64,000 nucleotides of DNA, from NCBI RefSeq assembly GCF_014651895.1, contig NZ_BMXT01000001.1, forward strand, positions 992,001 through 1,056,000, given 5' to 3'. A model generated the notes under the pieces. The model did no database searches. It was given only the letters and a program-made list of their open reading frames with translations, and was not told the origin of the DNA. Numbering within the stretch: the stretch's first letter is position 1; each line of letters starts with the position of its first letter. The position numbers were made by a program, and so were the translations under genes. This document shows positions 1-64,000 of this stretch, piece by piece. This stretch comes from Rhodanobacter panaciterrae. GTDB lineage: Bacteria; Pseudomonadota; Gammaproteobacteria; Xanthomonadales; Rhodanobacteraceae.

Positions 1-2
1 CT

Positions 3-437
3 TATCAGGCCACGCCGGGCTCCGCGGCTGCGGCCAAGGCGTGGGTCGACAGCATGGCCACGCAGCAGCAGATCTGGACGCAGGCCACCACGGCGGCACA
101 GGCCTCGGGCAATACCGCCACGTTGAGCCTGATGGCGTCTGCGCTCAACGAGATGTTCGATATCACCACCACGCGACTGGCGGCCACGCGCGACCATCCG
201 CCGGCCGTGATCGACCTGATGCTTTTTCTGCTTGCGCTGATGTCGGCCCTGCTGGCCGGTTATGGCATGGCGGAGGGCGAGCGGGTGCCCTGGCTGCAGG
301 TGATGGTGTTTGCGGTGGCGCTGACGGTGACGGTATTCGTCATCCGTGATCTCGAGTACCCGCGTCAGGGCCTGGTTCGGGTGGATGCCGCCGATCAGCT
401 GCTCATCGAGACGCTGCAGGGCATGACGCCAAGGTAA
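3..437 (+). CDS. DUF4239-like membrane protein, 3' part only
   Basis: The reading frame is open back to the left edge of the window, so this is the C-terminal part of a longer protein. Two hydrophobic stretches (about residues 70-90 and 97-113 of the visible part) look like membrane helices. They are followed by DLEYPRQGLVRVDAADQ, which resembles the C-terminal signature of DUF4239/bestrophin-like bacterial membrane proteins. The molecular function of that family is not established. An internal ATG at position 54 is not the likely start, because the frame continues upstream without a stop. Family assignment is from the C-terminal motif only. Confidence 0.6.
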   Translation, partial: YQATPGSAAAAKAWVDSMATQQQIWTQATTAAQASGNTATLSLMASALNEMFDITTTRLAATRDHPPAVIDLMLFLLALMSALLAGYGMAEGERVPWLQVMVFAVALTVTVFVIRDLEYPRQGLVRVDAADQLLIETLQGMTPR

Positions 438-551
438 AAACTCTCTGCGTTGCATGTGGGGTCGAATGCTTTGCTGCGCCGGTCCATGGTGTCGGGCAGC
501 AAGGTATCGCCCTGGCCGGGTGATCCGGCCTGTGATCTGTTTCAGGTCGGC

Positions 552-579
552 TTGACATGTAACGAACGTTACATGTAAC
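552..579 (+). promoter_or_regulatory. Putative sigma-70 promoter of the TetR gene
   Basis: A perfect -35 box TTGACA at 552-557 is followed after 16 bases by TGTAAC at 574-579, a 4/6 match to the -10 consensus. Transcription would begin at about 586-589, at or next to the ATG at 589, so the message would have essentially no leader. The -10 box lies inside the palindrome at 557-590. Confidence 0.55.
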
Positions 580-590
580 GTTCGTTACAT
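557..590. repeat. Perfect 34-bp palindrome, probable TetR operator
   Basis: Positions 557-590 equal their own reverse complement over all 34 bases. The arms contain TAACGAACGTTA-type half-sites, so the site itself looks like two smaller dyads placed side by side. It covers the proposed -10 box and the first two bases of the tetR start codon. Inverted repeats of this kind next to a tetR gene are the usual autoregulatory operators of the family. Binding by this regulator is inferred. Confidence 0.75.
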
Positions 591-1191
591 GCAGACACGA
601 AAAGAAATCCTCACCGACGAGCTCGTCGACTACCTGCTCGAACATGGCCTGTCGGATCTCTCGCTGAGGCCGTTGGCCGATGCGCTGGGCACCAGCGCAC
701 GCCTGCTCATCTATCACTTCGAATCAAAGGAAGGCCTGCTGACCGAAGTACTGGACAGCATGCAGACGCGTCTGCGGCAGTCCTTTGGCAGCCTGGTCGA
801 GCGGCGGGCAGGGCAGTCGGAGCGACCGCTGAAAATGTTCTGGGACTGGGCGATCACGGACGAAAACTATCCGTACTTCAAGCTGCTCTACGAGCTGCAG
901 ATCCTCGCCGTGCAGAATCCCGCCGTCTACGGGTCATACCTGCAGCGCAATGCCTCGAACTGGTCGGAGCTGATCGCGACGGCGCTGCCGGAAGCGGAAC
1001 GGACTCCGGCCATGGTTACCTTGCTGGGTGCGGTGTTCGACGGACTGTTTCTGGAGTTGATGAGCACCGGCGACAGGAAACGGACCACCCAGGCTGTCCT
1101 GCAATTCATCCAGCTGGTCGACGAGGCTCGCGCAGCACGCCCGGCTTCCAAGAAGAAAACCGCGAAAGCATCGAGTACGAGGCGAGGCTGA
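589..1191 (+). CDS. TetR/AcrR family transcriptional regulator
   Basis: A 200-residue protein, normal TetR length. The N-terminal helix-turn-helix (about residues 8-48) reads TRKEIL...LSLRPLADALGTS...IYHFESKEGLL, with the family's typical recognition helix and F-x-SKE-x-L ending. The rest is the all-helical ligand-binding domain, whose ligand cannot be predicted. The C-terminus is rich in Lys/Ala/Ser. The ATG at 589 is the only start that gives a normal TetR N-terminus. It has no Shine-Dalgarno sequence because the palindrome occupies that space, so translation is probably leaderless. The stop lies 4 bases before the CPBP protease gene, so the two are probably cotranscribed and autorepressed. 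Confidence 0.9.
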   Translation: MQTRKEILTDELVDYLLEHGLSDLSLRPLADALGTSARLLIYHFESKEGLLTEVLDSMQTRLRQSFGSLVERRAGQSERPLKMFWDWAITDENYPYFKLLYELQILAVQNPAVYGSYLQRNASNWSELIATALPEAERTPAMVTLLGAVFDGLFLELMSTGDRKRTTQAVLQFIQLVDEARAARPASKKKTAKASSTRRG

Positions 1192-1195
1192 TTTC

Positions 1196-1864
1196 ATGTC
1201 GACGACTGCTGCACAAATGATGAGCCGGCAGAGGAAGCCGTGGCTGCTCGGCATCGGAGGATTGCTGCTGGCACTCGGCGGCATCAGCCTGCCGTTTGGA
1301 ACGTGGGATCACGCGTTTGCCAGCGTCGGTCATATGGCGGCCAATGAGCTGGTCTACTGGGGTCTGGTCGCGGCGATCCTGCTGTATGTCGTGCTGATCG
1401 AGCGTCGTCCGCTGACCTCCATCGGACTGCGGAAGCCGAGTGGCAAGGACATCCTCGCGGCGCTGGCGACTGGCATCCTGATGGTTGCCGTGCTGGGGGT
1501 GATGTATCTCGTCGTGTTCCCGGCGCTGCACTGGGACGAGACGCAACAGCTGCAGACCCTGACGGCGGTGCCGTTCTGGCTGAAATTCATTTCGGTCGTG
1601 CGTGCAGCGGTATCCGAAGAAATCCTGTTTCGCGGTTATGCGCTCGAACGGGTACAGGAACTGACCGGCAGCCGCAGCGTGGCGGGCATATTCACCTGGG
1701 CCGTCTTCACGCTTGAGCACCTCAGTTACTGGGGTTGGCACCATCTGCTGGTCGCGGGTGCGGCCGGTGCGTTGCTCACGCTGCTCTACCTGTGGCGCCG
1801 CAACCTGTGGGCCAACATGCTGGCGCACTTCATGGTCGATGCTGTCGGCTTTCTACTGGGATAA
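1196..1864 (+). CDS. CPBP family intramembrane metalloprotease
   Basis: A 222-residue polytopic membrane protein of the CAAX protease/bacteriocin-processing (Abi) family. The three expected motifs are present: EEILFR (E141, E142, R146), an F-x3-H motif (FTLEH, H175), and a final H-x3-D motif in NMLAHFMVDA (H211). These are the putative metal and catalytic residues of intramembrane glutamate proteases related to Rce1. The gene starts 4 bases after tetR and is probably its regulatory target. Substrates are unknown; family members act in peptide processing, immunity or membrane protein turnover. Confidence 0.85.
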   Translation: MSTTAAQMMSRQRKPWLLGIGGLLLALGGISLPFGTWDHAFASVGHMAANELVYWGLVAAILLYVVLIERRPLTSIGLRKPSGKDILAALATGILMVAVLGVMYLVVFPALHWDETQQLQTLTAVPFWLKFISVVRAAVSEEILFRGYALERVQELTGSRSVAGIFTWAVFTLEHLSYWGWHHLLVAGAAGALLTLLYLWRRNLWANMLAHFMVDAVGFLLG

Positions 1865-2004
1865 GCCGGCCGCCATGATCGCGCGGTGACGCCGGCGCGC
1901 CGGGCCAGACAGTCGATAGAGCAGCAGATCGGTATGGTTCACTTGATCTTGCCAGGTAACAGCTCAATCTGATTCGCTTGTCACCTCATCAGCAGGAGCA
2001 AGCC

Positions 2005-2709
2005 ATGCCCGACCTCTCCAACTTCCCGATCGCGACGCGCTGGCCGGCGCAGCATCCGGACCGCATCCAGCTGTATTCGCTGAACACGCCGAACGGGGTG
2101 AAGGTGTCGATCATGCTGGAGGAGGCCGGACTGCCGTACGAGCCGCATCTCGTCGACATCATGAAAGACGAGAGCCACACACCGGAGTTCCTGTCGCTCA
2201 ACCCGAACGGCAAGATTCCCGCGATCATCGATCCAGATGGTCCCGGCGGCCAGCCGCTGGGCCTGTTCGAATCGGGCGCGATCCTGCTGTATCTGGCGGA
2301 CAAGACCGGCAAGTTCATTCCGGCCGATCCGGCACGACGCTGGGAAACCATCCAGTGGGTGTTTTTTCAGATGGCCTCGATCGGTCCGATGTTCGGCCAG
2401 GTCGGTTTCTTCAACAAGTTCGCCGGCAAGACATACGAGGACAAGCGGCCGCTGCAACGCTATGTCGCCGAATCGAAGCGGCTGCTTGGCGTGCTCGATA
2501 CCCGGCTGGATGGCCGCGACTGGATCATGGGTGACGACTACTCCATCGCCGACATCGCCACACTCGGCTGGGTCAACAACCTCATCACGTTCTACGAAGC
2601 GCGCGAGCTGGTCGAGTTCGACAGCTTCAGGAACGTCTCTGCATGGCTCGAACGTGGATTGGCTCGGCCTGCGGTAAAGCGCGGCCTGGAAATTCCCGGC
2701 CGAAGCTAG
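2005..2709 (+). CDS. Nu-class-type glutathione S-transferase (YghU/YfcG-like)
   Basis: A 234-residue protein with an N-terminal thioredoxin-fold domain (LYSLNTPNGVKVSIMLEEAGL, LNPNGKIPAI, ESGAILLYLA) and a C-terminal helical domain ending in a SIADI motif (DDYSIADIATLGW). TPNG at residues 28-31 is the glutathione-binding signature of the YfcG/YghU disulfide-bond reductases, which act with two glutathiones and have GSH-dependent disulfide reductase or peroxidase activity. The start at 2005 is preceded by AGGAG at 1994-1998. An upstream TTG at 1978 is open but not needed. The gene stands alone and is followed by a terminator. Confidence 0.88.
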   Translation: MPDLSNFPIATRWPAQHPDRIQLYSLNTPNGVKVSIMLEEAGLPYEPHLVDIMKDESHTPEFLSLNPNGKIPAIIDPDGPGGQPLGLFESGAILLYLADKTGKFIPADPARRWETIQWVFFQMASIGPMFGQVGFFNKFAGKTYEDKRPLQRYVAESKRLLGVLDTRLDGRDWIMGDDYSIADIATLGWVNNLITFYEARELVEFDSFRNVSAWLERGLARPAVKRGLEIPGRS

Positions 2710-2736
2710 TTCGATCGAACTGACCGAATAAAGAGG

Positions 2737-2773
2737 CCCGAGACACTCCCGTGCATGAGTGTCTCGGGTTCTT
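2737..2773 (+). terminator. Intrinsic terminator after the GST gene
   Basis: A perfect 11-bp stem, CCCGAGACACT (2737-2747) with AGTGTCTCGGG (2758-2768), has a 10-base loop and is followed by TTCTTTC. It lies 27 bases after the GST stop codon. Confidence 0.8.
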
Positions 2774-2776
2774 TCA

Positions 2777-2814
2777 AGCGATCTGCCGTCGACTCTTGTA
2801 CGAGGCAGATCGCT
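2777..2814. repeat. Second inverted repeat downstream of the terminator
   Basis: AGCGATCTGCC (2777-2787) and GGCAGATCGCT (2804-2814) are perfect 11-base inverted arms separated by 16 bases. The repeat comes only 4 bases after the T-run of the preceding terminator. No T-tract follows, so it is not an obvious second terminator. Confidence 0.6.
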
Positions 2815-3018
2815 GGCAACGACTCGGCAGGAACAGCGCCATCATCCTTTCGTTGAAATCCGGCGGTCACTCGCGCTGCTGTGAAGGTTCGTGCGAGCAC
2901 GGCCCTTGTCGCCGCACGTTGTTGCGAATGGCTGTCAATAGCCCGTCACCTCCACCCAATACCGTGAATCCGCTTTGCGTACGTATTCCCTGTGTTCGTA
3001 CCCACTCTGGAGATCACG
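2815..3018. other. Noncoding stretch before the exported-protein gene
   Basis: Together with the two hairpins before it, this forms a gap of about 309 bases without a convincing gene. The short open frames crossing it have no ribosome binding site and no recognisable protein character. A promoter for the next gene must lie here, but no near-consensus pair of boxes stands out. Confidence 0.5.
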
Positions 3019-4701
3019 ATGATGAAGACCCTGTCCCGTCGTTCAAGCCGTCGGCATATGGCGACGGTCCTGACGCTTACCGCCCTCGCAGCCTGTGCCT
3101 CCGCTTATGCCGGTGATTCTTCGCACGGCCGCGACTTTCATTTCTGGCCGGGCAACCTGGTCGTGAGCCGCAGCGTCTACGACAACAAGGCCAGCAACGT
3201 GCAGGTCGGCATGATCCTGCCGGTGAATTGCGCAGCCACCACCGGCGGCTGCAGTGCATCGACCGGTGCACCGTACGACGGCACGTACCCGTACGTGTTC
3301 AACAACGATCTCTATGACGGCAGCTTCGGTATCACCGCGCGCATCTATCTCGACCAGATCACGCCAAACGGTGCGCTGGTCAATTCGCTGGAAGTACCGA
3401 ACAGCCAGTTGCCGACAGCCATGGCGGGCGAGCTGGTCACCAGCTTCAGCTCGAAATCCGAGATCGCGCTGAATCTTTCATTGGACCGCAAGCACCTGAC
3501 CTTCATGGGCTATGTGGCGCCGGTCAATGCGCTCGACGTGTCGAATTCGAACACGCCCGGTGCCGTCGATCCGACCAATCCGGATGGGCAGAATTTCTAC
3601 CGTGCCGTGGCCACCGTCAATCGCGAGGGTCATTTCAGCTTCACGGAAACCAATGCGTACAGCGGCAACAACGGCCGTGCGGCGATCCTGGACGATCGCC
3701 ACGGCGCCAACGTGTTCTACACCAGCGGCAATGCCGGCAACGGCAGCAATCCGCAGCCGGACGGCGTGATTCTTGGTGCAGGTGCGCAGTTCATCACGCG
3801 GGCACCGTTGCCGGAGGTGCAGCAGCAGCCGGGCGCCAGCACGCCGGTAGCCAGCTTCTCGGTCACCGAGTTGGGCAAGAAGGCCGACAAGATCGGCAAG
3901 GACGACAATTTCCGCGGCATGACGGTGTTCAACAACGTGCTGTATTACACCAAGGGCAGCGGCAGCAACGGCGTGAACACGGTGTATTTCGTCGATACGA
4001 CCGGGACTGCGTGCCCGAACGGCGTCGGTGTGCCGGCGGCTGGTGCAACCTTGCCGAGCGCGCCGCTTGCCTACAATGCGGCCACGTTGCAGAGCAGCGG
4101 CCTGCCCAGCAACATGTGCATACTCGCCGGGTTCCCGTCGACGCCGGCCAAGACGGCGACGACGCTGAGCTATCCGTTCGGAGTCTGGTTCGCAGATGCG
4201 AACACGCTGTACGTGGCCGATGAAGGCGATGGCTACGCCGGTGGTGCCGACCTGTATACACACGCGGCGGCGCAGACCACGGCCGGTCTGCAGAAGTGGG
4301 TGTTCAATGCCACCACCAAGAGCTGGACACTGGCCTATACGCTGCAGGCCGGTCTGGATCTCGGTCAGCCTTACACGGTGCGTGACTATCCGGTCGGCAC
4401 CAACCCGGCCACCAGCCTGCCGTGGTCGCCGGCGTCCGACGGCCTGCGCAACCTCACCGGCCGTGTCGATGCAGATGGCCGTGTCACGATCTGGGCGGTG
4501 ACCTCGACCGTCAGCGGTGGCGGCGATGTCGGTGCCGATCCGAATCGTCTGGTGGCGATCCGCGACAACCTGAAGAACACCAGTGCGGCTGCTGCATCAC
4601 AGGAGAAGTTCATGACGTTGCGCTCGGCACAGTTCGCTGAAGTGCTGCGCGGCGTGTCGTTCACGCCGGACTCGGACGCACGCCGCGACGGCTGGCACTG
4701 A
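3019..4701 (+). CDS. Large exported protein of unknown function
   Basis: About 560 residues with a clear signal peptide: a basic Lys/Arg-rich start, a hydrophobic run (ATVLTLTALAAC) and an ASAYA-type cleavage region near residue 32. The mature part is rich in Gly, Asn, Thr, Ser and Asp, with repeated beta-strand-like segments (for example FHFWPGNLVVSRS and FADANTLYVADEGDGYAGG), as in periplasmic or surface beta-propeller proteins. No catalytic motif was recognised. ATG 3019 or 3022 are preceded by GGAG at 3009-3012, which favours these over the upstream GTG at 2992. The gene is isolated and followed by a strong hairpin. It is not identified beyond secretion. Confidence 0.75.
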   Translation: MMKTLSRRSSRRHMATVLTLTALAACASAYAGDSSHGRDFHFWPGNLVVSRSVYDNKASNVQVGMILPVNCAATTGGCSASTGAPYDGTYPYVFNNDLYDGSFGITARIYLDQITPNGALVNSLEVPNSQLPTAMAGELVTSFSSKSEIALNLSLDRKHLTFMGYVAPVNALDVSNSNTPGAVDPTNPDGQNFYRAVATVNREGHFSFTETNAYSGNNGRAAILDDRHGANVFYTSGNAGNGSNPQPDGVILGAGAQFITRAPLPEVQQQPGASTPVASFSVTELGKKADKIGKDDNFRGMTVFNNVLYYTKGSGSNGVNTVYFVDTTGTACPNGVGVPAAGATLPSAPLAYNAATLQSSGLPSNMCILAGFPSTPAKTATTLSYPFGVWFADANTLYVADEGDGYAGGADLYTHAAAQTTAGLQKWVFNATTKSWTLAYTLQAGLDLGQPYTVRDYPVGTNPATSLPWSPASDGLRNLTGRVDADGRVTIWAVTSTVSGGGDVGADPNRLVAIRDNLKNTSAAAASQEKFMTLRSAQFAEVLRGVSFTPDSDARRDGWH

Positions 4702-4713
4702 GCTCATGTGAGT

Positions 4714-4746
4714 GCAGAGTGTCGATGCATCGCATCGACACTCTGC
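4714..4746 (+). terminator. Strong hairpin after the exported-protein gene
   Basis: A perfect 14-bp stem, GCAGAGTGTCGATG (4714-4727) with CATCGACACTCTGC (4733-4746), closes a 5-base loop 12 bases after the stop codon. No T-run follows, so it may act as a factor-dependent terminator or an mRNA 3'-end stabiliser. Confidence 0.55.
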
Positions 4747-4884
4747 AGCAGCCCCTGCAAAAAACGGTGCGCATAGGAGCGCGCCAGGACGGTTGCCTCG
4801 CCATTGCCCCAGACTATGCCGTGGAATGCCCGCACCGATACGTAAGCTCGGGCGTTGCATTTTCTCTGCACGAAGGGTGATGAA

Positions 4885-5757
4885 ATGAACCGTCGAAATC
4901 TGCTCAAGGGCGCCGCGGCTGTTGCCGCGGCGCTGGTGTTTAAGCTGGCGTTTGCCGTGGATGCTGCAGAGGAAGCTGCGACAACGCGCCTGGCCGCGCT
5001 GGAGCGCCGGCATGGCGGCCGTCTGGGTGTGGCGATTCTTGATACCGGCAACGGGCGCCGCATCGGACATCGAGCCGACGAACGCTTTCTGATGTGCAGC
5101 ACCTTCAAACTGCTGGCGGTGGCTGCAGTGTTGGCGCGCGTCGATCGCGGCGTGGAACAGCTGGGCCGGCGCATCGTGTTCGGCCGGGACGCACTGCTGG
5201 CGTATGCACCGATGACCAGCCATCGCGTGGGTGCGCCGGGCATGACGGTGGCCGAGCTGTGCCAGGCCGCCATCACGGTGAGTGACAACACGGCCGCGAA
5301 TCTGCTGCTGGCCAGTTTGGGCGGGCCGGCTGCGGTGACCGCTTACGTGCGCAGCCTCGGTGACGACGTAACTCGGCTCGACCGGATCGAGCCCGAGCTC
5401 AACGTGGCCAGCCCGGGCGATCTGCGTGACACCACCACGCCCAGTTCCATGCTGGCGGACCTGCACACGCTGCTGCTGGGCAACGCGCTGTCCGCGGCGT
5501 CGCGCGAGCAACTGGCCACGTGGCTGCAGGCCACCAGCACGGGTACCGAGCAGTTGCGTGCCGGCATGCCGAGCGGCTGGCGAGTCGGCGACAAGACCGG
5601 CAGCGGCGCCAAGCGCGAAACCAACGACATCGCCATCGTCTGGCCGCCGCAACGCAAGCCGCTACTGGTGACGGCCTACTACGCAGGGTCGACGGCTGAG
5701 GCCGACGGACGCCATGCCGTATTGGCCGAGGTGGGCCGCATCGCCGCATCGATCTAG
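4885..5757 (+). CDS. Class A beta-lactamase, L2-like
   Basis: A 290-residue serine beta-lactamase. All active-site elements are present: CSTFK with nucleophile Ser72 and Lys75, SDN at 133-135, EPELN containing the general base Glu169, and KTG at 237-239. The cysteine just before the serine, the GRRIGHR-DERF segment and RDTTTP resemble the inducible L2 enzyme of Stenotrophomonas maltophilia. The N-terminus MNRRNLLK followed by a hydrophobic Ala/Val run looks like a twin-arginine export signal. ATG 4885 has an AAGGGTG ribosome site just upstream, whereas the ATG at 4855 would spoil the signal. No ampR-type regulator is adjacent. Substrate range cannot be read from the sequence. Confidence 0.93.
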   Translation: MNRRNLLKGAAAVAAALVFKLAFAVDAAEEAATTRLAALERRHGGRLGVAILDTGNGRRIGHRADERFLMCSTFKLLAVAAVLARVDRGVEQLGRRIVFGRDALLAYAPMTSHRVGAPGMTVAELCQAAITVSDNTAANLLLASLGGPAAVTAYVRSLGDDVTRLDRIEPELNVASPGDLRDTTTPSSMLADLHTLLLGNALSAASREQLATWLQATSTGTEQLRAGMPSGWRVGDKTGSGAKRETNDIAIVWPPQRKPLLVTAYYAGSTAEADGRHAVLAEVGRIAASI

Positions 5758-5879
5758 GACGAGAAGCATTCCGCACATCGTCTGCCAAGGCGCACACAAT
5801 GCTTGGTGTGAGCATTGGCACCATACAGGCCGCCAGTCGCATCCTCGATTCTTGATGATTCCCCTGCAGGAGATGTTTC

Positions 5880-6422
5880 ATGGCATCGATCGAACCACCG
5901 TCGCTCTATGCGGCTTCTGTGCGCCGGATGCATTGGACGATATTTGCACTGGTCCTGTTGGCTTACGTCTGCATCAACCTGTTCGAGCAGTTTCCCAAGG
6001 GCAGTGCTACCCGCGGCAACGTGCTGGCTGCGCATTACACCGCGGGACTGGCGGTGCTGCTGCTGGTATTGCCACGGTTGCTGCTGCGTTTGCGCAACGG
6101 ACGGCCGCCGATCACGCCGCCGCCACCGCGCTGGACCGAGCTGCTGGGCAAGATCACGCACGTGGCGCTGTACCTGTTCCTGCTGATCCAGCCGATCCTC
6201 GGCATCATCACGCTGCAGGTCGGCGGCAAACCGGTAACCCTGTTCGGCGTGACCTTGCTGCCTTCGTTCGTCAGCCTGCCGGACCGGGCACTGTCGCATC
6301 GGCTGGAAGACCTCCACGGCACCATCGGCACGATCTTCTACTACGTGATCGGGCTGCATATCCTGGCCGCGTTGTGGCATCACTTCGGTCGACGTGACGA
6401 CACGCTGAAGCGGATGCTCTGA
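5880..6422 (+). CDS. Cytochrome b561 family protein
   Basis: A 180-residue membrane protein with four predicted helices and the spaced histidines that bind two b-type hemes in prokaryotic CybB-type cytochromes: RRMHW near the start, AAHYTAG, RLEDLHG and GLHILAALWHH. It would shuttle electrons between ubiquinol and a periplasmic or membrane partner. The family sometimes acts as a superoxide:quinone oxidoreductase. The start has CAGGAG just upstream. There is no obvious operon partner. Confidence 0.88.
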   Translation: MASIEPPSLYAASVRRMHWTIFALVLLAYVCINLFEQFPKGSATRGNVLAAHYTAGLAVLLLVLPRLLLRLRNGRPPITPPPPRWTELLGKITHVALYLFLLIQPILGIITLQVGGKPVTLFGVTLLPSFVSLPDRALSHRLEDLHGTIGTIFYYVIGLHILAALWHHFGRRDDTLKRML

Positions 6423-6480
6423 ACGCGACACGGCACTATTTCCGTTTTATTTCTATGTGACCCTTGCAGAGATCTCCCGC

Positions 6481-7176
6481 GTGCACCGACGCCATTCCGA
6501 AAGACACCGCACTGGCCGCATGGGCTGGTTGCGCGCAGCCGTGCTTGGCGCGAACGACGGCATCGTCTCCACCGCGAGCCTGGTGCTGGGCGTGGCGGCC
6601 GCGCATGCCAGTGGGCAGAACATCCTGATCGCCGGTATCGCCGGGCTGGTGGCAGGTTCGATGTCGATGGCCGCCGGCGAGTACGTGTCGGTGCATTCAC
6701 AGGCCGACAGCGAGCGCGCCGAACTCGAGCGCGAACATCACGAGCTGCAGACCGATGTGGAGGGTGAGCACAAGGAGCTGGCGTCGATTTACGTGGGCCG
6801 CGGACTCGACCCGGCACTGGCCAGACAGGTGGCCGAGCAGCTGATGGCGCACGACGCGCTTGATGCCCACGCACGCGATGAGCTCGGCATCACTGAAGCG
6901 TTCAGGGCGCAACCACTGCAGGCTGCCGGCGCATCCGCGCTGAGTTTCGCCATGGGCTCCGCACTGCCCCTGCTGGTGGTGGCATTGACCCCGACCGCCA
7001 TGCTGTTGCCGCTGGTGTTCGCCACGTCGCTGGTGTTTCTCGCTGCGCTCGGCGCGCTGGCGGCACGGGCCGGCGGCGCGAAGATGGGCGTCGGTGCCAT
7101 GCGCATCACGTTCTGGGGCGCGCTGGCGATGGCAATCACCGCCGGCGTCGGCATGTTGTTCGGCGTCAGCGGCTGA
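6481..7176 (+). CDS. VIT family (CCC1-like) metal transporter
   Basis: About 231 residues. The segment GWLRAAVLGANDGIVSTASL is the hallmark first helix of VIT1/CCC1 iron and manganese transporters. A second helix pair (AGSMSMAAGEYVSVHSQAD) carries the conserved metal-site Met/Glu residues. A charged cytosolic helical domain (ELEREHHELQTDVEGEHKEL) precedes three C-terminal helices, giving the normal five-helix layout. It probably exports or sequesters Fe(II)/Mn(II). The start is uncertain: GTG 6481 has AGAGA 8 bases before it, and GTG 6457 and ATG 6520 are alternatives. Confidence 0.85.
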   Translation: MHRRHSERHRTGRMGWLRAAVLGANDGIVSTASLVLGVAAAHASGQNILIAGIAGLVAGSMSMAAGEYVSVHSQADSERAELEREHHELQTDVEGEHKELASIYVGRGLDPALARQVAEQLMAHDALDAHARDELGITEAFRAQPLQAAGASALSFAMGSALPLLVVALTPTAMLLPLVFATSLVFLAALGALAARAGGAKMGVGAMRITFWGALAMAITAGVGMLFGVSG

Positions 7177-7188
7177 CGCCATGCAGCC

Positions 7189-9417
7189 TTACTCTCCCGG
7201 GCGATAGACCCGCTCGGTATGTCCCTTGAGCTGCTCGGGCCAGAAGTAGACCGTGCGCAGGTTGCCCGTGGTATAGCGTTCGGCCTCGTCGTTGAAATGT
7301 TTTGAATCCGGGTGGCCGCTCTCGCCGCCGGCGGTGATCGCGCGGGCGCGGACCTTGGGGCCGAATTCGACGACCGCTACGAAGCTGTTGCCGCTGGTGC
7401 CGTAGTAGCGCTTCGTGCCCGGCCAGCGATGCGCGCCGAATGAGGCGAGCGAGCCCCAGCGTGACGAGGTGAACGGCACCGGGATGCTGGGCTTGGCATC
7501 GTCGAACGGCTGCACCAGGTCACCGTTGATGCGCTGGTAACGATTGATCTCGCCCCACGGCACGCCCCAGCTGCCGAAATCCTTTTCCAGCCGGTCGGAC
7601 GCCTCGACCAGCGCAGCCAAGCGCGCCTTCGCACCGGCTTTCTCGGCCATGACGTCATAGATCGACAGGCCTTCGGCGGTATCGGCCTTGTTGACCTTGT
7701 CCCACAGGATGTCGCCCCAGAACACCGCGAGCGAGGTCGGCATCGAGGCGATGCCCCAGCGATAGTCCCAGTGGCGCAGCAACGCGATCTGGCCGGCGAG
7801 TTTGGTTTTGAGCGGATCGTTGGCCGGCAGCGCGTCGTAGTCGGCCACGAGGATCGGAATCTGTCGTGCAAAAGCCGGCAGGTAGGAATCGAACGCGGCG
7901 GTGATCAGCGACGGCAGCGTGAAGTCTTGCTGGCCGGTCAACACGCGGGTGGCGTGCAGTCCGCGCGGATTCTCGCCAGCGCGGTCCATGTAGCGCGGGT
8001 AATCCGTGCGCTTCGGGCTGTCGGGGCCGGCAGCGGAATACGGCCAGTCATTGGTGTTGAAGATCCAGCCGTTCGGCGGATTGAGCAGGTGTGGCGCGGC
8101 GTCGAGCGGCAGCAGGCCCTGCCAGTCGGTGGCCGGATCGCTGCCGTCGACCGGCTTCGTATAGTCGAAGCGGTCGTCGCGCTTGGGGATGAACTGCGGA
8201 TGCAGATAGGCGATCTCGCCCTTGTCGTCGGCGAAGATCGTGTTGTTCGACGAGTTCGCTTTCAACTCGGCGACCTTCATGTAGCTGGCGTAATCGCTGG
8301 CCTTGGTGCGCAGCCAGCTCTGTTCGAGCGCTTCCATCGGCTTGTTCATCAGCGCGGTGGCGATCCACTTGCCATCCAGCGCACGCACGATCGGACCGTG
8401 ATGCGTGGCGTAGGTGGTGAAGCTGCGCTCGGCCATCGAGCCGTCCTTCGCGCGATAGGGCACGTTGACGGTGCGCGTGGTGACCGGGCGCAGTGCCTGG
8501 CCGTAGCGATAGAACAGCTTGCCGTCCTGGTGCACGATCGTCTCGGCGAACTCGTCGACCGCGTCGAGGCCGGTCGACGTGTGCATCCAGCCGATGTGGT
8601 GGTTGAAGCCCTGGTAGATGAAGAACTGGCCCCAGGTGACCGCGCCATAGACATCCAGCCCGGCGTCGCTGGTCATCTGCAATTCCGAGCGGAAGAAGAA
8701 CGAGGTGTGCGGATTGATCAGCAGCAGCGCATGACCGTCGGCGCTGAGCTTGGGCGCGATCGCGATGCCGTTCGATCCGGTCGGTTCCTGCCAGCTCGAC
8801 GGCGGTGCGACCCGTGCCAGCGCCAGAGGGTTATGTCCGTAGAAGGCTTCGAGCCGGTCCAGCGACACGTCTTCGATATCACCGCCGATACTGCCTTCGC
8901 TGAAGCTCAGCGCCATCCACGGTTCGAAATGCGTGATGACGCGCGGATGCACGTCCGGATGCGTGGCGAGGTAATAGTTGAGCCCATCGGCCCAGCTGTT
9001 CATCAGCGCCTGCAGCCAGCTCGGGCTCTTCGCGTAGAGCGCCTTCAACACGACCGGGTCGATGAACAGTTTCATCCGCAGGTCCTGCCAGATCGCGGAT
9101 TCACCCTCGGCCTCGGCGAGCCGACCCATCGCATTGAGGTAGTTGGTCTCGACCCGGTTGAAGTCGTCCTCAGCCTGCGCATAGGCCATGCCGAACACCG
9201 CGTCGGCATCGGTCTTGCCGTGCACGTGCGCGATGCCCCAATCGTCGCGGGTGATCGTGACGGCCTGTGCCTCGTGCTGCCAGCGCGCTTCGTCCGACGT
9301 GCGCGCCTGAACAGTGGCGATCAGGCACAACGCGAGCAGCGTCGCCGCGGTCAGCAGACGCGCCACACCGCAGGCATGGGTCAGACGGAACAGATTTTTC
9401 GTGGTGTGTGCCAGCAT
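7189..9417 (-). CDS. Penicillin acylase family amidohydrolase, possibly AHL acylase
   Basis: A 742-residue secreted Ntn-hydrolase precursor. A hydrophobic signal peptide (about residues 20-38) is followed by the alpha-chain domain. TGSNGIAIAP at 213-222 marks the autoproteolytic cleavage, with Ser215 becoming the N-terminal nucleophile of the beta chain. Downstream PHTSFFF and QGFNHHIGWMHT fit the beta-chain active-site region. Length and architecture match both penicillin acylases and PvdQ/QuiP-type acyl-homoserine-lactone acylases, and the substrate cannot be settled here. The start has a strong AAGGGGG ribosome site. An exported alpha/beta hydrolase lies upstream on the same strand. Confidence 0.88.
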   Translation of the reverse strand: MLAHTTKNLFRLTHACGVARLLTAATLLALCLIATVQARTSDEARWQHEAQAVTITRDDWGIAHVHGKTDADAVFGMAYAQAEDDFNRVETNYLNAMGRLAEAEGESAIWQDLRMKLFIDPVVLKALYAKSPSWLQALMNSWADGLNYYLATHPDVHPRVITHFEPWMALSFSEGSIGGDIEDVSLDRLEAFYGHNPLALARVAPPSSWQEPTGSNGIAIAPKLSADGHALLLINPHTSFFFRSELQMTSDAGLDVYGAVTWGQFFIYQGFNHHIGWMHTSTGLDAVDEFAETIVHQDGKLFYRYGQALRPVTTRTVNVPYRAKDGSMAERSFTTYATHHGPIVRALDGKWIATALMNKPMEALEQSWLRTKASDYASYMKVAELKANSSNNTIFADDKGEIAYLHPQFIPKRDDRFDYTKPVDGSDPATDWQGLLPLDAAPHLLNPPNGWIFNTNDWPYSAAGPDSPKRTDYPRYMDRAGENPRGLHATRVLTGQQDFTLPSLITAAFDSYLPAFARQIPILVADYDALPANDPLKTKLAGQIALLRHWDYRWGIASMPTSLAVFWGDILWDKVNKADTAEGLSIYDVMAEKAGAKARLAALVEASDRLEKDFGSWGVPWGEINRYQRINGDLVQPFDDAKPSIPVPFTSSRWGSLASFGAHRWPGTKRYYGTSGNSFVAVVEFGPKVRARAITAGGESGHPDSKHFNDEAERYTTGNLRTVYFWPEQLKGHTERVYRPGE

Positions 9418-9583
9418 CGGTGCCCCCTTTCAGATGCGGTTGCTACCGCCACTTTGCCGGGGCGTTGAGCAACGAGCCACGGGCGCCACGAATTGTCCAT
9501 CGGGCACCACGCGAATCTGGCAACACTAGCAGGGGCAGCGTCTGGTCTGTCGCATCGGCGTTTCCAGATCCAGCACGGCGCAA

Positions 9584-10495
9584 CTATTTCAATCCAATCG
9601 TATGCAAGAACGAATCGACCGCATCGGTATAGCTGCCGGGCGTGCCGAGTTGCTGGTTGATTTCCATATGCGTCTTGTCGACCGGCAGGACCGTGGCGCG
9701 GCTGCCCAGCGCGATGGCTTTGGCGGCAAACGCGTCGGCCTGGGGACAGGAGTTGCTGCGTCGACTCGAACAAACCAGCAACATCGGTATCGATGCGCGG
9801 CTCACGCGCAGGGTGGGCGAGGCTTCGCGCCAGAGATCCTGATCGGCATGGAACACGCGATCGTAAAGACCAAGGTGATGCGACTGCATGAGCAGGACGA
9901 CGTTGTACGCCGCGCTGTCCAATGACACTGTGCCGAGCCAAGGTCGGGCACCCTGGTGCGTCGCGATGGCTGGGTCGGCGCTCAGCAGCGATACCAGATG
10001 GGCGCCGGCGGAATGTCCGATGAGTACGAACCGGGCCGGGTCCGCCCCCCAGCGATTGGCATGGCTCTGGGCAAAGGCCAGTGCCCTGGCGACATCGTCG
10101 GCCTGCTCGACAGGGTTGGCCGATGGCGACAGGCGATAGTTGGTCGACATCACGATGTAGCCCGCGGGCAGCCAGTGCGCCACCTTGTTGCTGACCACGC
10201 CGCTCGAATCCTTGTCGCCAAACATCCAGGCGCCACCATGAACCATGAAGATGACCGGAGCATGCTCGGCATGCGGCGGCAGATAGACGTCCAGACGTTG
10301 CGCTGGATCGGGTCCATAGGCGATGTCGCGTTCGACCCGCATGTCGGCCGGCAACGGCATGGCGTGACTTGCGGCGGCGATGCGACGCTGGGCGGGCCCC
10401 TCGCGCAGGGACTGGCCGATCGCATGGCCGGGCGTTACCAGTAGCATGCCGAGCAGAAGGGTGGCGACGCACTTTGCTGCAGTCGATGCTTGCAT
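9584..10495 (-). CDS. Secreted alpha/beta hydrolase (esterase/lipase type)
   Basis: A 303-residue protein starting at MQASTAAKC with a signal peptide ending near HAIGQ. HGGAW is the oxyanion-hole motif of the hormone-sensitive lipase/carboxylesterase group, and GHSAGA holds the nucleophilic serine. A C-terminal DKTHMEIN contains the probable catalytic histidine. The chosen start lies 8 bases after GGAG, whereas the longer upstream frame lacks signal-peptide character. It lies 166 bases upstream of the acylase on the same strand, so a shared role in degrading amides or esters is possible but unproven. Confidence 0.82.
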   Translation of the reverse strand: MQASTAAKCVATLLLGMLLVTPGHAIGQSLREGPAQRRIAAASHAMPLPADMRVERDIAYGPDPAQRLDVYLPPHAEHAPVIFMVHGGAWMFGDKDSSGVVSNKVAHWLPAGYIVMSTNYRLSPSANPVEQADDVARALAFAQSHANRWGADPARFVLIGHSAGAHLVSLLSADPAIATHQGARPWLGTVSLDSAAYNVVLLMQSHHLGLYDRVFHADQDLWREASPTLRVSRASIPMLLVCSSRRSNSCPQADAFAAKAIALGSRATVLPVDKTHMEINQQLGTPGSYTDAVDSFLHTIGLK

Positions 10496-10613
10496 GGGAA
10501 ACTCCGTTCGGGATATTTGATGCCGGCTATCCGCCATTGCAGCGTTGATGTGCTTCAACGCTTGATGTCCCGACCGGATGACAGCGGGACAGCGACGACA
10601 GGAGTCGGGGGAC

Positions 10614-10934
10614 ATGGGAACGATGATTCATCGCATGATCGGCGGCGTGGTGGTGCTGGCCTGGCTATGGATGGTGTGCCACCTGCAGCGCTGGGCTCCT
10701 GCGCTGGATGTCGCGGCGTCTTCCAGTATCGGGCGCGCGGGCAGTGGTGCCGACTACGTGCTGTTCCTGCCGTTGCTCGCGGCGACCTTGCTGATCTTTC
10801 CCGATTTCTTTGTGGATCGCTTCAGCCCTTCCTCCGAACTGACCAACGAGCCGTTGCTCGGTGCGGGTTTCTGGCGGTTCTTCGGTTATTTCGCGCTGCT
10901 GGTGAGCTGGGCATTGCTGCAGCTTTTTCGCTGA
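10614..10934 (+). CDS. Small two-helix membrane protein, unknown
   Basis: A 106-residue protein with one hydrophobic helix at the N-terminus (MIGGVVVLAWLWMVCHL), a second in the middle (YVLFLPLLAATLLIFPDFF) and a third hydrophobic run at the C-terminus (FFGYFALLVSWALLQLF). ATG 10614 follows GGAGTCGGGGGAC, which can serve as ribosome site. The gene is divergent from the alpha/beta hydrolase and heads a run of four same-strand genes. It is not recognised as a known family. Confidence 0.6.
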   Translation: MGTMIHRMIGGVVVLAWLWMVCHLQRWAPALDVAASSSIGRAGSGADYVLFLPLLAATLLIFPDFFVDRFSPSSELTNEPLLGAGFWRFFGYFALLVSWALLQLFR

Positions 10935-10961
10935 TGTTCTGTGCAAAAGATGGAGGACATA

Positions 10962-11141
10962 ATGATTGCGATATGGATGGCCGCTTTGGTGTTCGCTGGC
11001 AGCACGCCGGCGCAGACGGTTCCCAAGCAATATGAGGTGAAGCATTTTTTCGTGACACCACGTGCGGCAACAGGTCGGTCGTTGGACCTGAATGCCGATG
11101 CCAGTGATGGCGCCCATATATACGTAACGGCCACGCCATGA
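10962..11141 (+). CDS. Small exported peptide, unknown
   Basis: A 59-residue open frame. Its ATG sits 4 bases after a perfect GGAGGA, and its stop overlaps the next gene's start as ATGA, both signs of real translation. The first 18 residues (MIAIWMAALVFAGSTPAQ) look like a signal peptide. The mature 41 residues show no known motif. Translational coupling to the DUF1697 gene is likely. Too short for confident family assignment. Confidence 0.5.
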   Translation: MIAIWMAALVFAGSTPAQTVPKQYEVKHFFVTPRAATGRSLDLNADASDGAHIYVTATP

Positions 11142-11659
11142 CCAGCTATGTCGCGCTGTTGCGTGCCGTCAACGTGGGTGGTACCGGCAAGTTGCCGATG
11201 AGCGAACTCAAGGCCATGTGCGAGGCGGCCGGCTTTGAAGACGTGCGCACGTATATCGCCAGTGGCAACGTCGTGTTCACCAGCAAGCTGGCCGAAAAGG
11301 CGGTGAAGCGGGCGCTTGAGCAGCGGCTGCGGGATTACGCGGGGAAACCGGTCGGTGTGATGGTGCGCAGCGCGGCTGAAATGGCGGCGGTGCTGTCGGC
11401 CAATCCTTTTGCCGAAGCGGCGGGCAATCGCACGGTGGCTATTTTCCTGGACGCGCCTCCACCGGCGACGGCCTTGCACGATGTCACCGGTGCGAAGGGC
11501 GAGCAGCTTGCGCTGGGGCGACGCGAAATCTACGTGCATTACGGCGATGGCATGGCCGACTCGCGCCTGAAGATTCCGGTTGCGAAATCGGGTACGGCGC
11601 GCAACATGAACACGATTGCCAGGCTGGCCGATATGGCTGCCGGTCGCGGCAAGGCATGA
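11138..11659 (+). CDS. DUF1697 domain protein
   Basis: A 173-residue cytosolic protein with the DUF1697 signature: YVALLRAVNVGGTGKLPMSELKA near the start, then YIASGNVVF, and a late VPVAKSGTARNMNTIARL-like end (here IPVAKSGTARNMNTI). The family is widespread and functionally uncharacterised. The start overlaps the upstream small peptide gene by 4 bases (ATGA). Confidence 0.85.
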   Translation: MTSYVALLRAVNVGGTGKLPMSELKAMCEAAGFEDVRTYIASGNVVFTSKLAEKAVKRALEQRLRDYAGKPVGVMVRSAAEMAAVLSANPFAEAAGNRTVAIFLDAPPPATALHDVTGAKGEQLALGRREIYVHYGDGMADSRLKIPVAKSGTARNMNTIARLADMAAGRGKA

Positions 11660-11687
11660 TTCCGCATATCAGCCAGGAAACGAGTCC

Positions 11688-12353
11688 ATGAAGATCCTGA
11701 TTTTTGGTGCCACCGGCATGGTCGGTCAGGGCGCGTTGCGCGAATGCCTGCTCGCTGATGACGTGACCTTGGTGCAGACGGTCGGACGCACTGCGACCGG
11801 CCAGCAGCATCCGAAGCTGATGGAGTTGGTGCATCGGGACCTGTTCGATTACGCCGGCGTCGAAGCCGAACTGGAAAACTTTGATGCCTGCTTCTTCTGC
11901 ATTGGCGTGACCTCGTCCGGCATGGACGAGGCGCAGTACACGCGACTCACGCATGACCTCACCTTGGCGGCGGCACAGGTGCTGGCGCGGTTGAATCCGC
12001 CGATGACCTTTGTCTATGTTTCCGGTGCCGGCGCGGACAGCAGCGAAACCAGCAAGACCATGTGGGCGCGCGCGCGCGGACGGCTGGAGAACGCTCTGCA
12101 GCGATTGCCGTTCAAGGCGGTGTACGTGTTCCGCCCCGGCATCATCCAGCCACTGCACGGCATCCGTTCGAAGACCGGTTCGTATCGCTGGTTCTACACG
12201 CTGACCCGGCCGTTACTGCCGGTGTTGCGCGCGTTGATGCCGAATACCGTGCTGAGCACCGAGATCGTCGGCCGCGCGATGCTAGCGGTCGCGAGGCACG
12301 GTGCGCCGAAGGCGGTGCTCGAAGCGGCGGATATCAGCGCGCTGGGCCGATGA
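11688..12353 (+). CDS. NAD(P)-binding Rossmann-fold epimerase/SDR-like protein
   Basis: A 221-residue protein opening with MKILIFGATGMVGQGALREC, a typical extended-SDR dinucleotide-binding motif (GATGxxG). VYVSGAGADSS stands where NAD-dependent epimerases have the catalytic Ser/Thr, but the canonical YxxxK is not present, so it belongs to the atypical SDR group seen in many proteobacteria. AGGAAA precedes the start. It follows the DUF1697 gene by 28 bases and is probably in the same operon. Substrate unknown. Confidence 0.75.
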   Translation: MKILIFGATGMVGQGALRECLLADDVTLVQTVGRTATGQQHPKLMELVHRDLFDYAGVEAELENFDACFFCIGVTSSGMDEAQYTRLTHDLTLAAAQVLARLNPPMTFVYVSGAGADSSETSKTMWARARGRLENALQRLPFKAVYVFRPGIIQPLHGIRSKTGSYRWFYTLTRPLLPVLRALMPNTVLSTEIVGRAMLAVARHGAPKAVLEAADISALGR

Positions 12354-12567
12354 TCCATCGACCCAGCACCGCTCCTGCTGCAGCACGACGAACGTCTTGA
12401 AGCCGCCGTAAAACATCTGCTTGAGCCAATGGCTTGGGTTGCTGTCGTACTGTGGAGGATGATCGGCGCGTGTCGTGGCGCCGCGTACGTGCTGTGAGGA
12501 ACCGCGGTGCTTCATCTACATCAAATGGCTGCGTGAGAGGCGGTGCCGGGTTATCCAGGTAGCTGAC

Positions 12568-13452
12568 ATGGTTCAAGCAACTTCGCTCATTGATGCGGGT
12601 GCGCGGCGTACCGCCTTTGTCATGGCTGGTGGTGGCAGCCTGGGCGCGGTCGAGGTGGGCATGTTGCAGGCCTTGCTCGACTGGGGCGAGACACCGGCCT
12701 TCATGGTGGGCGCATCCGCGGGTGCGATCAACACAGCCTACTTTGCCGGCGATCCGACACCTGCCGGTGCCCGCGAGCTGGAGCGCATCTGGTGTGTGCT
12801 GAAACGGCGTGATGTGTTTCCGTTCAATCTGGGCAGCGTGGTGCGCTTGTTGCGTCATCGCGACCATCTGGTGGATTCCGATGGCTTGCGGCGCCTGCTC
12901 GAACGGTATCTGCACTACCGACGGATTGAAGATGCCGCCGTGCCGATTCACCTGGTCGCTTCGGACATGCTGACCGGGCAGGAGGTGCTGTTGTCGGCCG
13001 GTTCGGTGGTCGACGCGGTGCTGGCCAGTGCGGCCATTCCCGGCGTGTATCCGCCAGTGCAGATCGGCGGACGCTTGCTGATTGACGGTGGTGTGGCCAA
13101 CAACACGCCGATCTCGGTGGCGATCGGCCTCGGCGCCACGCGGGTCATCGTGCTGCCCACCGGGTTTGCCTGCGCACTCGACAAGGCGCCGACAGGTGCG
13201 ATTGCGCGAGCAATGCACGCACTCAGTCTGCTGGTAGCTCGCCAGCTGGTGCAGGATGCCGATCGTCTTGCGCAAGGTGCGGTCGAGCTGCGCATCGTGC
13301 CCAGCCTGTGCCCGCTCGACATATCGCCCTACGACTACTCCGCGGCGGCGGCACTGATCGCCCGCGCGAAAGCGGGTACCCGTCGCTGGCTCGAACAGGG
13401 CGGGCTCGATCGCGCGGGTACGCCGGCGCAATTGCGCGAGCATCACGACTGA
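12568..13452 (+). CDS. Patatin-like phospholipase family protein
   Basis: A 294-residue protein with the complete patatin catalytic apparatus: the glycine-rich oxyanion motif GGGSLGA (21-27), GASAG with nucleophile Ser50, and the DGG triplet with catalytic Asp173. It has the short form of the family without a signal peptide, like RssA/YchK-type bacterial patatins. Expected activity is acyl-ester hydrolysis of phospholipids or other lipids. ATG 12568 is preceded by AGGT 7 bases upstream. The longer open frame from 12475 adds an uncharacteristic Cys/Arg-rich leader. Confidence 0.88.
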   Translation: MVQATSLIDAGARRTAFVMAGGGSLGAVEVGMLQALLDWGETPAFMVGASAGAINTAYFAGDPTPAGARELERIWCVLKRRDVFPFNLGSVVRLLRHRDHLVDSDGLRRLLERYLHYRRIEDAAVPIHLVASDMLTGQEVLLSAGSVVDAVLASAAIPGVYPPVQIGGRLLIDGGVANNTPISVAIGLGATRVIVLPTGFACALDKAPTGAIARAMHALSLLVARQLVQDADRLAQGAVELRIVPSLCPLDISPYDYSAAAALIARAKAGTRRWLEQGGLDRAGTPAQLREHHD

Positions 13453-13979
13453 CCAGATCGATCGCACGCTGGCGAGTGTGCGTGTCGGCAGAGCTACAGA
13501 GACATCGGATGTCCCTGCAGCAGCCGTTCGATGTGATCAGGTACCGGTGCCTGCCGACGGTGGCTTTGGGAACCCCATCCGTGTTGCGGATGATCAGGTG
13601 CAGGTGACCATCAGCTGCTGCATCGCAGCTGGCAGACATGAGGCACTTTCAGGAGCGAGTGCGGACAGGGAGCAGGGTGCGCGTTGCGGGCTGCCCGTGC
13701 CGCGAAAAAGTGGTACACCCGTCCTTTTGACCCACGTGGCAGGGGTTACCCTGCGTCGACAGGGCGTGAGCTGTTTGGCCATCCATTGCGTGACAAGGAG
13801 TGGGAGAGCGCTGCGGACCAGGCAAAGCGCAGCTGCCACCACGGACCACCTCAACAGCCACGAATCCAGGGATTTCGGCATCGCATCGCGATGTCGGGTA
13901 CGACCGGTAGCAGGTGTTTTCTGTACCGGCGAAGCGAAGCAGTAACCAACCGAACCGCCCAACTCTGAGGAAAATCCTG
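13453..13979. other. 527-bp region without a recognisable gene
   Basis: Open frames on both strands here have no plausible ribosome sites, motifs or protein-like composition. A TTGACC at 13727-13732 lies between imperfect inverted arms GGTACACCC (13712-13720) and GGGGTTACC (13742-13750), with CCACGTGG at 13732-13739 near the centre. This could be a regulator site for the downstream gene, but no good -10 box is placed at normal spacing. The region may instead hold a decayed gene or an RNA. Confidence 0.45.
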
Positions 13980-14762
13980 ATGAACAACCACAACCGTTTC
14001 GAACGTAGCGGCCCGCTGACTGAACTGACCAGCTATCCACAATGGGCTCAGGACATGGTGGCTGATTGCGAAAGCGCCAAACAGGGCGTCGTGAACCATG
14101 AGATGTGGGACCTGATGCGGGCAGCCAGCCTTGATCCGGTGTCCACGGCCAATTTCATGATGGGCATCTGGCCGGTCATCGAGCGCTTCCCGGCCTACAT
14201 GGCGTTGAGCCTGCTCAAGACCCGTTTTGGTCGCAGTCCCGGCGACAATCTCGCGCGACGCTGGTTGGTACGAAATATCCGCGTCGAACAGAATCATGCC
14301 GAATATTGGCTCAACTGGGCCGAAGGCGCAGGTGTGGAGCGTGACGCGGTGCTGCACGGTCGGGCTCCGCATGGCACGGGAACACTGGCCAGCTGGTGTG
14401 AGGAGATCTGCACCAATGGCTCACTTGCCGCCAGCATCGCCGCCACCAACTATGCCGTCGAGGGCGCCACTGGCGAGTGGTCGCAAAAGGTTTTTGAGAG
14501 TAAAACCTATGCCGACAGTTTCCCGTCACAGGTCAGGGTGGGCAGCTTGCGATGGTTGCAACTGCATGCCGCGTATGACGACACCCATCCGTGGGAAGCC
14601 TTGGAGATCGTCTGCACCTTGATGGGGACAGCGCCATCTGCCGAAGAGGTGGCGCATGTCGGGGATTGCATCAAGCGAAGCTATGTAAGCATGCGCATCA
14701 GCATGGATCGCTGCATTGAAACGCAGCACGAGTTTGAGGTGATAAGCGAAGCCGCTGCCTGA
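13980..14762 (+). CDS. TenA/heme-oxygenase-fold protein (iron-containing redox enzyme-like)
   Basis: A 260-residue mostly helical protein. NIRVEQNHAEYWLNWAEGAG supplies the E-x2-H type metal-ligand helix, and WLQLHAAYDDTHPWEALEI supplies a second His/Asp/Glu helix. This is the pattern of the TenA/PqqC/CADD heme-oxygenase-like superfamily, some of which are diiron oxidases. AGGAAA precedes the ATG at 13980. It sits alone between a 527-bp gap and a cyclic-di-GMP enzyme gene 55 bases downstream. It could be enzyme or sensor; which one is not clear. Confidence 0.65.
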   Translation: MNNHNRFERSGPLTELTSYPQWAQDMVADCESAKQGVVNHEMWDLMRAASLDPVSTANFMMGIWPVIERFPAYMALSLLKTRFGRSPGDNLARRWLVRNIRVEQNHAEYWLNWAEGAGVERDAVLHGRAPHGTGTLASWCEEICTNGSLAASIAATNYAVEGATGEWSQKVFESKTYADSFPSQVRVGSLRWLQLHAAYDDTHPWEALEIVCTLMGTAPSAEEVAHVGDCIKRSYVSMRISMDRCIETQHEFEVISEAAA

Positions 14763-14817
14763 AGGAACGGGACACGGCTGCGGCAAAATGCGACGATAGG
14801 TCCATGACGTATAGGTC

Positions 14818-17586
14818 ATGAGAGGGACGATGGGTATCGCCAGGACCACCTTGCAACGGCCGTTGTCCCGACGCCTGATGCCGTTGGCATATGCGCTGGT
14901 CGTCATGGTGGGGCTGATTCTCGCTCTGACCTGGGGAGCACTGCAGGTTCAGATCACTCTCGCTGGTTTCCTGAACGGCGAGAGTCTCTGGTCCAAGGCA
15001 CAGAAGCAGTCGGTGATTGATCTTGAAGCCTATGCGACTGGCGGCAACGCTGCAGACCTCGCCGACTTCCGACGGAACTACGCGATACTCGAAACTGATC
15101 GCTGGGCGCGGGATGCCATAGCGTCCGGCAGCTTCGACCAGGTGAAGGTGAGGCAGGCATTCGATCGCGGCGGCGTCATACCTGAAGCCATCCCGGGGAT
15201 GATCTTCATACTCGATCACTTTTCCTCCGCCCCGCACATGAGCGGGGCATTGCAGGCGTGGTACTCGACCGACGACTCGATCGCCCAGCTTGGCGACATT
15301 GCGCGCGAGCTGCAGGATGCCCATGCGGGCAACGGGCTTTCGGACGCGGGAATCGTCCAGCAGCGCAATCGAATTCACACACTCAGCCGTTACATCGAGC
15401 CGCGCACCAACATCTTTTCGCTGGAGATTGCGCGCGGTGCCGCCTGGATCGGCAGGATATTGTTCGGCAGCGTTTTCGGCATTGCATGCATTGCGATGCT
15501 GATGTGGTTGAGTATGGCGCGCCGCATCCTGGTCAGCGTTCGCGGTAGCGAGGAACGTTATCGCCTGCTGTTCGACAGTGCCGCCGATGCGATCGTGATG
15601 GTCGATGAAGCCAGCGGACGGATTCTGGACGTCAACCACACCGCCTCGGTGTGGACAGGGCGCGATGCGGATGAACTGATCGGCGACCGTTTCGTGCATC
15701 TGTTCACGCAGCCGCTCTCAGGGCAGCAAGCCGGACGGGCGGCGAGCAACGCCTTGCTCGGTGCGGACGGCAGCAAACGACCGATCGAGACGCAGAGCAG
15801 TCTTGCCCACTGGGGCAATCAGCCGGTGCGCCAGGCAATCATTCGCGACATTTCCGAACGGGTGGCGATGGAGCAGGAGCGTCGCGTGGCGGCCGAAGCG
15901 CTGGCCAGCATCGCCGAAGGTGTGATCATCGCCGATGCTGAGCGCCGGGTGATCTCGACCAATGCCGCGCAGGTCCAGCTCACTGGTTTCACCAGCAAGG
16001 CGCTGCAGGGCAAGCGCCTTGACGACAACCGCCGCTTGCCTGGCGGCAAGCCACTGCCGCAGTCGATCTGGGACAACGTGGCCGCCGGCCACAACTGGCT
16101 TGGCGAAGTGCAGACCACTCGCAATGACGGCAGCAGCTATCCCGAACACCTGAGCATCAGCACGATACGCAATGCGGACAACCAGGTGGTCCATTACGTC
16201 GCGGTGCTCACCGACGTCCATGAAGCGAAGGCCAGCCAGCGGCGGCTAGAGCATCTGGCGCGGCACGATCCGCTGACTGGACTGGCCAACCGGGCGGAGT
16301 TCGAGCGGTGCTGCAGTGAAGCGATTGCGGTGGCCGAGCGCGAACGGCTGGCGGCGGTGGTGTTGTTCATCGATCTGGATGCCTTCAAGATCGTCAACGA
16401 CAGCTACAGTCATGCGATCGGCGACCGTCTGCTGGTCAAGGTGGGCGAACGTATTCGTCGGCAGTTGTCCGACGGCGACGTGGCCGGGCGTATCGGCGGC
16501 GACGAGTTCACCGTATTGATCCCGCGGCTGGGCTTGCGCGAGGACGCCAGAGCGATCATCAATCGACTGCTGGTCACGCTGTCCGAGCCGGTGCTGGTGG
16601 ACGACTACGAAATTGTGCTGAGCGCCAGTATCGGCGTGGCTGGTTATCCGCTGGATGGCGACAATGCGGCGGCGCTGATCGCGAATGCCGATGCGGCCAT
16701 GTATGCGGCGAAAACCGAGGAACGCAATACGTTCCGTTTCTACACGCCGATGATGCACGCCGACACCCGTCGTCGCCTGCAACTGGCGACCGAGTTGCGC
16801 CAGGCGCTGGCGCGCAACGAATTCCAGCTGGTGTTCCAGCCCAGTATCGAGCTGCGTTCAGGGCGCATCGTGGCGGTGGAGGCGCTGTTGCGCTGGCAGC
16901 ATCCCGAGCGTGGCGAGGTGTTGCCGGGGGAATTCATCCCGGTGGCGGAAAGTCTGGGCCTGATCCGTCGTATCGACGAATGGGTGATGCAGGCGACTTG
17001 CGCGCAAATCCAGGCGTGGGACCTGGCTGGCGTGCCGCCGATCCGCGTGGCGGTCAACGTGTCGGCACGTTGGTTCGGTCACCCGGCTTTCGTCGACGGC
17101 GTAAGCCGGGCCTTGCAGTCCCGGCAATTGTCCGCGCAGCGACTGCTGCTGGAGATCACCGAAAGCGCGATGCTGCGGCTTGGCGACGACACCGAGCGCA
17201 CCATGCGTACCCTGCACACGCTCGGTATCGAGGTGGCGATCGACGATTTCGGCACCGGCTATTCCTCGATGTCCTACCTCAAGCTGCCGGCGGTGGCCTA
17301 TCTGAAGATTGATCGCTCCTTCGTCACTGGTCTGCCTGGCAATACGAACGATGCAGCCATCACCGAGGCGATGCTGGCGATGTCGAAGAGCCTCGGCCTG
17401 ACCACGATTGCCGAGGGCATCGAAACCGAGGCGCAGCACGATTTCCTGCTGCGTGCCGGTTGCGTCGAAGGGCAGGGCTATCTGTATTCGTATCCGTTGC
17501 AGGCCAACGAGATCCAGCATCTGTTGTGCCCGAACCAGCCGCTGGTTCCAGCCAGGCTCAGGCTGGTACCGCCCAGGCGCACCTGA
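14818..17586 (+). CDS. PAS-PAS-GGDEF-EAL cyclic-di-GMP signalling protein
   Basis: A 922-residue membrane protein. A first helix (about residues 22-42) and a second (about 216-232) bracket a periplasmic sensor region. Two PAS domains follow (starting near SEERYRLLFDSAADAIVMVD and EALASIAEGVIIADAERR), then GGDEF at 560-564 and EAL at 688-690 with DDFGTGYSS and KIDRSF intact. Both catalytic motifs are complete. The inhibitory RxxD site before GGDEF is replaced by SDGD, so product inhibition is probably lost. ATG 14830 has AGAGGG upstream and is an alternative start. It may be cotranscribed with the preceding helical redox-type gene. Confidence 0.93.
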   Translation: MRGTMGIARTTLQRPLSRRLMPLAYALVVMVGLILALTWGALQVQITLAGFLNGESLWSKAQKQSVIDLEAYATGGNAADLADFRRNYAILETDRWARDAIASGSFDQVKVRQAFDRGGVIPEAIPGMIFILDHFSSAPHMSGALQAWYSTDDSIAQLGDIARELQDAHAGNGLSDAGIVQQRNRIHTLSRYIEPRTNIFSLEIARGAAWIGRILFGSVFGIACIAMLMWLSMARRILVSVRGSEERYRLLFDSAADAIVMVDEASGRILDVNHTASVWTGRDADELIGDRFVHLFTQPLSGQQAGRAASNALLGADGSKRPIETQSSLAHWGNQPVRQAIIRDISERVAMEQERRVAAEALASIAEGVIIADAERRVISTNAAQVQLTGFTSKALQGKRLDDNRRLPGGKPLPQSIWDNVAAGHNWLGEVQTTRNDGSSYPEHLSISTIRNADNQVVHYVAVLTDVHEAKASQRRLEHLARHDPLTGLANRAEFERCCSEAIAVAERERLAAVVLFIDLDAFKIVNDSYSHAIGDRLLVKVGERIRRQLSDGDVAGRIGGDEFTVLIPRLGLREDARAIINRLLVTLSEPVLVDDYEIVLSASIGVAGYPLDGDNAAALIANADAAMYAAKTEERNTFRFYTPMMHADTRRRLQLATELRQALARNEFQLVFQPSIELRSGRIVAVEALLRWQHPERGEVLPGEFIPVAESLGLIRRIDEWVMQATCAQIQAWDLAGVPPIRVAVNVSARWFGHPAFVDGVSRALQSRQLSAQRLLLEITESAMLRLGDDTERTMRTLHTLGIEVAIDDFGTGYSSMSYLKLPAVAYLKIDRSFVTGLPGNTNDAAITEAMLAMSKSLGLTTIAEGIETEAQHDFLLRAGCVEGQGYLYSYPLQANEIQHLLCPNQPLVPARLRLVPPRRT

Positions 17587-17610
17587 GGTTTTCGCTGCGC
17601 AAGCGCTCGC

Positions 17611-19410
17611 TCAGAGCGGCGCGCAGTGGCGGTTCAACCATTCCAGATCGGCGTCATCCAGCAGCGGGCTGAGCGCGGCGCGCACGCTGGCGTGATAGTC
17701 GTCGAGCCAGGCGCGTTCTTCCGGATTGAGCAGGCTCGGCTCCAGCGCGCGGCGGTCGAACGGACACAGCGTCAGCGTCTCGAAGGCATGGAATTCGCCG
17801 AATTCGGTCTGCTCGGCCTCAACCACCACCGCCAGGTTCTCGTGGCGGATGCCATGCCGACCGGGCTTGTACAGGCCCGGCTCGATCGAGCTGATCATGC
17901 CCGGTTCGAGTGCTACCAGCGCGCCGCCGGCGACCGGTGGGCGGATCGACTGCGGGCCTTCGTGCACGTTGAGGAAGTAGCCCACGCCGTGGCCGGTGCC
18001 ATGGCCGTAATCCATGCCCGAAGCCCACAGCGGCGCACGCGCCAGTGCATCCAGTTGCGGGCCGCTGGCACCTTTCGGAAAGCGTGCGCGGGACAACGCG
18101 ATCATGCCCTTCATTACCAGCGTCGCATCGCGACGTTGCTCCGGCGTGGTTTCGCCCAGCGCCAGCACGCGGGTGATGTCGGTGGTGCCGCCGAGATACT
18201 GGCCGCCCGAATCGATCAGCAGCAAGCCTTTGGTTTGGAGTGTGCTGTGCGATTCCGGTGTGGCGCGGTAATGCGGCAGCGCGCCGTTGGCCTGGTAGCC
18301 GGCGATGGTGGCGAAGCTCTCGCCGACGTAGCCGGGCTGGGTCGAGCGTTCCTCGTACAGCAAGGTATCGACGTCCAGCTCGGTCATCGTCATGCCGGCG
18401 GCGAGCCGTTGTTCCAATCGACGGAAGCCACGCACCAGGGCGGCGCCGTCGCGACGCATCACCTCGCGGATATGGTCCAGCTCGGCAGCGCTCTTGATCG
18501 CCTTGAACGCGGTGCTCGGGTTGGCCGCCTCGATCCGCTGGACCGCCGGCGCGATCGCTGCGGCGATGGAGCTGACCACCCGTCCGCTGTCCAGCAGCAG
18601 ACGGTCGGTGGCGCCGAGTTCGTGCAAGGTCGAGGTAATCGAGGCGTAGTCGGCGATGCCGATGCCATCGGCGGCCAGCGCGGCGACCAGTGCATCGCTG
18701 AGCTTGGCGCGGTTGACGGACAAGGTGGCGCGGCTGTCGGCCTGCACCAGCAGATGGGCGAGGAAGACCGGATTGCACTCGACGTCGCTGCCACGCAGGT
18801 TGGTCAGCCAGGCGATGTCGTCGAGGCTGGACAGCAGATGATGGGTGGCACCGAGCTTGTGCATCGCCTTGCGCAGACGAGCGAACTTGTCGGCGCGCGG
18901 TGTGGTGGCATAGGCCGGGTCGTGAGCGACCACTGGCGCCAGCGGCAGCGCGGGACGATCCGGCCAGATCTCACCGGGCAGGTCCAGATCGGTGCGCAGG
19001 GTGGCGCCATGCTCGGCCAACCGGCGCTCGATCTGTCGCTGGGTGGTCAGCGCCAGACTGTCGCCAGTGACAGCCAGCACGTCGCCCTCATGCATATGCT
19101 GTTGCAGCCATTCCAGATGCTCGGGCATGTGCGGCACGCGCAGCTTCATCAAGGTGACGCCGCTGCCGGCCAGCTGCTGTTCCGCCTGCGAGAAGTAGCG
19201 CGAGTCGGTCCATAGCCCGGCGTGCTCGCGGCTGACGATCAGGGTGCCGGCCGAGCCGGTGAAGCCGGACAGCCACGCCCGTGCCTGCCAATGCTCGGGC
19301 AGGTATTCGGACAGGTGCGGATCGGCGCTGGGAATCAGTACGGCGGCGACACCATGCTGCTGCATGGCTGCGCGCAGGGCGGCAAGACGGGCGGGGATGG
19401 GGTTGTTCAT
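17611..19410 (-). CDS. Xaa-Pro aminopeptidase (M24B, APP1-like)
   Basis: A 599-residue three-domain aminopeptidase P of the long eukaryote-like type: two creatinase-like N-terminal domains (ending near residue 310) and the pita-bread catalytic domain. The five dinuclear metal ligands are visible in LLIDSGGQY (Asp), GGTTDITR (Asp), GTGHGVG (His), SSIEPGLY (Glu) and HENLAVV (Glu). It removes N-terminal residues preceding proline in the cytosol. The gene is convergent with the cyclic-di-GMP gene and divergent from pyrG. Confidence 0.94.
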   Translation of the reverse strand: MNNPIPARLAALRAAMQQHGVAAVLIPSADPHLSEYLPEHWQARAWLSGFTGSAGTLIVSREHAGLWTDSRYFSQAEQQLAGSGVTLMKLRVPHMPEHLEWLQQHMHEGDVLAVTGDSLALTTQRQIERRLAEHGATLRTDLDLPGEIWPDRPALPLAPVVAHDPAYATTPRADKFARLRKAMHKLGATHHLLSSLDDIAWLTNLRGSDVECNPVFLAHLLVQADSRATLSVNRAKLSDALVAALAADGIGIADYASITSTLHELGATDRLLLDSGRVVSSIAAAIAPAVQRIEAANPSTAFKAIKSAAELDHIREVMRRDGAALVRGFRRLEQRLAAGMTMTELDVDTLLYEERSTQPGYVGESFATIAGYQANGALPHYRATPESHSTLQTKGLLLIDSGGQYLGGTTDITRVLALGETTPEQRRDATLVMKGMIALSRARFPKGASGPQLDALARAPLWASGMDYGHGTGHGVGYFLNVHEGPQSIRPPVAGGALVALEPGMISSIEPGLYKPGRHGIRHENLAVVVEAEQTEFGEFHAFETLTLCPFDRRALEPSLLNPEERAWLDDYHASVRAALSPLLDDADLEWLNRHCAPL

Positions 19411-19534
19411 CCAAGCATGCTAGCAGGCGGCCCGCGGTCGTTTCATCCGTCGCGGCGGCACCGGAAATGAACCAAAACAGAGAATTCTCCGTTGCCATCT
19501 CGCAGCGGGACGCTTCTGCGGCTAAAATGCCTAA

Positions 19535-23418
<3,884 letters not shown>

Positions 23419-23437
23419 GCGGGAAGATCGCCGACCC

Positions 23438-23767
23438 ATGCTGCGCTGGATCGCCCTGGTTCTGATCCTGATCCTGATCGGACTGCAGCTGAAGCTGTGG
23501 TCCGGCAATGGCGGCATGCGCGAAGTGGATGCGCTGCGCGTTTCGGTGAAGAAGCAAACCGACGACAACGCCAAGTTGCAGCAGCGCAATCAGGCCGTCG
23601 GCGCCGATGTGCTTGATCTCAAGCATGGCGATCAGGCGGTCGAGGCGCGTGCACGCACCGAACTGGGTCTGATCAAGCCGGGCGAGACCTTCTATCAGGT
23701 GGTCGAGCAGCCGGCTCGTGCCGGCAGCACGCTGCCACCGTCCGCCGCATCCGCCGGCTCGCCATGA
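23438..23767 (+). CDS. ftsB: Cell division protein FtsB
   Basis: A 109-residue bitopic protein. An N-terminal membrane helix (LRWIALVLILILIGLQLKLW) is followed by a coiled coil (VDALRVSVKKQTDDNAKLQQRN) and the short C-terminal DLKHGDQAVEARARTELGLIKPGETFY segment, which matches FtsB. It links FtsL and FtsQ in the divisome. Position between eno and ispD is the conserved place for ftsB. The stop overlaps the ispD start (ATGA). Confidence 0.93.
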   Translation: MLRWIALVLILILIGLQLKLWSGNGGMREVDALRVSVKKQTDDNAKLQQRNQAVGADVLDLKHGDQAVEARARTELGLIKPGETFYQVVEQPARAGSTLPPSAASAGSP

Positions 23768-24459
23768 ATTCGCCACAGGTGTGGTGCGTGGTGCCGTCAG
23801 CCGGGCGCGGCACGCGCGTCGGCGGCGATTGCCCCAAGCAGTATTTGCCGTTGGCCGGGCGGCCGTTGATCGAACACACACTGGAGCGGCTTGCCGCGCA
23901 TCCGCAGATTGCCGGTTTGCTGGTGGTGCTGGGGGCGACAGATACGCATTGGCCCAGTATCGGCATGCTGCATGGCAAGCCGGTACTCACCGCTGTCGGC
24001 GGAGCGGAACGCAGCGATTCGGTGTTGGCCGGGATCGATGCGTTGCCCGAGGTGGTGGGCGCGAATGATTTCGTGCTGGTGCATGATGCTGCCCGCCCGT
24101 GTGTCCGGCTGGCGGATATCGGCAAGCTGATCGAGCGGGCTGGCGCCGTCGATGGTGGTCTGCTCGGCGCGCCGTTGCGCGACACGCTGAAGCGTGCAGA
24201 CGCCGCCGGCCGCAGCGAACTGACCGAGCCACGCGATCAGCGCTGGCGCGCGTTCACGCCACAAATGTTTCGGCGTGCTCAACTTTCGATGGCGCTGCGC
24301 GATGCGGCACGACGTGGTGTGAATGTCAGCGACGAGGCGATGGCGATGGAGCAGGCCGGTTTCGCGCCGCTGCTGGTCGAAGGCGCCGAGGACAATATCA
24401 AGGTCACCACGGCAGCGGATTTTGCGCTGGCCGAGTTTCTTCTCGCGAGGACAGCATGA
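23764..24459 (+). CDS. ispD: 2-C-methyl-D-erythritol 4-phosphate cytidylyltransferase
   Basis: A 231-residue cytidylyltransferase of the MEP isoprenoid pathway, making CDP-methylerythritol from CTP. Signature segments are [21 protein letters not shown] (nucleotide binding), VHDAARPCV and RQ-like FTPQMFR. It overlaps ftsB at its start and ispF at its end by 4 bases each, so the three are translationally coupled. Confidence 0.96.
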
Positions 24460-24932
24460 TGCGCATAGGCCAGGGTTTCGACGTGCACGCGTTCGGCGAC
24501 GGCGACCATGTCACGCTCGCTGGCGTGCGCGTGCCGCATCACCGCGGCGTGATCGCGCATTCGGACGGTGATGTGGTGATCCATGCGCTGTGCGACGCGA
24601 TCTTCGGCGCACTGGCGCTGGGCGATATCGGCCAGCACTTTCCGCCATCGGACGAACGCTGGCGCGATGCCGACAGTCGCCAGTTCCTGCGTCATGCGGC
24701 AACGCTGATGGCGCAGCACGGTTACGCGCTGGGCAATGCCGACATCACCGTGATCTGCGAGGCGCCGAAGGTCGGCCCGCATGCGCTGGCGATGCGCGAG
24801 AATCTTGCGGCCGATCTGCATAGCGAGATCGGCCGCATCAGCGTAAAGGCCACCACCACCGAGAAGCTCGGCTTCTGCGGTCGTGGTGAAGGTCTCGCGG
24901 CGCAGGTTTGTGTTTTGCTTGAACGGCGCTGA
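24456..24932 (+). CDS. ispF: 2-C-methyl-D-erythritol 2,4-cyclodiphosphate synthase
   Basis: About 158 residues. [13 protein letters not shown] carries the metal ligands Asp and His, [29 protein letters not shown] is the family signature, and [13 protein letters not shown] closes the active site. It forms a trimer that cyclises the CDP-methylerythritol phosphate. Two adjacent ATG codons (24456 and 24459) are possible starts; the first overlaps the ispD stop as ATGA. Confidence 0.96.
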
Positions 24933-24978
24933 GCGCTGCCTGTTCCCATCCGAAGGCCGGTGCGACCGGCGGAGTGTC

Positions 24979-26007
24979 ATGTCCGAATCCGAACTTGCCC
25001 AGGCACCATTGCCGTGGGCCTACGGCATACCGCCGCTGACGGCGCTAATGCGCAGTACGCCGGAAGACTTCGTGGTCGAGGAAATCCTCGGCTATGACGC
25101 TGAAGGTGCCGGCGAGCACGCCCTGTTGTGGGTGGAAAAGCGCGGCGCGAATACCGACTGGGTCGCGCGCGAGCTGGCGAAGTTTGCCGGCGTGTCGCAG
25201 GTCGCGGTCGGCTATGCGGGCATGAAGGATCGTCACGCAGTGACCCGGCAGACGTTCTCGGTGCAGCTGGCCGGCAAACCCGATCCGGACTGGTCGACGT
25301 TTCCGCATGCAGAAGTGAAGGTGCTGGCGGCGACGCGGCATTCGCGCAAGCTCAAACGCGGCGCGCTGCGTGGCAATCGCTTCGTGCTGGTGTTGCGCGA
25401 TGTGCAAGGCGATCGCGCGGCGGCCGAGCAGGTGCTGATGCAGATTGCTGCGCGCGGTGTGCCGAATTACTACGGCGAGCAGCGCTTCGGTCGTGAGGGC
25501 GGCAATGTGGCGCAGGCACGAGCGATGTTCGCCGGGCGCCGGGTCGAGCGCGACAAACGCTCGTTCCTGCTGTCGGCGGCGCGTTCGCACATCTTCAACA
25601 GCGTGCTGGCGGCGCGGGTCGAGCGTGATGCTTGGGACAGGCCGCTGGATGGTGAGATATGGTCGCTGGCCGGCTCACGCTCGTGGTTCGGGCCGGAGCC
25701 GTTCAGTGAGGTGCTGGCCGAACGGCTGGCACGTGCCGATATCCACCCGTCCGGCCCGTTGTGGGGGCAGGGCGAGCCGCCGACACAGGGCGAGGCCGGT
25801 GCGCTGGAGCGCGAAATCGGTGCGGCCAATGGCGATCTGGTCGCGGGGCTGGTGTCGGCGCGGATGGATCAGGAGCGCCGCCCATTGCGGTTGATGCCGA
25901 AGGATCTGAGGTGGCATTGGCGGGACGATGCTGCGCTGGAGTTGTCGTTCGAGCTGCCAGCCGGCGCCTATGCCACGGTCGTGGTGCGCGAGCTGGCGCA
26001 AAGCTAG
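24979..26007 (+). CDS. truD: tRNA pseudouridine(13) synthase TruD
   Basis: A 342-residue pseudouridine synthase acting on U13 of tRNA-Glu and others. The catalytic Asp84 is in GMKDRHAVTRQTFSV. The NYYGEQRFGREGGN segment of the TruD insertion domain is present. ATG 24979 is preceded by GGAG, whereas the longer upstream frame is non-conserved. Position after ispF is the usual one in this lineage. Confidence 0.96.
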   Translation: MSESELAQAPLPWAYGIPPLTALMRSTPEDFVVEEILGYDAEGAGEHALLWVEKRGANTDWVARELAKFAGVSQVAVGYAGMKDRHAVTRQTFSVQLAGKPDPDWSTFPHAEVKVLAATRHSRKLKRGALRGNRFVLVLRDVQGDRAAAEQVLMQIAARGVPNYYGEQRFGREGGNVAQARAMFAGRRVERDKRSFLLSAARSHIFNSVLAARVERDAWDRPLDGEIWSLAGSRSWFGPEPFSEVLAERLARADIHPSGPLWGQGEPPTQGEAGALEREIGAANGDLVAGLVSARMDQERRPLRLMPKDLRWHWRDDAALELSFELPAGAYATVVVRELAQS

Positions 26008-26045
26008 ACGAATAACGCGACACACCAGGCTTTTGTGGGGCGGCT

Positions 26046-26591
26046 TCAGCCCTTCAATAGCACCACCACTGCGCCGGTGCCACCCATGGCTGGTCGCGCC
26101 GAGGCAAACGCGATCACGTCGTCGCGCCGGCGCAGCATGCGGTCGGTGAGACCTTTCAGCACCGGCCCGGCGGAACGTGAGCGCAGACCCTTGCCGTGCA
26201 CGATGCGCACACAGCGCAAGCCGTGCTGCTTCGCTTCGGCCAGAAACATCACGATGCTGGCCTGCGCGGCGGCGGCATTCATCTGGTGCAGGTCGATGTC
26301 GTCCTGCACGCTGAACTGGCCGCGTTTGAGCTGACGTAGCAGCTTCGGCGAGTAGCCGTCACGCAGATAACTCAGCTCCTCGCCGACTTCGAGCAGGGCC
26401 GGGTCGAACGCCAAGTCCAGCAACTCGCCGGGCACGGCGGCTTCGTCTGCTTCCAGCATGTGCGGGTACGGTGCGGGCTTGGCGGCCGCTGGCCGCGGCT
26501 GCACCGGATCAAGTGGACGCACCTCGCCAATCGCCTCGCGAAACAGGCGGCTGTCGTCATCATCGATCGGAGCGGGTGCTCGGCGCTTCAT
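26046..26591 (-). CDS. Smr domain DNA/RNA-binding protein (SmrA-like)
   Basis: A 181-residue protein with a charged, proline-rich N-terminal half and a C-terminal Smr domain containing DIDLHQMNAAAA (the DLHGM-like loop) and IVHGKGLRS (the H-G-x-G motif). Stand-alone Smr proteins are nicking or RNA-acting nucleases related to the MutS2 C-terminus. It sits on the reverse strand, interrupting the truD-surE run that is on the forward strand. The start is uncertain: GTG 26597 and ATG 26591 both lack a good ribosome site. Confidence 0.85.
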   Translation of the reverse strand: MKRRAPAPIDDDDSRLFREAIGEVRPLDPVQPRPAAAKPAPYPHMLEADEAAVPGELLDLAFDPALLEVGEELSYLRDGYSPKLLRQLKRGQFSVQDDIDLHQMNAAAAQASIVMFLAEAKQHGLRCVRIVHGKGLRSRSAGPVLKGLTDRMLRRRDDVIAFASARPAMGGTGAVVVLLKG

Positions 26592-26750
26592 CCGCACATG
26601 CTAACCAACGCGGCGCGGATCGGCACGAATGCGCGCAATTGGCGCCATTTCGTGTGAAACCGGCGGCACGCTCCGGTAGACTTCGGGGAATGAGGCGCGC
26701 GCCATCGGGTGATCGGCGGTGCGCCCGCAGTCAGCTTTCGACGGAGCATC

Positions 26751-27548
26751 ATGCGAGTTCTGGTAAGTAACGACGATGGCGTGGATGCACCGGGCATCCG
26801 CGTGCTTGCCGAGCGCCTCGGCGCGGTGGCTCAGGTAACCGTGGTGGCGCCCGATCGCGATCGTTCCGGCGCCAGCAATTCGCTGACCCTTGACGCGCCG
26901 CTGCGCGTATTGCCGATGGGCAACGGTTACTACCGGGTGGCCGGTACGCCGACCGATTGCGTGCATCTGGCGCTGGCTGGGCTGCTGGACGAAGAGCCGG
27001 ACATGGTGGTGTCCGGCATCAACAATTCGGCGAACCTCGGCGACGACGTGATCTATTCCGGCACGGTGTCGGCGGCGATGGAAGGACGTTTTCTCGGTCT
27101 GCCGGCGATCGCGGTGTCGCTGGTCACGCAGGATCACAAAGGCGTGCATTACGACTCGGCCGCCGAGGCGGTGTTGCTGCTGATGCAGCGCCTGCTGGTC
27201 GATCCGCTGCCGGCCGACACCATCCTCAACGTCAACGTGCCGGATCGGCCGTGGGCCGAGATCAAAGGTTTCGAAGTGACCCGGCTGGGTCGCCGCCACC
27301 GCTCCGCGCCATGCATTGCGCAGACCGATCCGCGCGGCCGGCCGATCTGGTGGATCGGCCCCGCTGGTGAGGTGGACGATGCTGGCCCAGGTACCGATTT
27401 CAATGCCGTGCAGCGCGGATTCGTTTCCGTCACGCCGATCCATGTCGACCTGACCCGTTTCCAGGCACTGGAGAAAGTCAGCAGCTGGATGCAGGCATTG
27501 AGCGACGATATGGCGGCAGTCCGGTCCAGCAGCGACGAGGCGGCCTGA
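26751..27548 (+). CDS. surE: 5'/3'-nucleotidase SurE
   Basis: A 265-residue stationary-phase survival protein and metal-dependent nucleoside monophosphatase. [10 protein letters not shown] contains the tandem metal-binding Asp residues, [12 protein letters not shown] and [20 protein letters not shown] are the other active-site loops. GGAG precedes the start at 26751. The gene is followed after 3 bases by pcm, the classic surE-pcm pair. Confidence 0.96.
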
Positions 27549-27551
27549 GCG

Positions 27552-28232
27552 ATGACTGTCTATCCGTTACCGGCTGCCGATCTGAAAGGCGAGGGAATGA
27601 CCTCGCAGCGTGCGCGCGATCGCCTTGCGGCCAATCTGAAAGAAGGCGGTATCCGCGATCCACGGGTGATCGATGTGATCCGCAATACGCCGCGGCATCA
27701 TTTCATCGACCAGGCGCTGCATTCGCGCGCTTACGAAAATACCGCGTTGCCGATCGGTCACGGCCAGACCATCTCGCAACCGTGGGTGGTGGCGCGGATG
27801 ACCGAGGCGTTGCTCGAGTTCGGCATGCCGCAGAAGGTGCTCGAGATCGGTACCGGCTCGGGTTATCAGGCTGCCGTGCTGGCGGCGCTGGTGCCGCAGG
27901 TGTTCACAGTGGAGCGGATCGAGGAACTGCTGCGCCAGGCGCGCCGGCGTTTCCGCCAGCTCGGCCTGACCAACCTGCGCTCGCGTTACGACGACGGCAA
28001 GCTCGGCTGGCCTGACGAGGCGCCGTTCGACGCGATCATCCTCACGGCTGCCGGCGACACCATCCCGACCCGGATTCTCGATCAACTCAGTCCCACCGGT
28101 GTGCTGGTGGCACCGGTCGGCTCGCCCAGCCGGCAGACGCTGATCCGCATGCGCGGTGACGGGCAGGGCGATTTCACCCAGGAAGAACTTGGCGCGGTCA
28201 GTTTCGTGCCGCTGCTGGGCGGGATCGGTTGA
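27552..28232 (+). CDS. pcm: Protein-L-isoaspartate O-methyltransferase
   Basis: A 226-residue repair enzyme that methylates isoaspartyl residues in damaged proteins using S-adenosylmethionine. GHGQTISQPWVVARM is the substrate-side signature and EIGTGSGYQAAVLA the cofactor loop. The start at 27552 gives an N-terminal extension like that of xanthomonad Pcm proteins. ATG 27597 (MTSQRARDRL) has a better ribosome site and is an alternative. The stop overlaps the next start (TGATG). Confidence 0.95.
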   Translation: MTVYPLPAADLKGEGMTSQRARDRLAANLKEGGIRDPRVIDVIRNTPRHHFIDQALHSRAYENTALPIGHGQTISQPWVVARMTEALLEFGMPQKVLEIGTGSGYQAAVLAALVPQVFTVERIEELLRQARRRFRQLGLTNLRSRYDDGKLGWPDEAPFDAIILTAAGDTIPTRILDQLSPTGVLVAPVGSPSRQTLIRMRGDGQGDFTQEELGAVSFVPLLGGIG

Positions 28233-28840
28233 TGCGTCTGTTCGGGGCACTTTATGCGCGTGCACTGGTATGGGCGCGCGAACCACGGGCGCTGTATTAC
28301 CTGGGCGGGCTGAGTTTCGTCGAAGCGTTCATCTTCCCGATTCCGCCGGAAGTGATGCTGGCGCCGATGATGCTGGGCAAGCGGCACAAGGCGTTCTTCT
28401 ACGCCAACATCAGCCTGCTGTGCTCGCTGCTCGGTGCACTGGTCGGGTATGCGCTGGGTCATTGGGCTTTCCAGGCCTTGCGGCCGCTGCTCGACATGCT
28501 GCATCTGTCGGCGCCGATCGAGCAGGGCGTGGCGAGCCTGAGTGCGCAGATGCACGAGCATCGCTGGGGCATGTTCGGCGTGCTGATCCTGGCGGCGTTG
28601 CAGCCGGTGGTGCCGATGAAGTTCGTCACCTGGGCCTGCGGCATCATCGGCGTGCCGATCCTGCCGTTCCTGGCCTGCATCGGACTTGGGCGCGGCAAAC
28701 GCGTGTGGCTGCTGGCTCTGCTGATCCGGCTGTTCGGCGAACGTGCCGAGCGGATCCTGCACAAATACATCGAATGGATCGGCTGGGTCGCGCTGGTTGC
28801 GCTGGTCCTGTTGCTGGTGTGGTGGCTCTGGTTGCGTTGA
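28232..28840 (+). CDS. YqaA-type DedA-family membrane protein
   Basis: A 202-residue membrane protein with helices near residues 20-45, 60-85, 118-140 and 180-200. GGLSFVEAFIFPIPPEVMLAP near the N-terminus is the E-x-F-x-P-x-P-x-E motif of the YqaA branch of the DedA/SNARE-associated superfamily, whose members probably transport or flip lipids. It begins at the pcm stop codon and lies between pcm and nlpD, its usual place in these genomes. Confidence 0.85.
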   Translation: MRLFGALYARALVWAREPRALYYLGGLSFVEAFIFPIPPEVMLAPMMLGKRHKAFFYANISLLCSLLGALVGYALGHWAFQALRPLLDMLHLSAPIEQGVASLSAQMHEHRWGMFGVLILAALQPVVPMKFVTWACGIIGVPILPFLACIGLGRGKRVWLLALLIRLFGERAERILHKYIEWIGWVALVALVLLLVWWLWLR

Positions 28841-28870
28841 GCGTTGGCTGGCTTCAAGGAGCGACATTGC

Positions 28871-29923
28871 ATGAAAAAGCCTGACCGCCTCGGTATGCTG
28901 CTGCACATGGATCGATATCTTCAATCGCTGATCGTGCTGGCGACCTCCCTGCTGCTGGCTGCCTGCGGCACCATGCGCAGTTCGGTGGTGGTCGAACCGG
29001 CAGCCGGCAGCGGCTACGACAACCACGTTGCCAGCGCGGTGGCGCCGGCTCGCACGCCGATTCCCGGCGGCAGCTACGTCGTGGTGAAAAGCGACACGTT
29101 GTACTCGATCGCATTCCGCAAGGGTGTGGATTTTCGCGACCTGGCACAGTGGAACGGCATTGCTGCGCCATACACGATCTGGCCCGGACAGCGGCTGACC
29201 CTGTCGCCATCGGGCAGGACAGTTGCCACGCAGACGACTGAGACCCCTCGGGCGTCATCGCCAGTCGTTGTTCCCGCACCACCACACCCTTCGACCACCG
29301 CATCGGCGGCCGCACCAGTGTTCGAGCCGGTGACGATACCGACCACGACGTCAACAGCGACGCCGACAGCTGCAACTACGGCGAGTACGACGATGACGGC
29401 GCCGCCGGTCACTGCGCCGGTCAAGCCGGTCGTGCCAGCCGTAACTGCCACCACGGCGATCGTGCCGGTGGCAGGCGTGCCGGCACCAGCACCAGCGACA
29501 GTGCCGCCACCAACGCCAACCCCGGTTGCCGCTGGTGCCTCACGTGCTGTCAGTGGCGTGAACTGGCGCTGGCCGGCGGATGGCAGCCTGCTCAGTCGCT
29601 TCCAGAGTGGTGACGCGATTCCCGGCATCGAGATCGCCGGCAAGTCGGGTGATCCGGTACGTGCGGCCGCCGATGGCGTGGTGGTGTACAGCGGCAACGG
29701 CCTGGTCGGCTACGGCGAGCTGGTGATCATCAAGCACAACGACAGCTTCCTGTCGGCCTACGGCCACAATCGCAAGCGGCTGGTGAAGGAAGGGCAACGC
29801 GTCAGCGCTGGTCAGCAGGTAGCGGAGATGGGTTCCACCGGTGCCACACGCAACGAATTGGAGTTCCAGATCCGCAAGGACGGCAATCCAGTCGATCCGT
29901 TGGGATATTTGCCACCGCGCTGA
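28871..29923 (+). CDS. nlpD: NlpD-like murein hydrolase activator
   Basis: A 350-residue lipoprotein. A lipobox LLLAAC follows a hydrophobic signal, with the lipidated Cys near residue 33. A LysM domain (GSYVVVKSDTLYSIAFRKG...WPGQRL) is followed by a long Thr/Ala/Pro linker (about residues 125-235) and a C-terminal LytM/M23 domain. Zinc ligands are missing: GIEIAG lacks the usual His site, and LEFQIR replaces LHFEIR, so the domain should be a non-catalytic amidase activator. AAGGAG lies 9 bases before the start. No rpoS follows. Confidence 0.92.
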   Translation: MKKPDRLGMLLHMDRYLQSLIVLATSLLLAACGTMRSSVVVEPAAGSGYDNHVASAVAPARTPIPGGSYVVVKSDTLYSIAFRKGVDFRDLAQWNGIAAPYTIWPGQRLTLSPSGRTVATQTTETPRASSPVVVPAPPHPSTTASAAAPVFEPVTIPTTTSTATPTAATTASTTMTAPPVTAPVKPVVPAVTATTAIVPVAGVPAPAPATVPPPTPTPVAAGASRAVSGVNWRWPADGSLLSRFQSGDAIPGIEIAGKSGDPVRAAADGVVVYSGNGLVGYGELVIIKHNDSFLSAYGHNRKRLVKEGQRVSAGQQVAEMGSTGATRNELEFQIRKDGNPVDPLGYLPPR

Positions 29924-29950
29924 AGCGGCCACACAGGTCAGTGAGTGCGA

Positions 29951-30328
29951 TCAGCCGTTTGGCAGGATGAATCCGGCAACGACTCGACGCCCTTCGCCCG
30001 CCAGCAGGTTGTAAGTGCGTGCGGCGGCAGCGTTGTCCATCACCTCGATACCGATGTTCTTGCGCAGGAAGCCGGCCATGAAGGCGGCTGCCGGAAACAC
30101 CTGGCGTTCGCCGGTACCCAGAATCACCAGTTCCGGCTGCAACGCCAGCAGGGCGTCGACGTGGCCGGCTTCCAGCGTGCCGACAGCCTCGACCGGCCAG
30201 TTTTCGACCGCCCGATCCGGTGCCAGCAGGAAGCTGCTGGAGAGTTCGCGGTCGATCAGGGTGATGCTGTGTGCGCCGACGCGACGCACGAACAGATAGC
30301 CTTCGGGACGGTCGAGCGACAGGTCCAT
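29951..30328 (-). CDS. Mth938-like domain (DUF498) protein
   Basis: A 125-residue protein of the Mth938/NDUFAF3 fold family: ELSSSFLLAP, ELVILGTGERQVFP and the C-terminal NLLAGEGRRVVAGFIL are typical. The bacterial role is unclear; the mitochondrial homologue helps assemble respiratory complex I. It is 9 bases downstream of yhbY on the same strand. Confidence 0.85.
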   Translation of the reverse strand: MDLSLDRPEGYLFVRRVGAHSITLIDRELSSSFLLAPDRAVENWPVEAVGTLEAGHVDALLALQPELVILGTGERQVFPAAAFMAGFLRKNIGIEVMDNAAAARTYNLLAGEGRRVVAGFILPNG

Positions 30329-30337
30329 CCGCTGCCC

Positions 30338-30634
30338 TCAGCGCGGCAGCGCGATTTTCGGTTCGTCGGCGTTGCGGCGGAACAGCACGACGACGTGGCC
30401 GATCTGGTGGATCTTTTCGGCCTGGGTGCCGCCGGCAAGCACGTCGATCTGCGCCTGGCGCTCGTCCTTGTCACCACCGGACAGCTTCACCTTGACCAGT
30501 TCGTGGATGTCCAGCGCCTGGTTCAGTTCCTTGACCACAGCTTCGGTAGCCCCCTTGTTGCCAAGCAGAATGACCGGGCTCAGATCGTGGGCGAGGCTGC
30601 GCAGGTAACGGGTCTGCGAGGAGGAAAGGGCCAT
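30338..30634 (-). CDS. yhbY: YhbY-type CRM-domain RNA-binding protein
   Basis: A 98-residue single CRM domain protein: LRSLAHDLSPVILLGNKGATEAVVKELNQALDIHELVKVK, with the conserved GxxG-like LGNKGAT loop. It associates with the 50S ribosomal precursor. It is divergent from rlmE, a conserved arrangement that places two ribosome-assembly genes back to back. Confidence 0.93.
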   Translation of the reverse strand: MALSSSQTRYLRSLAHDLSPVILLGNKGATEAVVKELNQALDIHELVKVKLSGGDKDERQAQIDVLAGGTQAEKIHQIGHVVVLFRRNADEPKIALPR

Positions 30635-30715
30635 GCGGTGGTGCTCGATTCGCGGTCAGTGAACGGCAAAGGGTATCATGCGGTATCCCGTTCCCCAATC
30701 GGCGACCCCAACGAC

Positions 30716-31362
30716 ATGGCCCGCAGCAAAAGCAGCGCAGTCTGGCTGCGCGAACATTTCAACGACGAATTCGTGAAAAAAGCCCAGGCTGAGGGCTTGC
30801 GTTCGCGTGCGGTCTACAAGCTGGAGGAGCTGATCGAGCGTGATCGCCTGCTCAAGCCGGGCATCAATGTGGTCGATCTGGGCGCCGCGCCAGGCAGCTG
30901 GTCGCAACTGGTGCGCAACCGCCTGGGTGATACCGGCAAGGTGTTCGCGCTGGACATCCTGCCGATGCAGAGCATCGCCGGGGTCGACTTCCTGCAGGGC
31001 GATTTCCGCGAGGAGTCGGTACTGCGCGAGCTGGAGGGCCGGTTGGAGGGGCACAAGCTGGATCTTGTACTGTGCGATCTGGCCCCCAATATGAGTGGTG
31101 TGGCGCTGGCCGACCAGATCCGCGCGATGGCGCTGGCCGACTTGGCATTGGATTTCAGTCGGCAGTGGCTCAAGCCGGGCGGCTCGTTCCTGATCAAGTT
31201 GTTTCAGGGAGTCGGCTTCGACGAATACTTGCGCAGCTTGCGCGCGGAGTTCACCCGCGTAACCATGCGTAAACCTAAGGCCTCACGCGCACGTTCGCGT
31301 GAGGTGTACGCACTGGCGGTGGGGCGCAAGCCTTCCGCCGTGTCACCGGGCGAGAACCGTGC

Positions 31363-31366
<4 letters not shown>
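30716..31366 (+). CDS. rlmE: 23S rRNA 2'-O-methyltransferase RlmE (FtsJ/RrmJ)
   Basis: A 216-residue enzyme that methylates U2552 in the ribosomal A-loop. The SAM motif [12 protein letters not shown], catalytic Asp in CDLAPNMSG, Lys in FLIKLFQG and Glu near SREVY form the K-D-K-E tetrad, with the first Lys in [11 protein letters not shown]. Start at 30716 (MARSKSS). It overlaps ftsH by 4 bases (ATGA). A long in-frame extension upstream to 29945 is only an antisense-open frame. Confidence 0.95.
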
Positions 31367-33321
<1,955 letters not shown>

Positions 33322-33361
33322 CCCAAATTTGGACGGCCATAACCGTTTCGTCATGAAGTAG

Positions 33362-33392
33362 CCGAAGAGGGCGGCCGTTGGCCGCCCTCTTC
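33362..33392 (+). terminator. Hairpin after ftsH
   Basis: A perfect 14-bp GC-rich stem, CGAAGAGGGCGGCC (33362-33375) with GGCCGCCCTCTTCG (33379-33392), has a 3-base loop and lies 40 bases past the ftsH stop. Only a weak T-rich tail (TGTATT) follows. Confidence 0.7.
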
Positions 33393-33511
33393 GTGTATTC
33401 CGCCAGCAGCTCGTCGCGTGACACGAGCATTGCGCGTGCCTGGCATGGCAAATATCAGGCTGTATTTTTTGCTGTGTGGTGAATCGCCATGAATAATTTT
33501 CAAGAAAAGGG

Positions 33512-33540
33512 TTGACGCACGGGGGCGGAGTCTGAATAAT
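33512..33540 (+). promoter_or_regulatory. Sigma-70 promoter for tRNA-Arg(ACG)
   Basis: TTGACG at 33512-33517 and AATAAT at 33535-33540 are separated by the optimal 17 bases. The expected start at about 33547 is 60 bases before the mature tRNA-Arg. Confidence 0.75.
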
Positions 33541-33606
33541 TCCGCTTCTTGCTTCACCGCCTTGATGCCCAGACATCGAAGCGTCGAAGTAAAAAGTTTT
33601 TTCAGT

Positions 33607-33683
33607 GCGCCCGTAGCTCAGTTGGATAGAGTACCTGGCTACGAACTAGGTGGTCGGGAGTTCGAATCTCTCCGGGCGCACCA
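33607..33683 (+). tRNA. tRNA-Arg (anticodon ACG)
   Basis: A 77-base cloverleaf including encoded CCA. Acceptor GCGCCCG pairs with CGGGCGC, the T-loop is TTCGAAT, and the anticodon ACG is at 33641-33643. The A is presumably deaminated to inosine by TadA so that CGU/CGC/CGA are read. It has its own promoter and terminator. Confidence 0.97.
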
Positions 33684-33699
33684 TTTTTATACGGCGAGG

Positions 33700-33726
33700 C
33701 GGGGTGCTTGCACCCCGTTTTGTTTT
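33700..33726 (+). terminator. Intrinsic terminator after tRNA-Arg(ACG)
   Basis: An 8-bp stem, CGGGGTGC (33700-33707) with GCACCCCG (33710-33717), has a 2-base loop and is followed by TTTTGTTTT. It separates tRNA-Arg(ACG) from the tRNA-Pro unit. Confidence 0.85.
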
Positions 33727-33793
33727 CACGGAGAAGTGGCTTTTACTCTGTGGAGACGATGATTCAGAAACATGTGGTGTGCTTCGACACGGA

Positions 33794-33822
33794 TTGACTG
33801 AGCGAGGCGTCACCCGTAACAT
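33794..33822 (+). promoter_or_regulatory. Sigma-70 promoter for the tRNA-Pro-Arg-His-Lys unit
   Basis: TTGACT at 33794-33799 and TAACAT at 33817-33822 are separated by 17 bases. The predicted start at about 33829 is 32 bases before tRNA-Pro. Confidence 0.75.
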
Positions 33823-33860
33823 TTCAAGGCTCCGGTGCTGCATGACCGGGGATTCGAAAG

Positions 33861-33937
33861 CGGGGTATAGCTCAGTCTGGTAGAGCGTTGCGTTTGGGAC
33901 GCAAAAGTCGGGGGTTCGAATCCCTCTGCCCCGACCA
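33861..33937 (+). tRNA. tRNA-Pro (anticodon TGG)
   Basis: A 77-base cloverleaf with encoded CCA. Acceptor CGGGGTA pairs with TGCCCCG. The anticodon loop TTTGGGA carries TGG. First gene of a four-tRNA unit. Confidence 0.97.
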
Positions 33938-33962
33938 GCGACACGTTCTATCGACAGGGACT

Positions 33963-34039
33963 GCGCCTGTAGCTCAACCGGATAGAGCATCGGCCTTCTA
34001 AGCCGACGGTTGCAGGTTCGAGTCCTGTCGGGCGCACCA
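33963..34039 (+). tRNA. tRNA-Arg (anticodon TCT)
   Basis: A 77-base cloverleaf with encoded CCA. Acceptor GCGCCTG pairs with CGGGCGC. Anticodon TCT at 33997-33999 reads AGA/AGG. It starts 25 bases after tRNA-Pro. Confidence 0.97.
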
Positions 34040-34053
34040 GTTACAAGATTTAT

Positions 34054-34131
34054 GGTGGGTGTAGCTCAGCTGGTTAGAGTCCCGGATTGTGATTCCGGTT
34101 GTCGTGGGTTCGAATCCCATCATCCACCCCA
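34054..34131 (+). tRNA. tRNA-His (anticodon GTG)
   Basis: A 78-base gene including the extra 5' G (34054) that pairs with the discriminator C, the identity element of tRNA-His, and encoded CCA. Acceptor GTGGGTG pairs with CATCCAC. Anticodon GTG at 34089-34091. Confidence 0.97.
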
Positions 34132-34151
34132 GTTTCAAAACCAGTTTTCCT

Positions 34152-34227
<76 letters not shown>

Positions 34228-34276
34228 ACGCAAAGCAAAACGCCGATCGCTCGCGATCGGCGTTTTGCTTTGCGTT
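34228..34276 (+). terminator. Long terminator of the tRNA-Pro-Arg-His-Lys unit
   Basis: A stem of more than 20 bp (arms about 34228-34250 and 34253-34275) contains AAAGCAAAACGCC on the left and GGCGTTTTGCTTT on the right. The right arm itself supplies the T-runs. The left arm begins immediately after the CCA of tRNA-Lys. Confidence 0.85.
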
Positions 34277-34539
34277 GAAAGCACGGGCATGCGGAACAGA
34301 TGGTGGATCGGGCTACGCCAAGCAGTTCGCCGGTGTTGCTGGAGCATGCGCAACCTCTCTTTCGGCGCGCTTGTGCTGCAAGGTAGTGCAACCGTAAAAT
34401 GGTCCGCTTTCGTATAAGGGAATCATCGACTTAGACGGATGTGGCTGGAGGGGGTTGATGTGACTGTCCGGTTTCGTTTGGCAGGCCGGAAATTGGCTTC
34501 AATGTCCTGTAGTTACGTGCGTTTGATAAGAATGGCAAG
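34277..34539 (+). promoter_or_regulatory. Noncoding leader region of tRNA-Leu with a possible promoter
   Basis: Together with the terminator this is about 312 bases without a gene. TTGTGC at 34371-34376 and TAAAAT at 34395-34400 are separated by 18 bases and could start a transcript about 130 bases before tRNA-Leu. No protein-coding signal was found. The promoter call is tentative. Confidence 0.4.
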
Positions 34540-34624
34540 GCGATAGTGGCGGAATTGGTAGACGCACTGGATTTAGGTTCCAGCGGGTAACCCCGTGGGG
34601 GTTCGAGTCCCCCCTTTCGCACCA
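34540..34624 (+). tRNA. tRNA-Leu (anticodon TAG)
   Basis: An 85-base class II tRNA with a long variable arm (CGGG-TAA-CCCG) and encoded CCA. The anticodon loop TTTAGGT carries TAG at 34574-34576. The acceptor stem GCGATAG/CTTTCGC contains one T-T mismatch (34544 with 34616); the other six positions pair. It lies 91 bases upstream of tig. Confidence 0.93.
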
Positions 34625-34715
34625 TGCCCCGGTGGTTTTCCTTGTTTTTTCAGGCGGCGTAGCCGCCATGGCGCCTGTGGCAGGCCCACAACATCAGGTA
34701 GTACCAGGAGACGTC

Positions 34716-36008
34716 ATGCAGGTTTCGGTTGAGAACATCGGCACGCTCGAGCGCAAGCTCACGGTGAAATTTCCCGCGGAGCGGTTCGAGACGCAGGTGA
34801 GCGCGCGTATTGCGGAAATGGGCCGCACGGTTCGCCTGAAGGGTTTCCGCCCGGGCAAGGTACCGACGACGGTGATCAAGCAGCGCTTCGGCGATCAGGT
34901 TCGTGGCGAGGTGCTGTCCGACCTGATCGGCAGCACGTTGCGTGAGGCGGTGGAGCAGGAGAAATTGCAGCCGATCGCGAATCCGGCGATCAACACCACC
35001 GGCCGACCGGAAAACGGCGAAATCGCCTACACCGCGACGTTCGAGATCATGCCGGAGTTCCCCGTGGTTGATGTGGCCGCGCTCGAGATCAACCGCCCGT
35101 CAGCGGTGGTGACCGATGCCGACATCGACAAGATGCTGGAGACCCTGCGTCAGCAGCGCCGCAGTTTCGACGAGGTCGATCGCGCCTCGGTCGAAGCTGA
35201 CTTCGTGATGTTCGAATACGCAGCAGAAGCCGGCGACTACCGCTTCCCGGCCGAAGGTCTGGAGCGTGCCGGCAGCGTGCTCGGCTCGGGTACCCTGTTC
35301 AAGGCGCTGGACGAGGCACTGGCTGGCCGCAAGGCTGACGACAGCTTCGATACCGAAATCACCTTCCCGGAAGATTTTCGCAACGAACAGCTGGCTGGCA
35401 AGACCGCCAAGGTCAGCTTCAAGATCATCAAGGTGCAGGCGCCAAAACTGCCCGAGATCGACGGCGAGTTTGCCAAGTTGTTCGGCATCGACGACGGCAA
35501 CCTGGAGACCTTCCGCAAGGAAGTTCGCGCAAATCTCGAACGTGAATTGAAGGCGGCGCTGATGGGTCGCCTGAAGTCCGAAGTGGCCGAAAAGCTGGCG
35601 GATACGCACGCTGAGCTGGACGTGCCGAAGCTGCTGGTGCAGGGCGAGGCGCGCAACATGGCCGCCGGCAGCGTGCCGCAGGGTCAGCAGCCGCCGCCGC
35701 AGTTGATCGAGGCCGCCATGCCGATGGCGCGCAAGCGCGTGATCGCCGGTCTGCTGATGGGCGAGATCGCCCGCAAGCAGGAGATCAAGATCGATCGCAA
35801 GCGCATTGCCGAGCAGCTGGCCGCGATCGCCTCGACCTACGAGGAGCCGGAGAAGGTCATTGAACTCTACAACGGCGACCCCCAATTGATGTCTGGGCTG
35901 CAGAACCGCGTGATGGAAGATCAGGTGGCCGAGTGGGTGGCGGAGCATGCCAAGACCACCAACCTGGATCTGAGCTTCGATGACGTGATGCGCCCAACCG
36001 GTGCCTGA
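34716..36008 (+). CDS. tig: Trigger factor, ribosome-associated chaperone
   Basis: A 430-residue protein. The N-terminal ribosome-binding domain (MQVSVENIGTLERKLTV and GFRPGKVP, the GFRxGKxP docking loop) is followed by a PPIase/FKBP-like domain (about 150-245) and a C-terminal helical chaperone cradle. AGGAG lies just before the ATG at 34716; the in-frame upstream region back to 34632 is leader. The tig-clpP-clpX-lon order is conserved across gammaproteobacteria. Confidence 0.97.
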   Translation: MQVSVENIGTLERKLTVKFPAERFETQVSARIAEMGRTVRLKGFRPGKVPTTVIKQRFGDQVRGEVLSDLIGSTLREAVEQEKLQPIANPAINTTGRPENGEIAYTATFEIMPEFPVVDVAALEINRPSAVVTDADIDKMLETLRQQRRSFDEVDRASVEADFVMFEYAAEAGDYRFPAEGLERAGSVLGSGTLFKALDEALAGRKADDSFDTEITFPEDFRNEQLAGKTAKVSFKIIKVQAPKLPEIDGEFAKLFGIDDGNLETFRKEVRANLERELKAALMGRLKSEVAEKLADTHAELDVPKLLVQGEARNMAAGSVPQGQQPPPQLIEAAMPMARKRVIAGLLMGEIARKQEIKIDRKRIAEQLAAIASTYEEPEKVIELYNGDPQLMSGLQNRVMEDQVAEWVAEHAKTTNLDLSFDDVMRPTGA

Positions 36009-36089
36009 TTGATTCAGGCACCAGGTCAATCGGGCTCGATCTGATCGGGCCCGATGCCATACTTCAGGCACATCAACCGGAGAGCTTTA

Positions 36090-36719
36090 ATGGCCATGGA
36101 TCCGATCCAGAACCTCAATTTGATTCCGATGGTCGTCGAACAGACGGCTCGCGGCGAGCGCTCCTATGACATCTACTCGCGCCTGTTGAAGGAGCGGGTG
36201 ATCTTCCTGGTCGGCGAAGTCAACGACCAGGTCGCCAACGTGATCGTTGCGCAGATGCTGTTCCTTGAGTCGGAGAATCCGGACAAGGACATCCATTTCT
36301 ACATCAACAGCCCGGGTGGCGCGGTGACCGCGGGCCTGGCGATCTACGACACCATGCAGTTCATCAAGCCGGACGTCAGCACCATGTGCATCGGTCAGGC
36401 GTGCAGCATGGGTTCGCTGCTGTTGACTGCGGGTGCCAAGGGCAAGCGTTTCTCGTTGCCGAACTCCCGCGTGATGATCCACCAGCCCTCTGGCGGCGCG
36501 CAGGGGCAGGCGACCGATATCGAGATCCAGGCGCGCGAGATCCTGTACATGCGTCAGCGCCTGAACCAGATCTACGTCGAGCATACCGGTCAGCCGATCG
36601 AGAAAATCGAGCTGGACATGGAGCGCGATCGCTTCATGAACGCCGTCGATGCCAAAACGTATGGCCTGATCGACGAAGTGCTCGACAAGCGCGCTGGCGA
36701 GACGGTGAAATCGGCCTGA
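36090..36719 (+). CDS. clpP: ATP-dependent Clp protease proteolytic subunit
   Basis: A 209-residue serine protease subunit forming the tetradecameric ClpP barrel. Ser106 in GQACSMGS and His131 in [10 protein letters not shown] are catalytic, and the catalytic Asp lies in [13 protein letters not shown]. The N-terminal residues are probably removed as a propeptide. GGAG precedes the start at 36090. It works with ClpX, encoded next. Confidence 0.97.
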
Positions 36720-36828
36720 TTCCCAGGTTCTACCCCCGAGTCACGAGATGGGCTCTGCGTCTGCAGGCAGACGCGGAGCCCTGTGCTATTCTCGCGACGC
36801 ATTCAGATTTGTCAGTGGGACCGAAAGT

Positions 36829-38124
<1,296 letters not shown>

Positions 38125-38150
38125 TCTACCTGTTACTGGTTGCAGTGACG

Positions 38151-38177
38151 ACGGCTCCGGTGATTTCACCGGGGCCG
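38151..38177 (+). terminator. Terminator after clpX
   Basis: ACGGCTCCGGTGA (38151-38163) pairs almost fully with TCACCGGGGCCGT (38165/6-38177) around a 2-base loop, followed by a T/C-rich TCTGCTTCT tail. Confidence 0.75.
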
Positions 38178-38298
38178 TTCTGCTTCTGGCAACCTGCGCA
38201 CCTTGACTGAGTGCCGGGTTGCCTCCACTTGACGTGGTAACAGGCCCGGCGCAGTGTCGGGATGAACCCAGATCCGAATTCGAGGGACCCCTCTTCTC

Positions 38299-40773
38299 AT
38301 GGCCAAGAACACCCCCAAACCTGTTGCGCTGGACGCCCTGCCGGTGTTGCCGTTGCGCGACGTGGTGGTTTATCCGCATATGGTCATCCCGCTGTTTGTC
38401 GGTCGCGACAAATCCATGCGTGCGCTCGAGCGCGCGATGGAAGGCGAACGGCAGATCCTGCTGGTGGCCCAGAAAAGTCCGGATATCGATGACCCGGAGA
38501 TCGCGGATCTACACCAGGTCGGTACGCTGGCCGGTGTGCTGCAGCTGCTGAAACTGCCTGATGGCACGGTCAAGGTGCTGGTCGAAGGCCAGTCGCGCGT
38601 GGCCGTCGAGGACTTCCACGAAGATGGGGGCATGCTGATGGCGCGCTCGCGCCTGATCGAGCCGGTTTACAACGCGAAGGAACGCGAACTCGACGTGGTT
38701 TCACGCACGCTGATCTCGTTGTTCGAGCAACTGGTCAAGCAGAGCCGCAAGCTGCCGCCAGAAGTGCTGGCCAGCCTGTCGGGGATCGACGATCCATCGC
38801 GCGTTGCCGATTCCATCGCCGCGCACCTTTCCGTGCGCATGGCCGACAAGCAGAAAGTGCTGGAAACCGCCGACGTGGGCCAGCGACTGGAGCTGTTGAT
38901 CGGACTGGTCGATGGCGAGATGGACCTGCAGCAGGTCGAGAAGCGCATCCGCGGCCGGGTCAAGTCGCAGATGGAGAAGAGCCAGCGCGAGTACTACCTC
39001 AACGAGCAGATGAAGGCGATCCAGAAGGAGCTCGGCGACAACGAGGAGGGTCCGAACGAGATCGAGGAACTGCAGAAGAAAATCGAAACCTCCGGCATGC
39101 CGAAGGCGGTGCTGACCAAGGCGCGGCAGGAGTTCGGCAAGCTCAAGCAGATGTCGCCGATGTCGGCCGAAGCGACCGTAGTGCGCAACTACCTCGACTG
39201 GCTGGTCGGCGTGCCATGGAAGAAGCGCAGCAAGGTGCGCAAGGATCTGCAGATGGCACAGGAAGTGCTCGACGCCGATCACTTCGGGCTGGAGAAGGTC
39301 AAGGATCGCATCCTCGAATATCTCGCCGTGCAGCAGCGCGTCTCGGTGATGAAGGGGCCGATCCTGTGCCTGGTCGGTCCGCCCGGCGTGGGCAAGACCT
39401 CGCTGGGGCAGTCGATCGCCAAGGCGACCAACCGGAAATTCGTGCGCATGAGCCTGGGGGGTGTGCGCGATGAGGCCGAGATCCGTGGCCATCGGCGCAC
39501 CTACATCGGCTCAATGCCTGGCCGCATCGTGCAGAACATCAACAAGGTGGGCACCAAGAATCCGTTGTTCGTGCTGGACGAGATCGACAAGATGTCGATG
39601 GATTTTCGCGGCGATCCGTCGTCGGCGTTGCTGGAAGTGCTCGATCCGGAGCAAAACCACGCGTTCAACGATCACTACCTCGAGGTCGATCTCGACCTGT
39701 CCGAGGTGATGTGGATCGCCACCGCGAACTCGCTGAACATCCCTGGTCCGCTGCTCGACCGCATGGAAGTCATCCGCATCCCCGGCTATACCGAGGACGA
39801 GAAGCTCGGCATTGCACAAAAATACCTGCTGTCGAAGCAACTCAAGGCGAATGGCCTGAAGCCTGAAGAGCTCAGCGTGAGCGAAGAGGCGCTGCGCGAC
39901 ATCGTGCGTTACTACACGCGCGAGTCGGGTGTGCGCAGTCTTGAGCGCGAGATCTCCAAGATCTGCCGCAAGGTCGTCAAGGAGTTGACCTTGGCCCAAG
40001 TGAAAAAGGCCAAGGCGAAAGCGTCGACCGCCAAGGTCAGCAAGGCGAAGGCCAAGCCGGACGCTGGTCGGGTCAAGGTGGATTCGGCCAATCTGGATCA
40101 GTACCTGGGTGTGCGCCGCTTCGATTTCGGTCGCAAGGAACTGCAGAACGAAGTGGGCCTGGTGACCGGGTTGGCCTGGACCCAGGTCGGTGGCGAACTG
40201 CTCAGCATCGAAGCCTCGGTAGTGCCCGGCAAGGGCCGATTGGTGAATACCGGTCAGCTTGGCGATGTGATGAAGGAGTCGATCCAGGCGGCGTTGTCGG
40301 TCGTGCGTGCACGCGTCGATCAACTCGGTATCGATCCGGAGTTCCACCAGAAACTCGACGTGCACATCCACGTGCCGGAAGGAGCCACACCGAAGGATGG
40401 CCCCAGCGCAGGCATTGCGATGTGCACGGCGCTGGTGTCCGTGCTGACCAAGGTGCCGGTGCGTTCCGAAGTGGCGATGACTGGCGAAATCACCTTGCGT
40501 GGTCGCGTGTTGCCGATTGGTGGGCTCAAGGAAAAGCTGCTGGCGGCACATCGCGGCGGCATCACCACGGTGATCATTCCGGAGGACAACAAGAAAGATC
40601 TGGCCGATATGCCGGCCAACATCACTTCTTCGCTGGAAATCCATCCGGTGCGCTGGATTGACGAAGTGCTGGATATCGCCCTGGAACGTCCGCTGCAGCC
40701 AAATCAGGTCAAGGATGAGGCTCCTGCTGCGGTGGCAAGTGATTCAGCGGAAGTGCACTCGCTGACGCATTGA
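38299..40773 (+). CDS. lon: Endopeptidase La (Lon protease)
   Basis: An 824-residue cytosolic AAA+ serine protease. The N-terminal LON substrate domain opens with [19 protein letters not shown]. Walker [10 protein letters not shown], Walker [11 protein letters not shown], and the Ser-Lys dyad with Ser703 in DGPSAGI and Lys at about 746 are complete. A Lys/Ala-rich insert of roughly 20 residues (about 566-593) sits between the ATPase and protease domains, where E. coli Lon is shorter. Other xanthomonad Lon proteins appear to share such an insert. It degrades misfolded and regulatory proteins. Confidence 0.98.
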
Positions 40774-40806
40774 TCCGGGCCGCTCGGCATTCGACAGACT
40801 TCAAAG

Positions 40807-40834
40807 ATGCCCTGCCTCGCAGGGCATTCTTTTT
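40807..40834 (+). terminator. Intrinsic terminator after lon
   Basis: A perfect 9-bp stem, ATGCCCTGC (40807-40815) with GCAGGGCAT (40819-40827), has a 3-base loop and is followed by TCTTTTT. Confidence 0.9.
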
Positions 40835-40941
40835 GCCTTTTTCACCGTCAGTCGGCGAAGTTTTGCCGTAGTCCTCTGGCGCCCGTTTTGCAAGTGATCT
40901 CATTGACCGCAGATCTTGCGAAAACGTTGCTGTGGCTTGTG

Positions 40942-40971
40942 TTGCGGATTCCGGCAAGGCACTGGTATAAA
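40942..40971 (+). promoter_or_regulatory. Sigma-70 promoter for hupB-tRNA-Val-tRNA-Asp
   Basis: TTGCGG at 40942-40947 and TATAAA at 40966-40971 are separated by 18 bases. The predicted start near 40978 leaves a leader of about 136 bases before hupB. The 340-base lon-hupB gap holds only the lon terminator, this promoter and the leader. Confidence 0.65.
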
Positions 40972-41113
40972 GGCGTTACCGCAGTCCGGCGTTTCTGTCA
41001 GCGCAGTGATGCGGGGTTGCGTTACGGCGCCTACCAGAGCCAACCATCCATGCCGGTGTTGTCCCGTCTCCGGACGGAACATGCTGGCGAAATCCGAACA
41101 AGGAGTTTTTTCA

Positions 41114-41386
41114 ATGAATAAAACCGATCTGATCAATGCCATTGCCGAAAAGGCCGAGCTGACCAAGGCTGATGCGGGCCGTGCCCTCGAGGCGTATCTG
41201 GAGGCTGTGCAGAAGTCGTTGAAGAAGGGCGAGGACGTCTCGGTGGTGGGCTTCGGCACGTTCACTGTGCGCAAGCGCGCTGCCCGTACCGGTCGCAACC
41301 CGCGTACCAACGAGGCGATCAAGATCAAGGCGTCGAAAGTGCCCGCGTTCAAGGCTGGCAAGACCCTCAAGGATGCCCTAAACTAA
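41114..41386 (+). CDS. hupB: DNA-binding protein HU-beta
   Basis: A 90-residue HU/IHF-family nucleoid protein. [24 protein letters not shown] is the beta-arm signature that inserts into the DNA minor groove. AAGGAG lies shortly before the start. Only 19 bases separate its stop from tRNA-Val with no terminator, so the mRNA and two tRNAs probably share one transcript. Confidence 0.97.
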
Positions 41387-41405
41387 GCGGCTGACGCTTG
41401 GTTTC

Positions 41406-41480
<75 letters not shown>

Positions 41481-41489
41481 GAAAAATGC

Positions 41490-41566
41490 GGAGTGGTAGT
41501 TCAGTTGGTTAGAATGCTGGCCTGTCACGCCGGAGGTCGCGGGTTCGAGTCCCGTCCACTCCGCCA
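41490..41566 (+). tRNA. tRNA-Asp (anticodon GTC), copy 1
   Basis: A 77-base cloverleaf with encoded CCA. Acceptor GGAGTGG pairs with CCACTCC, discriminator G. Anticodon GTC at 41524-41526. It differs from the copy at 53064-53140 only at the fifth acceptor pair (T-A here, C-G there). Confidence 0.98.
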
Positions 41567-41573
41567 CAGTTCG

Positions 41574-41603
41574 CAAGGGCGCCCGTGTGGCGCCCTTGTC
41601 ATT
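41574..41603 (+). terminator. Terminator after the hupB-tRNA unit
   Basis: A perfect 10-bp stem, CAAGGGCGCC (41574-41583) with GGCGCCCTTG (41589-41598), closes a 5-base loop and is followed by TCATTT. Confidence 0.8.
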
Positions 41604-41700
41604 TGAGCAGGGCGTGTTCGTGTAGCTTCTGAGCGATCGGACACGCGGCTTGCGCCACCCACGCACCACGCGCTTTCAACCACGTTGCGGGAAGATTTCA

Positions 41701-43602
41701 ATGCTGCAGGCAATGCGTAACAAGATGCACGGATGGCCGTCCATCATCCTTCTCGGTCTTTGTGTTTTCGCGATGTCGCTGTTCGGCATGGAGAGCTACT
41801 TCACGTCGCGTAACGACACGTTCGTGGCGAAAGTCGGCAAGTTTGAAATCAGCCAGAACGCCTATCAGGATCGGGTGAACCAGTTGCGGCAGCAGATGAG
41901 CGCCGAGCAGGGTGAGCATTTCGATGCCAGCATTTTCGAGAAGCCCGAGGCGAAGCAACGCGTGCTCGATGGCATGATCGACCAGCAGCTGCTGCTCCAG
42001 GCCAATGCGGATTGGGGCATGCGTGTATCGGATCAGGCGGTGCGTGACTACATTGCCGCGATCCCGGCGTTTCAGGTCAACAACCAGTTTGATTCGACCA
42101 GCTATAGCGCATGGCTCAGCAGTCAGCGCAAGACCCCAGGCATGTTCGAGGACGAGGTGCGATCCTCATTGGCGATCCAGCTGTTGCCGGACGCGATCAA
42201 CGACAGCACCCTCGCCAGCGACGCGCAGGTCGATCAATTCCTGAGCCTGCTTACCCAGCGTCGCGACCTTCGCTACTTCCTGTTGCCGCGGCCCACGCTG
42301 GCCGACAGCCAGGTCAGCGATGCCCAGATCGAGACGTATTACAAGGCGCATCTGGCCGACTACATGAATCCCGAGCAGGTCTCGGTGAAGTACATCGAAG
42401 TTGTTGGCGCCGACCTCCCGCTGGATGCTGCGCCGAGCGATGACGACCTGAAAAAGCGCTATGCGGACGAAAAGCAGCGTTTCGTGCAGCCGGAACAGCG
42501 GCTCGCGTCGCACATCCTGATCAATGTGCCGGCCAATGCCACACCGGAGCAGCAGAAGGCAGCACTGGCCCAGGCCGAAAAAATTGCAGCCGACGCCAAT
42601 CCAGGTGACTTCGCCAAGCTGGCCGAACAGGATTCACAGGATCTGGGTTCCAAGCGCCAGGGTGGTGATCTGGGCTGGCTGGAAAAGGGCGTGACCGATC
42701 CTGCATTTGACACGGCGCTATTTGCCTTGCAGAAGGATCAGATCTCCAAGCCGGTTCTGTCGTCCGATGGTTATCACATCATCTGGTTACGTGATGTGCG
42801 CAGCGGTGAGTCCAAGCCGTTTGGCGAAGTACGTGACCAGCTGGCCAAGGAAGCATCGGCTGCCGAGCGCGACCGCAAGTACAACGAAGTCGCCGGCAAG
42901 ATGTCCGACAACACTTACCAGAATCCGACCTCGCTGGAGCCGGCTTCGGTGGCCTTGAATCTGCCGATCAAGAGCACAGCCCTGTTCTCGCGCAAGGGTG
43001 GTGAAGGCATCACCGCGAACCCCAAGTTACTCGCTGCAGCGTTTGGCGACGATGTGCTGGTACAGGGCAACAACTCCAGCTTGATCGACCTGGGCAACAA
43101 CCACTCGGTGGTAATCCATATCGACAAGCACGTGCCGGCGGCGGCCCGTCCTTTGGCTGAAGTGCACGCTGATGTGCAGAAAAGAATTCTCGACGAGCGC
43201 GTCGCGGCGACCGAAAAGAAGCAGGCTGATGATGCACTGGCACGCTTGCGCAAGGGCGAGTCGATGCCGACGGTGGCTGCATCGCTCGGCGCCACGATCA
43301 CCAGCATGAATGAGGCTGTGCGGCACTCCCAAGTGCCGGCGCCGTTGTTGACGCAAGCGTTCCTGCTGCCGCATCCAGTGGCAGACAAGGCGGAGTTTGC
43401 CGCGGTGGATATGCAGGATGGCAGCTATGCCTTGCTCGCCGTGGACAAGGTGCAGGGCGGTGATCTGTCGAAGGTGCCGCCGGAACAGCGCGAGGCACTG
43501 CGTCGGCAGATGACTCAGGCCTATGGCTCCGAGACGACACGCGAACTGATTGAGCTGCTCAAGACAAACGTCAAGATCAAGATCAACACGAGCCGGTTGT
43601 AA
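41701..43602 (+). CDS. ppiD: PpiD-like periplasmic folding chaperone (SurA/parvulin type)
   Basis: A 633-residue membrane-anchored protein. An N-terminal helix (about 10-30, IILLGLCVFAMSLFGMES) is followed by a SurA-like helical chaperone region, a parvulin rotamase domain (about 265-360: QRLASHILINV through GYHIIWLRDV) and a second C-terminal region. PpiD assists early folding of secreted proteins at the Sec translocon. Position after hupB is conserved. The start at 41701 gives the expected anchor. Confidence 0.93.
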   Translation: MLQAMRNKMHGWPSIILLGLCVFAMSLFGMESYFTSRNDTFVAKVGKFEISQNAYQDRVNQLRQQMSAEQGEHFDASIFEKPEAKQRVLDGMIDQQLLLQANADWGMRVSDQAVRDYIAAIPAFQVNNQFDSTSYSAWLSSQRKTPGMFEDEVRSSLAIQLLPDAINDSTLASDAQVDQFLSLLTQRRDLRYFLLPRPTLADSQVSDAQIETYYKAHLADYMNPEQVSVKYIEVVGADLPLDAAPSDDDLKKRYADEKQRFVQPEQRLASHILINVPANATPEQQKAALAQAEKIAADANPGDFAKLAEQDSQDLGSKRQGGDLGWLEKGVTDPAFDTALFALQKDQISKPVLSSDGYHIIWLRDVRSGESKPFGEVRDQLAKEASAAERDRKYNEVAGKMSDNTYQNPTSLEPASVALNLPIKSTALFSRKGGEGITANPKLLAAAFGDDVLVQGNNSSLIDLGNNHSVVIHIDKHVPAAARPLAEVHADVQKRILDERVAATEKKQADDALARLRKGESMPTVAASLGATITSMNEAVRHSQVPAPLLTQAFLLPHPVADKAEFAAVDMQDGSYALLAVDKVQGGDLSKVPPEQREALRRQMTQAYGSETTRELIELLKTNVKIKINTSRL

Positions 43603-43621
43603 GGGCTGTCGTTGTAATGAG

Positions 43622-43658
43622 AAACGAAAGGGCGGCCTATGGCCGCCCTTTCGTTTTT
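43622..43658 (+). terminator. Strong bidirectional terminator between ppiD and mltD
   Basis: A perfect 16-bp stem, AAACGAAAGGGCGGCC (43622-43637) with GGCCGCCCTTTCGTTT (43641-43656), has a 3-base loop. T-runs on the right and A-runs on the left allow it to serve both converging genes. Confidence 0.9.
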
Positions 43659-43712
43659 GATTCAGATGAGTCGACTCCATTGCTGGCTGAACTAAGTAAC
43701 AAGATGCGCTAC

Positions 43713-44915
43713 TCAGTTCGCATCACTTACCTGTAGCACCTGGCCAAGCTTCAGCGTGTTTCCGCGCAGATGGTTCCAGCGCTGCAGCTGGGTGACATTT
43801 ACCGCGTAGTCGTGGGCGATCTGCCACAGGCTGTCGCCTGGTCGGACGGTATGGGTTTTCCGCTGCGTTTTTGCGACTGGCGGTGAAGTCACAGCCATAT
43901 TCGTAGTGCTGTCACGACGATCATCAGTAGTGGTTGTCTGTGGCTGTGCCAGCAAGGCGTTGCGGAATTGGTCGACGTGACTGGCCGGCAACAGCAGATA
44001 CGAGGCCGCGCCGGCATCGATCATGTCGCTGCGGAATGCGGCATTGAGATCCTTCAACGTGTTTACTGATATGCCGGCATGATCGGCAGCTCGTGCCATC
44101 GGCATCGAATGGGTGATCTTCACCTGCACCAGGTGTTGTTCGTCCGGCAATGTCGGAAGACTGACGTCGAAGCGGGCCGGCTCCCGTACTACGCAGGCCA
44201 TGGCCAGCAGCTTGGTCAGATGCTCGCGGGTGACGCTGCGAACCGGCCACTTCGGGATCACCGGCTCATCCGCCGGCATGCCATGTTTCTGGATGAATTT
44301 CCGCACCGAGAATTCACCGGCGTTGTACGCGTAATCAGCCACTCGCCAGTCATGAAATTGATCGTGATACTGCTTGAGCAGTTTCATCACGGCATTGGCC
44401 GCGGCAGGAACATCGAGGCGACCGTCGTAGCGGCCATCGACGCGCAGTCCCATCGATCCGGCGGTGACCGGCATGATCTGCCACATGCCAGCCGGCTGAT
44501 GGTTGCGGACTGGAGGCGATTGAAAATGACTTTCCACCCACGGCAGCAGCACGAATTCGCCCGCAACGTCGTATTGGGCCGCGACCTGTTGCACGTAGAT
44601 CAGACGTGGCAGCACTTCCCGCAGTTGATCTTCGAATTGTTGCGGGTTGTGTGTGTAACGCCTGGCCTGGGCCAGCACCGAAGGGTCGGCGTCGCAGTCG
44701 GCCATGGCAAAACTGCTGCGCAACTGATCCCACATATTGCCCGACGGTGATACCAGTGGTGGATTAGGGGGTATGACTTCCTCGATCCTGGGAGGGGCAA
44801 GCGTCGTCGTCGGTGGTTTGACGATCGGCTGGTACGGTGCGTGTGTCGGTACGCCGGCGCACGCGGCAAGCAGGAGCGGCAGCAGCAGCGGCAAGGGTCG
44901 CAGATGCTTCCTCAT
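43713..44915 (-). CDS. mltD: Membrane-bound lytic murein transglycosylase D
   Basis: A 400-residue lipoprotein. LLLAAC is the lipobox near residue 19. The SLT domain contains catalytic Glu in LLPWVESHFQ, then GMWQIMP and DYAYNAGE, all hallmark MltD motifs. A single C-terminal LysM (THTVRPGDSLWQIAHDYAVN) binds peptidoglycan, whereas E. coli MltD has two. It overlaps gloB upstream by 4 bases. The gloB-mltD pairing is common in gammaproteobacteria. Confidence 0.95.
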   Translation of the reverse strand: MRKHLRPLPLLLPLLLAACAGVPTHAPYQPIVKPPTTTLAPPRIEEVIPPNPPLVSPSGNMWDQLRSSFAMADCDADPSVLAQARRYTHNPQQFEDQLREVLPRLIYVQQVAAQYDVAGEFVLLPWVESHFQSPPVRNHQPAGMWQIMPVTAGSMGLRVDGRYDGRLDVPAAANAVMKLLKQYHDQFHDWRVADYAYNAGEFSVRKFIQKHGMPADEPVIPKWPVRSVTREHLTKLLAMACVVREPARFDVSLPTLPDEQHLVQVKITHSMPMARAADHAGISVNTLKDLNAAFRSDMIDAGAASYLLLPASHVDQFRNALLAQPQTTTTDDRRDSTTNMAVTSPPVAKTQRKTHTVRPGDSLWQIAHDYAVNVTQLQRWNHLRGNTLKLGQVLQVSDAN

Positions 44916-45697
44916 CCCTGGAATCCATTCTTGGCTTCACGCACCGCTGCAAAACGCGCAGTGCGATCGTCGCCGATGCCTTGCAGCCGGCACCACTCGA
45001 CAACGGCGTCGGCATCGACGCGCAGGAATGGATTGGTCGCCAGCTCACTGGAGAGTGCTACCGGCAGGGTAGGCTGGAACCGGGCGCGTAATTCGGCGAC
45101 TTTCAACAGCCGCTGCTGCAGCTCGTGATTGGTCGGTTCGATGGTGCGCGCGAAACGTCCGTTGGCTTCAGTGTATTCGTGGCCTCCGCAAACCAGGGTC
45201 TCCCCGGGCAGTGTGGAGAGTCGATCCAGCGAGGCGAGCATCTGGGCTGGCGTGCCTTCGAACAATCGGCCGCAGCCCAGACTGAACAAGGTGTCGCCGC
45301 ACAGCAGCAAGCCAGCACCGACGTAGGCGATGTGGCTGAGCGTGTGACCGGGAATCGCGATCACCTCGAAGCGGACGCGTGGCAACGTCAGGTCGACCAG
45401 GTCGCCGTCGCGCACCTGTTCGGTCGTCTCGACGATGCGTTCATCCACGGGTGCATAGACCGGGACGGCATGCTGCGCGCGCAGCGTGGCAACGCCACCG
45501 ATGTGATCGTGGTGATGATGGGTCAGCAGAATCGCGCGCAGCGTCAATTGCCGCGCAGTCAACGCCTGCTCGACGACGGCGGCATCGCCCGGATCGACGA
45601 CGATGGCGTTGCCATCATCGTCATGCAACAGCCAGATGTAGTTGTCGGTCAGTGCCGGTAACGGTATGAGATGCAAGACGAGCTCCGCTGCGTTCAT
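44912..45697 (-). CDS. gloB: Hydroxyacylglutathione hydrolase (glyoxalase II)
   Basis: A 261-residue metallo-beta-lactamase-fold enzyme that hydrolyses S-lactoylglutathione in methylglyoxal detoxification. THHHHDHIGG is the dinuclear metal site, with further ligands in PGHTLSH and CGDTLF, and a C-terminal HAGH substrate domain containing NPFLR. The start at MNAAELVL (45697) was chosen over the longer frame, which adds a non-conserved leader. Stop overlaps the mltD start. Confidence 0.96.
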   Translation of the reverse strand: MNAAELVLHLIPLPALTDNYIWLLHDDDGNAIVVDPGDAAVVEQALTARQLTLRAILLTHHHHDHIGGVATLRAQHAVPVYAPVDERIVETTEQVRDGDLVDLTLPRVRFEVIAIPGHTLSHIAYVGAGLLLCGDTLFSLGCGRLFEGTPAQMLASLDRLSTLPGETLVCGGHEYTEANGRFARTIEPTNHELQQRLLKVAELRARFQPTLPVALSSELATNPFLRVDADAVVEWCRLQGIGDDRTARFAAVREAKNGFQG

Positions 45698-45927
45698 GGA
45701 ACACCCGACAGGTTGGGTGCTGTTTCCCAGCTCAACGACAGACGCAGCCATCCGGGGCGCGCGTGCAGCGGTCGACTATAAAGTGGCTTTACTGGCCGCT
45801 CGTTAGCAGAGCGTTAACAGGCCGAGTCACTGTTCAGCAGCGTGCGACAGTTCCGTCTGACCTGTGATCTGCTGCCAGTAGCCATCAGCCGTTACACTCT
45901 CGGCACAGATGGAGAAGTGGGTAAGGC

Positions 45928-46620
45928 ATGCATCATCGCGATGACGACATCTACGCCAGTGCGCCGTTGCGCCGATTGCTGGATGAGCAGACGCGCGTGC
46001 TGACACCTGAGCTGCAGCGCTGTTTCGGTACGCATGCGCTGTTGCTGGGTGCGTCCATCGACGATGTGCCGCCAGCGTTGCCGATGCTCGGCTGCTGGAC
46101 CACCTTGCACTTGGGCAACGGCCGTTATCGGGGTGATCTGCACGCGGCGGCGGATGAGCCGCTGCCGTTCGTCGATGATGCGTTCGAACTGGTGCTGCTG
46201 CGGCATGCACTGGAAGTGGCGCCGAGTGCATCGGCCCTGCTTGCTGAAGCCGTTCGTGTACTGGCGCCAGGCGGCGTACTCGCGCTGACCGGCGTGCATC
46301 CACTCGGTGGCTGGGCACCGTGGTTCTGCTGGCACGCACGCGGCAAGTCGCAGACATTGCAGATGCCATGGCGGCTGGAGCACAACCTGCAACAGGCGGG
46401 GTTGGAGATCGAGCAGGTGCGGCGGATCGGTCGACTGTGGCCGCACCTGACGTCGCCAGGTGCGGCGGCGGCCAACCCATTCGGCGGCGGCTATGTACTG
46501 GTCGCACGCAAGCGCCGGCGCATGGCCACGCCGCTGCGGATCAAGCCGGTGCCGGTACGGGTGCCGACCAATAGCCAGCTGTCGCCGGGTACGCGGCGTA
46601 GTTCGGCGCTGCGACTTTGA
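45928..46620 (+). CDS. SAM-dependent methyltransferase-like protein
   Basis: A 230-residue class I methyltransferase-like protein. LPFVDDAFELVLLRHALEVAP and LAEAVRVLAPGGVLALTGV match motifs IV-VI of the Methyltransf_11 group, but the N-terminal glycine motif is weak (LLLGASIDDV). The C-terminal tail is Arg/Pro rich. It is divergent from gloB and 19 bases upstream of rnhA, as in xanthomonads where a methyltransferase-like gene precedes rnhA-dnaQ. Substrate unknown. Confidence 0.8.
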   Translation: MHHRDDDIYASAPLRRLLDEQTRVLTPELQRCFGTHALLLGASIDDVPPALPMLGCWTTLHLGNGRYRGDLHAAADEPLPFVDDAFELVLLRHALEVAPSASALLAEAVRVLAPGGVLALTGVHPLGGWAPWFCWHARGKSQTLQMPWRLEHNLQQAGLEIEQVRRIGRLWPHLTSPGAAAANPFGGGYVLVARKRRRMATPLRIKPVPVRVPTNSQLSPGTRRSSALRL

Positions 46621-46639
46621 ACGGGATACGTGAACAACG

Positions 46640-47083
46640 ATGAGTGAAGTGGAAGCATTTACCGATGGCGCCTGTCTGGGCAATCCAGGCCCGGGTGGCT
46701 GGGCCGCGCTATTGCGTGCAAAGGGCAGCGAGCGCGTGGTTGCGGGTGGTGATCCGGATACCACCAATAACCGGATGGAGTTGATGGCAGCGATCGGCGC
46801 GCTGGAGGCCTTGAAACGGCCTTGTCAGGTGGTGCTCACCACCGACTCCCGTTATGTGATGCAGGGTATCGAGCAGTGGATGCCGAAGTGGCGCGCCAAC
46901 GGCTGGCGTACCGCGGACAAGAAGCCGGTGAAGAACCAGGATCTGTGGCAGCGTCTGTCCGATGCGGTCGGCACCCACCAGGTGCGCTGGAAATGGGTGA
47001 AAGGCCACAGTGGCCATGCCGAGAACGAACGGGTCGATCAGGCCGCGCGTGAGCAGGCCGAGTTGCTGCGAGGCCGAGCATGA
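46640..47083 (+). CDS. rnhA: Ribonuclease HI
   Basis: A 147-residue enzyme degrading RNA in RNA-DNA hybrids. [19 protein letters not shown] holds the first Asp, NRMELMAAI the Glu, [11 protein letters not shown] the second Asp, and [13 protein letters not shown] the His and last Asp. Its stop overlaps the dnaQ start (ATGA). Confidence 0.97.
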
Positions 47084-47787
47084 GGCAGATCGTTCTCGAT
47101 ACCGAAACCACCGGCCTGGAAGTGCGCCAAGGCCATCGGCTGGTGGAAATTGCCTGCGTCGAGATGGTCGAGCGCCGGCTTACCGGCCGGCATTACCAGA
47201 CGTATCTCAACCCGGATCGGGCGATCGATGAGGGCGCCCGCCTGGTGACCGGCATCGAGGACGAGTTCCTGCTCGACAAGCCGCGCTTCGCCGAAGTGGT
47301 GGAGGAATTCCTGGCCTTCATCGATGGCGCGGAACTGATCATCCACAACGCCAGTTTCGACATCGGCTTCCTCGACGCCGAACTGGCGCGGCTGGACAAC
47401 GGTGCTGGTCGTATCGGTGACCGTTGCAGCGTGCTGGATACCCTGGCGCTGGCGCGCGAACGCTATCCCGGCCAACGCAACAGCCTGGACGCCTTGTGCA
47501 AGCGGCTTGGCGTGGACAACTCACGGCGCGATCTGCACGGCGGCCTGATCGATGCCCAGTTGCTGGCCGACGTCTATCTGGCGATGACCTCGGGGCAGGG
47601 TGCGTTCGACCTGGGCTTTGAAGGCGTCGCCGAGCAACGTCATGCGGTGGTGACTGCGCCGGTGATGCTGCGTACGCGCCCCAGTGTGCTGCATGCTTCG
47701 CCGGAGGAGCTGCTGCAGCACGAACGACGGCTGGATGCGCTGGACAAGAGCGCGGATGGCCAGAGTGTATGGCGTCGGCTGAGTTGA
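47080..47787 (+). CDS. dnaQ: DNA polymerase III epsilon subunit (3'-5' proofreading exonuclease)
   Basis: A 235-residue DEDDh exonuclease: LDTETTG (Asp, Glu), [11 protein letters not shown] (Asp), and the [18 protein letters not shown] segment (His, Asp). The C-terminal tail, residues 190-235, would bind the alpha polymerase subunit. The rnhA-dnaQ pair is conserved and here translationally coupled. Confidence 0.97.
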
Positions 47788-47809
47788 ACGATGCGGTTGC
47801 GGGCTGGAC

Positions 47810-48511
47810 TCAGCAGGAACGCACGATGATCACGCTGATGTTGTCGTCGCCGCCACGGTCGAGTGCGCTCAGCAGCAGTTGATCGACACACTCCTGCGCG
47901 GCCAGGTCGGTACGCGCCACCGTGCTTGCGATCGACGCGTCGTCGACGCCTTCGGTCAGTCCATCGCTACACAACAGGAAACTCATGCCGGGCTCCAACG
48001 GACCGCGCGCCATGCCGATATGCAGTTGTTCGGTGGCCGTCACGCCCAGTGCCTGGGTAAGCACGTTGCGTTGCGGGTGCTGTGATGCCTGGGCCGGATC
48101 CAGTTGGCCAGCCTCGACCAGTGCCTGTACCAGTGAATGGTCATGGCTGATCTGCCGCAAATCCTGCTTCCACATGTAGATCCGGCTGTCGCCCACCCAG
48201 GCGACCTCATAGCCGTCGCTGCTTGTCCGAAGTACGGCGATGGTGGTGCCCATCGGCAGGATGTCGGAGCTGTGCCGGGTGTGCGCAAGCAGCCGCTCGG
48301 CCGCGCCGTGCACCGCCTCGATCAGGCTGTGCCCGCGAGTGACCAGGTCGACCACGGCATCGCGCACCAGCGCCGATGCCACTTCGCCGTGCTGATGGCC
48401 GCCCATGCCATCGGCCACCAGGAACAGGCCGAGTGACGCATCGGCGTAATAGGTGTCCTCATTGCGCGTGCGGCGCAGGCCGACATGCGTTCCGTGTCCG
48501 AATTCGATCAT
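47810..48511 (-). CDS. PP2C family serine/threonine phosphatase
   Basis: A 233-residue metal-dependent phosphatase. Motifs include RTRNEDTYY, LFLVADGMGGH, AWVGDSRIYMWK and a final GGDDNISVIIV, which together supply the Asp residues binding two Mn/Mg ions. This is the compact PrpC/Stp1-type bacterial form. No partner kinase lies nearby. The start at 48511 has no strong ribosome site. Confidence 0.92.
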   Translation of the reverse strand: MIEFGHGTHVGLRRTRNEDTYYADASLGLFLVADGMGGHQHGEVASALVRDAVVDLVTRGHSLIEAVHGAAERLLAHTRHSSDILPMGTTIAVLRTSSDGYEVAWVGDSRIYMWKQDLRQISHDHSLVQALVEAGQLDPAQASQHPQRNVLTQALGVTATEQLHIGMARGPLEPGMSFLLCSDGLTEGVDDASIASTVARTDLAAQECVDQLLLSALDRGGDDNISVIIVRSC

Positions 48512-48560
48512 GGGTTTTCAGTTGAGACGAGCTGTCGCAGCATGCCGGAAGACATGGTTG

Positions 48561-48589
48561 TTGTCACGGCAAGTTCGCTCGCGTATTAT
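48561..48589 (+). promoter_or_regulatory. Sigma-70 promoter for tRNA-Ser
   Basis: TTGTCA at 48561-48566 and TATTAT at 48584-48589 are separated by 17 bases. The predicted start at about 48596 is 27 bases before the mature tRNA. Confidence 0.75.
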
Positions 48590-48622
48590 TCCCGGCTCGC
48601 ATGAGCCACCATGCAACCCACT

Positions 48623-48752
<130 letters not shown>

Positions 48753-48771
48753 AGTGGTGACGGCGGGGTGA

Positions 48772-48877
48772 GAACCCACTTTGGGTTCGACAATTTTGTC
48801 TGGAACAAAATTGGACAGCCGCAGGCTGGCCCCGTAGCGCGCAGCGCGAAGGGGTTCGGCCCAAGGATGGGCCGAAC
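48772..48877. repeat. Cluster of five consecutive small hairpins
   Basis: Five inverted repeats follow each other with 1-3 base gaps: GAACCCA/TGGGTTC (48772-48788), CAATTTTGT/ACAAAATTG (48791-48813), CAGCC/GGCTG (48816-48828), CCCC-x3-GCGC/GCGC-x3-GGGG (48830-48854) and GTTCGGCCC/GGGCCGAAC (48854-48877). No gene covers it. It resembles dispersed intergenic repeat modules of Xanthomonadaceae, but only one copy is in this window. Confidence 0.7.
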
Positions 48878-48941
48878 AATCCCACCCGGTGCCATGATGT
48901 CTCGCGTCCACCCGTCGCGTTTGCTTTCCCGCGATCAAAAG

Positions 48942-48969
48942 AAGGGCCGGGTGATCCCCGGCCCTTTTT
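48942..48969 (-). terminator. Terminator of ppsA (works in both directions)
   Basis: A perfect 10-bp stem, AAGGGCCGGG (48942-48951) with CCCGGCCCTT (48957-48966), lies between tRNA-Ser and the 3' end of ppsA. T-runs occur on both outer sides (right: TTTTT; left strand complement: CTTTTG). Confidence 0.8.
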
Positions 48970-49013
48970 CATACTCTGTCGCGGCTACAGCCGCCAGACG
49001 ATGCCCAGCCGAC

Positions 49014-51386
<2,373 letters not shown>

Positions 51387-51617
51387 GGGTGTCTCCTCAA
51401 GAGCTTTCGATGGATAACGGTACGGATGCATCAGGCAGACCGAAAGCGGGCTGCAAAGGACTGGTATTGTCCGCTGCCGATGGTGCGCAGCACAAGAAGA
51501 CCATTGCCCCGGGAGGTGATTCCAACGGCATACCAGTCAGCCGGCAGTCAATCGGCGACAGCGTTTGGCGCTTGGGTTATGGTGCGAACAAACGCATCCA
51601 CGCGATCGGGATACTGT

Positions 51618-52433
51618 ATGCAGCGCACGGTTTTCTTCATCTCCGACTCCACTGGTATTACCGCGGAGACGATCGGCAACAGCATCCTGGCGCAGTTCGA
51701 GGGCGTGCAGTTCGACAAGCACCGCCTGCCATTCACCGACAGTGCGCACAAGGCGGAGGCGGCCGCGCTGCGCATCAAGACCAATTATGCGCAGAGCGGT
51801 CAGCGCCCGATCGTGGTCAATACCATGGCCGAACGCGCGCTGTGCGACATCGTTGCCGCCAGTGGCGCGCTGATGCTGGACGTGTTCGCGCCGTTCATCG
51901 GGCCGCTGGAAGAGGAGCTGGCGACCAAGCGTTCGGGTGCGGTCAATCGCTCGCATGGCATGGTCGACTACGCCAAGTACGAGGCGCGCATCAACGCGAC
52001 CAACTACGCGCTTTCCCACGATGACGGCATGGACGTGGATTATTCCCAGGCCGATCTGATCCTGGTCGGCGTGTCGCGTTCGGGCAAGACGCCCACCTGC
52101 CTGTACATGGCCTTGCATTACGGTGTCAGCGCCGCCAACTATCCGCTGACCGACGAGGACCTGGAAAAACTTGAACTGCCGGTGCGTTTGCGCCCGTATC
52201 GGGATCGGTTGTTCGGCTTGACCATCGATCCGCAGCGACTGGCGCAGATCCGCGAGCAGCGTCGCGCCGGCAGCCGTTATGCCACCTTGAAGCAATGCCG
52301 CTGGGAGCTGGAACAGGCCGATCGGCTGATGCGCCAGGCCGGTATTCCCAGCCTCAACACCACACATGTGTCGATCGAGGAGATCGCCAGCAAGATCTTC
52401 GACCGTTTCGGGATCGAGCGGACCATGTTCTGA
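51618..52433 (+). CDS. ppsR: PEP synthetase regulatory protein (DUF299 kinase/phosphorylase)
   Basis: A 271-residue bifunctional regulator that inactivates PEP synthase by ADP-dependent phosphorylation and reactivates it by Pi-dependent dephosphorylation. RTVFFISDSTGITAETIG is the family opening and GVSRSGKT the P-loop. The true start is ATG 51618. The ppsA-ppsR divergent pair with a 231-base intergenic region is conserved. Confidence 0.96.
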   Translation: MQRTVFFISDSTGITAETIGNSILAQFEGVQFDKHRLPFTDSAHKAEAAALRIKTNYAQSGQRPIVVNTMAERALCDIVAASGALMLDVFAPFIGPLEEELATKRSGAVNRSHGMVDYAKYEARINATNYALSHDDGMDVDYSQADLILVGVSRSGKTPTCLYMALHYGVSAANYPLTDEDLEKLELPVRLRPYRDRLFGLTIDPQRLAQIREQRRAGSRYATLKQCRWELEQADRLMRQAGIPSLNTTHVSIEEIASKIFDRFGIERTMF

Positions 52434-52460
52434 TTAACAACCGGAGATTCCGCGCCCGTC

Positions 52461-52946
52461 ATGAGTGCTGTACTGGACAATCGCCATAGCCTGCTGCCGG
52501 GACGCTTCGAGTTCCTGATGGGGCTGTATGCGGAGAACTATCACCGGCTGACGCGGCTGTTCGCGCCGCAGCAACTCGCTCCGGGTCGTTACGTCTCCAA
52601 TGTCGATGACGGGCTCGCCGTGCATCTGCATGTGCAGGAATGCCATCCGTACACGCTGGAGCTGGAACTCACCTACGACTTCGTCGATGCGCATACGGGC
52701 CAGCGCGCGCCGTCGGCGCAGTTGCGCATGTATACCGATGCGCATGTGGCCGAAGCGCTGCATTGCCATCCCGGACGGCATCTGTGGCAGGTGCTCGGCC
52801 CGTTTTCGCCGGCACATACCGTGTTCCAGCATCGGCTGCGCATGAACGGATTTCTGTCGCGCTGGCTGGAGTACCTGGCTGAGCAGGGCCATTCCATCGG
52901 TACGCTGGAGCCGCAACCGGAGTCGTGCGAGGACGGTCGGGAATAG
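52461..52946 (+). CDS. DUF1249 family protein (YqiB-like)
   Basis: A 161-residue protein with LMGLYAENYHRLTRLFAPQ near the start and RLRMNGFLSRWLEYLAEQGH near the end, the DUF1249 pattern. E. coli YqiB is of unknown function and usually sits near the nudix hydrolase gene nudF and cpdA; here it instead follows ppsR by 27 bases. Confidence 0.85.
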   Translation: MSAVLDNRHSLLPGRFEFLMGLYAENYHRLTRLFAPQQLAPGRYVSNVDDGLAVHLHVQECHPYTLELELTYDFVDAHTGQRAPSAQLRMYTDAHVAEALHCHPGRHLWQVLGPFSPAHTVFQHRLRMNGFLSRWLEYLAEQGHSIGTLEPQPESCEDGRE

Positions 52947-53025
52947 GGGTTTTATTGAAGAGTGCAGCCATGGATGGCTGCTTTTTGATCTTTGCGCACA
53001 TGGATGAGCGCACAAATACACCGCA

Positions 53026-53050
53026 ACAAAAAACCCGCACAAGGCGGGCT
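53026..53050 (-). terminator. Terminator of the reverse-strand tRNA unit
   Basis: CCCGC (53034-53038) pairs with GCGGG (53044-53048). On the reverse strand the hairpin is followed by a run of T (complement of the A-tract at 53026-53033). Confidence 0.8.
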
Positions 53051-53063
53051 TTCCGTTTTGTAG

Positions 53064-53140
53064 TGGCGGAGCGGACGGGACTCGAACCCGCGACCTCCGG
53101 CGTGACAGGCCAGCATTCTAACCAACTGAACTACCGCTCC
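53064..53140 (-). tRNA. tRNA-Asp (anticodon GTC), copy 2
   Basis: A 77-base cloverleaf with encoded CCA. Acceptor GGAGCGG pairs with CCGCTCC. Every base equals copy 1 except the fifth acceptor pair, which is C-G instead of T-A. Last gene of the Ala-Glu-Asp unit. Confidence 0.98.
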
Positions 53141-53176
53141 ACATTTGTTTACAACTTCCAGCTTTGCGAGCCAACT

Positions 53177-53252
53177 TGGCGTCCCCACGGGGATTCGAAC
53201 CCCGGTCGCCACCGTGAAAGGGTGATGTCCTAGGCCTCTAGACGATGGGGAC
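53177..53252 (-). tRNA. tRNA-Glu (anticodon TTC)
   Basis: A 76-base cloverleaf with encoded CCA. Acceptor GTCCCCA pairs with TGGGGAC. Anticodon TTC (complement of 53216-53218). Confidence 0.97.
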
Positions 53253-53261
53253 AATTCAAGT

Positions 53262-53337
53262 TGGTGGAGCCAGGCGGGATCGAACCGCCGACCTCCTGCA
53301 TGCCATGCAGGCGCTCTCCCAGCTGAGCTATGGCCCC
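53262..53337 (-). tRNA. tRNA-Ala (anticodon GGC)
   Basis: A 76-base cloverleaf with encoded CCA. Acceptor GGGGCCA pairs with TGGCTCC (one G-T pair at position 3). Anticodon GGC (complement of 53302-53304). First gene of the Ala-Glu-Asp unit. Confidence 0.97.
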
Positions 53338-53354
53338 GCCGCTGGAAGCCGCAA

Positions 53355-53383
53355 AGAATAGGTCCGAGTCCGGTACCCGTCAA
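53355..53383 (-). promoter_or_regulatory. Sigma-70 promoter for tRNA-Ala-Glu-Asp
   Basis: On the reverse strand TTGACG (53383-53378) and TATTCT (53360-53355) are separated by exactly 17 bases. Transcription would begin about 10 bases before tRNA-Ala. Confidence 0.78.
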
Positions 53384-53507
53384 GCTTTTTTTCACGTTCG
53401 GTGAACGATGGCGGTGAAGTTCATTCGCAGAAGCCGTCGGCGTTCGCGCAGAAGTCGATCGTCGTTCGTTTAAGCTGCGATGACTTGCGTGATTGAAGAG
53501 TCGATGC

Positions 53508-55274
53508 ATGCACGAAATCGGTTTCATCCGTGACCTGGCCGTGGTGATGATCGTGGCTGGTGCCACCACGATCCTGTTCCAGCGCCTGCGTCAGCCGGTG
53601 TTGCTGGGTTACATCCTTGCCGGCGTGCTGATCGGGCCGCATACGCCGGGCATGCTGGTGGATGACCCGCGTGCGATCGACGACATCTCCAATCTCGGTG
53701 TCGTGCTGCTGATGTTCACACTGGGCTTGGAGTTCAGCGTACGCAAGCTGCGTGAGGTCGGCATCGGCGTGCTGGCTGTGGCGGTGGCTGAAGTCGGCTT
53801 GATGCTGTGGATCGGCTATGGCATTGGCGGCCTGTTCGGCTGGACTGGCATGGATGCGCTGTTTCTGGGTGCGATCATCTCGCTGTCCTCGACCATGGTG
53901 GCGACGCGGACGTTGGCCGAAGGAGGGCAGCGACAGCAGCCGTTCGCCCAGTTGGTGGTGGGTCTGCTGGTCGCCGAGGACATGCTGGCCATCGTCATGC
54001 TCACGTTGCTTACCGCCGTGGCGATTGGCGGCTCGGTGCAGGCGGAAGCAGCGTTCACGCTGATCGGCCACCTAGGTCTGTTCGTGGTCGTGGGGATGAT
54101 TCTCGGTCTGCTGTTGCTGCCGCGGCTGGTGGATTACGTGGCTGGTTTCGGTCGCGACGAAACACTGCTGGTCAGCGTGCTGGGCATCTGTTTCGGCGCC
54201 AGTCTGCTGGCGGCCTGGATGGGGTTCAGCGTGGCACTGGGCGCCTTCCTGGCGGGTGCGGTAGTGGCCGAATCGCGCAGCGTGGGACGCGTACTGCATT
54301 TGATCGAGCCATTGCGTGACATGTTCGCCGCCCTGTTCTTCGTGGCCATCGGCCTGAAGATCGATCCGGCGATGTTGTTGCAGTACGCGTTGCCAGCACT
54401 ACTTATCGCGGCGGTGGTAATCATTGGCAAGACGCTGGCGTGCAGCTTGGGCATCTTCGTGGTCGGTCACGACGCACGTACTGCATTGCGCTCGGGGTTG
54501 GGCATGGCGCAGATCGGCGAGTTTTCATTCGTGATCGCCACGCTCGGGCTATCGCTCGGCGTGATCAGCCCATTCATTTATCCGATCGCGGTGGCGGTAT
54601 CGGTGCTGTGCATGGCGGCATCGCCGTATCTGACCCGCTCGGCTGGCGGACTCGCGAATGGCCTGCGCCGAATGACGCCGCGTTCGCTGCAGTTGCTGGC
54701 GAGCAGTTACAGCGGCTGGCTGGAGAATCTCAAGCCGGTCAACGAAAACGCCGCTATCGCCGCGATCTTCCGACGGCTGCTGTGGCATATCGCAATCAAC
54801 ATCCTGCTGGTGGTGACGTTGTTCATGATCGGCGCCTACGTCAATGGACACAGCTGGGGCTGGTTCGCGGTCTTCGGCATCCATCGCGATCTGCGCCACA
54901 CGCTGATCTGGGCATGCGCGCTGTTTCTGTCACTGCCGATGCTGATCGCGATATACCGCAAGGCCGAAGCGCTGGGCATGTTGCTGGCCGAGATTGGCAT
55001 ACGCGAGCGGTTTGCCGGCTCGTATACCCAGGCTATCCGCAACGTGCTGGCCCGGATCATTCCGCTGGTCACCCTGTTGGCGCTGGCGTTGCTGATCAGC
55101 GCCCTGGGTTCGACGATCCTGCCGCCGCGCGGCATTGCGCTGTCCCTGATGGTGCTCGGTGTGGTGCTGGCGGTCGTATTGTGGCGCGGTCTGGTGAAGA
55201 TGCATGCACGTCTGCAGGCCGCGCTGAAGGAAACTCTGGACAAGCCTGGACCGTCCGAACAGGGCCCCGGCTAA
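53508..55274 (+). CDS. CPA2 family cation:proton antiporter without an RCK domain
   Basis: A 588-residue membrane protein. The first 380 residues are a Na+/H+-exchanger domain of the KefB/KefC/GerN type: FQRLRQPVLLGYILAGVLIGP, LGVVLLMFTLGLEFS, LLVAEDMLAIVML (acidic ion-binding site) and GMAQIGEFSFVIATLGLSLG. The remainder is a hydrophilic linker followed by about four further helices (residues 425-570) and a short amphipathic tail. No TrkA-N/RCK nucleotide-binding domain is present, although it is usual in Kef systems. Likely a K+ or Na+/H+ antiporter. Confidence 0.87.
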   Translation: MHEIGFIRDLAVVMIVAGATTILFQRLRQPVLLGYILAGVLIGPHTPGMLVDDPRAIDDISNLGVVLLMFTLGLEFSVRKLREVGIGVLAVAVAEVGLMLWIGYGIGGLFGWTGMDALFLGAIISLSSTMVATRTLAEGGQRQQPFAQLVVGLLVAEDMLAIVMLTLLTAVAIGGSVQAEAAFTLIGHLGLFVVVGMILGLLLLPRLVDYVAGFGRDETLLVSVLGICFGASLLAAWMGFSVALGAFLAGAVVAESRSVGRVLHLIEPLRDMFAALFFVAIGLKIDPAMLLQYALPALLIAAVVIIGKTLACSLGIFVVGHDARTALRSGLGMAQIGEFSFVIATLGLSLGVISPFIYPIAVAVSVLCMAASPYLTRSAGGLANGLRRMTPRSLQLLASSYSGWLENLKPVNENAAIAAIFRRLLWHIAINILLVVTLFMIGAYVNGHSWGWFAVFGIHRDLRHTLIWACALFLSLPMLIAIYRKAEALGMLLAEIGIRERFAGSYTQAIRNVLARIIPLVTLLALALLISALGSTILPPRGIALSLMVLGVVLAVVLWRGLVKMHARLQAALKETLDKPGPSEQGPG

Positions 55275-55438
55275 CCGACGAGGCCGCAGCGACGGTGTGT
55301 GAACCTTTCTGCCGGCTGACGGTCAGAGCCCTGAATCGTTGCCAAAGACCGGACAAGCACCGCACAATGCGAGGCCTGCCTCCATCGGGGGGGGCCCGGC
55401 CGGCAACGCCGGCATTTCCAAACATGAGGGAGTTACGA

Positions 55439-56194
55439 ATGAAGCATTTTCTGCGTCCCACGCTGACGGCGGTCGCGATGGCCGTTGCGCTGGGCATGAC
55501 GGCGGGCGTATCTGCCCAGACGGCTGGCGCTGCTGCCGGTACCGTCGACAAAGCCAAGGCCAGCTACGTAGTGGGTTGGGAGATTGCTTCCCAGGTTCCG
55601 CCGATCATGCGTGACGAGCTGGACCCGAATGCTGTGGCAAATGCGGTCAAGGCTGCCTTGTCCGGTCAGAAGCCGACCATGAGCGATGCCGAAGCCAAGC
55701 AGGTGCACGACGCTTTCATGGCGAAGATCCAAGCCAAGTACCAGGCTGAAATGACCAAGCTCGGCGCCAAGAACAAGGCCGAAGGCGAAGCGTTTCTGGC
55801 CAAGAACAAGACCGCTGCGGGCGTGAAGACCACCGCGTCGGGCCTGCAGTACCAGGTGATCAGCCAGGGTACGGGTGCCCGTCCGGGTCCGAACGACACG
55901 GTCGAGATCAACTACACCGGTACCTTCGTCGACGGTACGGTGTTCGATGCTTCCGCCAAGCACAATCCGCCGGGCGCTGCCAAGATTCCGTTGGCTGGCG
56001 TGATCCCGGGCTTCCGCGAAGGTCTGCAGCTGATGCAGATCGGCGGTCATTACAAGCTGTTCATTCCGTCCTCGCTGGCCTACGGCGCCGAGCCGCAGCC
56101 GCCGATGCCGCCGAATGCCACGTTGATCTTCGACGTGACCCTGGTCAGCACCGGCCCGACGCCTGCTGGCGCTGGTGCCCCGGGCGGCAAGTAA
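55439..56194 (+). CDS. FKBP-type peptidyl-prolyl isomerase, FkpA/Mip-like
   Basis: A 251-residue exported protein. A signal peptide ends near SAQ (residue 26). An N-terminal helical dimerisation domain with a long Lys/Ala-rich helix (about 45-125) is followed by a C-terminal FKBP domain (about 130-240: VEINYTGTFVDGTVFDAS, VIPGFREGLQLM, IPSSLAYGA). It is expected in the periplasm as a chaperone and prolyl isomerase. GGAG precedes the start. The C-terminus ends in a Gly/Ala/Pro tail. Followed by a terminator. Confidence 0.93.
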   Translation: MKHFLRPTLTAVAMAVALGMTAGVSAQTAGAAAGTVDKAKASYVVGWEIASQVPPIMRDELDPNAVANAVKAALSGQKPTMSDAEAKQVHDAFMAKIQAKYQAEMTKLGAKNKAEGEAFLAKNKTAAGVKTTASGLQYQVISQGTGARPGPNDTVEINYTGTFVDGTVFDASAKHNPPGAAKIPLAGVIPGFREGLQLMQIGGHYKLFIPSSLAYGAEPQPPMPPNATLIFDVTLVSTGPTPAGAGAPGGK

Positions 56195-56227
56195 CTAAGT
56201 CAGTCGCGGTTTCACGACCGTGCAAGC

Positions 56228-56259
56228 CAGAAGGGCGCGAAGCGATTCGCGCCCTTCTG
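56228..56259 (+). terminator. Terminator after the FKBP gene
   Basis: A perfect 14-bp stem, CAGAAGGGCGCGAA (56228-56241) with TTCGCGCCCTTCTG (56246-56259), has a 4-base loop and is followed by CTTTG. The T-run is short. Confidence 0.75.
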
Positions 56260-56342
56260 CTTTGTGGGGACCATGCACAGCCTCGCTTGCCCGCTACGCG
56301 GTTAGAATAGACGGCTGATGTTTCGAGGGAGTCGCCACAACG

Positions 56343-57689
56343 ATGATGAAGGTCACTATTTTCGGCACCGGCTATGTCGGTCTGGTCACCGGTGCCTGTC
56401 TGGCCGAAATGGGCAATCACGTGGTCTGCGTCGATATCGATACGGCCAAGGTCGAACGCCTGAAGCGCGGCGAGATTCCCATCTTCGAGCCGGGCCTGGA
56501 GTCGATCGTCCGGCGCAATCACGCCGGTGGTCGACTCGACTTCACTACCGATGCCGCCCCGGCGATTGCGCACGCTGAGGTGGTCTTCATCGCCGTCGGT
56601 ACGCCGCCGGACGAGGATGGCAGCGCGGATCTGCAGTACGTGTTGGCCGTGGCCGGAACCATCGGCCGGCATCTCGATCGCTACGCCGTGGTGGTGAACA
56701 AGTCGACCGTCCCGGTCGGTACCGCCGACCGCGTGCGTGAAGCGGTGGCTGTGGAACTGGCCGCGCGCCACGCTGCGGTCGAGTTCGATGTGGTGTCCAA
56801 CCCGGAATTCCTGAAGGAAGGCGCGGCAGTGGATGACTGCCTGCGACCGGATCGGATTATCGTGGGTGCCTCCAGCACGCGCGCGGTAGCGGTGTTGCGC
56901 AAACTGTATGCGCCGTTCAACCGCAACCACGACCGCATGGTGGTGATGGACGAGCGCTCGGCTGAGCTGACCAAGTACGCCGCCAATGCGATGCTGGCGA
57001 CCAAGATCAGTTTCATGAACGAGATCGCGAACATCGCCGAGCGAGTCGGTGCCGATGTGGAGCTGGTACGTCAGGGCATCGGCTCGGATCCGCGGATCGG
57101 CTATCACTTCATTTACCCCGGCGCCGGTTACGGCGGTTCGTGCTTTCCCAAGGACGTGCAGGCGCTGGAGCGCACGGCGCACAGTTACGGCTACGAAGCG
57201 CGTCTGCTCGGTGCGGTCGAGGCGGTCAACCGGCAGCAGAAGACCAAGTTGTTCGAATTGATCTCGTACCACTTCAACGGTGCGCTGGCGGGCAAGACGA
57301 TCGCGTTGTGGGGACTGGCGTTCAAGCCGAATACCGACGACATGCGCGAGGCCTCCAGCCGCCAGTTGATGGAGGCGTTGTGGAGCGTCGGTGCGAAAGT
57401 GCGTGCGTTCGATCCGGAAGCGCGCGAAGAGACCCATCGACTGTACGGTGATCGTGATGATCTGGTGTTGTGCGAGCACGCCAGCGATGCCCTGCACGGT
57501 GCTGACGTACTGGCGGTGGTCACCGAATGGAAGGCGTTTCGCAGTCCGGATTTTGCTGCTATCCGTGCCGCGTTGGCCAAGCCGGCGATCTTCGACGGGC
57601 GCAACCTGTACGAACCGGCCACGGTGGAGGAGGCCGGTCTGGCCTACTACGGTATAGGCCGTGGTCGCAGCCTGCAGATGCGTCGATGA
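56343..57689 (+). CDS. ugd: UDP-glucose 6-dehydrogenase
   Basis: A 448-residue NAD-dependent enzyme oxidising UDP-glucose to UDP-glucuronate for exopolysaccharide or lipid A modification. [17 protein letters not shown] is the NAD motif, [13 protein letters not shown] the signature, and catalytic Cys267 sits in [16 protein letters not shown] ribosome site precedes two adjacent possible starts (56343, 56346). TAGAAT at 56303-56308 may be the -10 box. Overlaps slyX by 4 bases. Confidence 0.97.
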
Positions 57690-57910
57690 GTGCTCACAAC
57701 GAGACGATCGAACAACGGCTCAACGAGATGGAGGTCAAGCTGACCTTCATCGACGATGCGGTGCAGGCGTTGACGACGGCGGATGCCGACCAGTCGCAAC
57801 GCATTGCTGCGCTGGAGCGGGCGTTGCGCGATCTGCGCGGCGAACTCTCGTCGATGCGCACCGGGCCGGCGGATGAACCGCACAACGAGCCGCCACCTCC
57901 GCACTACTGA
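57686..57910 (+). CDS. slyX: SlyX family protein
   Basis: A 74-residue coiled-coil protein: [29 protein letters not shown] matches SlyX. The C-terminus ends in the typical PPPPHY. The function of SlyX is still unknown. It begins in the ugd stop codon (ATGA). Confidence 0.9.
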
Positions 57911-57937
57911 TTCCCATACCGATCACGGAACACCAGC

Positions 57938-58534
57938 ATGGCCGATTCCCTGCGCGATCAGCTGCTCAAGAGCGGCATCGTGAAAGAGGTTCAACAGAAC
58001 AGGGTTCAACAGGACCGGGCACGCGAGCAGAAACGCCCGCCGTCGCCATCGTCCGGCAAGCCCGCACGCAAGGGCGGCAAGCCGCCTGTGCCGTCGCACG
58101 CGGCACGACCGTCGGGACAGAGTCGGGAGGAAATCGATCTGGCCAAGGCCTATGCGATACGCGCGCAGACCGAAGCGAACGAACGCAAGCGGATCGAGCA
58201 GGAGGCCGCCGAGCAGGCCAGGTTGCGACGCGAGCGCAAGTTGCAGATCCAGCAATTGCTCGACGGCAAGGCGTTAAACAAGGCCGAGGCCGACCAGCCG
58301 CGCAATTTCGAATACGGTGGCAAGATCCGTCGCGTGCATGTCGATGCGGCGCAGTTGGCGGCGCTCAATGCCGGTGAGCTGGGCGTGGTGCAGCAGGCTG
58401 GCCGTTATCTGCTGGTCAGTCGCGAGATCGCCGAGCAGGTGCAGGCCATCGATGCGCATCTGGTGGCGCTGCTGGTTGATCCGAATGCGAGTGGCATGGG
58501 TGACGATGGCGTGCCGGACGATCTGATGTGGTGA
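57938..58534 (+). CDS. DUF2058 family protein (YaiL-like)
   Basis: A 198-residue protein. DSLRDQLLKSGIV at the N-terminus, a Lys/Arg/Glu-rich coiled-coil middle (about 60-110) and the C-terminal FEYGGKIRRVHV and GRYLLVSREIAEQV segments are the DUF2058 pattern. A nucleoprotein or polysome-associated role has been suggested for YaiL. It lies 27 bases after slyX in the same unit. Confidence 0.88.
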   Translation: MADSLRDQLLKSGIVKEVQQNRVQQDRAREQKRPPSPSSGKPARKGGKPPVPSHAARPSGQSREEIDLAKAYAIRAQTEANERKRIEQEAAEQARLRRERKLQIQQLLDGKALNKAEADQPRNFEYGGKIRRVHVDAAQLAALNAGELGVVQQAGRYLLVSREIAEQVQAIDAHLVALLVDPNASGMGDDGVPDDLMW

Positions 58535-58576
58535 CCACGATTCTGGCTCGGGCGTGAAGTCGGGCACCATAAAAAA

Positions 58577-58604
58577 ACGCCCGGCTGTGCCGGGTGTTTT
58601 TATT
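58577..58604. terminator. Bidirectional terminator between DUF2058 and FadB-like genes
   Basis: ACGCCCGGC (58577-58585) pairs with GCCGGGTGT (58589-58597), one G-T pair, with an A-tract on the left and TTTTATTT on the right, so it can end both converging units. Confidence 0.85.
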
Positions 58605-58622
58605 TGAGCGTGTCAGTCCTGC

Positions 58623-60704
58623 TCAGCTCGCGGAAGCATCCGGTATGTCGAAGCCACTCTGTGCCAGTGCCGGGTGATCCCAGCCGTTCTTCGGGCTGAA
58701 GCGTTCGCCATAACGCTGGGCCAACTGTTCCAGTCGGGCCTTGAGCTTGTCGACACCTTCGCTGCGCGCGTACTGGATCGGGCCGCCGCGGAACGGCGCG
58801 AAGCCGGTGCCGAAAATCACGCCGGCATCGAGCAGATCGGCATCGTCGACCACACCATCGGCGAGGCAGGCGATCGCCTCGTTGACCATCGGCAGGATCA
58901 TGCGCTCCTGCAGGTCGGGCGGCGGCATGTAGTCCTTGTCGACTTCAGGCTTCTGCGGCTTGCCGTCCTGCCAGATATACAGGCCCTGGCCGTCCTTCTT
59001 GCCGCGCTTGCCGGCTGCGACCTTGTCGTCCAGGCCCGGCGGTACTTCCAGTCCGAGGAATGGTGCGAGCTCCTTGCCGACCGAGGCACAGACGTCCAGT
59101 CCGACGGTGTCGGCCAGTTCGATCGGGCCCATCGGCATACCGAATTTCTTCGCTTCGCGGTCCAGCACCGGGCCGGGCACGCCTTCGCTGTACAGGCGCA
59201 TCGCCTCAAGCAGGTACGGCATCAGGATGCGGTTGACCAGGAAGCCCGGCGTACCCTTCACAACCACCGGCAGTTTGCCGATCGCCTTGCAGAACGCCAG
59301 CGCGCGTTTCTCGATGGCCGGGTCGAGCTGGTCGTGGCGCACCACTTCGACCAACGGCATCTGCGCCACCGGATTGAAGAAGTGCAGACCAAGGAAGCGC
59401 TGCGGCGCCTTCAGACCTTCGCGCAGTTGATCCAGCGGAATGCTGGAGGTGTTGCTGGCGAGGATCTCGTCGGCCTGGAATTGCGGCTCAATGGTGCCGT
59501 AGAGCTCACGTTTGGCTGCGGCGTTCTCGTAGATCGCCTCGATCGCCAGATCGGCGTTGGCGATGCCTTTGCCGTCGACATCGGCGCGCAGGCGACGGAC
59601 GGTGGCTTCGACCTTCTCTGGTGTCTTCAGCTTCTTTTCGTACAACTGACGGGCACGATCCAGCGCGGGCTGGATGTATTTCATCTCGCGGTCCTGCAGG
59701 GTCACGTCGAAGCCCTTGAATGCGGCCCACGCGGCGATGTCGCCACCCATCACGCCGGCACCAACCACATGCACGTGCTTGATGCCAGGATCGGTGCCGC
59801 CACCCTGACCCTTCAGTCGCTCCTGCAGGAAGAAGATACGGATCAGGTTCTGCGCGGTCGGCGTCTTCGCCAGCTTCGCCACCGAGCGCGCTTCGAGTTT
59901 CAGGCGCTGCTGAATATTGGAGCCGCCGCGCTTCCACACCTCGATCATCGCGAACGGAGCGGGATAGTGTTCCTTGCGGACTTTCGCGGCGGTCTGCTTG
60001 TACACCATCGGCGCGAGGATCTGGCGCGCAAGCCAGGTATTGCTGGCCCACGCTTTGGCACGCCGCGCAAAGGGATGGGGTTGCGGACGGCGCAGCAGCA
60101 GGCGTGCCTCGACCAGCAATTCCTCCGGACGCGCCACGCGATCGATCACGCCCAGTGCCAGCGCGCGTTTGGCCGACAGCGACTTGCCGGTCAGCATCAA
60201 CGGCAGTGCTTCGGTGGCACCGATCAGGCGCGGCAGGCGCGCGGTACCACCCCAGCCGGGATGGATGCCGAGCATCACTTCGGGCAGTGCGATCCGGGTT
60301 TTGTCGTCGTCAGCCGCGATGCGCTGGCGGCAGGCCAGGACCAGCTCGGTGCCGCCGCCCATGCAGGCGCCGTGTATGGCGGCCACCGTCGGGCAGGGCA
60401 GCCGTGCCAGCGATTCATAGACGCGCTGGCCGTGCTCGATGTTCTCCAGCACGGTGTCATGTTTGGCGTACTCGACGAAGGCCTTGATGTCGGCCCCCAC
60501 CGCAAACCCGGATGGCTTGGCCGAATGGATGATGACGCCGGCCGGCTTCTCGATCGCCAACCGCTCGACGATCTGCTCCAGCTCATCCAGTACCGCGCGC
60601 GAGATCGCGTTGACGCCGCTGCCTGCGCGGTCGAGTGCAAGCGTGACAATACCGTCGTCGCTTTCGCTGGTCTTCCAGTGGTTGAAGCGCAATCCTTCGA
60701 ACAT
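58623..60704 (-). CDS. FadB/FadJ-like enoyl-CoA hydratase/3-hydroxyacyl-CoA dehydrogenase
   Basis: A 693-residue bifunctional beta-oxidation enzyme. The N-terminal crotonase domain has both hydratase glutamates in GGGTELVLA and ALPEVMLG. The dehydrogenase domain starts with the NAD loop VVGAGVMGGDIA, then LASNTSSIPL and catalytic His in GLHFFNPVAQMPLVEVV. It ends with two 3HCDH C-terminal domains. The start at 60704 (MFEGLRFNHW) has no strong ribosome site, and the longer frame up to 60887 is unlike the family. No thiolase (FadA) gene is adjacent, so it may be FadJ-like or rely on a distant thiolase. Confidence 0.92.
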   Translation of the reverse strand: MFEGLRFNHWKTSESDDGIVTLALDRAGSGVNAISRAVLDELEQIVERLAIEKPAGVIIHSAKPSGFAVGADIKAFVEYAKHDTVLENIEHGQRVYESLARLPCPTVAAIHGACMGGGTELVLACRQRIAADDDKTRIALPEVMLGIHPGWGGTARLPRLIGATEALPLMLTGKSLSAKRALALGVIDRVARPEELLVEARLLLRRPQPHPFARRAKAWASNTWLARQILAPMVYKQTAAKVRKEHYPAPFAMIEVWKRGGSNIQQRLKLEARSVAKLAKTPTAQNLIRIFFLQERLKGQGGGTDPGIKHVHVVGAGVMGGDIAAWAAFKGFDVTLQDREMKYIQPALDRARQLYEKKLKTPEKVEATVRRLRADVDGKGIANADLAIEAIYENAAAKRELYGTIEPQFQADEILASNTSSIPLDQLREGLKAPQRFLGLHFFNPVAQMPLVEVVRHDQLDPAIEKRALAFCKAIGKLPVVVKGTPGFLVNRILMPYLLEAMRLYSEGVPGPVLDREAKKFGMPMGPIELADTVGLDVCASVGKELAPFLGLEVPPGLDDKVAAGKRGKKDGQGLYIWQDGKPQKPEVDKDYMPPPDLQERMILPMVNEAIACLADGVVDDADLLDAGVIFGTGFAPFRGGPIQYARSEGVDKLKARLEQLAQRYGERFSPKNGWDHPALAQSGFDIPDASAS

Positions 60705-60779
60705 GGGGATAAATGCATGGTGGAGGAGGTCTGAACCATACCGTTCTGCCGCCTTGATTGCGAGTTGTGACGGGCTTGC

Positions 60780-60808
60780 TTGACCACGCCATGGCACCAG
60801 TGTGAAAT
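60780..60808 (+). promoter_or_regulatory. Possible promoter for the hypothetical/FimX-like unit
   Basis: TTGACC at 60780-60785 and TGAAAT at 60803-60808 are separated by 17 bases, in the 309-base gap between the FadB-like gene (reverse) and the next forward gene. The leader would be about 200 bases. Nothing else was recognised in this gap. Confidence 0.45.
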
Positions 60809-61013
60809 CGAGCCACCGCAGGGAAATGGTCGGCTTGGCCCGGCTGGGCGGAACATGCGGCCGCGGCATGGGCTGCCGGCTGAACAATGAAGCAACGCAC
60901 CGTGGTTCAATGGGCCGTGCAATGGCCTGGCAATCCCCGACAAGCCACGCGTTTCATTGCTGGCATGACGATTCATCATGGCACTGCTACCGACGCTACA
61001 GGACGGGGACGCA

Positions 61014-61508
61014 ATGACTTCTGCAATGGCCTCCGTTCCACCGCAAGCCGGTGCCGAGATCTTCGAGCGGATTCTGGCGGCTCCCACCGGTCTGGTCGTG
61101 CTGGACAGCAAGGATGTCCACGCCCTGATCGAGCAGTTCCGCGCGATCGCCCGGCATACCGGGCAGGCGGTGTATCTGTGGCAGCCCGATACGGGTCTGG
61201 GCAGCCTGCGCGACGTGCACGTACGAGTGCCGGACTGCCAGCGCCTGGGCAATGCACTGCGCTACATGAAACAGAGCATGCATTTCGGCGTCTATTTCCT
61301 GCTGGGGCTGGAATTGCCGTTGTCGGCGATGGACGCTACCTTGCTGCGCCAACTTGCCCGTGCACCGAAGGAACACCTGCGTCGCGTCGTGCTGATCGAT
61401 GCACCGGCGTCACTGGCCGAACATCTGGGTGAGCTGGCCGTACGGTTGAGCAGTGAAGACAGCCAGCCGCGGCGCCTGCGCCTGCGCGATGGCCGCTGGC
61501 TGGTTTGA
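61014..61508 (+). CDS. Conserved-looking hypothetical protein upstream of the FimX-like gene
   Basis: A 164-residue predicted cytosolic protein (176 if the ATG at 60978 is used). It shows alternating hydrophobic strands and helices (GLVVLDSKDVHALIEQF, HFGVYFLLGLELPL, HLRRVVLIDA), compatible with a small alpha/beta domain. GGACGGGGA lies just before ATG 61014. Its stop is 13 bases before the GTG of the cyclic-di-GMP protein, and the next gene's ribosome site overlaps its end, so they are cotranscribed. Not identified; a partner or regulator role is inferred from position only. Confidence 0.7.
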   Translation: MTSAMASVPPQAGAEIFERILAAPTGLVVLDSKDVHALIEQFRAIARHTGQAVYLWQPDTGLGSLRDVHVRVPDCQRLGNALRYMKQSMHFGVYFLLGLELPLSAMDATLLRQLARAPKEHLRRVVLIDAPASLAEHLGELAVRLSSEDSQPRRLRLRDGRWLV

Positions 61509-61521
61509 GGTGGATACGTCC

Positions 61522-64000
61522 GTGAATTCCGGCATCCTGGTGGTCGCTGCACAGCGCGAATTGCGCCGCAGCCTGTTCGATGCGCTCGATCAGGCGGGCT
61601 ATCCGCATATCCTTAGCGCGCGCGATGTGGCGCACGCGGCGATCCTGCTGGAGGGACGGCCGCCGCTGCCGCCGCTGCAGCTGATGGTGGTGGTGCTGGC
61701 CGGCGATGAGCAACAGGCCCGGAACAGTTGTGAGCAGCTACGGCGTCTGCCTGGCGGGGCCGATACGCCACTGATCGCCGTACTGGCGGAGGATGCCTCG
61801 TTCGGCCCGGCTGATCTGCCGGCGGGGATCGCGGACTGGCTTTCTACCGCCCAGATCGGCAACGAGCTGGTGGCGCGCTGGCGCCGCTCGCAAAGCGGCG
61901 ACCTGGGCTCGCGCAGGACGACCGTCGCGCCAGCCAGTGATGCACATGAGGATTACCGCTACGTCTTCGAAGAAAGCGACAGCGAGTGGCTGATAGCCGA
62001 TGCGCAGACTCTCCGCCTGCTCGAGGTCAGCCCGACGCTGGCTCGGCATAGCCGTCTGCACGCCAGTCAGTGGGAAGGGCTGCCACTGTCCGAGGTGTTA
62101 CGTTTCGAGGGCATTCCGATCGCGCAGGTGCTGGCCGAGGCTGACCGCAGCTGGTATCCATGTCAGCGCAAGTCGGCACAGGGGGTCGACATCGGCCAGG
62201 CCAGCGTGAGGCGCATACGGCACGCCGGACGCGATGCGCTGGCGCTGATGTTTCGCAGCGATCGTGCCGATCTGCGCGCCGAGGCGGCCTTGTCGCTGCT
62301 GTCGCGGATATTCGCCTCGACCAGCGGCGTCGATGCGCAGATTGCGGCTGGGCGCCTGCTGTTCGACGAATTGGGGCTGGATTATCTCGCCGTCTGGTCG
62401 GCGCGTCAGGACGGTGCCGATGCGCCGACCCAGCTGCTGCAGTTGTGGAATGGTGACGATCCGGTGTGGCCGCCAGCGCAGCTGCAGAGTTCCCTGCAGC
62501 TGGTGCTGGGCGGCAAGTCGATCCTGTACCGGTCCGATGCGAAGCGGCTGGCGCCGATCGATCCCTTGCTGCAGCAACTCGACCTGTCCGGCTTTGCCGG
62601 CTTGCCGCTGTACGACGAGCGTCATACCGTGCTTGGCGCGATGCTGGCCGGCAATCGCAAGAGCTTCGGCGAGATGGGCATCATCGAGCCGGTATTGCGT
62701 TGCGCCGCGGCCCGTTTCTCGCAGGTGCTGGAGTTGGGGCGCACGCGCGAGCAGGGCCGTGCCGAAGGCCTGGTCGATGCGTTGACCGGGTTGCCAAACA
62801 GGCTGCTGTTCAACGACCGGCTCGACACGATCATTCGCGAGGCAACCCGCAACGGCGAGTGTTTTGCCGTGTTGTTCGTCGATCTCGACCGCTTCAAGGC
62901 GATCAACGACACCTACGGTCATGCCGCCGGCGATCAGGTGCTGCGGACAGTTACCCAGCGCCTGTGCGGCAGCATCCGCGCTTCCGACACGGTGGCGCGC
63001 TATGCCGGCGACGAGTTCACCATCGTGTTGCGACATATCGTGAAGAACGACGACGTGTCGCGCGTGGCCGAAAAGATCGTGCAGGTGATGGAGACGCCGC
63101 TTTATCTCGATGACGGCACCGAATTGCAGGTGACCGTGTCGATGGGACTGAGTTTCTTCCCTGACGATGCGGGCGATGCGCAAACCCTGCTCAAGCATGC
63201 CGATGAGGCGATGTATGCGGCCAAGCATCTTGGCCGCAACAACTTCCAGATCTACGAAGTGAGTCCGGAATACGCGCAGGAACACGGCATGGCGTTGAAA
63301 AGCCGCTTGCGCCACGCCGAGGGTAATGGCGAATTGCGCGTGGTTTACCAGCCGCAGGTCAACACGGAGACTGAGGACATCGTCGGCATGGAAGCGCTGG
63401 TGCGCTGGGAGCATCCCGAGCTGGGCATGATCAGTCCGGCGGTATTCATTCCGCTGGCCGAAGAAACCGGCCTGATCGTCTCGATCGGCGAATGGGTGAT
63501 GCGCACAGCCTGCCTGCAGGCGAAAGAATGGGAGCAGCGCTATGGGCTGCGCCTGCGTCTGGGCGTGAATCTGTCTGCGGTGCAGTTGATGGAGCCGCAA
63601 CTGCTGGATACCGTGATCAAAGTGCTGCGCGAAACCGGCCTGGACCCCACCTTGCTCGAGATGGAGATCACCGAAAGCATCAGCATCAAGGCCGCGCCGA
63701 ACCTGGTGGAGAATTTGCACGCGCTGCACAAGCTGGGCTGCCATATCGCGATCGATGATTTCGGCACCGGCGCTGCGTCGCTGGACTATCTGCGTCGCTT
63801 GCCGGCCGACCGGATCAAGATCGATCAGAGTTTCGTGCGCAATATCGGCGTCGACCCCGACGACGAGGCGATCGTGCGCGCCACCATCGAGATGGCCCAT
63901 CGGCTGAAGCGTGCCGTGGTGGCAGAGGGCGTGGAAATCGAGCAGCACATGCAGTTCCTGCGCACCCATGGCTGCGATGAGCTGCAGGGCTACTTGTTCT
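61522..64000 (+). CDS. FimX-like protein: degenerate receiver, PAS/GAF-like, AGDEF and EAL domains (3' end missing)
   Basis: At least 826 residues, open to the right edge. GTG 61522 is preceded by GAGGTGG 8 bases upstream. The N-terminal 120 residues resemble a receiver domain (ILVVAAQRELRRSLFDAL), but the acidic pair is VVAA and the phosphorylation site region reads VVVLAGD, so it should not be phosphorylated. A PAS-like part (about 150-200) and a GAF-like part (about 260-410) follow. The cyclase motif is AGDEF at 495-499 with an intact RASD inhibitory site; EAL at 624-626 with DDFGTG is complete. Architecture resembles FimX, a type IV pilus regulator, though FimX itself is degenerate in both catalytic domains. 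Confidence 0.9.
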   Translation, partial: MNSGILVVAAQRELRRSLFDALDQAGYPHILSARDVAHAAILLEGRPPLPPLQLMVVVLAGDEQQARNSCEQLRRLPGGADTPLIAVLAEDASFGPADLPAGIADWLSTAQIGNELVARWRRSQSGDLGSRRTTVAPASDAHEDYRYVFEESDSEWLIADAQTLRLLEVSPTLARHSRLHASQWEGLPLSEVLRFEGIPIAQVLAEADRSWYPCQRKSAQGVDIGQASVRRIRHAGRDALALMFRSDRADLRAEAALSLLSRIFASTSGVDAQIAAGRLLFDELGLDYLAVWSARQDGADAPTQLLQLWNGDDPVWPPAQLQSSLQLVLGGKSILYRSDAKRLAPIDPLLQQLDLSGFAGLPLYDERHTVLGAMLAGNRKSFGEMGIIEPVLRCAAARFSQVLELGRTREQGRAEGLVDALTGLPNRLLFNDRLDTIIREATRNGECFAVLFVDLDRFKAINDTYGHAAGDQVLRTVTQRLCGSIRASDTVARYAGDEFTIVLRHIVKNDDVSRVAEKIVQVMETPLYLDDGTELQVTVSMGLSFFPDDAGDAQTLLKHADEAMYAAKHLGRNNFQIYEVSPEYAQEHGMALKSRLRHAEGNGELRVVYQPQVNTETEDIVGMEALVRWEHPELGMISPAVFIPLAEETGLIVSIGEWVMRTACLQAKEWEQRYGLRLRLGVNLSAVQLMEPQLLDTVIKVLRETGLDPTLLEMEITESISIKAAPNLVENLHALHKLGCHIAIDDFGTGAASLDYLRRLPADRIKIDQSFVRNIGVDPDDEAIVRATIEMAHRLKRAVVAEGVEIEQHMQFLRTHGCDELQGYLF

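Follow-up and report, generated by a model that had tools for sequence, protein, structure and literature searches.

The locus raised the question of how a tetR-family gene of Rhodanobacter panaciterrae is expressed and controlled when its start codon lies inside a long palindrome. The window, meaning the whole 64-kb stretch of DNA that was analysed, was compared with the rest of its own genome and with orthologous loci in relatives. The reading we favored, to which we gave a probability of roughly 0.85 on the basis of these comparisons, was that the region at 556-591 would serve a leaderless, autorepressed tetR-CPBP operon as promoter, operator, and start site in one. The features on which this reading was built are given below in window coordinates.

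552-557, plus strand: -35 element TTGACA, with TTGAC at -37/-36 from the A of the ATG in 22 of 29 orthologous regions
556-591: perfect 36-bp palindrome, composed of two abutting operator dyads and flanking CA/TG
558-573: predicted operator site 1, TGTAAC-GAAC-GTTACA, a 16-bp dyad
574-589: predicted operator site 2, TGTAAC-GTTC-GTTACA, a 16-bp dyad overlapping the -10 element and the A of the start codon
576-581, plus strand: -10 element TAACGT (TAnnnT), inside site 2, with an 18-bp spacer from the -35 element
589, plus strand: predicted transcription start at the A of the ATG, 7 nt after the -10 element, with no Shine-Dalgarno sequence and with a spacing kept in orthologues
589-1191, plus strand: gene for a TetR-family repressor of 200 aa (TetR_N, PF00440, 34.1 bits, cut-off 24)
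1184-1187, plus strand: GAGG, the likely Shine-Dalgarno sequence of the CPBP gene (anti-Shine-Dalgarno duplex energy -7.6 kcal/mol)
1196-1864, plus strand: gene for a CPBP-family (Rce1-like) intramembrane protease of 222 aa (PF02517, 60.8 bits, cut-off 22.4)

The sequence at 556-591, CATGTAACGAACGTTACATGTAACGTTCGTTACATG, is an exact palindrome with the halves CATGTAACGAACGTTACA|TGTAACGTTCGTTACATG. The original prediction had described an exact palindrome of 34 bp at 557-590; that stretch was indeed exact, but it is the inner 34 bp of a palindrome whose full extent is 36 bp. At the window's composition, about 3e-6 perfect 36-bp palindromes would be expected by chance in 64 kb, and the runners-up in the window measured 14 bp, leaving 556-591 the longest by far. 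The palindrome was perfect because the N4 spacers of its two dyads are reverse complements of each other. Its first two bases double as the final two bases of TTGACA, and its final three bases are the tetR ATG (589-591), confirming that the start codon lies within the palindrome and opens a TetR_N protein. Upstream, the tetR frame has a stop at 553-555 and no in-frame ATG, GTG, or TTG before 589. Among 16 aligned rows, comprising beta- and gammaproteobacteria, a Geothrix MAG, and an alphaproteobacterium, residues M1 and R4 of TetR were invariant, as were S36, R38, L39, L40, and H43 of the helix-turn-helix. The ATG of the CPBP gene follows the tetR stop after 4 nt, and the two genes are presumed to be co-transcribed. 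CPBP intramembrane proteases carry an E-E-x-x-x-R motif, and the translation of the second gene contains EEILFR. Farther along in the window, a GST-like gene is followed at 2737-2768 by a strong terminator-like hairpin (12 pairs, 8 of them G-C) whose T-run lies on the minus strand.

Comparison with relatives indicated which part of this arrangement has been kept. The 42 loci collected correspond to 33 genomes, as nine named loci were identical in DNA to unnamed ones, and they yielded 29 distinct upstream regions; L029 and L087, which have no site upstream, and the distant L012 and L030-L034 were left out of these counts. Since the orthologues are related, the 29 rows are not 29 independent tests. 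In all 29 regions the ATG occupied an identical position relative to the doubled site and was in frame. Mean pairwise identity was 0.84 over the 34-bp site, 0.26 over the 80 bp from -120 to -41, and 0.54 over codons 2-20. Thus, the expectation that the same palindrome would stand beside orthologous tetR-CPBP pairs was borne out for the doubled site ending in ATG and for the CPBP neighbor, but it failed for perfection, which was seen in only seven of the regions. The perfect palindrome was rejected as the conserved unit because 22 of the 29 were imperfect. What is conserved is the doubled site at a constant position relative to the ATG, and palindrome perfection is a trait of R. panaciterrae and some other species rather than a feature that the relatives conserve.

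The fixed register extended to the promoter elements. In the seven regions without TTGAC, the -35 position read TTGCCA in one, TTG alone in five (four betas and the alpha), and was absent in one (L027). TAnnnT was found at -13 to -8 in 26 of the 29 regions, the remaining three reading TAACGA, and at the equivalent place of site 1 it was found in none. The claim that a -35/-10 pair would place the start of transcription at the ATG was upheld as far as the presence of TTGACA and the conserved spacing are concerned, but the -10 element is weak: TAACGT agrees with TATAAT only in its first two bases (T and A) and its last (T), three of six, and a consensus promoter scanner run on window positions 1-3000 listed no site, with TAACGT falling below its threshold. 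The claim that tetR has no ribosome binding site was confirmed throughout, as anti-Shine-Dalgarno duplex energies over the 20 bases before the tetR ATG ranged from +0.3 to +0.9 kcal/mol in 29 of 29 regions and disclosed no Shine-Dalgarno sequence in any of them. In the window, the value was +0.9 kcal/mol for tetR versus -7.6 kcal/mol for the CPBP gene (the latter measured in the window only); 20-mers sampled along the window had a median of -3.0 kcal/mol, and 8% of 618 were at +0.3 or weaker.

The half-sites themselves provided a further line of evidence for a promoter at this place. If the sequence were purely an operator, its four half-sites should vary alike, and they did not. Position 3 departed from T in six of 29 regions in the outer-left half-site, seven in the inner-left, and eight in the outer-right, and never in the inner-right, corresponding to 4, 5, 3, and 0 changes, in the same order, on the TetR protein tree (Fisher p 0.0017 for the constancy in the inner-right half-site, with rows treated regardless of kinship). 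The invariant T of the inner-right half-site, T576, is the first base of the -10 element, and the TA there opens it. This difference indicated a promoter overlaid on the operator. The second dyad of L084 has decayed, yet TAGCCT is read at this place, so that TAnnnT outlived the dyad there. The fixed spacing of the -35 and -10 elements to the ATG, the lack of a Shine-Dalgarno sequence, and the constant promoter T together supported a start at the AUG, and they make leaderless transcription of tetR a well-supported prediction.

The alternative that survived best, although we considered it improbable, is that tetR is read from a leadered transcript, originating at an upstream promoter or by read-through from the same-strand gene that ends at 437, and that the palindrome acts as an RNA hairpin hiding the AUG. 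Read-through RNA of 530-640 would fold into a long hairpin, at -40.5 kcal/mol compared with -25.3 for shuffled sequences (z -4.9, 0 of 200 as low), with the AUG in a stem. However, the spacing of -35, -10, and ATG has been conserved while the DNA upstream of the -35 element has diverged to 0.26 identity, and none of the 29 regions offers the Shine-Dalgarno sequence that a leadered mRNA would use. The gene upstream of tetR in the window was found beside tetR only in L008/L022, which are one genome, when 27 loci were inspected up to 1.5-2.5 kb upstream. An RNA hairpin also does not predict that the constant T should sit in the half-site that holds the -10 element.

Under the leaderless, autorepressed reading, RNA polymerase would use TTGACA and TAACGT and start within a base or two of A589, producing an mRNA that begins with AUG and from which tetR would be translated weakly without a Shine-Dalgarno sequence. 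TetR would bind the abutting dyads at 558-573 and 574-589, most likely as one dimer each, and the bound protein would cover the DNA from the edge of the -35 element through the start codon, blocking polymerase. Repressors of the TetR family bind a short dyad as dimers and are released by a ligand; here, too, a ligand would release TetR, and the CPBP gene, served by a good Shine-Dalgarno sequence of its own, would then be co-expressed. The prediction that one element is promoter, operator, and start site for both TetR and CPBP was supported by the register kept in every region and by the adjacency of the CPBP gene described below. One DNA element would therefore be under three selections, as repressor site, promoter, and start codon, with the promoter's share readable from the unvarying T of one half-site.

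The doubled site spans 32 bp, and the centers of its dyads are 16 bp, or about 1.5 helical turns, apart, so that two dimers would be placed on nearly opposite faces of the DNA. The TetR-family proteins QacR, CgmR, Ms6564, and CprB have been described as binding operators of 28, 32, 31, and 22 bp, respectively, as two dimers (PMC4150764). CgmR, as structure 2yvh is named in that source, was among the PDB sequence matches of the window TetR's helix-turn-helix. Binding of the doubled site by two dimers, one per dyad, is plausible on these grounds. Both the geometry and the existence of a two-dimer class within the TetR family agree with the idea as originally proposed. In L084 (genome G256), however, site 1 is intact and site 2 survives only as a relic, so two dimers are not obligatory in that lineage.

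Binding of the individual dyads should not require their spacers to match. Of the 29 regions, 10 had spacers that were reverse complements of each other, whereas shuffling gave a mean of 2.7 and never reached 10 in 20000 trials. The mean number of symmetric spacer positions was 2.45, against 2.08 in shuffles (149 of 20000 as high); the excess is suggestive rather than proven, as the shuffle ignores kinship. Five different symmetric spacer pairs were found, one of which is GATC and symmetric in itself. In the sister pairs L079/L081 and L070/L071, changes in both spacers were paired. It has been reported that template-switch repair in Escherichia coli makes near-palindromes perfect or brings them closer to perfection (PMC7202029). 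We tentatively considered, as a doubtful possibility, that the operator halves evolve in concert, either because template-switch repair regenerates perfect palindromes or because two dimers demand symmetry over 36 bp. If that were true, a mutation process would have contributed as much as repressor binding to the perfect palindrome at the start codon.

The same observations bear on a different proposal, that the perfect palindrome matters in itself as a cruciform, a recombination site, or an RNA hairpin. Perfection over 32 bp in seven regions belonging to lineages with different spacers, Novosphingobium included, is what such a function might produce, as is the excess of symmetric spacers on both measures. 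Yet most of the regions are imperfect, symmetric and asymmetric spacer states interchange on the tree, with at least four changes forced by well-supported branches, and the symmetric-spacer label was not clustered on it (90 of 500 shuffles as low). We regarded this proposal as very unlikely and returned to the doubled site as the conserved unit, embedded in the promoter of the predicted tetR-CPBP operon.

The distribution of the doubled site followed that of the TetR gene. The TetR was present in 27 of 233 family genomes (E up to 1e-15), and a degenerate double-site motif (two mismatches or fewer) was present in 25 of the 233, compared with none for a reversed-pattern control. All 25 motif genomes fell within the 27 TetR genomes (hypergeometric probability about 1e-31, with genomes counted regardless of kinship); the TetR genomes lacking the full motif were G256, with the relic described above, and G177 (L087), which has no site. 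Of 398 phylum genomes, the motif was found only in the own genome. When 369 class genomes were searched by profile, scoring up to eight candidates in each, an E threshold of 1e-25 yielded no TetR beyond that of the own genome. A scan of the collection gave 22 loci, of which 17 (L013-L029) were used and five (L030-L034, E 2e-7 to 5e-6) were dropped as too distant, and it added a Geothrix MAG, five Burkholderiales, and one Novosphingobium. The Geothrix row (L020) sits on an 8.4-kb contig and may be a binning error. The upstream letters of L030, L032, and L034 show another site. Related TetR proteins without such a site in the DNA examined were L087 (about 45% identical), L029 (39%), and L012 (about 31%).

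Within the own genome (3.46 Mb in 12 contigs), TGTAACGNNCGTTACA occurred with no or one mismatch only at the two sites of the 556-591 palindrome, so the operator looks local. Allowing two mismatches added four places, for a total of six versus 15 for the reversed-pattern control; as the control gave more, these four were dismissed as targets. In G303, an extra copy of the motif (C14:1650804) is followed by the first eight tetR codons and then ten N, and because of this run of N it was taken for a scaffold-gap duplicate and not for a second target.

Of the 27 family genomes with the TetR, 25 had a CPBP gene after tetR by tblastn, the exceptions being L083 and L087. In L083 (G358), tetR is followed by a 161-aa ORF without CPBP similarity. 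In L079 (G303), the CPBP match fell in two pieces, 2113-2445 and 2459-2905, which overlap in the query; a frameshift, repeat, or misassembly may account for this. Among the five Burkholderiales, tblastn detected a distant CPBP gene after tetR in four, and the ORF following tetR in L024, the remaining one, reads like a CPBP protein by eye. The next ORF in the Novosphingobium locus (L028) appeared by eye to be a different membrane protein. As L083 and L028 keep the TetR and the site without CPBP, the TetR and its site form the stable core and CPBP is the usual partner, which may have been swapped in these two. We considered it highly improbable that a different and perhaps global regulator, rather than the adjacent TetR, uses the site as its operator, since within the family the motif was found only where the TetR is present and at its start codon, the own genome has no other close match, and both loci with a different downstream gene retain the TetR and site together. 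The comparison also supplies a candidate operator consensus for an apparently uncharacterized TetR subfamily, with the CPBP protease as a concrete partner.

A similar layout was found elsewhere in the same genome. The genome contains eight TetR_N genes, and in three of them (the window tetR, L089, and, less clearly, L093) a possible start codon overlaps an inverted repeat and anti-Shine-Dalgarno pairing is weak. L089/L097 (G000:C1:945925-946503, minus strand), an unrelated TetR gene, starts inside a 27-bp inverted repeat, CTTCATGTATACACTGTATACATGAAG, with arms of 13; TTGACG lies upstream, and there is no Shine-Dalgarno sequence. The operator-like repeat there, GTATAC-N3-GTATAC, is unrelated to TGTAAC-N4-GTTACA. 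Of 15 genus genomes with the gene (45 searched), 14 have this repeat immediately in front of the ATG, with a TTG some 35 bases upstream, and the fifteenth reads N at this place. Since L089 is an unrelated TetR built alike, the layout is recurrent, and its presence in two unrelated genes suggests that autorepressors in Rhodanobacteraceae may commonly have leaderless starts embedded in their operators. At L093 (G000:C1:1095258, plus strand), a possible ATG overlaps the end of the inverted repeat ATATGATGTGTATCATAT, and anti-Shine-Dalgarno pairing there was weak.

Comparable systems have been described. In the acuR-acuI-dddL operon of Rhodobacter sphaeroides, 5' RACE placed the transcription start exactly at the AUG; acuR, first in the operon, encodes a TetR autorepressor whose operator overlaps the promoter, and operator mutations led to constitutive expression (PMC3017554). 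As described in the same account, acuR has no Shine-Dalgarno sequence, the next genes have one, and similar layouts were predicted in other proteobacteria (PMC3017554). The window locus resembles that system, as described, in having tetR first in the predicted operon, a Shine-Dalgarno sequence for the following gene but none for the regulator, and a predicted operator lying on the promoter. In contrast to the single acuR dyad, TAATAGAC-n6-GTCTATTA, two TGTAAC-N4-GTTACA dyads abut here, the second running into the start codon, and the partner is a CPBP gene, unlike the partner genes given for acuR. The window TetR was considered as an AcuR orthologue on operator type and an acuI neighbor, the two features compared, and it agreed with AcuR in neither.

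The tetR gene of Tn1721 is arranged divergently from tetA and is controlled by its own repressor. It is an earlier leaderless case (Klock and Hillen 1986, as cited in PMC3017554). Going by that citation, it is leaderless, as is predicted for the window tetR. Its operator sequence differs. Compared with the operators of QacR, CgmR, Ms6564, and CprB, the arrangement here is distinguished by two full dyads that abut, with the start codon ending the second. The operator sequences of those four repressors also differ from TGTAAC-N4-GTTACA. Outside the TetR family, the controller (C) proteins of restriction-modification systems activate as well as repress. For the window TetR, repression alone would be expected, as both sites cover the core promoter. 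The AhdI controller gene encodes a small autoregulator with distal and proximal dimer sites at its own promoter and a leaderless transcript (PMC5333194), and genes of this type, so described, are a functional parallel. A literature search on leaderless, palindromic, and two-dimer TetR regulation and on a TetR-CPBP operon returned no paper on the TetR-CPBP pair, as judged by titles and the openings of abstracts. The kind is already known, with acuR and Tn1721 tetR, as reported, being precedents for leaderless, autorepressed TetR genes; the predicted tetR-CPBP operon would be an ordinary case in kind and one unusually well supported by conservation.
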